Shown piece by piece: positions 1 through 64,000 of a stretch of DNA of 64,000 nt. How positions within the stretch are numbered: position 1 is the first letter of the stretch; every line of letters starts with the position of its first letter. The translations under genes were made by a program, and so were the position numbers. The stretch comes from Sphaerolaimus hirsutus (lineage: Eukaryota; Nematoda; Chromadorea; Monhysterida; Sphaerolaimidae): the NCBI GenBank assembly GCA_964036195.1, contig OZ038451.1:12776529-12840528 (forward strand), written 5' to 3'. The notes under the pieces are model-generated. The model was given only the letters and a program-made list of their open reading frames with translations, made no database searches and was not told the origin of the DNA.

Positions 1-97
1 TAAAATGTCAAATGTCATGAAAAGCGTCAAAAGTCATGTAAAATGCCCTGCAAAATGGCAAACACGATATTTTACAGGGTCTGGGACTACCCCAGAT
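1..97. mobile_element. Family A MITE, truncated by window edge
   Basis: This has the ACATTTTAC/GTAAAATGTC palindrome and ends TTTTACAGGGTCTGGGACTA. It lies in the Roquin intron just downstream of the CCCH exon. The same inverted repeat (terminus CAGTCCCAGACCCTG) recurs at 23401, 37372, 40639 and 53343. Confidence 0.8.
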
Positions 98-104
98 GAC
101 CCAC

Positions 105-3100
105 CTGTAACGAGTGAGCGAAGGTGCATTGGGCGCCCCTTGGACACAGCCTGCCCGTGGTCACGTCGCGGCACATCGACGTCTTGTATCTGTACGACGA
201 GACTGACATGGGCGTCGGAGCCGATCCCAGCCGGTTCCGCTGCGAGTCCACCTGCACGTACGGGTGCATTCTTGTTGATGGATGGATGCACACGAACAGC
301 GTTTTCAACCCAACTAGGGGTTTCGAATGGGGGGGGGGTAACCCGCCCAGCTATCTAATGGCAAATATTTTGGCTACCATCCCCCTGAACCCCTGCCCCG
401 AAATCGCACAGCTATATAGCTATTTGGGGCGATTTGAGAAAATTTAACCAAAGTTTTGCTCAAAATCGCTAATTTTTTAGATAGACTAAATTTAGACATT
501 TTTGTAGATTTTCCCTTCAAAATTACTAGTTCATGTGCTTATGTACCTATTTTCACCTACTTTTAGCAATGCTTTCCCTTTTTTCTTGTTTCAAACCTTG
601 AAAACACGTATATATTGAACCCCCACGAACCCCCCTCCCCATAAGAAAATTTATTTTCAGCTATCTATCCTTTCGGAGGAGCGATTTGCTATCTATCCAA
701 TCCCACGGGGGGAAGGGGGGGTCAAAATTCAAGATACCCCCGAAAACAACAGATTGATGAAAAACTACAACCTGTTGCACTGCAACCTCTCCCTGAACAA
801 CTCGGTCGGGTCTGTTCAACGCGGCGGCGTGAGCGGCGGCGACCCTGTCCTCGCGGCACTGCGGCTTTCGACGGGCGCAAAATCGCACCTGGCGCTCGAC
901 GATGCGTCGGGCACAAGCGCACACCTCGGCTAGCTCCGCCCACGACGGGGCGCACTCTTCCTTGCGATCGTCCGTGCTCGGCGCTGAGAGGAGGGTAATA
1001 GGAGAGTGCTCAAGAGATGTTTACACGGCCTCGTGCAGGTACGTAGCCAGGATTTTTGAGCAGGGGGGTGGATTGTATACGGAGCCCAGCGAACGGGAGG
1101 GGCGGCGCACCCCCCTAAAATCTGACCCCTGTGGTTAAAAGGAATGGCGCCTTGGCGCCAGCGCCATTCGTAAGCGCCACGCCATGGCGCGATTGGCGTT
1201 GGCATTGGCGCCAAAAAGTGATGTACATGTATGTCTTTTACACACACGCCAATTTGCAGATAATTTGAGCCTGTCGTTCAACACTTGTAGGCATTTGAAA
1301 ACGAATTTCAGTTTTGGGAATTTCCGTAGCGACAACTGAAATTCGTTTTCAAATGTTTATAGGTCTCGAACGGCAAGCTCAAATTATGTACAAATCGGCA
1401 TTGTACACTTAACTAGTGAGCACACTTCACTGCTTTTTCTTGCAGATATGGAACTTTGTTCCGGAATTATGGAACTTAGAAATTGCCCAATCAGTTTTCA
1501 AACGAGCACTTGCAAACATACTCTGCGCGGCGCCGTTGAAGTCGATAGTGGCACATCGCTCGAAGTCGGGTATGAGTTCACTGAAAGAGTCAGGGTCGCT
1601 GGTCCTTTGCAGCGCGATCACCAACTCTTGAATAGCAGCGTTGTACGTTTGCGCAGTTTGCAGCTGTGTGTGAAACGCGTAATTACGTGAAAAACGATTG
1701 AGGATAAGTGCGCGAAAAATAATAGACATTAACACGAAATCACGAAATAGTGAATAGCGTTCTAAAAATCGATCCAAAATCAAATTCCAAAAAAGGGGTT
1801 TATATTTTATAAAATAAAAATATATAAAAAATCTTATATTCATTTTTATATTCTGCTAGGTTTTCCAGAGAGATTTAATAATATATCTTTTATGAGAAGA
1901 AAATATAAAATATAACTCATTTATATTTTCTCCAGTCTCTTTTCCAGAGAGATTTAATTAGGTATATTTTTGAGAGATTTTCTGAGATTATATTTCATCA
2001 TATCTTCTTTAAAAAATTTTTTTTAAACGCAAACCGTGAACACAAAACCAAGCACAATTGCCAAAACCGCCGCACCTTGTCCATGATACTCTGCATGTGG
2101 CTGCGATGCGCCTGGTCGCCGTACAGCAAACTCGACCACTGATCGGGACTGATGCGCAGGCCCGCCTCCATCGCAATCTGCACAATTTGCGCGTCGTGTT
2201 CGCGTCGCAGCGCTTCATAATGACGAAACTCCTCCTTCAGCTGCATCAGCGACGACTGGCCGTCGCGTTTCACTACCTGCGGAACGCGGATGAAATGACG
2301 GAAGTCAACTATTAAGTTCCAAGTTCAAGTTCAAGACTTCAAGTTTCCAAGTCAACTATTAAGTAGGGCGAGTAGTAGGTTGGATCGGAACTATTTAGTT
2401 ATCCCATCCCGCCTGGCAACTCAGAGTGGGGATGGCCGCAGTTTTTTGACCATTTTTTAATAAAAAATGTTTTTCAAAACCTATTTTTCACGTATGCCCT
2501 GCCCAGGGCTGGCGGGGGCACAATATATAGGCTTTTTCAAGGTTAAGAGGGCAGAAAGGGGAAAAAATCGCTAATAATCAGTTAAAAGTAGCCAAAAGTA
2601 GGTTTCAAATGGCTAAAAATAAGTATATAACCATGTATATAGCCGGACAGCACGATTTTGAAGATGAAAAACTATAAAAAGATGCGAAAATTAGTGATTT
2701 TGAGCGAAAATTGGGGCAAAATTTTTCAAAAACCACTCCAGATAGATAGATAGCTGAGCGATTTGGGGGGGGGGGGGTCTTTGGGGGTAGTAGTCAAAAA
2801 TTTTGCCTCAGGATAGATAGATAGCTGAGCGACCTCCGGGATAGATAGATAGCTGGCCGATTTGGGGGGCAGCCCCCCCCCCAGCCCCCCCTAGGAGACC
2901 CCTGGCCCTGCCACATACCTTCGGTGTGAAACATCACTACAGCTAAGTCCAACTGTTATAGTTGGACGTTTGGAAATAGTGTATACGTTGTCTCACAACC
3001 ATAATAGGGAGGTTTAAAAAACGATGTTTTTTATTAAACAGGGTCGTTAAAAAACTTTCTTTCGTGCCTAACCCAGAGGCCCAAAATCGGCTATACCCCA

Positions 3101-6100
3101 AAATCATCACCAAATAAAACGCACGTTGAAACAGCTGGCCCTGTACAAAAGTTGTACCACATGGCCCACGCAAGTTTTGCTTGCCTGCGGGTAGTCTTTT
3201 TCCAAAGTTTGCACAATATACATGACCAGGTTTTTGCGCGCAATCGACGCCCCTTCGCCCAGTGCCAATAGGATCAACTTCAAAACTTCCTCTTGCATGG
3301 CTGAAATGTAGGGTTCAAACGATATATCGTATGGAATATCGAATATCGGATATCGACCATTTTTTAATATCGAATATCGAATATCAATATCGAAAAATTT
3401 TAAAAAATATCGAATATCGATATCGAAAATTTTGAAAAAATATCGAATATCGATAGCGAATATCGACCATTTTTTCGATATATCGAACCTGTATTGTCCC
3501 CAAATTTACTTTTCATTTTCATTTTGAGATGTTTATGGTTGATCTGATGTGCTTATAGTATTGTATTTGATGAGTAAAAGTACAGTATTTATAATGTAAT
3601 TGTTGTTGGAGTGCTAAATTTGAAGCCAGAAAACGCTGATATACTTTTTTTTGCAACATGCCCTTAAGCAATTAGGTTAGGATGAACTGTAATATCTACC
3701 AATTGTTATTTGTCTGATACACTTTGATTCATCATGTTTTTCTTCTATTTTCTACCATTGAGTGATGTAAAGCTTGTTAATATCACTTGCACCATTCAAA
3801 TTTCAGTAAAGAGATGATTAAACATGTGTGCAACCACATGAAAATACAATATGCCACTTAAAATATGCCTTGCTATACCAAAAGCATATCGCAATATCGA
3901 ATATCAAAAATATCGAAATATCGAATATCGACCATTTTTCAATATCGAATATCGATATCGAGGTTCCATATCGTATCGATATCAAATATCGAGTTTCAAA
4001 AAAAATATCGAATATCGATATCGAAAATTTTGAAAAAATATCGAATATCGAAAAGTCATATCGTTTGAACCCTACTGAAATGTTTAAAGGTGCCCTAAAT
4101 TTAAAGGCGCTGTAAAAATAAAGGAACAAGGCGTAGGTTTACCACGTCGAACCTACCTGGACCAAGAAATTGGCACCCTCGCGCGCGCACGGCCGTCCAT
4201 AAACCGGCGCTAATGTGTGAAGAATTCTGGTGCAATAGCAAAACTTCTACCAGTGCCCTTTCAGTCAGTGAGCGACAAGCCCTGTACGCTTTTGTGCGAC
4301 CTGCAACGGCGCGGGGTTGGTTGAAAAAAGGGGTAAAACAATGTCAACTCAAAAAGCGGTGACGAACCCTCAACCTCAAAAAGTTGGCAGCAAAAGAGCG
4401 TCATCAGCTTACGCTGCATAGCGCGGGTCGCCTCGACCGAACCTTGAATGACACAGGGTATTCATACGCTTCTAGGCAGACTAGGCAATGTATACTGAGC
4501 GGAGCGCATACTCTGCGCAGAACCCTACCATGATTTAATGAATAAAATCTTGTGAAAAGTTTCGTAATTTATTATTCCACACTAAAACCGAAATATCATG
4601 ATGGAAAACTGTAGAATTTTTGTGCATTATTCAGATGTGTTATGGTAAGTCTCCGTGCAAACTGTGATGTCCACCGAGTATACATCAAATAATCAATGTA
4701 AAAGACTTCAACCAACTGGCTTGCCAGGAGTGACGTCTGACATAACGCGCGAGCGAGACCAAATCGCTGACGACTCTGTCGCAGTGCGGCCGATCGCTAG
4801 GCGCCACCGCCGCACTCAGTCGACTTTCGTGCGCTTCCAAGTCAGATCCGCGTCTGCGCAAATGAGTTGTGCGAACGGTGGGGTATCCAGAAAATGCTTT
4901 TTTGTAAAACCATCTACCGCAAATCCTTGAATAACTCCCCCGTTGGCGAGGTGAGGAAAAAATAAGTACCCTTGAATAACTCCCCCGTCATGATGAAAAG
5001 GATACAATACAAAAATACAAAAAAATGCAGCGACAGCACATAAATATGTGACAGGGACGTATCCAGGATTTTTGAGCGGGGGGGGGGGGCTGCTTGTTTA
5101 CGGAGGCCGGCAAGGGGGGACCCCCCTAAAATTTTAGCTAAAGTGGCGGAATGGCGCTGGCACCATTAGTAGACGCCACACCATGGCGCTATTGGCGTTG
5201 GCGTCAGCGCCATGGAACGCTGTATATGTATGTAAATATACATACAGGGGTGGGCATCTTCAGTTACCGCTGGGAAAATGCGATAGATTGAGCTACGGTT
5301 GAGCTATCAGAATGAAATTTTAACACAATGGAGTAGACTCCATAGGACACCTATTCTGAAGTTTGCAACCCAAACGGCCACATTTTGGGTGAGTTGTGGA
5401 ACACACGGTTTTTAGTGTAATTTTGTGACTTGACGTCACCCATAGGATAAATCGAGGGTGGCATTTGAGGGGGGGGGGCATCGGTCGTTGGTGTCGTCCC
5501 ATTCTGTCGTACATCGGCCGATTTTGATGCCCTTTGAGTATGTTGTGGTCGCGCCTACTACCAAATTCTTTTTTTACTCGAATAGTCCCCCAGTCCCGAG
5601 ATAAGGGGGGTGAAGTCACAAAATTACACTAAAAACTGTGTGTTCCACAACTCCTCCAAACTGTGGCCGTTTGGGTTGCAAACTTCAGCATAGGTGTCCT
5701 ATGGAGTCTACTCTATTGTGTTAAAATTTCATTGTGATATCTCAACTGTAGCTCAAGCTATCGCGTTTTTCCAGCGGTAACTGAAGATGCCCACCCCTGT
5801 ACAAAACAGCAAAAAGCACAACATTGAGTGTATATACAACGATTTGCGGCCATTTTATTGTTGTTGGACAGTTAAATACCTTAAATACACGAGTTGACAA
5901 ACAAATAACTCCCCTGGGAACTTATTCAAGGATTTAGGTATCCCTTGATAAAAAAACTCCAAAAAAGCTGCCACCCCCATCCACCGACCTGACCAAAGGG
6001 CAATCAATAGCCACAGCCAACACAGCGTCATTAGCGGGCAGCTCGGGCAGCCTGCCCGCGGCGGCGGCGCTCAACTCCGCCTGGTCGACGGGGCAGCGCA

Positions 6101-6653
6101 CCGGGCGCCGCAGTTGAGCGCAGCACTGGCGACACGCAGAGTGCGAGCAGGCGGCCAACGTGACCGCTTCCTTGTTGGACGGGGGGTCGAAGCGCCACGT
6201 GCACACGCAGCACGAAATCAGCTGGGGGGTGTTGATGGGGGTGATTTGGAGGGATTGGATTTTGATAAATTGATTATTTTCAAATAGAAGCTGCTTTTCT
6301 TCGAAATGAATTCGGAACGGGGTCGAGGTGCCAGTTCCGCAAATTGAAATGGCAAAAGCTAAGTAAAATGGCAAGTGACTGAAAATGTAAAGTAAGTTGG
6401 CAAAAGAGAAGTAAATAAAAAAGTCATTTATCTTAGCTTTTGCTTTTTTACTTAGGTTTTGCCATTTCACTTCGCATTTGCCATTTTACTTCTCACTTTT
6501 CAATTTGCGTAACTGGTTCCTGATGAAACCATTGCCAGCAATTTTCTAAAATCGGATTCTATCATTTTTGGAGAATGTGACATCCTTTAACTGCTGAAAA
6601 AAATCGCCGGAGGAAGAGCGACAGACCTCGTTCCAAGGACTGTTTGCCGCCAT
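105..6653 (-). CDS. RC3H1: Roquin-type RING/CCCH E3 ubiquitin ligase and RNA-binding protein (3' end beyond window)
   Basis: Roquins bind stem-loop (CDE-type) mRNA elements and act as RING E3 ligases that promote mRNA decay in the cytoplasm; the nematode relative is RLE-1. Exons read on the minus strand: 6653-6627, 6221-5989, 4853-4717, 4442-4368, 4300-4157, 3300-3125, 2276-2076, 1663-1522, 983-772, 251-105. All nine intron phases close. Visible: a short N-terminus ending NSPWNE; an N-terminal RING (CCVCTWRF, then [11 protein letters not shown] and RCPVDQ); the HEPN/ROQ core with near-identity to animal Roquins ([59 protein letters not shown]); and a C-x8-C-x5-C-x3-H zinc finger ([19 protein letters not shown] then AH). 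The 498 codons seen end at the finger; the proline-rich C-terminus lies left of the window. Introns are packed with transposons. Family identity is very sure; terminal exons are less so. Confidence 0.93.
316..741. mobile_element. Family F element (CTATCTATC plus G/C homopolymers)
   Basis: Lies in the Roquin intron 252-771. It carries the GCTATCTAT motifs, G and C runs and the terminal phrase TTCAAGATACCCC found again at 43525. It is shorter than the roughly 500-bp full copies at 12417 and 57008. Confidence 0.6.
1038..1250. mobile_element. Family E element fragment (GGCGCC-rich)
   Basis: Begins GTAGCCAGGATTTTTGAGC and contains the GGCGCCAGCGCCATTCG block and the ATGTACATGTATG block of the full copies at 11322 and 58857. 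Lies in the Roquin intron 984-1521. Confidence 0.6.
2500..2904. mobile_element. Family F element, partial
   Basis: Shares with 57008-57506, in the same order: ATATATAGGCTTTTTCA, CTAATAATCAGTTAAAAG, repeated ATAGATAGATAGCTGAGCG and terminal CTAGGAGACCCCTGG. Sits in the Roquin intron 2277-3124. Confidence 0.75.
3309..4074. mobile_element. hAT-like element with an ATCGAT-satellite core; 8-bp target duplication at a 3' splice site
   Basis: The termini are inverted repeats: TAGGGTTCAAACGATAT at 3309 and ATATCGTTTGAACCCTA ending at 4074. The 8-bp target duplication CTGAAATG is perfect (3301-3308 and 4075-4082). On the gene strand that reads CATTTCAG, the acceptor of the Roquin exon ending at 3300. 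Both arms are arrays of ATATCGAATATCG-type repeats around a unique 400-bp middle. No transposase ORF is seen. Confidence 0.88.
4489..4683. mobile_element. Family H MITE (GTATACTC.. termini)
   Basis: Left end GTATACTGAGCGGAGC, right end GTCCACCGAGTATAC. The internal CATGATTTAATGAATAAAAT stretch reappears inverted at 52829-53021. It overlaps no coding sequence; Roquin exon 4853-4717 lies just to the right. Confidence 0.6.
5056..5860. mobile_element. Family E element, interrupted by a nested foldback
   Basis: Starts GACGTATCCAGGATTTTTG. The GGCGCTGGCACCATTAG block and the TGTATGTAAATATACATA block follow, then continue after the nested insertion as CAAAACAGCAAAAAGC. The continuation matches the uninterrupted copies at 11322 and 58857. 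Confidence 0.75.
5245..5799. mobile_element. Foldback element nested by TA target duplication
   Basis: A 555-bp near-complete palindrome with termini CAGGGGTGGGCATCTTCAG and its complement. The flanks are TA and TA. Removing one TA restores the family E sequence ACATACAAAACAGC seen at 58857, so this is a dated nested insertion with a 2-bp TA duplication, as for Tc1/mariner- or Merlin/pogo-like transposases. Confidence 0.85.
6328..6520. mobile_element. Family B MITE in Roquin intron 1
   Basis: Ends GTGCCAGTTCCGCAAATTG and CAATTTGCGTAACTGGTTCC, flanking AAATGGCAAAAG/AAGTAAAATGGC arms. Same family as 19201, 34986 and intron 56008-56373. Confidence 0.75.
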
Positions 6654-7281
6654 TCTGGTTGGTATTTATCAACAGCACGATTCCATTGGAATCATACGGC
6701 CCATGGCACATAGTGCCCAAGCGGCAATTCCTGCACGTGCTTTAGCGTGATTATACACATACCGTATTACCTCGAATTTTGAGGGGGTAATCCGAGGTGG
6801 GGGTACTTCGAGGGGGTATTATTCCGCCAGACTTTTTTGAAGTCCCAGTACTCAGTCGTTGTTTGTAACGTATGGATGTAGAAAAATGCAGCGATGACCG
6901 ACAAGTATAAGCAATGCCCACATATTCCGGGTTCCGTATACACTCCCCCCCCCCCCCCTCCCCGCTCGAAAATCCTGTGTACGTCCCTGAGTATCAAGCG
7001 TCTACTATAGAGGTCTAAGCGTCTTTATCATCCCTGGTGGGGGTATTTCGAGGGGGGTATTTTCTCATAAGCTCGTTAAGAACTGGGGGCATTCTAAGGG
7101 GTATTTCGAGGAAATACGGCATACAGATTTACATGTAAACGCAAATAAAGACATGCATGCAATTGAGGCGCGGCATGAGTATGAGAGATCGACAGCATCA
7201 AAAATAAAACATAAACAATATCAAGTGTCATTTCACAGTTCATTTCAATTCGATTTACTGAATAATGTAATTCAAGTAATG
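6654..7281. other. Intergenic: Roquin 5' side to EEF1AKMT1 3' end, mostly a family G element
   Basis: From about 6762 to 7119 this is a family G element: TACCGTATTACCTCGAATTTTGAGGGGGTA at the left, and GGGGTATTTCGAGG..AATACGG at the right, with a C/G homopolymer middle. The rest is unremarkable AT-rich DNA. No coding sequence is supported. Confidence 0.6.
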
Positions 7282-8034
7282 TCACAAGCAAGTAGTATCA
7301 AAATTAGTGTAACAAGCGAACTCATTTGCTAAATTATTCTGGTGCACAGGAACGAAACTATGTCGCTTCAAACCGAGAAATTTCGCACATGAAGCTTCCA
7401 TAACCGCACCAGTACACACCATCACATTTGTATACGTGCTTTTTTGCAACAGTCGAATAACCTGACAAGTTTTCAGAAGGCACTCGTCTGACAAAAAGGG
7501 TGGGTCCGCGAAAATAAAATCGAAAGTATGAGCGAGGTCATTCGGAATATTCTGCGGCAGCTGATAATCATAAAACTGGAAGTGGCCCTCGCATCTTGAT
7601 TCAAAGCGACGGTCGAATTCGAACAGGGTCACGTTGATTCCGTTTTCTGTAATTCAAAAAAGCTCAACCACGAGCACATCGCCGACAAAATCGAAAAGAA
7701 TATGAACCTTGGCACCGTTCCAACAGCTCGACAGCCAGCGTAGGTGCACTCAAAACGGCGAGCGAACGCGCGCCAGACGCAACTGCAGTCGCCACACATT
7801 CCTCAGCCAACTTTTTGGTGGTTGTTTCGTCATACCAGAATTGACTCAGTTGCCAGTTCTCCGCATTGGAAGTCTCAGCGCCCTGCAGCGAGAAATACGA
7901 ACGTTCAATTTGATCAGGCAACAGAAAAGCACAGGGCCTACTCGCAGTTTTTCATGGTAGAATTCGGCCAGCGCGGCCATCGCCTGCTCGCTGAGCTGCG
8001 GCCGATCATCGCGATCATCCTCGATCTCGATCAT
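7282..8034 (-). CDS. EEF1AKMT1: EEF1A lysine methyltransferase 1 (N6AMT2 family)
   Basis: SAM-dependent class I methyltransferase that trimethylates a lysine of translation factor eEF1A in the cytoplasm. Exons 8034-7942, 7882-7708 and 7646-7282 give 210 residues (human about 214), all with GT/AG ends and closing phases. The introns are tiny (59 and 61 bp) and free of transposons, unlike neighbouring genes. Visible: the N-terminal family signature PQLSEQAMAALAEFYHEK, then SQFWYDE, the SAM-motif region, the catalytic motif FADPPFLSDECLLKT and the C-terminal NLANEFACYTNFD. Its start lies 531 bp from the divergent p23 start, so the two probably share a promoter region. Confidence 0.94.
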
Positions 8035-8565
8035 ATTTCTTTCTTTTTTTTGTTTCGGGTAGGTTTTGAAGAAACATCATCATGAGGATAATTTATTGGA
8101 GGTGCGTGCGGTGTATTCACGATTTTGTTTATTTTTTAGGCGGAACTAAGTTGCAGTGTTCCCGCTGAAAAAGCATTGGAATGCTGCCAATTACTATGGC
8201 AACGTTAGAATAAAACAGTTATCCTGACAGTCGTTCTCACTCTGCATTAAAGTTGACATACTGAATATTGTCATAGGTACAGTGATCAACTCTGACCATG
8301 TTTCAGGACAAACATAGAGAAAAACATCGATTTTAACAAGTATTTTATGTGTTTTTTTTCGTGCAATATTCAATCTCTCACTCGTTTCTGCCAACATTCT
8401 ACCGTAATTCAAACACAAAGTGATGATCGAGGAACAAGGGTATATTTGTTAGAAAAATCGCGAAAATTGAAATTCGCCGGGCCTGAATCATTTGGCTATT
8501 ATCGGCTCTTGTTGTTTGTTCCCGGGGTTTTTGGTTTGAGCCCTTTGTTGTTGACGACTAGCACC
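8035..8565. promoter_or_regulatory. Divergent upstream region shared by EEF1AKMT1 and p23
   Basis: A 531-bp interval between two divergent translation starts. It contains no recognisable transposon, one of the few clean stretches in the window, which is consistent with promoter constraint. Small open frames here show no homology. Confidence 0.45.
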
Positions 8566-11500
8566 ATGCCAGAGCTAAAGTGAGCTTTTTCGTGTCTTTT
8601 GAAACATCGGTCCTGGTTTATTTTTTCTATTTTTATTTCGCAGGTCATCGCACCCGCCTCTGTACTGGGCGCAGCGGAAGAAAATCGTTTATTTGACGGT
8701 GGACGTTGATGATTTTCAAGTGAGCGATCTCACCGTATCAGAGAAGAGATTTCACATCAAGTCAGTTCTCGCTGTGGTTTATAGTTTTGTATTCGATGTA
8801 CGATTTTTGGGTGTTGCAGACAAAGTTGGCTATGTGCCCAGTGCACTTGTACTTTTTTGCACGTGGATGTTACTGATACACTAGCATGGCCACCTATGTA
8901 TATGCATATACTCGATGGACTTCATACTCGGTACTCGCAGTTATTTATGTCTCAAGTTGGAAGCTTGCCAATGACAATCAAAACGTGCGATTTATGATAA
9001 TCAAGTATCGTTGGCACGCTTCCAGCGTGTAAAGTTACTATGGTATTGCTACATTGTGTCGGAGAGTGTATTGTTTTTGGTGCCGGTTCCGCAGGTGGCA
9101 AAGTAATTAATCAAATAACTAGTTAAAGATGAAGTAAAAAGTTAGAAGCAAATGACAATAAAATGTATAAAAAAATAATAAAACCTGGTGCATTCTGCTT
9201 AAAATGCTCATGACCGTCTTGAAAATAAATACATTTTTACTATTTTCAATTTTATTCTTTTCATTACATTTTCTTGTCATTCCCTATTTGTCTCTTGACT
9301 CTTAACTTGCCAGTGTCAAATTGACTTTTATCATTTGTCATTTTACTTTTGCCTCTTTCTGAACTGGCCCCAGATGCTGTGATACAGGCTGCCCGAGGAA
9401 ACGTCTTACTGAATAAACTTTGCTGCTGTGCATTGTAGAGCATCATTCCAAATCGCTAAATTTTAAAAATAGAACTTTGGCGCTTATGCACTCAAACACT
9501 TAAATCGGCACTTTCCTGTGGCAATTTTTTTACGCTTGCAGGGGTTTGGGCGGGGCGGCCAAACAACCCTACGAGTGCGAGGTGGAACTGTATGGACCCG
9601 TAGAGTCGGTGAGTGCCTAGCAAGTGTGTTTGTTGCCGCGGCAAATATTTGCCAGCGAATATGCATGTAAGGTAAACTGACTCATTAGTGGAAGTATACA
9701 CAGTTCGTTATGTGATTTTTTATATATAAAAAATTGATGCAAATGCATTCATGTTAAGCAAAGATTTAGGCGGTGTTCTTAGCAAGAACATACATTTTCT
9801 ACCAAAAATGTAAATAGTCGATGAAGTGTGATTCACACAGCAAATCTAACAAATTTATTACCTTTTAAATTCAGAATAATTTCATCAAGATTTTCCAAGA
9901 CTCCACATTAATTATTCACTACCGTGCAGAATAGTTGAGATTTTTTTTGCTGCATGACTAACATTGCCAAAATTTTGAAATGTTGTGTGTGCACAACATT
10001 TGGATACCATTGGTGGGTACTATGGGGGTTTGGCTACATGTGCCCAGGATGAACGCTCCTTGACTTCATTTATATGCTTATATTCTTAGTGCAGAAACAT
10101 ATTCATTCAGTTTCTTTGTGTTTCAGAATAGTTGGAACTTTTCTTGTTTTGGGCAGTAGCTGCCCAATCTCTTATTTTATAGTGGTTATCCAATACCTAG
10201 GTTCATTTTTGAACAAGATTTTCAATATGGTGGATGTCCACCAGTGTTGCTGTGCTGTGTGCACAGCAAGGAACATTCTAAGCATGAACAGCATATGTTG
10301 GACTGTAGCATGTATTTATCTCAGCTGCAGTTTTGCATTCATTGCCAGCCACTCAGAAATGTGGGTGGGCATACTAGTCAGTAGGGCTATTTGGTGTGTA
10401 AATTTGAGGTTTTGGCTTTGCTCTATTGCGGAGAAAAGTTGGCCCAACTGAAATGTAAAATGTAAGTATTTAGTATGGAAAGATAGTGAAAGTTTGAAGT
10501 TCTATAACTTTTGACTGGAATGATATATTGAAGACAATTTGTTGCCATATGAGTCATCTTTGTCTACAGTATTTTATAGCATGTTCAAACACAAAAATGT
10601 CATACCGAAAGCCCCAGTCAAAATGCATAAAAATGTAGACACCACTGATAAGTTTGAAGTGTCATAACTTTTGATTGGAATGAGATATTGAAAAGATTGA
10701 AAAGCCAGATGAATGCTTTTTGTCCATAGTATATGATAGAATGTTCAAAAAAGTTTTTTTTTCGTATTGAAAAACAGGGCCAAATCGAGCTAATGAATAT
10801 AGACATCACTGATTCAACTTCAAAAATAGAATTATCAGTTTGTCCTGATCATGTTAAGTGTTCAATGACACAAATCGGCCCAGAAATGGTTGAATTATTA
10901 AGCTTCAAAGTCAATCATTCAGATCTGCCAATTTTTATTTATCAAACACCTCCTTTTTCACCTTAACCGCGGTTTTCGACCATATTGGGCCCACACATAT
11001 TAGTTGACATCGCGTCAACTCAGTGTCAATTGGAAAAAAAACAAGAAGTTTGTAAAAAGCATCACACTTAACAGGAACAATGAAAATGAAGTGTCATGAT
11101 GTAACATTAACTATGCTCTATCAGATAGATAAGTTGAAATCACAGTATCACTTAAATTCAGTTGACATTTCGTTGACACGAATTCAGTTGTTTATATACC
11201 TTTTAAACTATTTTTAACCTTTTACTTGGCTACGTTCACCTGATTTAGCGATTTTTCCCCTTCCTACCTCTATACCTTGAAAAAGCCTATATTTTTGCTC
11301 CCGGGAACCCCACCCCAGAACCAGGGCCGTATCCAGGGGGGGGCGGGGTGAGACCAGAAAGTGACCGGATTTTGCGACTTTTTCAACGTCAGCGTAAAAA
11401 TTTTGCGCGCAAGCGCGCATTCTTCACCGGACATAAGATATTATCTTCAGATTTGCCCCATGTGGCCGCAAATCGGTATAAATACACTCAATCTTGTGCT

Positions 11501-13328
11501 TTTTGCTGTTTTGTATGTATATTTACATACATATACAGCGTTCCATGGCGCTGGCGTCAACGCCAATGGCGCCATGGCGTGGCGCCTACTAATGGCGCCA
11601 GCGCCATGGCGCCATTCCGCCACTATGTAGCTCAAATTTTAGGGGGGGGGGCTGAGCCCCCCCCCCTCGCCGGCCTCCGTAAACAAGCAGCCCCCCCCCG
11701 CTCAAAAATCCTGGATACGTCCCTGCCCAGAACCCCCCCCCCCAGGAAAATTTTCAGCTATATATCCCTCCTATGAATGGTAATGTAAAATTCCCTGTAA
11801 AATATCAAACGATCGGCAAAAAGTAAAAGAAAATTTGACATTTACAGAGAGTGAGACTGGTATCCCAATATCGATCAGCCCCAACCACCAATTCTAAATA
11901 CAAACCACCATTCAACGCAGGAATACAAGCGCGCGCCCACCGCCCGTCACATCGAGTTGATCCTCACCAAAAAAGTGCCCGAGTCATCGGACGAGTCAAA
12001 AGCGGAATCCGAGCCAGAATGGTGGCCGCGTTTGACATCGGCCAAGGGCAAGTGCGCCTGGATCAAGGTCGATTTTGACAAGTGGAAGGACGAGGATGAG
12101 GAGGTCGAGGAAGACATGGGCATGGGAGGCATGGGCGGCATGCCGGGCATGGGTGGAATGGGAGGCATGCCGGGGATGGGCGGCATGGGAGGGATGGGTG
12201 GCATGGGCGGCATGGACTTCTCAGATGTGCGTCGTTTGATGATTGCGTGTGTTCACATTGAAGTTGGTTGTTGAGCGATATTGTCTATCTGCAGATGATG
12301 GCGAAAATGGGTGGCGGCGGCGGCGGCATGAATTTTGACCCGGACAACTTCGGTGACGGTAACTCTGATGACGATGGTTCGTGTCTTTGACGGGCTAGGC
12401 CGCTTATCGTGTTGTGCAGGGGTCTCCTAGGGGGGGCCTCCCCCCCAAATCGGCCAGCTATCTATCTATCCGTGAGGCCGCTCAGCTATCTATCTATCTA
12501 TCCCGAGGCAAAATTTTTGGCTACTACCCCCAAAGACCCCCCCCCCCCAAATAGCTCAGCTATCTATCTATCTGGAGTGGCTTTTGAGAAATTTTGCCCC
12601 AATTTTTGCTCAAAATCACTAATTTTCGCACCTTTTTTATAGTTTTTCACATTCAAAATCGTGCTTTCCCGCTATATACATGGTTATATACCTATTTTTA
12701 GCCATTTTAAAGCTACTTTTGGCTACTTTTAACTGATTATTAACGATTTTTTCCCCTTTCTGTTTTCTTAACCTTGAAAAAGCCTATATATTGTGCCCCC
12801 GCCAGCCCCCCCCCCAAAGCCCCCCCCCCCCCCCCTCAGAAAAATTTTCAGCTATCTATCACTCCGGATTAGCGATTTGCTATCTATCCAGCCCCCGCGA
12901 GGGCCAAAATCTTGGAGACCCCTGGTGTTGTGGGAGCATTTTGTGTTCAATTTTGGTTGAATTGTGCTTCGAAAATGTGCGATCATACAAAATGACCATC
13001 ATGTACTTTTCATTCACAAAAAGTCACGCGGAAAATAATATCTAAAGTGCACCAATTTCGATGAAATGATATGAAACTCAATCAAAAACTCCCGGTCCGG
13101 GTATTTCTTACAATCCAACCCCCCAAAAACCTTGGCACTTCCCCATTTCGAAAATGCCCTCCACCCAACCCTACCCAATCAGAAATGCCCGATCTGGAGG
13201 ACGACGGCGAGGACAAGGACAAGGTGAAAGCCGACGACAAGTTACCCGCCGCCGCGGCGGACGACCAGCCGCCCGCCGCTCTCAAAGAGGACGTGCCTCC
13301 GTCTACTAGCGGCGAGGCGGTCGCTTGA
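8566..13328 (+). CDS. daf-41: Hsp90 co-chaperone p23 (PTGES3 / Sba1 / DAF-41)
   Basis: p23 binds the ATP-closed Hsp90 dimer and stabilises client complexes in the cytosol. Exons 8566-8579, 8644-8760, 9542-9608, 11921-12226, 12295-12376 and 13183-13328 give 243 residues with all phases closing. Visible: CS-domain start (PPLYWAQRKKIVYLTVDVDD), ECEVELYGPVESEY, HIELILTKK, the Hsp90-contact signature EWWPRL, then WIKVDFDKWKDEDEE. A Gly-Met repeat tail (12118-12220, repeats of GMGGM) follows, then an acidic end beginning EMPDLEDD. The MPDLE phrase and tail match animal p23s; the YWAQR start and KWKDEDEE match nematode DAF-41 best. The tail is longer than usual and ends in an Ala/Pro/Asp-rich extension. 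Introns hold families C, E and F. Confidence 0.94.
8890..9070. mobile_element. Family H2 MITE fragment
   Basis: Contains TATATGCATATACTCGATGG, TTATTTATGTCTCAAGTTGG and GGCACGCTTCCAGCGTG, paralleling the longer copies at 20238 and 63417. Lies in p23 intron 2. Confidence 0.5.
10987..11195. mobile_element. Family C MITE (GGCCCACACA..AGTTGACA termini)
   Basis: Left GGGCCCACACATATTAGTTG, then GACATCGCGTCAACTCAGTG; right arm AGTTGACATTTCGTTGACACG. Central blocks such as GCATCACACTTAACAGGAAC recur at 23050 and 27512. In p23 intron 3. Confidence 0.7.
11322..11726. mobile_element. Family E element, full-length, inverted
   Basis: Opens AGGGCCGTATCCAGGGGG and closes CCTGGATACGTCCCTG. It includes GCGCGCAAGCGCGCATTCTT, the TGTATGTATATTTACATACA palindrome and the GGCGCCATGGCGTGGCGCC block. 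It is the reverse complement of 58857-59294. Confidence 0.85.
12417..12925. mobile_element. Family F element, full-length, in p23 intron
   Basis: Begins CAGGGGTCTCCTAGGGGGG and ends TTGGAGACCCCTGG. Between lie GGCCAGCTATCTATC, CTGGAGTGGCTTTTGAG, ATACATGGTTATATACC and GATTTGCTATCTATCC. This is the reverse complement of 57008-57506, so it is an intact mobile unit of about 0.5 kb. Confidence 0.85.
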
Positions 13329-14373
13329 GTTGAATCAAATGCAAATTGTCCTGGTTTTTAACTGATGTTTGGTTTTTCTGTCGAAGCTCTGTCTTCGTGT
13401 TGTTTTTTCTTTTGTTTTTTTTTTTGGATCCGTGCCCGCACTTGATGTTTATGTAGTTTTTTTTACCGTGAGTGTTTGGTGTGTGGATACGCCGCTGAAT
13501 CGTAACAATTTAGTTTCCCGCATTGTTGATCCTTCTGGCAGCAAGCCAAACAGCTGGTTGCGCGGACACTGTTTGATTTTAAAGACTTTTTTTAAACCCT
13601 TTGTTTTAAATTTTCGAAAAGGAAAAGATACTAATCCCAGTTTTACCAACTGGCGTGTATATTCACACATCAAGTACCACAAGGAAAAGTGATAAATTTG
13701 AAATTTGTGTATTCACTAAATCTATTCCGAATCATAAATGCGTGTATTTTATCAAATTACTAGTGATTAGAAGTCTTAGATGCGGATAAATTTGAAAAAT
13801 TGATTTTAATCTAAACGCAACGTTATCAGTCAATCAGCAGCGAGACTAAAGTTTTGTCAATGTCAAGAATCGTGACAAACGACAACAGAAGTGAGAAAAA
13901 ATTTCTGGAGCAAGGATGTTGTCGTTTGTATAATATAAGCGTGACGCGTCACATTTTCTATGAACTGTTGAAACTATTTGGACGTGCGGAATTCAAAAGA
14001 TTGCTTTGCCTCTCTCCTTACATAAATATTGTGCCTATGGACATTCGGTACAGTTGAATTTAAAAAACTGAAGAACCAGATTTAAATGCATCTGAGTTCA
14101 CCGGAGTGAGGGCTGAAAAAAAATTGGAAAAAAACGGATACAAAAAAAGTGTTCATTCCGTTAACTCAAGTGTGTTACCCAAAATACGTATTCATCCGTT
14201 TTTGGAAATTTTAGCTGTACACAAATGTGTATAGGCCTAGTACTTGCGAAATTAATTTGAAGATAATAATTATTTGTTTCCGATACAACGCTGAGTCAAT
14301 TTATATTTAATCTACCAATACAGTTCCATAAAATACATGCGACACAAGACTAGAAAAGCTGTTCTGGTGGAAG

Positions 14374-15912
14374 CAGTGATGTAAAAGCGCCATGGTGCTA
14401 GTGCCAACGCAAAAAACGCCACGGCGCTTTTGACACTTGCGCTAGGAACGAAAGTACCTGGCGCTAGCGCCACCGTAAAAAGCGGAATGGCGCTTGGCGC
14501 CATTTCGGTGGGGGGAAACCCAAAATCCAAACAGCTCATAATCCAAACAGCATAATCCAAACACTTTTGTAGCATAATCCAAACAAAAATGAGGCAAAAT
14601 CCAAACACTTTTTTGTTCCACCAACTGCAGCATAATCCAAACAAAATTAGGCAGAATCCAAACAAAAATGAAGCAAAATCCAAACAAAAATGAGGCAGAA
14701 TCCAAACACTTTTTGTTCCGCCAACTGCAGCATAATCCAAACAAAAGTAGGCAGAATCCAAACACTTTTTATGTAATAAGGTCACCATGTGTTCAAATTG
14801 ATGGATTAACTTTCCTTTTATGTGATCTAAAATATGCAAAAGAATCTGTGGCATGTGGATGTGTGTGTATGTGTTGCATCACAGGTGGACAACAGGCAAA
14901 CATTGGCTTTCATGGGAAAATTATATTGTGTGCTTTGGAGTGACCAACTGACTTCATAAATTGTTGACTTTTTGAGATTTTGTTGACATGCATTGTTATT
15001 GCAATATTGCCATCTTTGACTGGGGGGTTACTAATTTGCCAGAATTTCTTTAAATGCGATGATTTATTTGTTGTTTGTAACAGTTGCAGATGTAGAGAAA
15101 TGCAACAAAACCGCCATGATACCCCCCTTGATATCAGTGTAAGTAGAATGTATTTGCCAAAAACAGCAGTTGGTGATCTGTGTAAATGCAGAAAACATAT
15201 TAAAAACACTGTGTTATGTTTCAAAATGTTTTATATCATCTAAATACTTATATAAAACTAGACTCTTATACAGGGTGGTTTTTGTTGCATTTTTGTACAT
15301 CTGCATGTTACAAACAATGAATGATTAAAAAAAACTCTGGCGAAATACTACCCCCCTCAAAAACGGCAATGCATGTCAAAAACTAATGAAGTCAGTCAGT
15401 CACTTCAAAGCACACAATTGCATTTTCCAATGAAAGCCAAAGTTTGCCTGTTGTCCACCTGTGATGCAACAGATACACACATGTCCACATGCAGCTAATC
15501 TCTTTTGCATATATTAGATATTAGTTTCACATCAGAGGAAAGTTAATCCATCAATTTGAACACATGGTGACCTTATTACATAAAAAGTGTTTGGATTCTG
15601 CCTAATTTTGTTTGGATTATGCTGCAGTTGGTGGAACAAAAAGTGTTTGGATTCTGCCTCATTTTTGTTTGGATTCTGTCTCATTTTCGTTTGGATTCTG
15701 CCTAATTTTGTTTGGATTATGCTGCAGTTGGTGGAACAAGAAGGTGTTTGGATTTTGCCTCATTTTTGTTTGGATTATGCTTCATTTTTGTTTGGATTAT
15801 GCTGTTTGGATTATGCGCTGTTTGGATTTTGATGCAGACTCTTTCGGTGTGGCGCCTGGTTCTAAGGGTCAGAAAAGCGCCAGGGCGTTTTTGGCGCATT
15901 TTACACCACTAT
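14374..15912. mobile_element. 1.5-kb foldback element with tandem-repeat arms
   Basis: The left end AGTGATGTAAAAGCGCC and right end GGCGCATTTTACACCACT match family D termini. The arms are arrays of AATCCAAACAAAAATGAGGC-like repeats (14520-14770, inverted at 15585-15835). Inside them is a second long inverted repeat, e.g. ATAAGGTCACCATGTGTTC versus its complement near 15565. The centre is near 15180. No transposase ORF. Confidence 0.85.
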
Positions 15913-16510
15913 AGGAGTATTCATGAGTCTGTCTAAGGCTTCGTCATTTCTAAACGGCACGATTCACAATTTTTATGGCAAGTTTGATCGCTTGTGTAAA
16001 CCCGCCCAAACTTTGATATGGAAACTTCAGTCGGCTGCGTGTTTTTGGTATCGATGTCGTTGCATTTTTAGTACGGTTCAGTTGGGTGTAGTGTGATCGC
16101 TTATCACTTGTTTAGCTATAAATCTCTCGAACCACCCATTTTATTGCTTGAAATGTGAGTCTACTCACTGCGTCAAGTCCTCATATTGCCGATAATTTTG
16201 CTGTACTTTCTATGAAAATTACAATGCTGTCGATAATAAAATCCAGACATAATTCTTGATAAATTTTTCTCTTTTAATACCCATATTTATCATTGCTACA
16301 ATGTATTGGCCTGCGCGAAATGGTATTTTTGAGCACAATCACGTTACTTCTGGTGGGGGGAGGAGCTTGGGAATTCGTCCAAAATAAATCACCTTGGGAA
16401 TTGAGTTTGGTTGCGCGGCGGGGGGCGGCCGCCTGTCATCGAGTTGCGGCACTGCTTTGCACATGCGCTGCGCCGCCGCTACGGCTACATGTGACCGCGG
16501 GAGTGTGGTC

Positions 16511-17266
16511 ATTTTGACATGTTGTGTACTCTCACATGTTGTGGACACTGACATGCCGCGATGGGAATTTGACATGTTGTAGAAACTGACATGCTCAAAG
16601 GTGAAAGTAACATGTCCAGCGTGAAAGTAACATGCCCAAACCCAACAGAAAATTGCTTAAGCAGAAACATTTTGTTGTAGCGATTCATCATGTATTTGAT
16701 GGATATTTGTAGGGATTTGATTGGTGTGCTGAAACTGTCTGAATATTAAATATTTATTGATATGCAGTATGCACCAATACCATATTGGTGCCACTCCCAG
16801 ACTGAAAAATGTAGTGTCATGCAAAGTGTCGAAAGTCATGTAAAATATAAAAATGTCAAACATCCAAGAATTTAATTTTACATTTTGCAAGGCTTTGTAT
16901 CAAGTAATAATATTGATAATAGTACAAATGATATTTATAACATCATACTAATAATCTGAAGAAAGGCTTTTATTTTTCCTCATATTACAATGCACTCCCT
17001 ATGGGTGAATTTGGAGTATGAGTGTCCACATAACTATATTCAAAGTATGGTAACATTCTTTTTAAAGGGTTCAGTCAGTTCACTAACGGAATTTCATTTA
17101 CATTTTTCAATTTTGATATCATTTTCTATCACTGGTACCATGATATATTTACATGAATACGAAATGGCATGTTACTTTCACCTTGGGCATGTCAGTTTCC
17201 ATAACATATCAGATTCCCATGGAGGCATGTCAGTTACCACAACATGTTAGAGTACACAAGATGTCA
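16511..17266. mobile_element. Foldback element with TGACATG-repeat ends
   Basis: Left repeats ACATGTTGTGTACTCTCAC and ACTGACATGC are mirrored at 17165-17266 as GGGCATGTCAGTTTCC and ACAACATGTTAGAGTACAC. The single-copy middle carries a family A-like fragment (16805-16880). Confidence 0.75.
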
Positions 17267-17329
17267 GAGTGGATTTATCCGACCGCGACGTTGGCGCGGT
17301 TTATTATTGAACCCGACCGATGCCTCCAC

Positions 17330-17577
17330 TAGTGCTGTTAAAAGCACCGGGAAAAATGGCACCGCACCCTCGCCTCTCCCATCGCGTTAAAAAACTGCAC
17401 CGGTGCCATTCTGAAAAACCGCACCGGCACCGAAGGGCACCGGCAGGTTAACGGTGCTAGCACCGAAAGGCACCAGCACCGGTACTGTTTTGAAAAGAAT
17501 AGCACCAGCACCGGCGTAGCACCTCTGAAAAGCGCGTAGGCACTGGTGCTGGGGGCACCGGTGCCTTTCCATCACTA
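17330..17577. mobile_element. Family D2 MITE (GCACCGG-rich), 78 bp upstream of the next gene start
   Basis: Termini TAGTGCTGTTAAAAGCACC and GGTGCCTTTCCATCACTA, with short GGCACCGGTGC-type repeats between. A sister copy lies at 21248-21494. Confidence 0.8.
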
Positions 17578-17654
17578 GCGGCCACTCGGTACCATGCATT
17601 TCCGTTCGCGGTGCGCTCTGCACTTTGCGCCGTTAGCCCGACGCTGGGTCGAAA

Positions 17655-20201
17655 ATGTTCTCCCTGCTGGAAGGCACTCGGAAGTACCTGTTGCAGAGTG
17701 GCAACCTGAGGCAACTGCAGCCGGCCACCAAGAGCATTGAGATCGTGCCGCAGGAAACCTGTGTCCATCATACCAGGTGATAGATTGTGTGCTGTGCGTT
17801 CTTGTGGCGGGGAGCGTCCACTGGGACTAGCGTCACCTGTAAAGTGGAGCTACGCACACTGGTTTACTAGACCCGGAAATGGGTACTCAACTCTTGTTTG
17901 AACGTATTTGAGTTGAATTTTGAGTTCTCTCTTAAATCTCCGTCAACCGGTTATTAAACATCAAAATTAAATTGGTTGAAAGCTGATTGGTGGGTACTGA
18001 ATTTTTAGTTTACTTTCAGTAAACTACCGTAAATCCTCGAATAAGTCCCAGGGGAGTTATTTTTTCGTCAGAATATTCAGTACATAAGCACGCCGCTTTA
18101 GGTAAAACATTCTTAGGCCATGGGTGTTTTGGTCTGTCTGGCTTCATCGAAATGTTTTTAATGCGACACGATGTATTTGCATCGATCATAGGGGGGGTTA
18201 TTCGAGGGGATAACTTATTCGAGGATTTACGCTATTGTGTGCAGCGCCAATGCCAGATCGGGAGTTGTCACTTAACTAGTTGCGAGTAAGCTTGCAAGTG
18301 ACCGGTAACTTCGTAAGTGACCGTCTAGTGATGGAAAAGCACCAGAAAAAAAGCGCCGAGCGCCATTCGGAAGTAGGGTGACATGGCGCTTTTTGGAAAA
18401 GGAAAAGATTTTTTTACCTTCATTGAATCGGACACAGCGTATAAATGACAGGATGTGCAAAAGTGCCCGAAAAAGTCCATTAAGTTTCTGAATTATCCAC
18501 GAGAATGCCTACCCAACTTCGTGCATTTTCATATCTTCATGGACAGGGTTGGCAAAATCGCAGAAAAAAATAAAAATAAAATGGAAAATTTAAGGATAAA
18601 ATAAAATAAAATGGAAAATTTCAAAATAAAACTAAAAATTGTATAAAAATTTGAATTTTGTAAAAATTTTGTAAAATTGTAAAAAAATTCACATTTTTGT
18701 TAAATTGTAAAAAATTCACATTTTTTGTAAAATATTTTTCTTGTTGCTTGAGTTTCTACCTGTTTATTGAAACTGGGAGCGGTCCCAAGCTTTGTAAAGT
18801 CTCAAATGTCATGTAAAATGCCATGCAAAGTGTCAATTGTCATGGCAAATAACTAGTAAAGTGTCAATTGTCATGACAAATATAAATTAAAGTGCCAATT
18901 GTTAAGCAAATTGTATCCAAATCTTATGTTTTTTATCCAAATCTTCTCTTTTATCCAAATCTTTTGTATTGTATCCAGATCTTATGTTCTGTATCAAAAT
19001 CTTACATTCTGTATCCAAATGTGGATACATAAACATAAGATTTGGATACAAAAACCTAAGATTTTATTATACAATTTACATTTTCCATGACATTTGACAT
19101 GACACTTGACATTTTGCATGACATTTGACACTACTTTACATTTGTCATGACAATTGACACTTTGCATGACATTTTACAAATGTGCCCAGCACAGTCCAGG
19201 GGCCAGTTCCGCAAAATGAGAAGTGAGAAGTGAAATGGCAAAGACTAAGTAAAAGCGCAAAGGCCAAGCCGCCACCTTCTGCCTTTCTGACTTCGCCTTT
19301 GCTCTTTTACTTTGCCTTTGCCATTTCACTTCTCACTTCTCATTTTGCGGAACTGGCACCAGTAGTCCTTTAAAAAATGCAAACCATTGTTATCAATAAT
19401 TGTAAGTTTACACTTGCTGCTAGCTAACAATACCCACTGCATGCAACTTTTGTAAAGTAATGGAAAAATTTGTCACAAGTTTTTCATGTATAATGTCTAA
19501 TGATGATAATTTTCTGGCCTTGCATCCATGATTCTGATTTTTGGTAAAATTTTTGTTGAATTTATGTAAAATGGGTCATTTTATTTTATTAACGACTTTA
19601 GGGAATAAAAAACAATAAAATAAAATGAAAGAAGAATAAAATTAAAATAAAATAAAAATTTTATACAATTTTTATACAATTTTACTAAAATGAATTTTTA
19701 TAAAACCAACCCTGTTCATGGATACATTTTTTAGGAATCTTTATTTACTCCGTACGTTTCACCGCAGCGTGGAGTCTATCCAGCGCGAGCTGCAAAAGCC
19801 TGAGGAGTCTGTGGGGCGGGCGCGCTTCGCTATACACAAATTGGGTGTGCTGCACTTCTGCGCCGACGACCAAATGGTATATTTATGTATAATAATGGCC
19901 ACGCACACACTAGTTTACCATTATGAAATGCTCAACCATTTTGGTAAACTGTTTGCACCAAACAGTACGAAACACTGTAAAACTCTGTATGGTGTTTCGT
20001 ACTGTTTTGTAAAAACATTTTACCAAAATGGTCGAGCGCTTCACAATAGTAAACTAGTGTGTGTGGGTCCAGTATTTTTTTAAATATTTTTTTCTTCAAA
20101 ATTTATGTCGCTATACGAGTGTCCTCCGCCTTCAGCTGTCGCGGCACAACCACAGCGAGGCGCAGTTGGCACTGGAAAAACGCGGCGCGCAGACTCCGTG
20201 A
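17655..20201 (+). CDS. Unrecognised small helical protein, 109 residues
   Basis: I do not recognise this protein. Three exons (17655-17776, 19735-19876, 20136-20201) join in frame through GT/AG introns to a TGA stop. It starts MFSLLEGTRKYLLQ, continues with a charged, probably helical middle (NLYLLRTFHRSVESIQREL, then QKPEESVGRARFAIHKLG) and ends LEKRGAQTP. There is no signal peptide or membrane segment. Codon composition is GC-rich like its neighbours and unlike the AT-rich introns, which supports coding. The exon 3 acceptor was chosen at CCGCCTTCAG because it alone keeps phase 0 with a good pyrimidine tract; AG at 20119 is an alternative with a different tail. The basic, leucine-rich start could suit a small mitochondrial factor, but that is speculation. 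Confidence 0.55.
18026..18238. mobile_element. Family G MITE (ACCGTAAATCCTCGAATAAG)
   Basis: Left ACCGTAAATCCTCGAATAAG and right CTTATTCGAGGATTTACG are inverted repeats; G-runs and TTATTCGAGGGG lie inside. In intron 1 of the 109-residue gene. Confidence 0.7.
18781..19196. mobile_element. Family A variant with an ATCCAAATCTTATG core
   Basis: Arms of TGTCATGTAAAATGCCATGC and TTTGCATGACATTTTAC surround tandem ATCCAAATCTT(A/C)TGT units (18915-19060). The same core occurs inside the copy at 56776. Confidence 0.7.
19201..19360. mobile_element. Family B MITE, intact 160-bp palindrome
   Basis: GGCCAGTTCCGCAAAATGAG at the left and CTCATTTTGCGGAACTGGC at the right; the arms pair throughout (AAGTGAAATGGCAAAG). 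Flanked by CCAGG and CACCAG. Immediately follows the family A variant. Confidence 0.9.
19897..20070. mobile_element. MITE with GGCC-ACACACACTAGTTTACC termini
   Basis: GGCCACGCACACACTAGTTT and AAACTAGTGTGTGTGGGTCC bound a 174-bp palindrome. The outer bases equal family C; the inner module (TTTACCATTATGAAATGC) differs. In intron 2 of the 109-residue gene. Confidence 0.85.
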
Positions 20202-20237
20202 TCAGCAGATAGATTTTATAGCGGCCTGATATTTTAC

Positions 20238-20487
20238 TATACTCCGTGGACTTTATATTTTGCACACACACTTATTTAGGTCTCACGTTGGAAGCTTGCC
20301 AATGATAATTAAAGCATGCGATTTTTGTAAGAGTGGAAAAATTCTTTGTTGTGAATACATTTACGTGTAACGTGACAACAGAAATGAATTTATCCCACGT
20401 TTTATGAAGATCGCAGCGGTAAATATTGTTGGCACGTTTACACCGTGAATCACGCGTGCAAGGTGTAAAGTCACTGGATTATATTAC
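20238..20487. mobile_element. Family H2 MITE
   Basis: TATACTCCGTGGACTTTAT, TCACGTTGGAAGCTTGCC and AAGCATGCGATTTTTGT precede GGTGTAAAGTCACTGGAT. The same order of blocks is seen at 63417-63664. Confidence 0.65.
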
Positions 20488-20715
20488 CTATATTTATTGT
20501 GGAATATAAAATTGTCTATTCAAGCAGAAGTACCTATCCGCTTCAGATAGGGTATCCGTTTGCAATGGGTCACTTGGCAAACATTGAAACGATAAGATGC
20601 ATGAAAGGCTTAATAAGTGCCCAGTGAAATAAGCTTCAACTCATTTCCATTCTTAGCAAAGTGTCTGGATGTGAAAAACCATTTCTGCACTCGGAGTGGT
20701 TCATTTTGCTATAAT

Positions 20716-21165
20716 GGCGGCCGGCGCACTCGTTGACTGTCAACTGGTCTGTGTCAACTCGGATTTCGAATTCACATGTCGCAGAGCGTTCTCCAAATGC
20801 ACATGCGGCTAGTGATGTGAAAAGCGCCAGAACTTTGACGCCAAGCGCCATGGCGTTTTTCCGACCGCCAGCGCCAAGCGCCAATGGCGCCAGAGAAATA
20901 TGGCGCCAAACGCCAAGCATTTTGTTCGTGGCGCCAGTCAAAAATAGCGCCAAGCGCCATTGCGCTTTTCATGGGCACAGCGCCAATGACGCCACAGCAA
21001 AATAGCGCTAAGCTCCATGGCGCTTTTACATCACTACGTTCGTCAATGTTGAAAAATAAATATTAAGGCAGGTGCATTGGAAGATCGCTCTGTGTCACGT
21101 GAACCCAAAATCTGAGTTGACACAGACCAGTTGACACACTACTGTCCACTAATGTGTGGGCCGCC
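20716..21165. mobile_element. Family C element interrupted by a family D element
   Basis: Left GCGCACTCGTTGACTGTCAA, right AATGTGTGGGCCGCC. Sequence left and right of the insert (ACATGCGGC then AATGTTGAAAAATAAAT) is continuous in the uninterrupted copy at 29237-29455. Confidence 0.8.
20810..21036. mobile_element. Family D MITE nested in family C
   Basis: TAGTGATGTGAAAAGCGCC and GGCGCTTTTACATCACTA bound GGCGCCA-type repeats. The 8 bp before (CATGCGGC) and after (CGTTCGTC) look like a diverged 8-bp target duplication; deleting one copy restores the host element, which supports a hAT-like origin. Confidence 0.8.
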
Positions 21166-21247
21166 AATATCATGTTCACATACTACATATTTATATTTAC
21201 ATTCGACAGAAATGATTCTCGGATACCATTCCGCATCAGATGCCGTG

Positions 21248-21494
21248 TAGTGATGTAAAGGCACCGGGGCACCGGAGCTCCGGTGGGCACCGAAGGGCAC
21301 CAGCACCGGTGATGGTGCGGTGCCCTTTCGATTTTGAGAGGTACCCTGCCGGTGCCGGTGCCCTTTTTTCAGAATGGCACCGGTGCCGGTGCGGTGCCAT
21401 TTTTTGGCCGGTGCTCCAGGGTGCCAGGTGCCCTTTTCACGCAATGGGAGAGTGCGGTGCGGTGCCATTTTTCCCGGTGCCTTTAACATCACTG
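21248..21494. mobile_element. Family D2 MITE (GCACCGG-rich)
   Basis: TAGTGATGTAAAGGCACCGG and CCGGTGCCTTTAACATCACT enclose imperfect GGTGCCGGTGCC repeats. Sister of 17330-17577. Confidence 0.85.
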
Positions 21495-21656
21495 GTAGTG
21501 TCATGTGATATGTTTGAGTAAAGTGAAAAAGATGTTCAGGTAAAATAGCGACAGATAAAGTGCATGGGAATTTCAAACTTTCCATGTCACTGAGAAGAGT
21601 TTTTGGAGGGTTGTCGGAAGTTTGTCGCACGCCATGATGTAAGAACCTTATTTTGT

Positions 21657-21909
21657 GTATACTCGGCGGACCGCAAAGTATGTGTCCAAAATTTTTTATG
21701 TCTTAGTCGATAACGAACAAGCAGAATACTTATGCATGCACATTATCAAAAATAATACTTCAAATAGGCGGAGTCGCATACTAGCGACAAATACTTTTTG
21801 CCTGGAAGTTTTTATATTTTTATTTTAAGTAATAATTTTAGCAACGATGACGTCACGATGGAGTGTTTCCTTCAGAAAAAATGCATAGCATGGTGTCCGC
21901 GGGGTATAC
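21657..21909. mobile_element. Family H MITE
   Basis: GTATACTCGGCGGACCGC and GTGTCCGCGGGGTATAC flank internal blocks (CTTATGCATGCACATT, GATGACGTCACGATGGAGTG) shared with 29764-30017. Confidence 0.8.
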
Positions 21910-22172
21910 GTATTTTATCCGTGTTATTCATCCATATTTATGTACCTACACCTTTGAGTTCTTTAAGCAATGACGCTTTCCAAAACCATGACTCAACTCT
22001 ACACCTTATACCTATTTATTTTACACTTGTACACACACAAATACAAAAATAATCAAATCAGGTACATTTTACACCAGCCATTTTTTAGTGTGTAGCGGTG
22101 GCTCCAGCACACTCCCATGTCTCCATGTGTAAACTAAAAACTACCAATAAGCACACCAATGATTAAAATACA

Positions 22173-25100
22173 ATGGACACACCAATTAAATTTGTGCTGT
22201 ACAATGCGTCGGCGTTCACCACCGCGTGCGGGTTGGAACACTACAAGAACGACAGCCGCAAAATGACACATCGAAGAAAGACACTACTGAATATCCATTG
22301 TCCAATGCGTGGTGGGTCAGCGTGGCTGGGTAGTGCTGAGCGACGTTGAAAAATCTCGGGAGATTTATATCCTGGGAAATTACCTATTATACCTATAAAA
22401 ATCATGGATGTATTGGCCCTGCACACTAGTTTTCACACGAAATTTCGAAAACATAAATGAGCTTTGAACTCGTTTGAGTTCTCCACAATGAGTGATTTTT
22501 AATCTGTGTCAACTGTAGTTGACGGCCATCTCATTGTAGAAAACTCAGATGCGTTCTAAGCTGATTTGTGAGTTTTTGAAATTTCCTGTGAAAACTAGTG
22601 TGCGCAAGATCATTATTGTAATTATGTTTACTTTGAATCGCGTTTTTCAAAAAACATTTTCTTGCCATGTCTCAATGTTTTGGCGGCAGGTGCTTATCAC
22701 CTTTCTCGGCACCGCCACATGCATTTGCACCTTTTTACCGGATGTTCAATTCCATAAAGAAGGTTTCAGATCATGCTTGAAATCATTTCTCACTCTCCCA
22801 ATCTCCCATGTTGTTCGAGCCAGGTCTGGCATTGGAATTGCTCGAACTCATCGTGTCCAACGCGAGGCACAGCGCAGTGGATTATGTTGTAGTGGAAGAT
22901 GATCAAAGCTACCTGAAAGATGTCGTCCGAATGATGTATGAAGAAGACCTGGGCGATTGCATAGGCGCGGAGCTATTCAGAGAGGATGACGCTTTCTTGG
23001 TGGACATGGAATTCAGGCGAGGCACTTTTCAAAGGGCCTACACACACTGGTTGACATCGCAAATTCGTGTCAACTGAATGTCAACTATATCACACACAAA
23101 GAAATTTAAAGCGTCACACTGAACACAACAATGTAAAGAAGGTAAGTGTTGCGATATAAAATTACTACCTTTACTCTATTGTAGACGGAAATCACATGCC
23201 TTAATTAACCAAAATTTAGTTGACATGAATTTTGACGTCAACTACCGTGTGTGGCCTAAAGTGTCGCATTTTCAGCCAACCAAAAAACAAAAAACTGTTC
23301 TCTTTCTCGCCGCAGTTACCCATTCAACGTCTTTGACGGTGGCTTTGTAGTGGCCCGCGTAGAAGAGAACTGGCTGGGACGAGCTCTGCGCGTCGCCTGG
23401 TGCTATCCCGGACCCTGTAAAATGCAACGTAAAATGTCAAGCTCGTAAAACTCGGTTGCCATTTTGCAGGGCATTTTACATGACTTTTGACACTTTGCAT
23501 GACATTTGACATTTTTACAGGGCATTTTACAAGGTCTGGGACCGCCCACTGGCCGTTCACTTATGGAGCGTGGGCCGCGGTAGCGTTTTCCCTGTGCATT
23601 CTGATTGGCTGGCGCCACCTGATCGGCCGCCTTGTGCAGCCGACTTTTCTTGGCATGCGAAAGGTCAGTGTAGGTGGTTTTAGTCATGGAAAATGATGTA
23701 GTGATGGAAAAAGCGCCAGAAAAGCGCGCCATGCGCCGCAGAGATAGGGTGCCAAGCGCCAATGGCGTCATGGCGCGGTGCTCTCAAATAGAGCCAGCGC
23801 CATGTCGCCATTCCATCGCTACTAAGTTGGTATAGCTGTAACGTCAAGTCATGTTTAAACTGTGATCATTTATCCGGCCAGTGTACGAAGTGCGAAACTG
23901 GCAAGTTGATGAAACGTGCGACATCTTTACGATTGGTAGTCCCCTCAAAATACCGCAGATGACCCGCTCGTGGGCGCAAATGCGGCAGGTGATCCCACTG
24001 TCGTCGGCGCCGCGCATCATGTACCAGTCGGCGGCGGCGCAGTTCCTGTCCATCGTGATCGGCTTCTTCCTGCTGCTCGTGCTCGCCCTGTACCAGCGCA
24101 TGCTGCTCACCAGCTTCCTGTTCCGCAGCCGGTGTTGTGCCAAAACGGGATGCCTTGGTGCTGAATTTCATCAATTGGATAGGTTCTTTTCCGGCAGCCC
24201 GATTCGATGAAGCTAGGTAAATATACCTGAAAACCTAAATATAACCTAACCTGAAAACCTAACCTGATATTTACCTGAAATTGTTGGAAAAATTGTTGTT
24301 GAAACCTGGTTGGAGGAGAAACGAATTGGGCAGTCAGAAATAAAGCCTTCAAATCAAAATGGTGACATAGAATCGAACAGCGCGTTAAATATGGGGCAGG
24401 CCTAATACGCACATCTGCCCGTTACGCACATTTGCCCGTTTTTTCCACTTGACACTTTTTAAGTGATTTTCAGATATGAGTGAAGTGAAAAACGCTGCGC
24501 AATGACACGAGTGAACTTTTTTCACTTCATTCATATCTGAAAATTACTTGAAAATGTGTCAACTGAAAAAAACAGTGAAACACAGCCATTTTTCACCGTT
24601 TTCACTTGACACATTTCAAGTGATTTTCGGATATGAGTGAAGTGAAAAAAGTTCACTAATGTCATTGCGCAGCGTTTTTCACTTCACTCATATCTGAAAA
24701 TCACTTAAAAAAGTGTCAAGTGAAAAAAACGGGCAAATGTGCGTAACAGGCACATGTGCGTATCAGTGCACCCCCGTTAAATATGCAATAAAAATTTCCT
24801 GGCTCAGTTCCCAAACGCCATTTTGCAAAGGCGGTCGCTTTGCTGCACACGATCCCCTCCCATCCATGGCACCAGTAGCGCACACCAATCGAATTTGATC
24901 ATGATGTTTGGTGAAAATTCGATTTAGGTAGCTATTTTTCCTCACTCGGCTAACATGGGGGGGTTATTCGAGGGGATTTATTGTGCCTACACACACTAGT
25001 TTTCACCGTGACTTCGTGTGAAAACTGAAATTTTGTAAAGTGCAAATTAATCAACACGGTTGAATTATTGAATTAAATTTAAGTTTGAATTTAAATTAAT

Positions 25101-28100
25101 GAAAGGTAAACTTTGAAAATTTGAAAACTAAAACACGTATAGCATTCAATAAGGGTAGGCTGAATGTCGCCATGTCGCCATTTCAGTTTTCACATCAGTC
25201 ACGGTGAAAACTAGTGTGTGTGGGGCCATTAGAGGATTTACTGTATTGATCGATGTCATATATTTGCGAGTGCATTGAAAGCGTCCGTTTTCGTACAACA
25301 GCAAGACCAGTGGACCTTACATTTGATGACGTCATCGCCCAGGTCGTTCAAAGCACGTCAGAAATTGATAATTCACTCGCAACGTCATTACTACTCGATA
25401 TTTTTTTACAGGTAACATCGGGCCATCGGCGACTTATTTCCGGCGATCCCGAAGATTGGTTTCCGATGCATTTGAACACGTCCATGAGCTACGAGTTTGC
25501 AGAACTTCGCCGCGCTGGTTTTTGTCCTTATTTCACTATGTTTTTGACGCCATAAATTTCGACAAAGACATTTTCCAATTTCATGCGGCTGGCAAAAACT
25601 CGACATAGTCGACGACCCAATAGAGATGTACAAAAAACTGTCCGAAGGGCGCTACGTTTGGTGGGCTTCCGCCTTCGAGGCGCACTGGTTGGGCAAGAAT
25701 TTTCTGGTTCGAAATAAAACGAAGGTTCAAAGTGAGGACAGCGATGATGTGAAGAAAGACAACACTGATAACAATGCTGATGATCTGAATAAAGGTGAGG
25801 TGTGACGATCACAGCAAAAAAATGGGCGTGTGATGCGGCTTCATGGCGACACTTCCCGAAGCTGGTCGGTGCTTCACGAACTTTGTTGTGAAGACACATC
25901 AGTCACTAACGTGCGTCAACAACGCTGCACAAATGTTTGTGAATTGTCTTCACTGCGTCAGCGTCGGGAAGCGCGCTTCACGAATTTTCGGGCGTCGTGA
26001 AGGTAGGTTAAGTGTGTTGCAGACACTTCACCGAACATCTCGTGAAGTGTGTGGAAGTGTCTTCACAGAGCCCGCTTCCACACGGTTCATGAACTTTTTT
26101 TCTGTGAATGTAAGTACCTCATAGTGATTTGTAGCAGGGATTTGTGTGCTCGTGGGTGATGGTGACCTTGTTAATTGAGTGAAGAACTCGCGTATACCGT
26201 ATTTCCTTGAAACACCCCCCTCAAAATGGGCACTATGAATTTATGGTCCGGGAAATGCATAACAGACGTTCAAAACACTTACTGTGTTACGTTAGAACAT
26301 CGTTTATACCATCTACATTCTTATATAAGGCTGTAAAAACTTATAAATGGTGGTTATTGTTGCATTTTTCACGTTTTTCTCTCAAAATTTTCACTCTGAA
26401 AAAATAAACCCCCGGGGGTAATTCGAGGAAATACGGTAGTTAGCTTGATCGTAGCGGAAAAGAATGGAGTGGCAGCTGGAGCGTTAATTTTTTTAATTGT
26501 TAATTTTGGGTTCCCCAGAATTCTCTGAATTTTGAGCCCCCGCACCCTGTTTAGTGTCAAATGTCATACAAATTTGTCAAATGTCACGTCAAAGGTTCAG
26601 TAATAAAATATTTTAATTGTTATCTGAATTTTTTTCCAATTTAGTTGGCATTTTACATGGCATTTGACACTTTACATGGCGTGGGACTATGCCCAGGGCG
26701 TCGTTGGTACATATTTACTTACTTACGTATTCAGCAAATCTCGGTATTTTATGAATAAAAACAACACTCCATTGCATCGCAGCACAAACGAAATCGTCGT
26801 CTAGTGGAGATAACCCCGACTGCGAGCTGCAGTTCATGCCCATTCAGACTGGATTCAGCAGATGGGGCACATTCGCATGTCGCAGGTACATAAATGTGTT
26901 GGCCGTGAAGAAAAACATACCGTATTTCCTCGAATTACCCCCCGGGGGGTTTATTTTTCAGAGTGGAAATTTTGAGGGGGTTAAACGAGGGGGTTATTAT
27001 TTCGCCCGGAAATCCCAGTACTAAATCGTTGTTTGTAACGTACACAGACGTCGAAAAATGCAATAAAAAGCACCATTTATAAGACTCTATAGACTTATTA
27101 TATAAGAATGTAGACGGTATAAACCCTGTTTTACATAACACACTCATTGTTTTTAACGTGTGTTCTGCGTTTCCCGGAGCTTTCGTCATCTATGTTCTCT
27201 ATACACTGAAATTGGGGGGGGGGGGTTTATAAATTCAGTGTCCATTTTGAGGGGGGTATTTCGAGGGGGGTATATCGAGGGGGGGTTATTTCGAGGAAAT
27301 ACGGTAGAATGGTCCGACACTCTTTTTTTGGGGGGTGGGGGTGTTCTCTATACACTGAAATTGGGGGGGGGGGTTATAAATTCATAGAGTCCATTTTGAG
27401 GGGGGGGGGGGTATTTCGAGGGGGGTATATCGAGGGGGGTTATTTCGAGGAAATACGGTAGAATGGTCCGACACTCTTTTTTTGGGGGGTGGGGGGGGGG
27501 GGTTCGGCAATTTTTGTCAACTGAAAGCCAACTAATGTCAACTAAATAACACAAAAAGAACGTTTTTAAAGCATGACACTTAACGGAAACAATGAAAATA
27601 AAGTGACAATATAAAAGTAACTATGCTCTAACACATGAAAGTTGAAGTTAAAAGAAAATTGAAAACATAATTAACACAAATTTAGTTGACATGAATCCAG
27701 CTAGTGGGGGCCAAATGCAGGTTTCAAAAATCCAATTTTTCCTAACAGGAACCTAAACGGCACGATAAAAATGTTGAACAAGGCAATCGAGTCCACATAC
27801 TACCACACGGCATTGGCAAAGTTGTTCGACAAGTACAAAGTGGGCCGATCCACTGAACCCGATGTGGTATGCGGCCTCAATATAGACAGCACAAGTGACG
27901 TCACTTGACACTTTACGAACTAATTATGTTCAATTTAAACCTGCGCGGTAATGTGCAGGTGGAGGTGGTCTGGAAACGCCCGCGGGTGGAACCGCTCTAA
28001 CCCCGTCGATTTTGACAGGACCGGTAGGTTTTGTGGGGATGACATTCACACTTTTTGACAAGCCCAAAAGTTTACTCTACGGGAATTATACGTTCCCATA

Positions 28101-28587
28101 ATTAATTTCCACTGATCCTAGTACACCACTGAAACTTTGGGAAACACATTTTTGAGTTTACCAGAAAAAGCAGTCTGTCAACTACTGTTTAGTGTGCGCG
28201 TCCACAATGAACCTAGGACGACAGGACGAAAACAGGTTTCTCTTCGCTTAATTTTGCACAGGTCGTAATTCTACTGCTGGGAGTGATAACTGGCATAGTT
28301 GCACTGTGTGTGGAAAGTATCCAGGCCAGGCGGAAACTCCGGTAAATACAAGTTATTTGTAAGGACGATACTAGTGATTAGTGATGTAAAAAGCGCCACC
28401 ACTTTGGCGCCAAGCGTCATGGCGCCATGACGATTTTACATCACTAGTAGGGATCCCTAATTTAAACTATCGGTCTAGGCAGACGGAACTCAGTCCACGC
28501 GTGGTACGACATCGCATTGAGGACAAGTGGGAGGAAATTCACCGGCAAAAACACAGGCACAGCCAATGGAATGTCACATTTACATAG
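22173..28587 (+). CDS. Divergent ionotropic glutamate receptor / IR-like ligand-gated channel
   Basis: Predicted plasma-membrane ligand-gated cation channel subunit of about 582 residues with no room for an amino-terminal domain, as in ionotropic-receptor (IR) chemoreceptors. Exons: 22173-22311, 22824-23034, 23316-23399, 23534-23673, 23882-24131, 25282-25517, 25609-25794, 26783-26885, 27749-27894, 27959-28023, 28262-28341, 28479-28587; all phases close to TAG. Order: S1 lobe (GLALELLELIVSN, then SYPFNVFDGGFVVAR), M1 (FTYGAWAAVAFSLCILIGW), pore region, M3 (FLSIVIGFFLLLVLALYQ), S2 lobe (DDPIEMYKKLSEGRY, later NKAIESTYYHTALAKLF), M4 (VVILLLGVITGIVALCVE) and a short basic tail. Canonical glutamate-binding residues are not evident, so the ligand is unknown. 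The intron at 23400 is a MITE; exon 2 may instead end at 23049. Confidence 0.75.
22415..22606. mobile_element. MITE with GGCC-CACACTAGTTTTCAC termini
   Basis: GGCCCTGCACACTAGTTTTC and TGAAAACTAGTGTGCGC bound a palindromic 190 bp in intron 1 of the IR-like gene; sister of 24984-25227. Confidence 0.75.
23035..23263. mobile_element. Family C MITE abutting an exon end
   Basis: GGCCTACACACACTGGTTGA at the left, GTCAACTACCGTGTGTGGCC at the right. The element begins exactly where the receptor S1 coding homology stops, so it may supply the donor (GTTGAC at 23050). Confidence 0.75.
23401..23549. mobile_element. Family A MITE forming a receptor intron
   Basis: TATCCCGGACCCTGTAAAAT and TTACAAGGTCTGGGACCG arms pair along a 149-bp palindrome. 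The codon TGG is repeated on both sides (23398-23400 and 23550-23552), as expected of a target duplication inside an exon. Confidence 0.85.
23699..23824. mobile_element. Family D MITE
   Basis: TAGTGATGGAAAAAGCGCC and GTCGCCATTCCATCGCTACTA ends around GCGCCA-type repeats; in the intron between the M1 and pore exons. Confidence 0.7.
24403..24765. mobile_element. Foldback with GATTTTCAGATATGAG repeats
   Basis: TAATACGCACAT and ATGTGCGTATCA ends; four copies of the TCAGATATGAGTGAAGTG module occur in alternating orientation. In the IR-like gene intron 24132-25281. Confidence 0.8.
24984..25227. mobile_element. MITE with GCCTACACACACTAGTTTTC termini
   Basis: GCCTACACACACTAGTTTTC and GAAAACTAGTGTGTGTGGG ends, inserted within a family G fragment (TTATTCGAGGGGATTTA to its left, AGAGGATTTACTGTA to its right). 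Confidence 0.8.
26197..26440. mobile_element. Family G MITE (ACCGTATTTCC..GGAAATACGGT)
   Basis: ACCGTATTTCCTTGAAACAC and TTCGAGGAAATACGGT are terminal inverted repeats around CTTATATAAGGCTG-type sequence and C/G runs. Confidence 0.75.
26537..26692. mobile_element. Family A MITE, degenerate
   Basis: CGCACCCTGTTTAGTGTCAA at the left and TTACATGGCGTGGGACT at the right, with AT-rich interior; in intron 25795-26782 of the IR-like gene. Confidence 0.6.
26918..27490. mobile_element. Family G element with a 150-bp tandem duplication
   Basis: Begins TACCGTATTTCCTCGAATTA. The block from CTCTATACACTGAAATTGGG through TCCGACACTCTTTTTTT occurs twice (about 27200-27335 and 27350-27490), each ending in AAATACGGTAGAATGG. 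Confidence 0.75.
27512..27711. mobile_element. Family C MITE fragment
   Basis: TGTCAACTGAAAGCCAAC at the left, TTTAGTTGACATGAATCC and GCTAGTGGGGGCC at the right. Confidence 0.65.
28379..28446. mobile_element. Family D MITE, minimal 68 bp
   Basis: TAGTGATGTAAAAAGCGCC and GACGATTTTACATCACTA with almost no core. Flanking octamers CTAGTGAT and GTAGGGAT agree at 6 of 8 positions. Lies in the last intron of the IR-like gene. Confidence 0.8.
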
Positions 28588-29046
28588 GAGGACGGTTGTT
28601 TCATAATATTTTAATATTTCCTGAAAACCATAATTCGTCACATTTAGCCGTATACGAAGACATTTTCTTACTCTACTACAAAACGTCCAAAAACAAATGA
28701 ATATTTTACAGGGCAAGAATTCATCCCCGATCCCATACATTACCAGTTAAATTTAAATAATATTTATCAAAAAAAAATTATATGTTATTTTTATACTCAT
28801 GTTGCAGTCACATCTTACTAAAATATTTTCGTGAATTCATTTTTTACTATTAAATGTTTCATTGCCACATTTTACTGACTGGTTAGTAAAATTGTATTGT
28901 GTTTTTTTCCAATTTTATTTTGATAAATACCCCAAAATTTGCTATCAGAGTGCACGCGACCCACAAAGCAATCCAATGCTATTATGAATTAGATAAACCT
29001 AAATTCATACCATGGATAAGAAAACTTGAGTTCTTTACGAGCACCC
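28588..29046. other. Convergent 3' intergenic region
   Basis: AT-rich DNA between the stops of the receptor gene (plus) and aminoacylase-1 (minus). Presumably both 3' UTRs lie here; I see no transposon or gene. Confidence 0.5.
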
Positions 29047-32000
29047 CTACACGCTGACATCGCCAAGTGCGGGAATAAGCAGTTCGTAAACTCGCACCCC
29101 ATCCAAAAACACGGTCTCGTTCAGAAATTCGTTGTGGTCGTGCAGTAGCACCGGCGTGCGCCGCATCGGGCTGAAGTTCAGACAAGGCACGCCCAACTGC
29201 AAATTCGGCACGTGAGCTTTGACTCGGCAATCAATGGCGACCCACACGCTAGTTGACACACGTGTGTCAACTGGTCCGTGTCAACTCAGATTTCGGCTTC
29301 ATGTGTCGCAGAGCGATCTGCAAATGCACATGCGGCAATGTAGAAAAATAAATATTGCGGCAAGTGCATTGAAAATCGCTGTGTGACACGTGAAGCCGAA
29401 ATCTGAGTTGACACGGACCATTTGACACACATGTGTCAACTAGTGTGTGGGCCGCTAATATCATGCATGATATACATAACTGAATGCACAAACCGGTCTG
29501 ACAAAACGACCAGAATCCGTCGCACCGACGAACGTCTCAACCTTGAACGTGGCGCCGCTGAAAAATGACCACAAAGGCTTCAAAGCGAAGTACATATTTA
29601 TCACGAAACTGCAAAAGTGGGAAACGCACGCTTTGTCCAGGGCGCCCTTGAAAGCTACGAACCACGGGTTCGAATCGTCCACGGGCGTGCGGCAATTGAT
29701 TCTGTAGTACTGCGGGCAAGCACACGATTACGGCGCAATTAAATGAGAGCAAGCAGAAAACGAATATACTCGGCGGACCGCAGAGTATACGTCCAAAACT
29801 ACTTATGTCTTAGTCGATGACGCGCAAGCGAGATACTTATGCACGCACATTCAAAAAAAGAAAAATATTGAAAAACGAAAAAAGTCGAGTCGCGAGTACA
29901 AGCGACGAATGATTTCTTTCCCTGAAACGGCTTGTGAGCAATTATATTTTACTAATGATGACGTCATAACGGAGTGTTTCCTCTAGAAAACGCATGGCGT
30001 GCGGTCCGCCAAATATAATAAGGGCAGCCAACCTGCTCAAACTCGTGTGAAATACCAGGACCGGATTCATTCAGCCATCCAACCAAAAGTTTTTCGAAAG
30101 CCTGAAATTACTATCGCGCGTATGAGTGATGAGTAATTAACACTGGGGAGAAGGGTTCGAATTAGACACGACTCAACGCGTGACTCGAGGGTAAAAATGG
30201 GTGCCAAGAGTCGACTCGAAAAATATGGCCATGATTCGACACCTCTCATTGTGTTTGCCTGACTCGATAATCGATTTTCATTGACTCGCCGGAAAAATTT
30301 TTAGGTCTGTGACCCGAACTCGAGTTTGGAAACATAGAGTTTCGAGCCTTTATGGGAAGTTCAATGAAATGATCAGCCTATTATATGAAATAATTCACCT
30401 CAAAGTCAGTTTCCGGCGGCATGCGTATGTCGAACCCTGAAAAATAAATTAAAACTGTTTTAAATGGGTATTGTAAATTATTTGAAATGAAAGGAATTGT
30501 AAACACTCACATAAACTGATTTCGCTTGGCACTATATTGGTCTGGATGCCACCCTTAAAAGTGCAAAACAAAGGCATAGAGATGTTTCGACACAAATGAT
30601 ATAATGATGTGACAAACATGAATTTTTGTCATATTGATCGAAATGACGTCACCGTTTGACAAATTGTTGTCTTCCATCCGACGTTTTTCTGACTCCCGGA
30701 ATCCCAGAAACTTGTTAATGACGTTTTGCTGCAAAATGGCACGATTTTCGGCGAAATCCGCTGTCAAATTAAAAAAAATCCACATCTATAAACAGCACGG
30801 AATTTATACTAAAAATGGACACAAAGCAATGGAAAAATTAAGTAACAGAGTATTTCCTGTCACTCTAGTAGAGACCTATCCCGTATTCTGTAAAATACCG
30901 TGGGAAATGTCAGACAAATTTGTCAAATGTAATATCAAATATCTGGTGAAATTTCCTTCCTTTTTACCAGTACACTTATATTTTTGACTAATTATTTGAG
31001 TAATTGTGTGGTATTTTACCTTACACATTTCTTTTATTTTACAAACATCTCAGGTCGGAAGTTTCATCGAATAGCACATAAATATTGTTCTCTAACGGCA
31101 GCCCAGAAGAGGTGGAATGCACCTTTTCCAATTTTGTGTTGTATGCATGTGGAAAAATTGTACAGGTGTTATATTTTGATGCCCCACCCAAACTACACGG
31201 GCTTTACACGAGAAAAGATGATGTACTCGAGAATCATTTGGAGAAATAAAAAGCTTCATATGCATGTAAATATTACCACGCACCACTTTTTCAGCGGCAG
31301 TGTTCTCGATGAACTTCGACCCATGTCCCGGATTACCGGTGCAGGTGACCTTCATCCCTGCGGCAAGCAGAAAATGCACAACACGGTTTAAAGGCAGACA
31401 CAAGTTGATGGTGATTAAAACAACTCACACCAAATGACTCGCTCCGCATTGTACAACATGTAGTGATCGCCCGGGCAAGCCAAACCTGTGCAGTAAAATA
31501 TATACCGTATATGCTCGAATAAGACCCCAGGGAGTTTTTATTTCGTCAGAAGTGTTTGAGGGGGGAGTTATTCGAGGGACTCGAGGGGGATTTTTTCTCA
31601 GAAAATTTGTATTTAATTCTTTGTATGTGTGCATTCTGTCAACTCACGTAATCTAGGCATTAAACGGTTAAACAACAACAAAAAGGTGTGTGTACACTGC
31701 GCACACATTCATGGATAGTTTTTGTGAATTTTGCAACACCTTTTCCACACAGGGGGAGGGGGTATTTTTTCCTCACCACGCCAGCAGGGGAGAGTTATAC
31801 AAGTGGGGGTTGTTTGAGGATATACATTACATACTTCGATCTGGAATGATTGAGCGCGGAAAAGGTAACCCGTGTGAGATAACAGAAAGCAGAAAAGACC
31901 GACCTTCGTCCATCATGAAGCCAATGTTTAGTTGTGGATATTGATCGGATTTTGCCAATGCCTTCATCCCGTCAAAGCCGCCGATTTCCTCCTCTGCGTG

Positions 32001-34533
32001 TCAATTAAAAAAGTGGAAATCACTATTATTTAAGTGTAGAAAAAATCTTTGAAACGTTGAAACTGTTGAAACTTTGGGCACCTGGCGCAAACATGATCAT
32101 TATCGTTCTCTCGCACTGGAAATCAGGGTTTGCCTTGCGCAGACGGCGCAATGCTTCACAATACCTGCGCAGATAACTAATGACATAACATAATGAGCGG
32201 CGAATTCCACAATGGCCCTACACACACCATGTAGTTGATAACGACACCAAATGTCAAATGGTTTCGATCCCAATTCAAAGCTGGCTGACAACGCATTATT
32301 GTATAAACATACCGCATTTCCTCGAAATACCCCCCGGGGGTGATTGTTTAAGAGTGAGAATTTTGAGGGGGAAAGGGTTAAACGAGGGGGGGTATTTCGA
32401 GGGGGGGCTTATTATTTCGACAGAAATTTTTTGAACCCCCAGTACTAAAATGTTGGTTATAACGTACGCAGACGTCGATAATGGTACAATAAGCACCATG
32501 TATACGGGTCTATACACATATTTTGGTATGTAGATGGTGTAAACCATGTTCTGACGTGACACAGTCATTGTTTTTAACATACACTCCAGGAAAAATGTCT
32601 TAAGCCTCCTGATCGGGAACAAAAAAATTCAACGTCGCCCCCCCCCCCCGCTAATGTGCGCTCTGTGTCGGGATATACATGGGATGAATTCTTGTAAAGT
32701 AAGGTGCCTTTATGCCACATGTCGATTTTTAGCTTTCTGGGTGCGTTGCTGCACATTTGACAGCCATCCAAAGTCAAATTTCCGGTGGAAAAAGTCTTTA
32801 GCCTTTTTGTGAAAACGTTAAAACAAGGAAAAAAACATGTTAAAACGATGAAACTGCTAAAATATTTATCACTTTGCGAATTTATATTCAAAATGGTATA
32901 TGCGGTGGACTTGATACTCTGCACTCACACTGATTTCTCACCATGTTCAAAATCGTCTGCCGTCGGTCGGCACACAAATATCGACCCGGCATGGTGCAGA
33001 TTTTTTAAATGATGAACCAAACGAAATGTTGGCACCGTGCCAGCTTATGGTGCGCGCATTAAGCGAAATGTAAAAAAGCAACAAAAAATCGCGGAAGGCG
33101 CTGGGTTCACGTTTAACAAAATGTTGACTATATACACAGGAGGGGGGCCATATTTCTACTGTGTGGGGTCGACATAATGAGCCCGCTATGTATGAGTTTC
33201 ACCCCTCAGTGGCCCATATTTAATGTTTGGTTTGCCATTGAACCTAAAAAATCAAAGGGATAAAGACATATTTCCTGGAGAGTATATTCCGCATTACCAG
33301 ATCACAAACCGTAATTCTGGCATGTACATTCTCTGTACACGCAATTTGGGGGGGGTATTTAGAGGGGGTGGGTAATTATTTCATAGTCGCCATTTTGAGG
33401 GGGTATTTCGAGACGGGGGTTATTTCGAGGGGGGGTATTTCGAGACGGGGGTTATTTCGAGGGGGGGGGGTATTTCGAGGAAATACGGTAACTATAAATA
33501 CTCCATGCCCGCCTTGTACAATATTTACATTGCACATACCACAATACGTTTTACAAACAATAGCTTCACTTGAAACTTGATTCAACACTTCTGTATTTGA
33601 ACGTCGTTCGTGGGCTCGTCATCAAGATTTGAATTGGAATCGAAACCAGTTGACATTTGTTATCCTTGTCAACTAGTGCGTAGAGCCCAACCGCACAGAA
33701 TCGTTAAAACCGACTGTATGCCGACGCATTTCATATCCTGCGATCCCCTCGCATATATATCCCCCTTCTCATCCTTGTGCGCGGAAAATGGCGGGTGCTT
33801 CCAATGCTGCTCGTACACCGGGACCACGTCGTAGTGGCAGTACAGGGCGACGCAGGACAACTGCGGCTGGCGGCCGGGCAGCGTGAAGGTCACGAACGGC
33901 TTGCCCGGCACCGCCTGCGGCAGAAACAAGGTTGACACTGTTCGGCTTTCTGGTGGTCATAAAAAATTGAGACACCTCGAAAGTGTTGACTGCGAGGTCA
34001 AGCTCCTTGCCATAGTCCTGCAGCCAGTGCACCGCTTTACCTGAGTTAGAAAGTATTTTTGTATGGAGATATCCGCTTTTTCAAATCGTTGGCAAACGAC
34101 CAGCCACATCAGTATTTCTCCGAAATATCCCTCAGGTCTTTACGAGCTGAGGAAAAAAACCCCTCGAAATACCCCGCCTGGAATAAGCTAAACATGTGCG
34201 CAATCTACTCGATGTATTAATTGGAAATACCCGCACTGAAAATTAGCACTCAGAAAAAATAACCACCCGTGAGAAAAGCAGACTTCGGAGAAACCTTATT
34301 TTCAGGCTAATTTAATCAAGTAAACGACTCTGAATGGCGGCTTTGTGGGCAGAGTAGTTCAAAAATGCCCTGGGCATCAGTTTCCAGACAGCGGTAACGT
34401 TCTACGAAAAAACCGCGAACCGAGATAGATCCAGCCGACACGAGAAAAAGAACCAACCATAGTCAGGATCTGGGTGAACAGTGTCGAGCCGCAAAAAATC
34501 CCGAAACCTGGTCACTGCTATATCCTCCGACAT
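29047..34533 (-). CDS. ACY1: Aminoacylase-1 (M20 metallopeptidase family)
   Basis: Zinc-dependent cytosolic enzyme that hydrolyses N-acyl L-amino acids to fatty acid (usually acetate) and free amino acid. Fourteen exons: 34533-34458, 34040-33976, 33914-33715, 32164-32082, 31993-31904, 31485-31429, 31357-31287, 30728-30618, 30553-30511, 30436-30399, 30101-30033, 29709-29630, 29557-29494, 29196-29047. They give 398 residues (human 408) with every phase closing. Zinc and catalytic positions are present: [38 protein letters not shown] and the C-terminal LLHDHNE. The dimerisation insert carries [16 protein letters not shown]. Several exons are under 60 bp. The intron between exons 7 and 8 uses a weak donor (GTGGTG). 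Introns contain families C, G and H, but none appears to have created an intron here. Confidence 0.96.
29237..29455. mobile_element. Family C MITE, intact
   Basis: GACCCACACGCTAGTTGACA and TGTCAACTAGTGTGTGGGCC ends; inner inverted block CTGGTCCGTGTCAACTC. In the last ACY1 intron, and the empty-site reference for the nested copy at 20716. Confidence 0.88.
29764..30017. mobile_element. Family H MITE, intact
   Basis: TATACTCGGCGGACCGC and GCGGTCCGCCAAATATA ends; internal GTCTTAGTCGATGACGCGC and GATGACGTCATAACGGAGTG shared with 21657. Confidence 0.8.
31500..31600. mobile_element. Family G fragment
   Basis: TACCGTATATGCTCGAATAAG followed by TTATTCGAGGGACTCGAGGG; in an ACY1 intron. Confidence 0.5.
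32310..32420. mobile_element. Family G fragment
   Basis: ATACCGCATTTCCTCGAAAT then GGGGGGTATTTCGAGGGG. A related G-rich copy lies at about 33345-33492. Both are in the large ACY1 intron 32165-33714. Confidence 0.55.
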
Positions 34534-36670
34534 TTCTTTCTTCCTTGAAGGTTAATTGAAATTAAACAGTTGGCGGCGACCGCATTGGATTTCGGGAACA
34601 CCTTATCAGTTCTAGTGTACACAACAAAACGCGTAATTTCCGAGTAGAGACCCTACACACACTAATTAATTGACAACTGGTTCCAATCCCAATTCGAAGC
34701 CTGCCGACGGGCAACACTACGGATTACTGTACATTTACACAATTCACGCAGGATTTGTTTTTACATTGTCCATAGCGCAATATTTTCTTCAGCACTGTAG
34801 CTTCAGCGTGATTAAACAGTGCTGAATTCGGCTTGTGAAGTGCGATCGAAACCAGTTGACATTTGCTGTAGTTGTCAACTGGTATGAACAAGTATGCAAC
34901 GCGTGTAGGCGCCAAGGGCAACCCAGATGGTAAATACAATCACAGCAAGTAGCAAGTATTCCTTATCTTTCAGTCGTATCACCAGGTGCCAGTTCCGCAA
35001 AATGAGAAGTGAAATGGCAAAGGCGAAGTGAAAGCGCCAAGGCGAAGTGAAATGGCAAGTGAAATGGCAAGTGAATTGGCAAGTGAAACGGTAAAGCGAA
35101 GAGAAACTACTTTTTATTCATTTTTTTACTTAGCTTTTGCCAATTCACTTGCCGTCTCAGTTCGCCTTTGCCATTTCACTTCTCATTGGGCCCACACACG
35201 CTAGTTGACATCGGCATCAAATGTCAACTGGTGCAGATCCCGATTGGCGAAAGACCGGTGCCCAAGTAAACCCAGTGCCCAAGTATGTTCAGTGCCCAAG
35301 TTTAAATACCCGGTGCCCAAGTAGGCCTGGTGCCCAAGTAAAGTGCCTGTACTTGGGCACCGGGCGGATGTTTATATCGAGTCCGGGTACCATTCCGGGT
35401 TGTGAACATGAATGCAAGCACTAGTTGACTAGTGCTCGTATTTACGACCTGAACAAATATTGAGTCCAGTTAAAATTCCAGGTTGTGAAGGGGATCGCTA
35501 GTGAACTAATGTTCACAAACCGGAATGTTACCCGGACTCGATAGTTTTTTCACGTCATAAATACAAGCGCTAGTTGACTGCTCGTATTTAAGACCCGGAA
35601 AAATATTGAGTCCAAGTACGCAACCGCCACGGTGCACAAGTGGTGCCCAAGTACTGCACAAGTAAAAAGCTGCCCGGTGCACAAGTACGGGCACTTTACT
35701 TGGGCACCGGGTATTTAAACTTGGGCACCGGGCGTACTTGGGCACCGGGTTTACTTGGGCACCGACACACCGTCTCCCGATTCAAAGCTTGCTGACGAGT
35801 GGACGAACAACGTTCAAACGCAATCTTTGAATTAGGAACAGAACCAGTTGACATTTGGTGTCGATGTCAACTAGCGTGTGGGGCCATTTTGCGGAACTGG
35901 CCCCAGAACTGTTTGAATCTCAAGTAATTGATCAAGGGCCATGACCGACCATACCACGAAGAGAGAAAGGAACAACTGTAGTTTTAATGTTTTTCATGCA
36001 TAATGCATAAATGAACGAACCAAGTTACCAGTTTCAATTTATTGTTGTATTCATATGGTAAAAACCAAAACTGTGTTTGAATACACCAAACCAATATTTA
36101 GAACGAAATATATCGCAGTTATAACAGAAGCCACGATAGAACCGTAAAACATTGAAGATACGCAAAAAAAACTCTTGTGTAAATAAGCGAGAATTTGGTC
36201 GCAGATAATTGTAATTGATTAGGCCCTTGAGTAGAGTGCAAAACTAATAAAGTTACAACGACGAAAAAACAGGTGTGAAGATCAGAACGAAAACGAAAGA
36301 TTATGAATGAAGTGAATGAAATTGCAAAGTATGGTGACACCTAAATATGTTCTACAATAACCCTTTAAACACCAAAAATTCTAACTCCGCGGACAGCACG
36401 CTACACATTTTTATTATCGAAACACTCCATCATGACATCATCTAATGGTTCTAAATAAATTTAATTCGTTTCGCGCGAGTAAAACGCATTTATCAGTTTT
36501 TTCATTTATCTTTTTTTGATATTTTCTCGTTTAATATAAATACATAAACACAACACTGAATGTGTGTAAACTGCACCGTCCACGGGCAAATACACCAAAA
36601 ACGCCCCCAAAAAACCACGAAATGACTAGATCCATAAAACTGGCTCAATCAGTAACTACATCACGACCCA
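34534..36670. other. Intergenic between ACY1 and the NuMA-like gene
   Basis: The ACY1 5' flank holds a family C element (34649-34895) and a composite family B element (34986-35906). From 35910 to 36560 the DNA is AT-rich and holds nothing I recognise; it presumably includes the 3' UTR of the NuMA-like gene. Confidence 0.55.
34986..35906. mobile_element. Family B element split by a nested family C-type element
   Basis: Outer ends GTGCCAGTTCCGCAAAATG (34986) and CATTTTGCGGAACTGGCC (to 35903). The insert at 35188-35884 is bounded by GGGCCCACACACGCTAGTTG and CAACTAGCGTGTGGGGCC. It contains repeated GTGCCCAAGTA units and a further inverted GTTGTGAACATGAATGC/CTAGTTGACTAGTGCTC module, so at least three nesting levels are visible. 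Confidence 0.85.
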
Positions 36671-39600
36671 TCAACGCAACTGCCGCTCGCCCAACACGCG
36701 CGCCTGCTGCCTCAAGTTCGGCTTGGGCGTCGGCTCGACCAGCGGCGAGCGCGAAGTGATGCTGGTGTTTGCGGGCTCCGGATCGCTTTCGGTGCTCGCC
36801 GCGTCCCATTTGATGTGGGCAACTTTTTTGCTGGGTGCATCCTTTTTACCGGATGCGTCCTGCTTGCGGTCGGCGCTCTGCATGGAGAAAATACGGAGTT
36901 GAGTAGGTGGCATAAATTGTGGATAAATGCGCGTGAGTTGTACACTCACGGAACAACATTATCAGAATGTTTATGGGTGGAAAAGAAAACAATGGCCACG
37001 ACCCCAAACAGAAACATATTTTAACGGCGGCCCGTGCATAGCAGAAATTGAATTTGAACCCAAAAGTACCCTAAATGCCGAATGTTTGTGTATCACTATC
37101 GCCATACATCGAATTTTCCACTTCGGCAAAGGTGTTTGAACATTTCACGCAGAAAAGTGTGAAAAAAGCTTAGAAATGGGTGATGAACACACCGTTTTTT
37201 TACACTTCAGAAAATTGGATTAATTATAAAAAATAGCCAAAACCAACACTCATCCCCAAGCGGCCGAGCATCATCCTGCCAAATCCACGGTGCGGCTTAT
37301 CGACCTTCTTCGAGCTGGTCTTGGGAGTGGCGACGGTGCGCCGCACGCCCGACTCGAAGTGCTGCCACGTCCTGGGCGCAATCCCAGACACTGTAAAACG
37401 TCCTGAAAAATGTCAGATGTCACGCAAAGTGTCAAAAGTCATGTAAAATGTCCATCAAAATGGCAACCGAGTTGCCATTTTGCAGGGCATTTTACATGAC
37501 TTTTGGCACTTTGCGGTACATTTGACATTTTACGGGGCATTTTACAGTGTCTGGGACTGGCACCTGGGGGCAGTATTTTCCTGTTCTCCCTGAAACTCGA
37601 CGGCGTAGTGCGACCGGTGCGCCGGCTGCTGCATTTCGTTGCGCCGATCCAGTTCGCGGTGACGCGATTCCCAGTCGGGAGACCTGTAAGTGAGTGCAAG
37701 TGACATGTTGGCCCTCACTACATGCGCACCGGGTAGACATACATGCGCAGAAGGCCTCAATCAGTGAGAGCGACTGCGACTACACGTGGCAGGGTGGGCT
37801 ACGTCGTATTGAACGAAGGATAAATGGACGACTAGAAGCGGAATCATCTATTTTTATACATGTGAGCACATATTGAACTAATTAACAACAATTAAATCGC
37901 CGACTTTCATGAACCCTATTTCATATTATCATTAGTTACCCAAATATTTTCACCACTTCATTGCCAGGAATGAACCTCCAATAAAACATCATAAAATCCA
38001 CGAATTATTTTAATTACATTCTAACACAAACAATTTTCCAACAGTGACAAATGGTACCCAAACAACCCCAATTCTAAGCCAACAAAAGTGAGAGCTTCAC
38101 ACACAACCGCCCAAAAAACTCACGGCGCGGGTGAACCACGGTTAGGGTTCGGCTCAGGGGTGAAGGGCGGCCCGAAAGGCGGGAACACAAAAAGCCGGTT
38201 GCCCACGGGGTCGGGGGCCAGGTGCGCAGCGGGTTGACGGCGGCTGTCCTTCTCATCGCCCAGCTGATTGTACTCGAGCTGGACGTCCTCAGTGGGCGAG
38301 TCCACGTCGAAGGGAGTGCACGGCGGGCGCGTCACGGTTGTAGGGCGGCTTGCTGGGAAGGGGGGGGGCACAGATTGGGGGCCAGGGGGATCAAGTGTGG
38401 GGGAGGGGGGATTGAGTATGCTCCCCAGTTGCAGCTATCGATTTCATCGAAGGGTTGTTTGCACTAGGGGTGGAAAACAAACTTTTTAACAAATGGTAAT
38501 TCGTATGTGAAATTGCGCGATTGTTACAAATTACTTAAAATTGTGACTGTGGTTTCGAATGCTTGCGGTAGAAAACTTGTACTCGATTATCAATGGAAGC
38601 AATCAACTAATTATTTCATAATCGAACTATAGCTCACTCAACCAACCAGCGGTCTGTCCGGCGCGAATGTTGGCGTGTATCGTGGTCAGCTGTTCGCGCA
38701 GATCTCTAACCTCCTGTTGCGACCGCTGCAAATCAGCGTCCTTCTCGTCCAAGCGATCGGCCTGGGAAAGAAATACAGGGCGTCACGGCACACGAATAGG
38801 GTTCAACGATATTACTTGTCGATATCGATATTCGATGTTTTTTCAAAAGTTTCGATATCGATATTCGATTTTTTTCAAAATTTTCGATATCGTTATTCGA
38901 TATTGTTTCAAAATTTTCGATATCGATATTCGATATTTTTTCAAAATTTTCGATATCGATGTTCATTAGTCGATATTCGTTGAACAGTTGAACAATTAGT
39001 GTAGAACATTAGTTGAACAATAGTCGATATTGGATACGACAGATCGTCTGAACGAAAGTATTTGTAAAGCAGCATAAACGTTAACACACAATCGCTTTGT
39101 TATCCCTGCGGATTTCATCTAAATCTGCATCGCGCTGCTTCAATTCGGCATCTTTGGCGCGCATCTGCGCAGCGTTATGCACGTTGAACGGTAGAAAGTG
39201 TCGGATATATTGTGGGAACAAACCTTTGATTCCATTTTCTTTTTGAAACCATCCAGCTCGGATTGAAGCGCGGACTGTTTCTGTCGCTCTTGCGTCAAAG
39301 TGGCCTGCAAAATGAACAAAATTTACGGCAATAGTTGAAAAAATCCAGGTTTTCGGTCTTCGAACTCCCAGTGAGGTATAAAAAAGCCTCTCATCATTTG
39401 TCGCTCCGCTGAACCCCAAAGTGAAAAAACACAAGTAAAAAACAAACATTCGACGCAGTCAACTCGTCCACCTTCAATTTCAAATCATCCCTTTCACTCT
39501 GCACCGCGGCGACCTTGCTGTCGCCCAACTCCCGAGCCTCCTGCAGTTTCCGCTGCAAGGCGCCAACTTCCTCAGCCGAGCTGCACTGCAAACTGTCGAG

Positions 39601-42600
39601 CTGCTGCTGCAGTTGGTCGCGCTGCGCTGCCGCTGCGTCGCGGGCGACGTCGGCAGTTTCGACGCGTTGCTTCAACTGCTCGGAGGCGGCGGTCATTTGA
39701 AGCAAGTGTTTTAGAGCGCCCTTGGCCTGGGCAAAAGGATGCGTGTTGAGGACTGTTGTGATGTGAGATGCTAAAACATTGGACTATGTTAAGTAGATAA
39801 TGCGAAATTTCGATCTAGTATGCAATACCAAATTAGAACAAAGTAAATTAGCTGCAAAGCAATAACGTTTTACAGAAGACAAAAATAGGTATCAAAATTT
39901 CCCACCCATCAAAGAGGGTGGACTTGTTCGGGGACGTTCGCTACCTACCTAACACGCAAATATTTATGACAAGTTTGCAGAAACCGCCAACAAATTTACC
40001 TGTTGCATCGCCTCACAGCATTTCTCTTGAGCTCGCGACCTCTGAGCAGCGCTCTTCTCAGCCTCTTCCTGGGCCGTCTCCAGCTGCTCCTTGTACTGCT
40101 GCAACTGCTCCTCGTGCGCTGAGGCTTGCAGAGCCAATTTCGCCTCCAACGAGCTCAGCTTCTGCTGGGCCGTGTGCTCGCGCTTGAATACGTCCGAGAG
40201 TTTGTGGTCAAAATCGCAGCGTGATGAAGACACCTCGGCCTCCATCTGTGAATATTATAAAAACGTTTAAAATAAGTTTAATCTTTCACGTATACCTACT
40301 CCATGCCCAACTTAACTAAAGTCACGAATATTCGACAAAAAGTGCAGTGTTTGGAGCGCAAATTTGAAATGTCTGGACATTTTTTGAAAAAAGCGGAATG
40401 ACAAAAATCACCCACATTAGCCAGTTTCGCCTGGACCTGATCTAGTTCATGCTGCAACTTCTCTATACGTTGAGCGCACGCGTCGGCTATGGGCAACAGG
40501 TCGAGCGACGCGACGCGATGCAACTCGTCCATGGCGCGCTCCACGCCGGACGCAGAGTACAGCGACGAGGCGGACACCGACTGTAGAAAGTACGCAAGCG
40601 TGTGGAACGAATACATAAATAGAATGGCCGGCAGGAGCCAGACCCAGACCCTGTCAAATGTCTTGCAAAGTGTCAAAAATCATGTAAAATGCCCTGCAAA
40701 ATGGCAACAGAGTTGCGATTTTGCAGGGATTTTCCGTGACTATTGACACTTTGCAGGACATTCACCGTTTCTCAGGGTCCGGGATTGCCCCAGATCGATC
40801 GCGACAACCCACTTGCGACACGTCGGGTGGATCTGCGGGCTCGTTTGCGCCGTCCAGCAGCTCGGCCGCATGCGATCGAAGCTGCTGCAGCGATTCATCC
40901 TCGGACGCATCCAGCTGGAATAAGGGATTAACGTTTCAAAAAGGGGTGTTCTTCAGAAAACATAATTAAATATAACCTCAGAGAATAAAAAATGGAATCT
41001 CTGAAAAACGCTGAAAAAATATAAATGAGATATTTTTTATATTTTCTCACAAAATAAATACAGATAAAAAAATTACAATTAAAAAAAAGAAGAGAAAATA
41101 CAAATAATACCTTTTAAGTATTCAAATACAAATAAATAAAATTTCAGAAAAAAAATCCCGATAACGCCACCCAAGATCAACCACCAAAAACCCTCACCTG
41201 GTCGATCAGATTCCTGATTCGATGCGCCAACGTCACGGTGGTCTGCCTGGCGACGCGCTCAGCCTGTCGCGACAGGTCGCCGGCTTTGCGGGCGCGCTCA
41301 AAGTACGCCGTCCGCTGCTCGCACGCCTCCTCGCGCATTTGCCTGGGTATCAAATGCATGGAGATGAAAATGATGCGCATGAACCATTCACCTACACTAG
41401 GGTTGGAAAATCAATTTTTTTAAGAGCTTTTTTAAAAATCCTGCAGCTGCAGCCCCACCCCTTGCCTCAAAACCAATGAAAACAACCACCAATGGTAAGG
41501 TGTATATGAGATGGCGAGCTTGCTCGCGTGAAAAGTTTTTTTTCTTCAAAATGCCAAGTGCACGTCAACCAGAAATATTTCCCCTTTGATTTTTTTTCAA
41601 AAAAAAAATCAGCCGAAATCAGTCGAAAAAATCAAGCACCACCCCCAACCTGCACTGAACCAAATCGTCCTGCAGTTGTTTCAGCTGGTCACGGCCCTGC
41701 TCCACGGCCGCGCGCAGTTCGTCACGTTCAGTTTCGGCTTGGCGGCGCGAGTGCTGTTCGGTGATGGCGCGGGTTTCCGCGCTCACGCGCGAATCGCACT
41801 GCGACGTAAGGTGGACGGGTTGTTTTGGGGGCTTGAAAATGTTTTAAAATTGTTTTTTCATCCCTAGGAATGAGCCAAAATAAAAATTGGATTTTTTTGT
41901 GAGAGATCACCACTTAAGATGCTGTCTCAGGATTTTACCTGCATGGAAAGGTTGGGGAAAAATTGTCTACGCTGCTTGATTATTTTCAAATCTTATTTTT
42001 TATATAATTGAAATCTTTTTCTCTCAAACATCACAAAACTGGATATAGACCAAGAATAAATATATGTTAATTAGTAGCACAATGTATGTATTGTTACGTG
42101 GAGTTATGTGATATCATTAAGTTTTGATTACATAGTTGTGTTTTCCGCCAGGATTCATCAAACATTCTCAACTAAAGAAATTGCGAAACATCACATGAAT
42201 TGCTACAAAAATTCTGCCGCGACAAAACATAGCTCACAGCTTCTTTGTACTTTTGCTCCAGCGCCGTGTACTTCCCCAATTTGGTCTCGGCCTCGACAAG
42301 TCGCTCCTGGCACGCGGACAGCTCGGCGCACTTGAGTTGGAAATCATCGCGCAGTTGACTTTCCTGAATACAATGTAAAGACTGAGCTTGAACTGAATAC
42401 TGAATCGTGAACAGCGGTCCAAAAAATGTTTTTCAGAAAATATAATCAAATAAAAATTACATATAATGTCAGAAAAGCTCTCCAAAAAAAAGTCATTAAA
42501 TATTTATCTAATCTAAATGAAAGATTTTGTATATTTTCTTATCATAAAATAAATATATTTAAATCAAACTTCCAAGATAAAATTTAATTAAATATAATAT

Positions 42601-45600
42601 ATTTTTTACAATTTTGTTCATATTTTTTTAAAAATCTCCAAGTACTTCAGAACGCTAATCGTGAATTTATGTACAATGCAAACCGGTCCCCACAAACACT
42701 CTGCTGAAGCTCCTCCAACTGCTGCTTGGTGCTCTGCAGCGTGACCTTGCTCAGATGGAAGTCCTCCCTGAGCGCGAGCATCTGCGCCGAGCTCTGTCTA
42801 GTGAGCGTGGACATGGACTTGCGCAGGTCGCCCGTCTCCACTTGCAGCGAGCGCCACTTGGCAGACTCTTCCGCGTGCCGCCGCCGCTCCTGCTGCAGCT
42901 CGGCCAGGGCCGCGTCGCGCTCCGCTGATAGAACTTCCTGTGTGAGGGGATTGGGTTGATTTTAGTTCGAGTGACATGGTGGCATTGATAGATAACTGGG
43001 ATAGCTGAGCGGCCTCCGGGATAGATAGATAGCTGGCGGATTTGGGGGGGGGGGTTACCCCGACAGGGCCCTCCCCCTACTCCCACCCGTCCCCTGAAAA
43101 ATTGTACGGTGAGAATGCTGGTGCATTATGTATTCATCCATTTTAATATAATGATAAATAAATGATAATCGGTAAATAAAAACCACTGAATTGAAGTTAC
43201 TAGTGGTGAGTCAGGGGTCTCGAATGGGAGGGGGTTGTGGGGGGGGGGGGGGTTACCCCCTCCCATTCGAGTTACTGGTCGTGAGTCAGGGGTCTCGAAT
43301 GGGAGGGGGTTGGGGGGGTTACCCCCTCCCATTCGAGTTACTGGTGGTGAGTCAGGGGTCCCGAATGGGAGGGGGTTGGGGGGGGGTTACCCCCCTCCCC
43401 CCAAACCGCCCAGCTATCTATCTATCCGGGAGGCAAAATTTTGGGCTACTACCCCGAACCCCCCCCCCCCAAATCGCTCAGCTATCTATCCAACCAGTCG
43501 GAGAGTCAAACTTCAAGATACCCCTGAGTTGAGTGTCAATTGTCATGCCAAGTTAAGTAATAAAATATTCTTCTTTTTTATATAGACATTTTACATGACA
43601 TTTGACACTTTGCATGGTCTGGCACTGCCGCCCGGGAAACTAATTTCTGGATGAGGTAATTCAAGCAAAGTGACAACGTACAATTTCCGAGCACTTGTGC
43701 TGCAGCTCCTTCAACTGCGCCTGCGCACTCTGCGCCTTGTGCTCGGCGGCGCGGCACTGCTCCACCGTCTGCTCGTAGAGGCCGTTGATGTGCTCGCGGT
43801 CCTCCTCGCAGGCGGCCAGCGCTGTCGCGTGCTCGCGGCGCTCGTCGTTCCGCAGCTCGTGCAACCTGCACGTGTACGCATAACTGGATTGAGGGGAATG
43901 GGGCCAAGCGCGCAGACCAAAGCGACACTTAAAAAAACTGTGAGAAGCCCCTTCTTTATGACGAAATTGTTAGGTCTATATTGCAGCTGTCCACCTGATG
44001 GAAGAATGCAGAACTAGGGGTGTAAAAAATGGGCATGTGAAATTTCATGCTCGCTTGCAAAAAACGCAACATACGTAGTGCTTAAGTACAAAAATTTTGG
44101 CCAAGGTTTAAACGACCTACAAACTCTATTCGATTCACACCCACTACAAGGATAGGAAAGCGTTGCAGCAAAAGCGGAAAAGCACCAACTTGTCCACCTC
44201 GCCAGCCAGCCGGCCGCAGTTGCGCTCGGAGTCGGCCAGGCAGGCGGCCAGTTCGTTGCGCTCGCGCTGCCACGATTCCGTCGCCGTACGCCGCTCCAAC
44301 TATAAATCCATTGCACAAAATTTTAAAATAAATTTTCCCGCCATAAAAAGATGTCTCCAAATAAACCGACCGCAGCATCGCGGGCGGCATTTCTCTCCTT
44401 CTCGAGGTTAGCTCTAACTGCATCCAGTTCATCAGACAATTTTACAATGGTGGCCTTGTGTTGCACGAGTGTCGCCTGCGCAGAAAGTGTCAATGTGAGC
44501 GATAGAAATTCACCGACGATAATTAGCACTAGGGTTCAAACGGGATCCCGATCCCGATAACCTCAACCCCGATCCCGAAATATGAAAAAGCCAATCCCGA
44601 TCCCGAGACTGAAAATTCCGATCCCGATCCCGGAAAAATTCACAGCCACAAAAGGTGCCAGAAATGGCACTTTTAAAGGACCATTTTTGCGCGCATGCGC
44701 GCATTTCTCCACCCCCCTCTATATCTGTTCCCTGGGCATGGACACCACTACAAATGGACTGGATACAGTGCCCATTACCATAGTTTAAGGTTAATACACA
44801 TGCATATATGGTAGACAGTGGTGTGAATGACAATGCCAGGCAGCCCATTGCGCAGTGCCTAAATGAATCTATAGCATTGTTTTGAATGCCAATTTTATCC
44901 ACCGTTTCTGGCATCCATTATTTTTGGTGTTTTAGGTCATTTTGTCAGGAAAAAAGCCTGAAAACCAATGTTTTTAGCCCTAAATCCCGATCCCGAAAAA
45001 CGCTAATCCCGATCCCGATAGGTCAATCCCGATCCCGATCCCGAAATCTCAAAGAGCCAATTCCGATCCCGAAACGCCAATCCCGATCCCGATCACGAAA
45101 TCTCAAAAAAACAATCCCGATCCCGAAAAGTCAATCCCGTTTGAACCCGTATCAGCAGCCAACTTCAACAAAGTGGAATCGTTGCGCAACGCACCTGCAC
45201 TTTATCCGCATCATCCTCAGCGCGCTGCCGCTTGCGCTGCTCCGTCTCCAACTCGCGCCGGCACTTTTCCAGTCTGGAGGACAAGTGGTCCCTGCCCAGG
45301 AGCAACGAGCGCGCTTCAGATTCACGCTCGCGCGCGGCTGCCAGCTGGCTTTCCATTCTGGGGGGTGTAGATGATGGGTTATGGAGATTGTCGTTTGGGC
45401 GGTAACTGGTATCGAAGGCAGAATAAGGGCTTTATAACCCCCCCCCCCCCCACAAGACCCTTGCCAAAAAAACATAGAAATATGCACCGTTCATGTCGAC
45501 ATCGAAAAAAATGCTTTGCTTATCACTGAACCGCAATAGATCCTTCGCTGAACCCCATACAAGTTAAACACGGCAATTTAAACGGTCAATAAATGCACCG

Positions 45601-48600
45601 AGACCGCAGTCACAACCGGTGGCAAAAAAACAAAATGCCAGTCTAGTTTCGATCCCCGTCGCACTTGCAATCGACCCTATAATACCTGTCTAACTTCAGC
45701 TGCATCGCTTTGTTTTCATCCTTGCGCTGCAGTTCAATTTCAGCCGCCAGCGACTGGCACTGGACGTTCTCTGACTGAAATATTTGACATGTGTATGTGA
45801 AAAGAAAAACTCCGTTAATTTGCGAGATTCAAGATATGAGAACCTCTATTTGAAGGGTGTGCTTCTAAAAGTACCGATGAGCAAAAAATCGATTTTGAGA
45901 TAATCGCAATTGAAAGTTTGGAGTATGCAATACCCATACATGGGTATTGGGTATGGGAATTTTGGGTATGGGTATTTCGGCCATATTATTGGGTATCCAC
46001 ATGCATGGGTATAATTATTGTTTATACATATAACACTAGCCATTTATAAACACCTTCCCGGACAAGTTAACCACCCATTTTTTTATTTCACTTCGAATGC
46101 AATATCTCCGTCCATGGGGGTGTTATAAGGCTGAAACTTTGTATATATTAAGTTGTAAGACCCTCTTACTCCCCAACAATGGGCGGAGGTGCGGCGACTC
46201 ACTACAGGGTGGGTCGCCCTATATGCAAAAATTTTTTGTGGCGTTTTTGGTGTCCCAAGCAAGTTCACCACCCACTTGATTAGCTACACTTTGAAGGCTA
46301 TATCTCCAGCTGTGAGGGCAGTAGAAAGCTGAAATTTGGGGGATGTGTTGCCAACAACCCCCCTCACAATACACCAGTGGGGCGGCTGCCGACGACCTGC
46401 TAAAGCATGGGTCAGATCATATAAATTTGATAATTTCTTTAAGAACAACCCAAGTGTCCCAAACAAGTTTGCCACCCAACTGCATCATTAAAAAATGTTG
46501 TGAGAACATACCTGATATAAAATTGAATAAGATATGAACCCTAGTTCTGCTCATTAAATTTTTTTCAGTAGGGCACCCACCCTGTCCCATAAACAGCAGA
46601 TTGAAAATTTCAGATTAAACCATTTTTTTGTATCACACTTAAAAAATTGGTTTACAAAGTTCACTAGGGGAGGGTCTAAGGTTCAAAGTTATGTAAACAA
46701 CATTACCTCTAAAATGCTTCCATAAGGAAATTTATTTGGGGTGAATGAAAAAGTGAAAATTTTGTCAAATTTTCTTCCTGAAATGACATCATTTTGACAT
46801 CATAGAATTCACCCCAAGTAAATTTCCTTATGGAAGCATTTTAGAGGTTATGTTGTTTACATAACTTTGAACCTTAGACCCTCCCCTAGTGAACTTTGTA
46901 AACCAACTTTTTAAGTGTGATACAAAAAATTGGTTTAAAGTGAAATTTTCAGTTGGCTGTTTATGGGACAGGGTGGGTGTCCTACTGAAAATTTTTTTTG
47001 GCTGACATAGTGTTCCAACCTGATTCATTTTTATATTAGGTATGTTGTTGCAACATTTTTTAATGCAGTTGGGTGAGGAACTTGTTTTGGGACACTTGGG
47101 CTGTTTTTTGAAAATGGTTAACTTTATATGCAGTGACCCATGCTTTAGTGGGTCGTTGGCAGCCGCCCCACTGGTGGATCGTGAAGGGGGTTGTTGGCAA
47201 GACATCCCCCAAATTTCAGCTTTATACCGCCATCACAGCTGGAGATATGGCTCTCATAGTGTAGCCAATCAAGTGGGTGGTGAACTTGTTTGGGACACCA
47301 AAAATGCCAAAAAAATTGTTGCATATAGGGCGACCCACCCTGTAGTGAGTCGCCGCACCTCCCCCATTGTTGGGGAGTAGAGGGGTCTTACAACTTTATG
47401 TATGCAAAGTTTCAGCTTTATATCACCCCCATGGACGGAGATATTGCATTCGAAATGAAATAAAAAAATGGGTGGTGAACTTGTCCTGGAAGGTGTTTAT
47501 AACATTTAGTGAATCGTATTTTTTGTAGTACAGTACATTTTAAAGGAACAAATTGGTAATAGCATGTAGATCGGTACATTTTAAAGCACAAAATCAGATA
47601 GATGTAGATCGGTACTTTTACCCATAGTAAAAAAGCACAAATTGAGTTTTTGCTGCTGATGATGCCGAGCTAAAATCGGTACTTTTAGAAGCACAAAAAA
47701 TTAAGTGCAGATCGGTACATTTAGAATTACAATTTTTAAAAATGGGTGTAGATCGGTACTTTTAAAAATACAAAAGCTGAAAAAGCTTGTAGATCGGTAC
47801 TTTTAAAATTTCAAAAACTGTATTTTGCGATTTTTTGCTTTTTTCGACCCCCCATATATCAAAATTGAATTTCGCACCCCCCACATATTATATATTTTTT
47901 GAAGCGCATTTTTATGGGGACCCCAAAAATGGTCCTAACTCAAATTTGAAAAATTTGTAGATCGGTACTTTTAGAAGCACACCCTTCATTTGGGAAAGTC
48001 ATTTGTAAAAATGGAAATTTGGACTGGGGAAATTTTTGAAGTGAAAATTCACCCCCACTGCCAAAATTGGTCAATTTTTAATAACGATTTTTTTAAATAT
48101 GGCAGTGTTTTATTACAAAAAAACGAGCCGCTGAATTTAAAAATACAATGCAAGCAAAAAAACCACAACACCCAGTAACCAACCTTGCACTGACTCAACT
48201 CCCTCCTAAGAGCCTCAATCCTCTGCCGATCAATCTCGATGGCTTTGCGCGCGGCGCTGGGCGACCGCAGCAGACGCGTCAACGGCGAGTCCTCGTCGCC
48301 GCTAGACTCGTGCATGGACGCGTTCGCGCTGAGCACCTGCACGCGGCGGGCGCGCGGCACGCACGTGAGCGCGTTGCGCTCGGATGGACTCGATTCTGCG
48401 GTTGGAAAAGCATTCGATTCACTGAAAAAACGTCAGAGCTATGAAGGGGGTTGGTTGGGGAGGGGGGGTTGCTCAAAATCACTAACTCAGGGATAAAACC
48501 CCCGGGTTAAAACCCTAGGGTTAAAACGGGATCCCGATCCCGAAACACTTCGGCATTTTGTGCTCCCGATCCCAAAACCCCAATCCCGAAATGTTAAAAC

Positions 48601-51600
48601 AAACTCAATCCCGATCACGAGAAAAATTCAGCACCACCAAAAACCCCAATAACTTACCCCAAACTGCATCGTAGCCAACATTACGCGTGGCGGCGACCGC
48701 GCTGGACACGTGCTTTCTGTGGCGGGCGCGCGGAAGTTTGGGCGTCACGTAGGAATTGGCGAGGCTCGGCTGCACGACGGTCGGCGAAAATCCGCCGCTG
48801 CGACTGGCCAGGGCGCCGCCGCTGGTGCTGCACGTGAGCACCTGCGAGATGTTTGTGGGGATTACTTCAGTTATAATAGTTTTCAACTTCAGAGAGAGAA
48901 CTTCTGCAAGATGAAAACAATGCAAAAGCCGAGAGAAAAAATTACTTGCACGCAATGCGAAAATAGTCAGCAGGCATTGCCGTACCTATCAGCAAGTAAG
49001 CACGTTCTGCATGCAACAACGGCTCGCTAGTAATTCCCGCTCGAAAAGTATTCACAACAGATAACATCGAAACAAGGGTGATTTTGATAAAATAGAATGA
49101 AATATAATCTCAGAAAATCTCTCAAAAAGAAAATATTATTCAATCTATCCGGAGCAGGGTTAGCATTGGAAAATGTGGGAGATCAGTATATTTAAATCAT
49201 CAAAAAAAATCTTATATTTATATCGTTTTCACCGGGTTTTTTCTTATACTATTCTATTAAATTAAAAAATTTATTAAAAATACCTAATAAATATTTTCTT
49301 ATAATTTCCATGGATTTTTCAGATCGATTTTATTTACAAAATCACCCATTTTTTCAATGATAGCTGGGGTGCATACATGCAGAGCGACCGCACTTACAAA
49401 GCGGAGGCCGCTACCGCTTGCACATTACTAGTAGTTTATTTGCAGAGAGGCACAGGTGCGAACACACCACCAAAGATAGCTAAACGGTAAAAAATTACCT
49501 CCGCAGATGAAGCAGGGCGCAGCGATGGCGTCGAACTATCTGGCCGCCGGATGACCAAACTCTCGCAGGATTCGCTGCCCACCGCGAAATCGTCCTCTGC
49601 TAAATCAAACACACAAAATGCTTGAATCAATCGAAATCTCAATCGACAACAAAACCGGTCAACTGAATTCATGTCAACTAAATTTAGGTTAATTACGTAT
49701 TTCAACTTTCCGATGTGTTAGAGCAGTTTTCGATTTTTGTTTTATTTAGTTGACATTATTTGACATTCAGTGGATATTATTTGACATCCAGTTGACACGA
49801 ATTTACGATGTCATCTAGCTAGCGGGGGCTCAAAACCAGTCAACTGACCAATAGCCGGCAACTGTTGCTCCAGCGAGACCAGCTGTGGCGTCCCCTCGGC
49901 CAGCAACCACAACAAAGGGTCGTCCACCTCGGGCAGCTTGGCGATGGCGCCGCTCACGAAGGGCTGGATGATGCCGTGCAGAGCTTCCTGCTGCTCGGCG
50001 CTGAGAAAGGCGGCGCAGTGGCCGGCCGCCTGCACGACCACGTTGTCGAACTGCGTCGACACGCCCGCCAACACGAGCAGCGTGTACAACTGCGACGGTT
50101 GTGGGGGATGTTGGAAATTGGGCAATTTGAGGAAAATAAAACGAAGTGAACGTAAAATGTTGTAATTTGTAAACAAGTTGGAAAGTGTGTTCACAGCAGT
50201 GGTGCATTTATCTACCTATCCGTTCTGGAGCGATTCTAGAGAAATTTTACTGAAATTTTTGCTCAAAATCACTGATTTTCAGCCATTTGTATCTTCAAAA
50301 TTACTAGTTCACATGTTGGCAATTGGACCCCCAGTCTGCGAGGCGTTTTATGCTCGTGCCAGAAAAAAATATGGCTGACTGCGATAACGCATGACGCGCG
50401 TCATGCGCTGTCGCAGTCAGCCAAATATTGTTCTGGCACACAAACCCACTCAGCATTGACCGACTACGGTTTGGTCAACGCTGAGCGAGTAAAAACGACT
50501 GAATGGAGGCACCTGTGCGCAGCCCATTTATAAGTCGCGCGGCACGCCATGTGTGCGGGTGCAGTGCACACGATAATTACTAAAAAAGTGCATGCACGCG
50601 GTGCTAATCACGTGATAATCACGTGGCTGAGTGCATGCACATGCGTCCCTGATTATGGTAATAATTTAAAATCGATGATGTCATGGTTCTCAGCGACCAA
50701 TGGCGTCGTCGATATGCCGCAACAACTCCCCCGTTCACCCACTTCTTTAAATATTCACCTCCAACCAAAAAAGAAAAATCAGGCGAGGTAAAGAAAAGAA
50801 ACCACGCCAACCCCCCCGATATTTTGGTCAGTCCCGCTGTACTACCGCCTCACATGTTTATTGCCCATTTTCATCTTTTTTAGGTTACATAAGTGAATAC
50901 ATGCTTATTTTAGCTACTTTTCACATATTTTAAAGCTATTTTTCATTTATTTTAGCTATTTTTCATCGATTTTTGCGAATTTTTCAACATTTTTTTACAC
51001 CCTAAAAAGCGTATAAACAAAACCCCTGCAACCGCAAGAACTTTGGCCACTCAAACACCGCTGATTTATAACACAAACTATTCAAGCACTCACCTTGAGT
51101 AGCTCAACATCAGAATCCCCAGTTTGATCAGCAGCGCCCACAGCAAGATCGAGATCGACGCATTTAACCAAATGCTGAAACGTGTCGCAAGTGGACAACG
51201 AGCCGAGGACGTGACGCCCAATATCGATGAACTTCCAATCTTTGCTCAGCGCCGACTCTGACGCGTGGTCGCTGCAGATGTTTTCGCTTCATTAAACGAG
51301 AACGTAGAATTCATTAGCAGCATGCTACATTACACTGGCTACCCAACATCTCCACACCACAGGCGATAATGGAAGAAAATGTTTCAAAAGTAATAATATT
51401 GTCAATTTTGTCAAATATTGTCAAACCGTCGCTTTTATACAAAACCACCAAAATCCCAAAAGTGGACGAACAGCGCTAGCTTGGCGAACGTGCGCAGCGT
51501 GTGCAGCGACCGCAACGGGGCCGTCGACCGCGCGTCATCGCAATCCACTTCGCAAACGTGCACGATCTGTGCAAGGTTTCAGTTTAAAAAAGGCACACTA

Positions 51601-51921
51601 TCTGTGCAAAGTTTCAGTTTAAGAAAAGCGCACTATCTGTGCAAAGTTTCAGTTCAAGAAAGGCACACTGGAAAATTTGTTTCCGCGTCAAACCTGTCTT
51701 TGCATGTGGAATTACAAAAATCTACCGAACACAAGGCTAAGCGCTACAAATTGCTTACAACTGTTGTGATTGGTGTCCGTTGTCATTGTTATGAATACTA
51801 GAAAACACCGTTGTTGAAGACAAAACGTTCGAACGCGGGAAGAAATTGACAACGAACGAATAAGCGAACTAACAAATTTAACGAGAACGGCCCGTTTACG
51901 GTCATCCACGGCCGGGGCCAT
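36671..51921 (-). CDS. NuMA / LIN-5-like coiled-coil spindle-pole protein
   Basis: NuMA-type proteins link the LGN/Pins (GPR) complex to dynein at the cortex and spindle poles. Exons supported: (51921 tentative), 51566-51449, 51271-51094, 50089-49849, 49599-49499, 48841-48658, 48395-48184, 45774-45686, 45357-45195, 44475-44371, 44299-44190, 43865-43682, 42937-42698, 42363-42238, 41798-41650, 41342-41198, 40914-40813, 40580-40416, 40245-40000, 39726-39448, 39304-39224, 39164-39090, 38761-38647, 38352-38124, 37683-37564, 37371-37248, 36877-36671. Phases close from 51271 onward, giving more than 1,300 residues. A helical N-terminal region that may be Hook-like (YTLLVLAGVSTQFDNVVVQ) is followed by a Ser-rich linker and about 800 residues of heptad coiled coil. 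The C-terminal tail has the LGN-binding-like motif DWESRHRELDRRNEMQQPAH, then SHYAVE, resembling NuMA WNRIAELQQRN..PPH..Y-LE. The junction between 51449 and 51271 does not close and may hide a small exon. Confidence 0.68.
37372..37563. mobile_element. Family A MITE co-terminal with an intron
   Basis: On the gene strand the exon ends GCCCCCAG, the intron begins GTGCCAGTCCCAGACACTG, and it ends TGTCTGGGATTGCGCCCAG before GACGTGG. The element spans the whole 192-bp intron; both splice sites lie in or at its ends, and CCCAG occurs at both borders. Confidence 0.9.
38797..38990. mobile_element. ATCGAT-satellite element fragment
   Basis: Starts TAGGGTTCAACGATATTAC; repeats of TTTCGATATCGATATTCGAT follow; ends near TATTCGTTGAACAGTTGAAC. 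Same termini and core type as 3309-4074. In a NuMA-like intron. Confidence 0.75.
40639..40793. mobile_element. Family A MITE inside an intron
   Basis: CAGACCCAGACCCTGTCAAA and CTCAGGGTCCGGGATTGC arms form a palindrome inside intron 40581-40812. Here the splice sites lie outside the element, so it is a useful contrast to 37372. Confidence 0.85.
42990..43527. mobile_element. Family F fragments with a tandem triplication
   Basis: A short family F piece (GGATAGATAGATAGCTGGCGG, 42990-43075). Then, from 43195, three tandem units each reading GTGAGTCAGGGGTC then CGAATGGGAGGGGGTT, ending with CAGCTATCTATCC and TTCAAGATACCCCTGAG. In NuMA-like intron 42938-43681. Confidence 0.75.
43525..43630. mobile_element. 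Family A MITE, short
   Basis: GAGTTGAGTGTCAATTGTCA and ACACTTTGCATGGTCTGGCAC ends around an AT-rich middle. Confidence 0.55.
44530..45149. mobile_element. Element with TAGGGTTCAAACG termini and GGGATC-satellite arms
   Basis: TAGGGTTCAAACGGGATCCC at the left and CCCGTTTGAACCC at the right; both arms are CGATCCCGAAA-type repeats around about 300 bp unique sequence. The termini equal those of the ATCGAT-core element at 3309. A diverged GATCCC array without termini lies at 48520-48630. In a NuMA-like intron. Confidence 0.85.
45855..47984. mobile_element. 2.1-kb foldback element
   Basis: Termini GGGTGTGCTTCTAAAAGTAC and GTACTTTTAGAAGCACACCC. The two halves (46060-46780 and 46790-47490) are inverted copies, e.g. 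GGGTGGGTCGCCCTATATGC versus its complement near 47330, with the axis near 46785. The right end adds tandem GTAGATCGGTACTTTTA units. No transposase ORF. In NuMA-like intron 45775-48183. Confidence 0.88.
49655..49831. mobile_element. Family C MITE fragment
   Basis: GGTCAACTGAATTCATGTCA left; GACACGAATTTACGATGTC and GCTAGCGGGGGC right; ends 17 bp before the coding exon 49849-50089. Confidence 0.6.
51565..51669. repeat. Three tandem 35-bp units duplicating a 3' splice site
   Basis: Units at 51565, 51600 and 51635, each ATCTGTGCAA(A/G)GTTTCAGTT followed by TAAGAAA(A)GGCACACT. On the gene strand each reads CTGAAACTTTGCACAG, i.e. a pyrimidine-purine acceptor just like the one used at 51566 of the NuMA-like gene. 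Confidence 0.85.
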
Positions 51922-53170
51922 GCTGGCACAATGCCAGATTTACGATTGCGTTCAATGGCAGCGCCCCAATCGAGAAAAACGATGCAAAGCCGAGCTAACT
52001 GATAAGCCGGCTCAAAACAGGTGCTTTATATGCGTACGCACGGCTATACGAGTAGAACCGAAGAAAGACGCAGCGCAATTTCAAATTTTCAAATTTTTTA
52101 TTTTCGGCAACATTTGTTTTGGGTAAGTAAGTATTTATTTTGGCATAACTACACGATCTCAACGTGAAGCCTGCATAAGTGCAGTTTATTTCACACATTT
52201 TTGTGCCATTTACATAGTGGGACAACGCTCCCAAATAAACCCAAATGTATCCTGAGTAAACCTGATACTGATCAAATTATGCAATGTGAAAATCGGACAA
52301 TTCGACAGAGATTTGCACTTTGGAACGAGATAGTCATTAACCCTTATTGGAATCATGCCAAACGATTTATCTCGTTTGGATTCGATTCAACTCGGGTTTA
52401 TTGTAATTCCAGTTTCCGTTCCTGAAACAGATCCAAGTGCACACGCCCACTTTAGCGGTCGAGATGCACGTGAGTTTCTGCCCCGCTTTAATAGCAATTG
52501 CAAGTGAAGTGTCAGTGGCTCAGTCGAAAGCACGCAGAATTTCCATCGCACGCAAATTTATCATGTCGTCATAGAGATTTTTTTATTACCAATTACAAGT
52601 AGGTATTGCCATAAAATTCATCGTCAAGTTTCTGTTAATCATCGTATGGGCAGCATCAGTGATAGGATATAGGGTTACCCCCCAAATCATCCGGCTATTT
52701 TTCTATCCAGGAGGCTATGTGGCTTTTTTTGCCAAACCGGCAAAATGCATCACATCACACCAATGAAAACAACCACCAATGGTAATGTGTATGTGGAATT
52801 GTGCACTTGCAAAGAGAAAAATTGAATAGTATACTCGGCGGACACCACACTTAGTTTAGAAACCTACTATAACCAAACTGAATAATGAACAAAATTTATA
52901 CAGTTTTTTCACCAGAATATTTTATTTTTACTATGGAATAATTCATTATGAAATTTATCACAAGATTTTATTCATTAAATTATGGTAGGATTCTGCGCAT
53001 ACTTTGTGGTCTGACGGGTATACTAAAACCTTGGGGAAAAACTTTGCCCATCCCTTATCAGGACCATGATTGGACTCGTGCGATCAGGATCGCTTTATTG
53101 AAATTTTATTCCAGATTCATGGCACTCTCAATATTATTTTCAAACTTAAATTCGCATCGGTACCCGATCA
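51922..53170. other. Intergenic, NuMA-like 5' side to the next gene's 3' end
   Basis: Mostly unrecognised AT-rich DNA. Holds a small family F fragment (52675-52735) and a family H MITE (52829-53021, inverted relative to 4489-4683). The promoter of the NuMA-like gene presumably lies at the left. Confidence 0.5.
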
Positions 53171-56100
53171 CTACCCGAAAAGCCAGCCGGTATTCACAAC
53201 TGTATCAAGCTTCCGCTCAATCTCCTCATTCGATTTCACTTTGCGCTTCGAGTTGGCTGCGAGCCAATAGATGACAAAATAAACGACGAGCATTGCAGCC
53301 GCTGCGCGCCACACGCTGCCGCGGCTCCTGATGACCGGGTGCCTGGGGGCCGTCCCAGACCTTGTAAAATGCCGTGTAAAGTGTCAAAAGTCATGTAAAA
53401 TGCCCTGCTAAATGGCAACCGAGTTGCCATTTCGCAGGGCATTTTACATGACTTTTGACACTTTGCATGACATTTTATTTACAGGGTCTGGGACTGGCAC
53501 CTGGTGCAACTGCAGTCGCTGAAATTTATAAATGAATACTATTGCTGTCAATCTTCATATTGTGTCATTAGTCCTACCGTCCAGTCACTGTTATTTACCT
53601 TCGACAGGAATAGGTGTCCAAGTCGCTGCCGCTGCGCACGTTCGGCTTGGCATGCTGCTGCAAGTCTTCACAAACTGCAGACAGGCGGCGATGCATGCGC
53701 AGCTCACGCTGATTCTGCATTATTTGCAAGCGTTATTTATACGTGGCTCCCTAGGTATGTAAACACGCTCTGCATGTAGACCCGTTGCAGGGGTCTTCAT
53801 TGGGGGCGGCTGGAAATCAACCAGCTATTTATCTATTCCGGGGGCTTGCCCAGCTATTTATCCATCCCGAGGCAAATTTTGGGCCACTTTTCCACCAAAT
53901 AGTTCATCTATCTACCGTATTTCCTCGAAATACCCCCCGGGGGTGATTGTTTCAGAGTGAGAATTTTGAGGGGGGTTAAACGAGGTGGGGGTATTTCGAG
54001 GGGGGAGGCTTATTTTTTCGCCAGAAATTTTTTGAAATCCCGGTACAAATTTGTCATTTGTAACGTACGCAGACGTCGAAATATACACCAATAAACACCA
54101 TGTAATAGAGTCTATACACTTACATATTTAAGTATGTAGATGGTATAAAAAGGTTCTAACGTAACACAGTGGTTCTTTTTAACGTCTGTTCTGCATTGCC
54201 CGGATCAGAAACTGCAGCTTTAATCATGTATGTTCCCTTTACATACAATTAGGGGGGTATTTCGAGGGGGTGGGTAATTATTTCATTGTGTCCATTTTGA
54301 GGGAGAGTATTTCGAGGGGGTTGGTAATTATTTCATTGTGTCCATTTTGAGGGAGAGTATTTCGAGGGGGTGGGTAATTATTTCATTGTGTCCATTTTGA
54401 GGGAGAGTATTTCGAGGGGGGGGGAACGGTATGTATTTACGTGGAGCGAAATTTTGGGTGATTTTTCCAAAATTATCAGCCAAAATTGTTCATGCTCATT
54501 TTGTCAATTTTCACTTTAAAATCTCTATTATGGGATATAAAGATCGTTGCACACCCATTTTAGCCATATTTTACCTACATGCCGAGCGGGTCTACATGTC
54601 TACAGGCACAGGGCCATTATTCACATACTTAACGGCGCCGCGAACTGTACGCAGTCGGTGTAAACAACCTTCTGCAGTTGCTCGACCAGCTTGGCGTTGT
54701 GCAGCGACAGCCGGCGCATGAGTTCGCCGTCGGCGCGCAGCCGCTGCTCCCAGTCGTTTGACGGGGCGGTCGGCTGGCCGGCGGCGCCGCCCCCGCCCAT
54801 CGCGGTGGCTGGATGCGTCTTGGGCGACACTTTGAAGCACTTCTGCGCGGTTTTTGATTGGTTTTATAATTACTTTTATAATGATGTTTGAGAAGTCTGA
54901 AGATGGCAATAAAACTTTTTCAGGATTGCTCTGTTTTTGGCCTAAAAATGCTTACTGCTTTTTATCTGCTGCAACAACCGCACCTTTATTTGCCGTGTCA
55001 CTTTCGAAACACCTTTCCGAAAAGGGTCAAATTAAAATATCCTAAAAAATAGAAATTTTGGGAATAAATTTTTTAAATTAGATCTCTACTTCACTCTGTC
55101 TATAAAATATTCCCTTTTAAATTGCACTAAATACAAAAACACATTTAGCCACAATTAGAATGTTCAATGGCGTAATGCCACCACTTTTGTCTATCAAGCA
55201 GCCCACCCGCGCATAGCCGCCACTACTCTGTTTGAGCGACAGTCCCTCAGCTTTAGCCTGTTCTTCCACTGCGCTCCATATGGATTTAGCATCCATGTTT
55301 AGGACTGCGCGATCGCAGTCTGTCACTGTAACCACCTGGAAATGTGCGTAGATTAAAGATATTGAGAACTATGGATAATAATATTGTTGTTGTGAGGTTC
55401 CTAATGCTGAGAAACCGTCCCACCGACGGGTCCAGCCTTTGACAAGTTGACAAGGATCGGTTAGCGGTATTTTCAACCTGGAGCCACTCCAGGCACTGTA
55501 ATTTGTTTTATTATTTTTATTTACCTGACGCTTTGCATGGCATGACATTTAGCATTTTACAGGGTCTGGGAGTGGAACCAGGGTGCAGTCCCGCACCCTG
55601 TAAAGTGTAAAGTGTGAAATGTCATGTAAAAAAGTTAATTAAAATAAGAAACATTTTATTACTGAACTTTTGACATTTGACGAATTTGTGTGACATTGTA
55701 CATAACATTTGACACTTTACTCTTCACTTGATTGACTGCGGCGCGGGTCTACCCCCTAATCGTCCACCCGACTCACCTCGAGACACATCTCCACCGGTTC
55801 AGTGGTAGCTTCGTTGTCCGCCTTCATGTAAATGATCACTTCCAACTGCGGCTGGTCGGCCCCGTCGAGCAGCGTGCAGCCGGCGCTGGGCCACGCCCTG
55901 GGCTGCCAGCCGGTGCGTCTGTGCCGTCGCAGCCTGTAGAGCATGAGCAGGGAACGGCCGCGCACGCTCGCCGCCGGCTCGACGCTCAGTTTCATGCGGT
56001 AGTTGAGCTGAGGGGTCGATTCCGCAGAGAGTGATATGGAAAGGGAAGTGAAAAGTGAAGTGAAATGGGGAGTGAAAAGCGAATGAAAAGTGAAGTGAAA

Positions 56101-56466
56101 GGTGAAGTGAAAAGTGAAGTGAAAAGCGAAGTGAAATGAGAAGTGAAAAAAATTATAAAAAATGTAAAGGATGAATTCTGACTTTGAACACATCGTTTCT
56201 GATGATGGTAATGATAATTTAGTGGGAAACGTGCCGATTATTCTCTTTCGTCAGAACTATGCAACTGAAAATGTTACCCTACTATTTATTTGTTTCTTTG
56301 TTTGTCTATTCAAAAAACCTATTTCACTTCACTTTTCACATCACTTTTCACTTCACATTTTCGGAATTGGCACCTGGTCGGCCATGCGCTGCACCCGGCC
56401 CAAAACCTTGCCGTGCAGCGTTTCTAGCTCCAGTCTCAACGCGCCCTCATCCAATGTAGTCGCCAT
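53171..56466 (-). CDS. Unrecognised coiled-coil protein with one C-terminal membrane anchor
   Basis: I do not recognise this 328-residue protein. Exons 56466-56374, 56007-55777, 55335-55153, 54842-54669, 53714-53599, 53518-53501 (an 18-bp microexon) and 53342-53171 close in phase to TAG. It begins MATTLDEGALRLELETLHGK; a beta-rich central part follows (KLSVEPAASVRGRSLLMLYR, EVIIYMKADNE, then GGYARVGCLIDKSGGITPL). A Gly/Pro linker, a short coiled coil (WEQRLRADGELMRRLSLHNA) and one hydrophobic helix (AAAAMLVVYFVIYWLAA) come next, with a basic tail of about 30 residues. There is no signal peptide, so it is probably anchored in the ER, nuclear or mitochondrial membrane with its N-terminus in the cytosol. 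Two of its six introns consist wholly of MITEs (56008-56373 and 53343-53500). The donor of exon 3 (GTGGCT) is weak. Confidence 0.6.
53343..53500. mobile_element. Family A MITE co-terminal with an intron
   Basis: On the gene strand: microexon end TGCACCAG, intron GTGCCAGTCCCAGACCCTG to GGTCTGGGACGGCCCCCAG, next exon GCACCCGG. The 158-bp palindrome fills the intron completely. CCAGG is present at both borders. Confidence 0.9.
53788..54432. mobile_element. Family F fragment followed by family G element with a 59-bp triplication
   Basis: CAGCTATTTATCTATTCCGG (to 53912), then TACCGTATTTCCTCGAAATA. Near 54250-54420 the unit GGGTAATTATTTCATTGTG-TCCATTTTGAGGGAGAG repeats three times. In the intron between exons 4 and 5 of the coiled-coil/anchor gene. 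Confidence 0.7.
55480..55735. mobile_element. Two adjacent family A MITEs
   Basis: First copy ends TTTTACAGGGTCTGGGAGTG (55582); second begins CAGTCCCGCACCCTGTAAAG (55587) and ends ACACTTTACTCTTCAC. In intron 55336-55776. Confidence 0.6.
56008..56373. mobile_element. Family B MITE co-terminal with intron 1 of the coiled-coil/anchor gene
   Basis: On the gene strand the intron runs GTGCCAATTCCGAAAATGTG ... CACTCTCTGCGGAATCGACC then CCTCAG. Its AAGTGAAAAGTGAAGTG arms pair across about 100 bp of unique centre. The donor is the element terminus (GTGCCA); the acceptor CAG lies at the other terminus. Confidence 0.85.
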
Positions 56467-58192
56467 GACAGTTTGGCTATCACAATTTTTTATGGCGGTT
56501 TCGTTAAGTGCGCAGTGGTTGTGGCATTGCTCTGTGTTTATGTTAATTTGGTTTTTGTGGAAGCGTTGTAACGTGTGCGTTATTGGCATCCAAATTAAAT
56601 TGTCATTTCTCAGTTATTTGTTTACATATAACTCGGCAGACACGATACTCTACAAATAGATATGATTTATGTCTTCGGCTGGCAGACAGCCAACTGAAAA
56701 CTTATGAACTGACTCCCCACTCCACTCCACTTCATCCCGAACTGGTTCAGGGGGCAGTCCGAACCCCCGTTAAGTAGTGGCAAATGTAAAGTAAAGTGTC
56801 AATTGTGTATCCAAATCTTATTTTTTGTATCCAAATCTTATGTCGAAAAATAAGATTTGGATACAAAAACATAAGATTTGGATATGAAAAAATAAGATTT
56901 GGATACACAATTGACACTTGACTTTACGTTACATTTGACTTAGCATTTGACTTTACATTTGGCACTTTAGTCGACACTCTACAGGGCTTGGTATTACCAC
57001 CAGTCAGCAGGGGTCTCCAGGATTTTGGCCCTCGCGGGGGCTGGCTAGATAGCAAATCGCTCCTCCGAAGGGATAGATAGCTGAAAAAATTTTCTGGGGG
57101 GGGGGCTCACGGGGGCAAAATATATAGGCTTTTTCAGTGCATAGAAGGCCGAAAGGGGAAAAAATCGCTAATAATCAGTTAAAAGTGGCCAAAAGTAGGT
57201 TTAAAATGGCTAAAAACAGGCATATAACCATGCATATAGCCGGAGAGCACGATTTTGAAGGTGAAAAACTATAAAAAGGTGCAAAAATTAGTGATTTTGG
57301 GCAAAAATTGGGGCAAAATTTCTCAAAAACCACTCCAGATAGATAGATAGCTGAGCGATTTGGGGGGGGGGGTCTTTGGGGGTAGTAGGCAAAAATTTTG
57401 CCTCGAGATAGATAGATAGCTGAGCGGCCTCCGGGATAGATAGATAGCTGGCGGATTTGGGGGGGGCAGCCCCCCCCCAGCCCCCCCCCCCCCTAGGAGA
57501 CCCCTGCCAGTCAGCCTTAGTTCAGTGTGGACTGTGGTGATGACGTCATGATGGAGTGTTACGGTTACCTCCAGAAAAATGTGGGCTGTAATGTCGCCCG
57601 AGTATACTCACTTTATTCGTTCTTCAATGATTCCACCGTTCGTTTGTTGTCAGGGAAATATTAATTCAAAATATGCTTCACTGCTTCAAATCCAGAGAAA
57701 TTAGTAATTCTACATAAAATGAATGTTCAGTTTTTTAGCACTTAAAAATTGATAATTCTATTTTTATGTCGATATTCTAATTTTACGCGTCGAACTCGCG
57801 AATGCCGCGAAATTTTTGTGTTGTTTAGAAAGTTGTTCTGTGAAGGACTATTTATTTATTTTTGGATCTCATTTTGATTTGATTGTTTCTCGCTTTTTGG
57901 CTGAATGCATTTAAATACGAGTGAATACCGGTATGGCAACGCCCGTTTTGTCATGTTTATTTTGAAAATAAGGCATGCATTTTATTTGGATAAATATTCG
58001 TCACTTCGTGTGTATGCTGTAGGTATTAATATTCGGAATGTGATAGAATTCCAGCCATGCAGAAGAACATTGCACTCTAGTCGGCGATAATTAAAGGAAA
58101 AAAATTGTTAAAAATATCACCAATCCTCTCAAAAACATGCATCCATTCACCATTCTTCAATTCCGTGGATAACGTTCCACGTTGACAAAAAC
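56467..58192. other. Intergenic: family H element containing nested A and F elements
   Basis: A family H unit runs from about 56627 (AACTCGGCAGACACGATAC) to 57611 (CGCCCGAGTATAC) and is interrupted by a family A variant (56776-57003, ATCCAAATCTTAT core) and a full family F element (57008-57506). 57612-58192 is AT-rich and unrecognised. Confidence 0.7.
57008..57506. mobile_element. Family F element, full-length reference copy
   Basis: CAGGGGTCTCCAGGATTTTGG at the left, CTAGGAGACCCCTG at the right; GATAGCTGAAAAAATTTTC, TAATAATCAGTTAAAAGTGG, ATAGATAGATAGCTGAGCG and long G and C runs between. The outer CAGGGGTCTCC is a terminal inverted repeat. Confidence 0.88.
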
Positions 58193-61100
58193 TCAGCATT
58201 GGGCCCTCCTCTTTACTCTGGCTCCAACCCCAGGTAACCCAAAATTGACAGTGTGGAAGCACCTGTAAATAACCCTCTCCGTGTGCCCGGTGTACCTGCT
58301 GCCGATGATAACCGGGGGCATAGTTGCGACAATTTTGAACGCGTTTGTGTTGCTCGGATCGTTGACAATGACAGGGCTGAAAAAGGACCCTGGCGGCACG
58401 ATGACGGCTATGTTGCCGGACTTGGCGCCGGTGCCCTGTGTGTTTTGAGGGTTGTTAAAAGGTATTGGGTCTTCCATAGTCTATTGACGGTACACCTTAC
58501 AATAAAATCTACCATATTCCAACTGAATAAACGAACAGAACAGATATTAATTTTTTCTCATCACATCACATTGCTCCCACTTTTTGTTAATTTGGTGCTC
58601 AATTTTTAAAGTGACCTTATCAAAATATGGTATCCTTCATTGTATAGCGTTATGTCCGACCAGTATGGTTGAGTGAGTTCCAAAAGAGGTGGATAGGGTA
58701 GAGCATGCAACATGCAAGCATGCGGGAAAATTTATGGAACAAGTAGCAGACGATTTCCAAACAGTATTTTGGTTTCTTTCATTCAAGTTTTATGTCAACA
58801 TCCTCATATGGCAGTGAACCTTGTAAATATTTAACCCAATAGAAATCTGGAAATCAGGGACGTATCCAGGATTTTTGAGCGGGGGGGGCTGCTTGTTTAC
58901 GGAGGCCGGCGAGGGGGGGGGGGGCTCAGCCCCCCCCCCCCCCCCCGAAAATTTTAGCTACATAGTGGCTGAATGGCGCCATGGCGCTGGCGCCATTAGT
59001 AGGCGCCACGCCATGGCGCCGTTGGCGTTGGCGCCAGCGCCATGGAATGCTGTATATGTATGTAAATATACATACAAAACAGCAAAAAGTTCAACATTGA
59101 GTGTATTTATAGCGATTTGCGGCCATATGGAGCAAATCTGATGACAATACCTTATGTCTGGTGAAGAATGCGCGCTTGCGCGCAAAATTTTTGACGCTGA
59201 CGTTGAAAAAGTCGCATTTTCCGGTCACTTTCTGGTCTCGCCCCGGGAGGGGGGGGCTGCAGCCCCCCCCGCCCCCCCCCTGGATACGGCCCTGCTGGAA
59301 ATACGTATTCTGAGAAAACAGTACCAAAGTGACAATTAAATCTCTTTTCGCCGTAAAGATATTTCGAGGCAACCGTGTTTCATCAAATAATGTTCTTTGC
59401 CCTTAGCCTTTTTCTGGGTGAATCAATGGGTACATCTATTTTTAGAGTAAATATCTGTTTTATGTTTGATTATCAGCAAATGTTGACAAAATTCATTTTT
59501 CCACTGATCCATCATTTCACCCCGACTCGTTAATTGTTCCCGTGAGAGCAAAGACGGGTCCATTTACATTATTCCACAACACACGGTAGCCCAAATCCAT
59601 CCACAATCACCCCCTCTCTATAATACCTCGTTCCCATCTCCCAGCACCTCATTCTGTTCCACCTCAGCTTGGGGCGGCGGCGCGGCCGTGGTGACGGCGC
59701 AGGGCACTCCGCGCAGCCCGCACGGGTACGCGTGGTAGTACACGGTGGCGCCGATGCGGTAGCACCGGTGCACCGTGTTGTTGGTGACTAGGTTGGCGCC
59801 CACTGTCAGCTCGGTGCCGTCGTCCAGGATGCAACCTGGGGCAGTTGGTGGTTATCGTTGTGGTTTTATCAGGGGTCGTGGGGGCAACACGCTTCAGCTA
59901 TCTATCAATTCCGAGGCAAACTTTTTTGATAATGTGTGTGCCTCTATTTTTAGCTATTTTCACGTATTGTTAGCGATTTTTATCCCTTCTACGCCTTGAA
60001 ATAGTCTATTTTTTGAGCCCCCGCAACCCCCCGACCCCTCAGAAAATGTTGCAGCTAACTATCCTTCCAGAAGAGCGATTTACTATCTATATGAACCCCC
60101 GCAGGGGTCCAAACCTACAAGACCCCTGGCTATATTTTATGCATGTGTGCGTCACAGGCCTCACCGATCGGGCCCCATGCGCCATTTGCATTGCACCGCA
60201 GCTTCATGTGCCCATTGACCCAGGTCTCATTTTCTTGTCTGATCACGCCATCGACATTGCACGCCGTGGCTGTAAAAAATCGGTTAGTAATTGATGGGCA
60301 AAAGTTGGATGGAAGTATGTATTTTCTATTTATTTCGCCCACCTCTGAAGCTGTATTTGACTCTGCCTTTATCATCCACCTTGGCGCATTTGTGTTCCAC
60401 CTAGGGTGTCAAATTTCCGTTTCCGTTTTCCGTTTCCGCCTTTCCGCAGGAAAATTTTTTAACTTTCCGTTTTCCGTTTTCCGGCAGCCGAAAAATTTTT
60501 ACCTTTCCGTTTTCCGTTTTCCGGCAGCCAAAAAAATTTTACCTTTCCGTTTTCCGTTTTCCGGCAGCTGAAAATTTTTTACCTTTCCGTTTCCGTTTTT
60601 CCGGCCCATTTTTCCGTTTTCCGGCTGAAAAATTTTTACCTTTCCGTTTCCGTTTTACCAGGCCATTTTTCCATTTCGGGCTCGATTTTCAGTTTTCTGG
60701 CATTTTTCCATTGTTTTTCCAATCTGTATTTATCTTCAATTGGCTCATTGCATTGTGTTGTTTTTGTCTCTTGGAGCAGCATTGACAACTGGGATTTCAG
60801 GGTCAGTGAAACAGGTGCTGTGAACCCAATATGCTGACACCAATAATTTATTCAAGTTTCATCTGGTTGGTGTTGTGATGCTGTCAATTTGCAATTTTGG
60901 TGTTGATATTGCCAGCATGTCTGTTCAGTGATTTTATTTCATGCCCATTACTGCGACAATTTTATTCACCTTTGGACTCCTGTTGTTTTCTGCTATTTCA
61001 TTCATGACTGATCTGGAGTTTGACAGCCATTCCCTCATGTTCATACAACATTGGTTAAATAAAGCTTTGACTTTGTAATATAGTTCTAAAGCTTCAACTT

Positions 61101-63959
61101 CATTCATGACACTCATGATGAAGTTATCGACATAAATGTTGTTTATTATCATCAACTGGTTTTGTTCCCCTTCATTTTCTTCATATTCATTCATGTTGTT
61201 TATTGTCACATTTAAATGGTATTTTATGACTGCTCCCAAAATTGCTGGGCTGCAGACAAGTCCAAACAGTACCGTTTAAAACAAAGTACTATTAAGTTAT
61301 TTTCAGTTACTGGTTTTGAGGCATCTTTCAGCCAGAAAAATTGTGTGTAGTCTCTAGCTTGGTCATGCAATCCTATTTGCAAAAATGTCTTTTCAATATC
61401 GGCAATTAATGCTAGATTGCCTGCCCTGAACCTCAGGAGTAAGCCCAGTGCTAATGGTGTTGTAATTGGTCCTCTAAAGAGGCACTCATTGAAACTGGGC
61501 TTACCTGCCGACCCATTGTACACGATTCTGCATGATGTCGATTTGCCCGGCGTGATTACTGGCTGGTGTGGCAGGTAATGAATCCCCTTGTTGTCTGTTT
61601 TGTTGTCACAGATCTCAATTATTCCCTTTTCTAGTTGGTCGTCCAAAACTTTCCGGTATTGTTCAAATAAGTTTGGATCTTTGTTGAATCTTCTTATCAG
61701 TGATTTAAACTGCACCAAGGCTTCTGCTTTTCCCGTGGGCAGGTCACTGATACTCTATTTATACAGCCAGTCAATATAGTATTGTTTGTTGTTGTCGTTG
61801 AATTTTATGCTATTTATTATCATCTCCTCTGCAATGTTGTCATCAATTGCATAGGGGTCATCAGTGATCCCCACTGCTTCTAGACTGTGAAATTGTTGTA
61901 GTGTTTCCTTTCCTATGGCCACTATGGCTACTTTTTGATGATTTTTTGTTGGTTCAGTTAAGCTTGAACTACAAGTGAAGTTACAGGCATGATCCATAGT
62001 TACAGAATGTACAGCTACCACAATCAAAGCCAAACAAGTAAACCTGCATGCAGGTTTTCCTTCTGCAAATTTGTCTATTACCGTGCTAATTTCACTTTAT
62101 TTTTTTCCGTTTCCGTGAAAATTTTGCTTTCCGTTTTCCGTTTTCCGGCATTTCATTTTTCTGTTTTCCGTTTTCTGGCCGACAATTTCTTTTTACCTTT
62201 CCGTTTTCCGTTTTCCGCTGAGTGAAATTTTTTTACCTTTCTGTTTTCCGTTTTCCGGCAGAAATTTTTTTTTTACCTTTCCGTTTTCCGTTTTCCGTAA
62301 AGTGAAAAATTTTTACCTTTCCGTTTTCCGTTTTCCGTAAAAAAAATTTTTTGACACCCTAGTTCCACCATGCCAACTACGACAGTTTCGTCCACAGGTA
62401 ATGTTTGTTCTTTGCCCTCATCATCGTAATACACACATCCTGCGAAATGTATTTTAGTTTTTGCATTGTTTTAGTTCGCGTTGCATTGCACTTTCCCTTC
62501 ATCTCTTGGTTTGACATCAAACGTGCATTTTTTGAAAAATTGAAAACACACCAATAATATCGTAGCCCCAGTCATTGCAGCGCATGGTGAAGTGTCCATT
62601 GCGGAATGTGTCGTTCAGTCTCAGCTCCTTCCCGGCTACTATACAACTCGGCTCTGCGTTGATAGGTGTCTCTATCTATGTTTGGCCTTACTTTTTACCT
62701 ACAAAAAATTGCTGGAACCTTGAGTATATTTGATTGTGCTGCCGGTGTGCTCGCATTTGTGCCAAAATCCATTCACTTCCAATGTTTCATTGATCGCGAT
62801 TTCGGCGTAGTTCGCCCGGGGGCTGCCGATGCAACCTGAAAATGAATTGTACCCGATGACAAGAGGAACAGTTGTACAGAACAAGCCAAAATGACGGCCC
62901 AGACACTAGTTGACACGTGTGTGTCAACTAGTGTGTAGGCCGCCAATGGGTACGAAGTTACCAACCCAAAATCTTGACAGTCCCATTGTTGCACTCGTAC
63001 TTCCACCTGCTGTCGATCCACTGCTCGCCGCTCATGCGCAAGCCTCCGATGCTCAACATGCACGGCCTGGCGTCGGTGCCCGACTTGGACACGCCCACCA
63101 TGCCGCTGGTGAGCGCCGAGGCGGGCGCCGGCTGCACGCCCATTACGGGAACTAGCTGGATTTGACCGGTGGGACCTGCGCGGTGATGAGGTTATTGTGT
63201 TGATGAATTGTAATTGGGACCTGTTGTCGCTAGAACACAGCGAAGCATGTGCTCGTGAAGCGCACTGAAGTGGTCTGAAGCGCCTCCCGTGATCACACTT
63301 CAGAACGTGATCACGCCTAATCACCAGGCACTTCACAGCCCATGATTACAGTTCAGAGCTTGATCATTCCTGATCACAGATGGAATGCACTTAACCGCAC
63401 TTCACGACGTTTATTATTATACTAGGCGGACATGATACTGTGCCCTCGCACTCATTTATGAGTCTCACGTTGGAAGCGTGCAAATGATAATGAAGCATGC
63501 GATTTTTGTATAAAATATAAAAAATCTTTGTTGTGAACGTATAGCGTGTTATAACAGAGATAACTTGTTCAACTTTTTATGAAACTCGCATGCATAAAAA
63601 ATAGTTGGCACGCTTCCAGCGAGAACCATGCGTGCAGGGTGTAAAGTAACTGGAGTATACTAGGTAAATTGTGTACATTAAAAAAATCTGAGATTGGTGA
63701 AGTGCATTGAAGTGTGTGTGAGTGTTGTCACCAGCAGATCACCAGCACTCTTTTTGTTGTTCCACCGTCCTATTTATCTCTACAGTAGTTATCCTTTCGT
63801 CTGGGTCGCACCACTGCGCTGCATAAACCTCTGGACAAGTGAATTTTAGAAGGAAAAACACTGACTGAATGAGAAAAGAACAGCGTCTGAGGGATTCAGC
63901 TGGGCCGTGGCTGAGTCTGCTAGCAGCGCGCATGCAACAGCTACGATGTTTAGAATCAT
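58193..63959 (-). CDS. Secreted cysteine-module protein, MIG-18-like (fibronectin type I-like) family
   Basis: Predicted extracellular-matrix protein. Exons: 63959-63866, 63830-63743, 63175-62966, 62835-62719, about 62658-62560 (ends GATATTATTG), 62439-62369, 60400-60343, 60269-60165, 59835-59627, 58435-58193. Signal peptide MILNIVAVACALLADSATAQ. Repeated modules of 45-60 residues follow, each with G-C..G...-T..NG-x-[WFH]..-[KR]C (GCIGSPRANYAEIAINETLE, then VNGFWHKCE; LRLNDTFRNGHFTMRC; VVGMVEHKCAKVDDKG; VIRQENETWVNGHMKLRC). This pattern resembles nematode abnormal-cell-migration-18-like proteins. The last exon is a cysteine-poor tail ending in a basic stretch. The exon 63743 to 63175 junction does not close in phase, so one exon is probably missed. 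A single ancestral exon is split by the 60402-62361 transposon. Confidence 0.62.
58857..59294. mobile_element. Family E element, full-length reference copy
   Basis: GGGACGTATCCAGGATTTTTG at the left, CTGGATACGGCCCTG at the right. Contains GGCGCCAT repeats, the TGTATGTAAATATACATACA palindrome, GCGCGCTTGCGCGC and long G/C runs. In the intron between the last two exons of the MIG-18-like gene. Confidence 0.85.
59870..60128. mobile_element. Family F element, short
   Basis: CAGGGGTCGTGGGGGC left, CAAGACCCCTGG right, with TCAGCTATCTATC inside. Confidence 0.7.
60402..62361. mobile_element. hAT-like element with TTTCCG-satellite arms and retrotransposon cargo; forms an intron
   Basis: Termini TAGGGTGTCAAA and TTTGACACCCTA. 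A perfect 8-bp target duplication GTTCCACC lies at 60394-60401 and 62362-62369. Both arms are arrays of TTTCCGTTTTCCGGCAG-like repeats (60412-60700 and 62100-62345). The middle holds a BEL/Pao pol fragment. On the gene strand the host codons read ATG, then GTGGAAC plus element plus CCCTAG, then GTGGAACAC. GT-AG splicing (62368 to 60401) therefore removes everything and restores the frame. Confidence 0.93.
60934..62033 (-). pseudogene. BEL/Pao retrotransposon pol fragment captured in the element
   Basis: Three open stretches in order on the minus strand: 62033-61755 (pre-RT linker with LEAVGITDDPYAID), 61718-61224 (reverse transcriptase start with LEKGIIEI, RIVYNGSAGKPSFNECL and ALIADIEKTFLQIG) and 61239-60934 (palm continuation IYVDNFIMSV, then MREWLSNS). 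There are frame breaks between the pieces, and no LTRs, protease, RNase H or integrase are visible, so it is a decayed internal fragment rather than a working element. Confidence 0.88.
62896..62941. mobile_element. Family C micro-element, 46-bp perfect palindrome
   Basis: GGCCCAGACACTAGTTGACA and TGTCAACTAGTGTGTAGGCC with six bases between; an extreme deletion derivative with only termini left. In intron 62836-62965 of the MIG-18-like gene. Confidence 0.85.
63240..63412. repeat. GAAGTG/CACTTC and TGATCA repeat block
   Basis: Alternating GAAGCGCACTGAAGTGG and CACTTCA modules with GTGATCAC and TGATTA palindromes. Related CTTCACGA modules occur at 25840-26090. Probably another foldback family. 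Confidence 0.5.
63417..63664. mobile_element. Family H2 MITE
   Basis: TATACTAGGCGGACATGATAC and GGAGTATACTAGG ends; TCACGTTGGAAGCGTGC and GGCACGCTTCCAGCG inside. In the intron after exon 2 of the MIG-18-like gene. Confidence 0.7.
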
Positions 63960-64000
63960 GGTGAATTTGCTCGAAAATGTCGTCTGAAATTGAGAAGGGT

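Follow-up and report, generated by a model that had tools for sequence, protein, structure and literature searches.

A split exon in a gene with three Fn1_2 domains

The minus strand of the window, the whole 64-kb stretch of DNA that was analysed, carries a gene whose exons A1 to B3 (Table 1) join in phase 1. The repeated exons of the gene itself served as a guide for setting the exon ends by eye, and a script then checked them. A likely signal-peptide exon was placed by eye near 63960, and the product is probably a secreted protein. Exon B2 is in two parts: on the minus strand its translation runs to ...VVVGM at 62369 and resumes with VEHKCAKVDDKG at 60400. The two parts are separated by an element whose terminal inverted repeats (TIRs) match each other at 12 of 12 positions and which is flanked by a perfect 8-bp target site duplication (TSD), GGTGGAAC on the gene (minus) strand.

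The preliminary description of this DNA placed the element, its TIRs and its TSD correctly to the base (60402-62361, with TSDs at 60394-60401 and 62362-62369). It had also claimed that no residue is lost between VVVGM and the point of resumption, and this was borne out. Joined at the TSD, the two halves of B2 give 129 nt of open frame, and the joined coding sequence contains three Fn1_2 (PF23003) stretches (E 2.2e-22, 79.4 bits vs. a Pfam cut-off of 27). The joined sequence also matched PF25451 below threshold (E 0.0047), which is probably due to chance. Without the join, Fn1_2 was matched weakly and below threshold by pieces of the gene (E 0.00028 and 0.017), and not at all by one frame of the gene strand. 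At the position corresponding to the B2 split, the paralogous half-exons B1 and B3 run on without a break, and B1 aligns with B2 free of gaps up to a conserved HKC. In a search of the whole genome, the joined 129-nt exon matched its own two halves at the 60343-62439 locus and nothing else. It thus yielded no empty allele and no paralogue, and an empty-site paralogue or second haplotype was rejected on this ground.

Table 1. Positions in the window of the host gene's exons, the inserted element and the candidate intron.
Feature	Position	Strand	Remark
Host exon A1, 210 nt	62966..63175	-	
Host exon B1, 117 nt	62719..62835	-	
Host exon A2, 102 nt	62552..62653	-	second Fn1_2 domain, first half
Host exon B2, portion preceding insertion	62369..62439	-	
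Host exon B2, portion following insertion	60343..60400	-	
Host exon A3, 105 nt	60165..60269	-	third Fn1_2 domain, first half
Host exon B3	59618..59835	-	includes stop codon
Non-autonomous hAT-type element, 1,960 bp	60402..62361	.	TIRs, TSD, at least 40 genomic copies including itself
Left TIR, TAGGGTGTCAAA	60402..60413	+	read from sequence
Right TIR, TTTGACACCCTA on +	62350..62361	-	read from sequence
TSD copy, GTTCCACC on +	60394..60401	.	downstream copy for the gene; from sequence
TSD copy	62362..62369	.	upstream copy for the gene, contains candidate GT donor; from sequence
Left subterminal array	60417..60663	+	TTTCCG/TTTTCCG repeats, period about 40 bp
Right subterminal array	62118..62340	+	same orientation as left array; purine-rich in gene sense
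176-aa ORF within element	61224..61754	-	BEL/Pao likeness from motifs only
Candidate GT-AG intron, 1,968 nt	60401..62368	-	donor ATG/GTGGAA after 62369; acceptor CACCCTAG before 60400

A search of three ORFs of the element recognised no transposase. Its interior holds the 176-aa ORF, whose motifs we take to be reminiscent of a BEL/Pao reverse transcriptase. This ORF matched no Pfam family and gave chance-level matches in NCBIfam (far under the cut-offs) and in the PDB (best E 0.26); it is possibly a captured retrotransposon fragment amplified along with the element. No further exact copy of the TIR occurs elsewhere in the 64-kb window, and nothing in the window matched Rfam.

A family of hAT-type elements in the genome

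The element belongs to a family with at least 40 copies, itself included, in the genome from which the window comes (348 Mb in 762 contigs; 41 matching pieces), a lower bound since the best candidates alone were scored. The 39 others are 93-99% identical to it. With at least seven of eight matching letters required, an 8-bp TSD was found in 36 of the 40 copies (33 perfect, 3 with one mismatch) and was absent from four (L002, L048, L066, L067). The exact 12-letter end TAGGGTGTCAAA occurs 8,431 times genome-wide vs. 31 for its reversed control, and the longer end TAGGGTGTCAAATTTCCGTTTCC 1,498 times vs. 0. The copies, the TSDs and the excess of ends mean that the element is not a chance pattern. 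In two regions a flanking sequence recurs together with the TIR at four places separated by short intervals, GTTCTGAA on C7 (28.54-28.64 Mb) and GTTTTGAA on C1 (27.31-27.58 Mb), which suggests local duplications that carried the element with them.

Among the 40 copies, the window's element has 5 private substitutions in 1,960 bp; it differs from the column majority at 34 positions and from its nearest sibling by 1.2%. We take the insertion to be young, because its TSD and TIRs are perfect and its private substitutions so few.

The preliminary description had called the element hAT-like, and we concur. hAT transposons make 8-bp TSDs, have short TIRs with a T/CAGGG-like start and prefer nTnnnnAn as a target. 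The 8-bp TSD is perfect at the window site, TAGGGTGTCAAA has the expected start and is short, at 12/12, and 53% of the 72 TSD strands (36 TSD-bearing copies) have T at position 2, with an equal share for A at position 7, which fits the hAT preference. Genome-wide there are 28 matches to the hAT dimerisation domain PF05699, and the surroundings of five were inspected. An TTGACACCCTA end, preceded by TTTCCG repeats, lies near three of these five (L072, L073, L075). For these three and L074, the 700 bp downstream of PF05699 were examined, and L074 had no TTGACACCCTA end in that interval; the fifth (L071, on C7) had no such TIR within 7 kb.

The best of these PF05699 matches (C4:15146639-15146860, 65.5 bits) falls inside a related element whose TIRs are of the same type. 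There, GTTGTGAA follows one end and is repeated exactly before TAGGGTGTCAA (C4:15147317-15147335), which by arithmetic puts the relative at C4:15146117-15147327, 1,211 bp with PF05699 enclosed. It may derive, by internal shortening, from an element with a transposase. Judged from these sequences, the TIR/TSD type is linked to the hAT dimerisation domain in a relative rather than in the window's element itself; a full-length autonomous partner of the element was not found.

Geometry and strength of the candidate intron

The boundaries of the interval between the exon halves read ATG/GTGGAAC ... CACCCTAG/GTGGAAC, and its removal restores the exon and the reading frame exactly. The reading we favour, and consider very probable, is that a non-autonomous hAT-superfamily transposon recently inserted into exon B2 of the gene with three Fn1_2 domains, and that the duplicated target formed a GT-AG pair by chance. 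The TSD starts with GGT, so that the GT of its first copy and the (T)A/G at the second junction make up the pair, and removal of the interval between them would leave the exon as it was. The proposal that the donor GT lies in the first TSD copy, and that the acceptor combines the element's TA with the G of the second, therefore holds on paper. The element had also been presented as a ready-made, frame-perfect intron: the GT-AG geometry is indeed exact, while its use as an intron is a prediction.

The candidate splice sites were compared with those of the host gene itself and of a p23-like gene. The matrices and the U1 5′ end used here are vertebrate-style and fit the gene's own donors poorly. 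On these matrices the candidate donor scores -1.45, inside the span of the five donors of the host gene (-4.33 to 3.49, two of the five lower) and below the donor, placed by eye, of the p23-like gene (0.88). Its pairing energy with the U1 end is -4.6 (-4.1 to -8.9 for the five own donors, -0.6 for the p23-like gene). The candidate acceptor, at -4.12 on the vertebrate-style matrices, does no better than the lowest-scoring of the eight reference acceptors that were deduced (-4.15 to 3.23; six from the host gene and two from the p23-like gene), and it reads TAG where all eight of these read CAG. Sites scoring at least as well as the candidates are common, both within the element (17 of 71 GTs, 29 of 114 AGs) and in a 4.5-kb stretch (49 of 220 GTs, 69 of 259 AGs). 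Were the element flipped, the acceptor would score 0.13; given this, and since the pyrimidine-rich strand lies opposite to the gene sense, the element sits in the less favourable orientation.

It should be noted that the deduced native donors after 62966, 62719, 62552, 60343 and 60165 (GTTGGT, GTTCCA, GTGTGT, GTGGGC and GTGAGG, respectively) are far from GTAAGT, as is the donor GTGCGT of the p23-like gene, which lies near 12.2 kb. The genome may be tolerant in what it accepts as a donor.

According to the preliminary description, any hAT-type element ending in TA could form such an intron at a target starting with G. This is wrong, as GT at target positions 2-3 is required too: exact excision using the element's A in the acceptor requires the target GGTNNNNN. 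Genome-wide, 218 of the 8,431 exact TIR ends (2.6%) have this target (control 0). Among the 72 TSD strands about half start with G, four start with GGT and none contains AGGT. The preferred target is GTYNNRAC (G1 51%, T2 53%), from which exact excision gives GT...TA, not GT...AG. The competence to act as an intron thus seems to be owed to chance at this one target and not to be a property of the family. With GGT at so few ends, its presence on the coding strand here is mildly unexpected by chance and makes a modest point for survival by splicing; this argument is post hoc, and it loses weight through the selection of the case by eye, partly for its GGT.

Other insertions of the family were surveyed for exons at 55 sites, comprising 35 of the other 39 copies (the four without a TSD were dropped) and 20 of 30 GGT loci (the ten without a partner end in reach were dropped). 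The survey gave 52 spanning ORFs of at least 60 aa, and this detection of coding sequence is weak and largely uninformative. From the 52, three were searched against Pfam in usable form (L003, with its N-terminal part trimmed, L059 and L061), together with a spanning frame of lesser length at L032 and, from upstream of the insertion, two frames at L014 and one at L034. None of these frames reached a family cut-off, L061 giving one sub-threshold match (DUF7169, E 0.025). With coding detection this weak, a single other plausible exonic copy was seen among the 55 sites, at L003, and it lacks Pfam support. The L003 copy (G000:C6:25204635-25209610) is 1.4% different and inserted at locus positions 1506-3468, at the start of a long ORF that may be a coding exon. 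Its TSD on the likely coding strand is CGCCCACC, with GGT antisense, so exact splicing by this route is impossible there.

Fate of the transcript and relation to known intron gain

The spliceosome may use the candidate pair in at least some transcripts, and we put the chance of this clearly below even. A plain loss-of-function or segregating insertion, with transcripts that retain the element or terminate inside it, seems to us a serious possibility, a little under even. The insertion is young, with its perfect TSD and TIRs, and the candidate acceptor is weak; read-through would add 31 residues after VVVGM up to an in-frame stop at about 62275, dropping the remainder of domain 2 and the whole of domain 3. 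Against a null allele, exons A1, B1, A2, A3 and B3 are open and undecayed with consistent junctions, but so recent an insertion would leave little time for decay anyway; the rarity of GGT, for its part, speaks slightly for rescue. The earlier statement that this site shows the birth of an intron is accordingly unsupported, with a weak candidate acceptor, a young insertion and a segregating null allele possible.

Exon skipping is also conceivable, and we think it unlikely. With the insertion, B2 grows from its 129 nt to some 2,100 nt, so that exon definition might fail and A2 be joined to A3. The lengths of A1 (210), B1 (117), A2 (102), B2 (129) and A3 (105) are multiples of three with phase-1 junctions, so skipping would keep the frame at a cost of 43 codons. 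It would however remove the second half of an Fn1_2 domain, including the cysteine of the conserved HKC, and the product may be unstable. Doubtful, and less probable again, is the idea that the TAGGGTGTCAAA hAT family acts as an opportunistic introner, with GGT exonic insertions persisting through exact splicing. Finally, an ordinary older intron at the B2 position, later invaded by the transposon, has nothing in its favour and is ruled out by the structure of the site, since one TSD copy and the element are all that separates the exon halves, the TSD is exonic on both sides, and B1 and B3 are intronless at the aligned position, B1 aligning gap-free with B2.

Returning to the favoured reading, that of a recent hAT insertion with a fortuitous GT-AG pair, a close precedent is maize Ds. 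Ds in Adh1-Fm335 is reportedly spliced out of the message (Dennis, 1988), Ds1 is said to be alternatively spliced from exons (Wessler, 1991), and a de novo intron is reported to have been created by Dissociation (Giroux, 1994). As here, the insertion is a non-autonomous hAT-superfamily element in an exon, an intron there and an intron on paper here; splicing from the message is reported for maize, whereas for the window's element it is predicted. Reports of maize Ds as an intron are cited in PMC3260210 and PMC3443670.

Introners, as described by Gozashti et al. 2022 (PMC9860276), have 5 to >2,000 intron copies per genome per family. They resemble the present element in being non-autonomous DNA transposons; in some families one splice site is provided by the TSD and its counterpart by the element, mostly with no change in mRNA length. 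They differ in that we find one clear exonic copy among 56 sites and a preferred target that is non-GT-AG. The word hAT is absent from the main text of that paper.

A 2012 review (PMC3443670) includes transposon insertion with a duplicated AGGT protosplice site among the mechanisms of intron gain. As indirect evidence it tabulates 35 events, from Oryza, Drosophila, Oikopleura and Zea, and under in vivo demonstration it enters 'No'. There too, TSD-duplicated target bases serve as splice sites and the gain is precise, but both sites come from the duplicated AGGT, whereas here the AG would straddle the junction, its A being the final base of the element and its G the initial base of the TSD. For Amoebophrya, PMC7789003 describes elements in introns that carry inverted as well as direct repeats. 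A literature search with neither the family sequence nor the organism as query returned no report of the TAGGGTGTCAAA family, from which we claim no absence. Intron origin from Ds (hAT) or introners is already in print, and the window site is a candidate further instance.

If the element proves to be unspliced, it is an ordinary recent insertion that disrupts an exon. Spliced or not, the 2.6% of ends provides a concrete rate at which this family would form exact introns by chance. If it is spliced, the site would be a datable hAT intron gain in which the source family, the target site and the origin of the splice sites are all visible, and the 217 further GGT-type ends in the genome would form a built-in test set. 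Were the family an opportunistic introner, the genome would hold a standing set of young polymorphic introns that are at present arising and might be observed while presence and absence still coexist.
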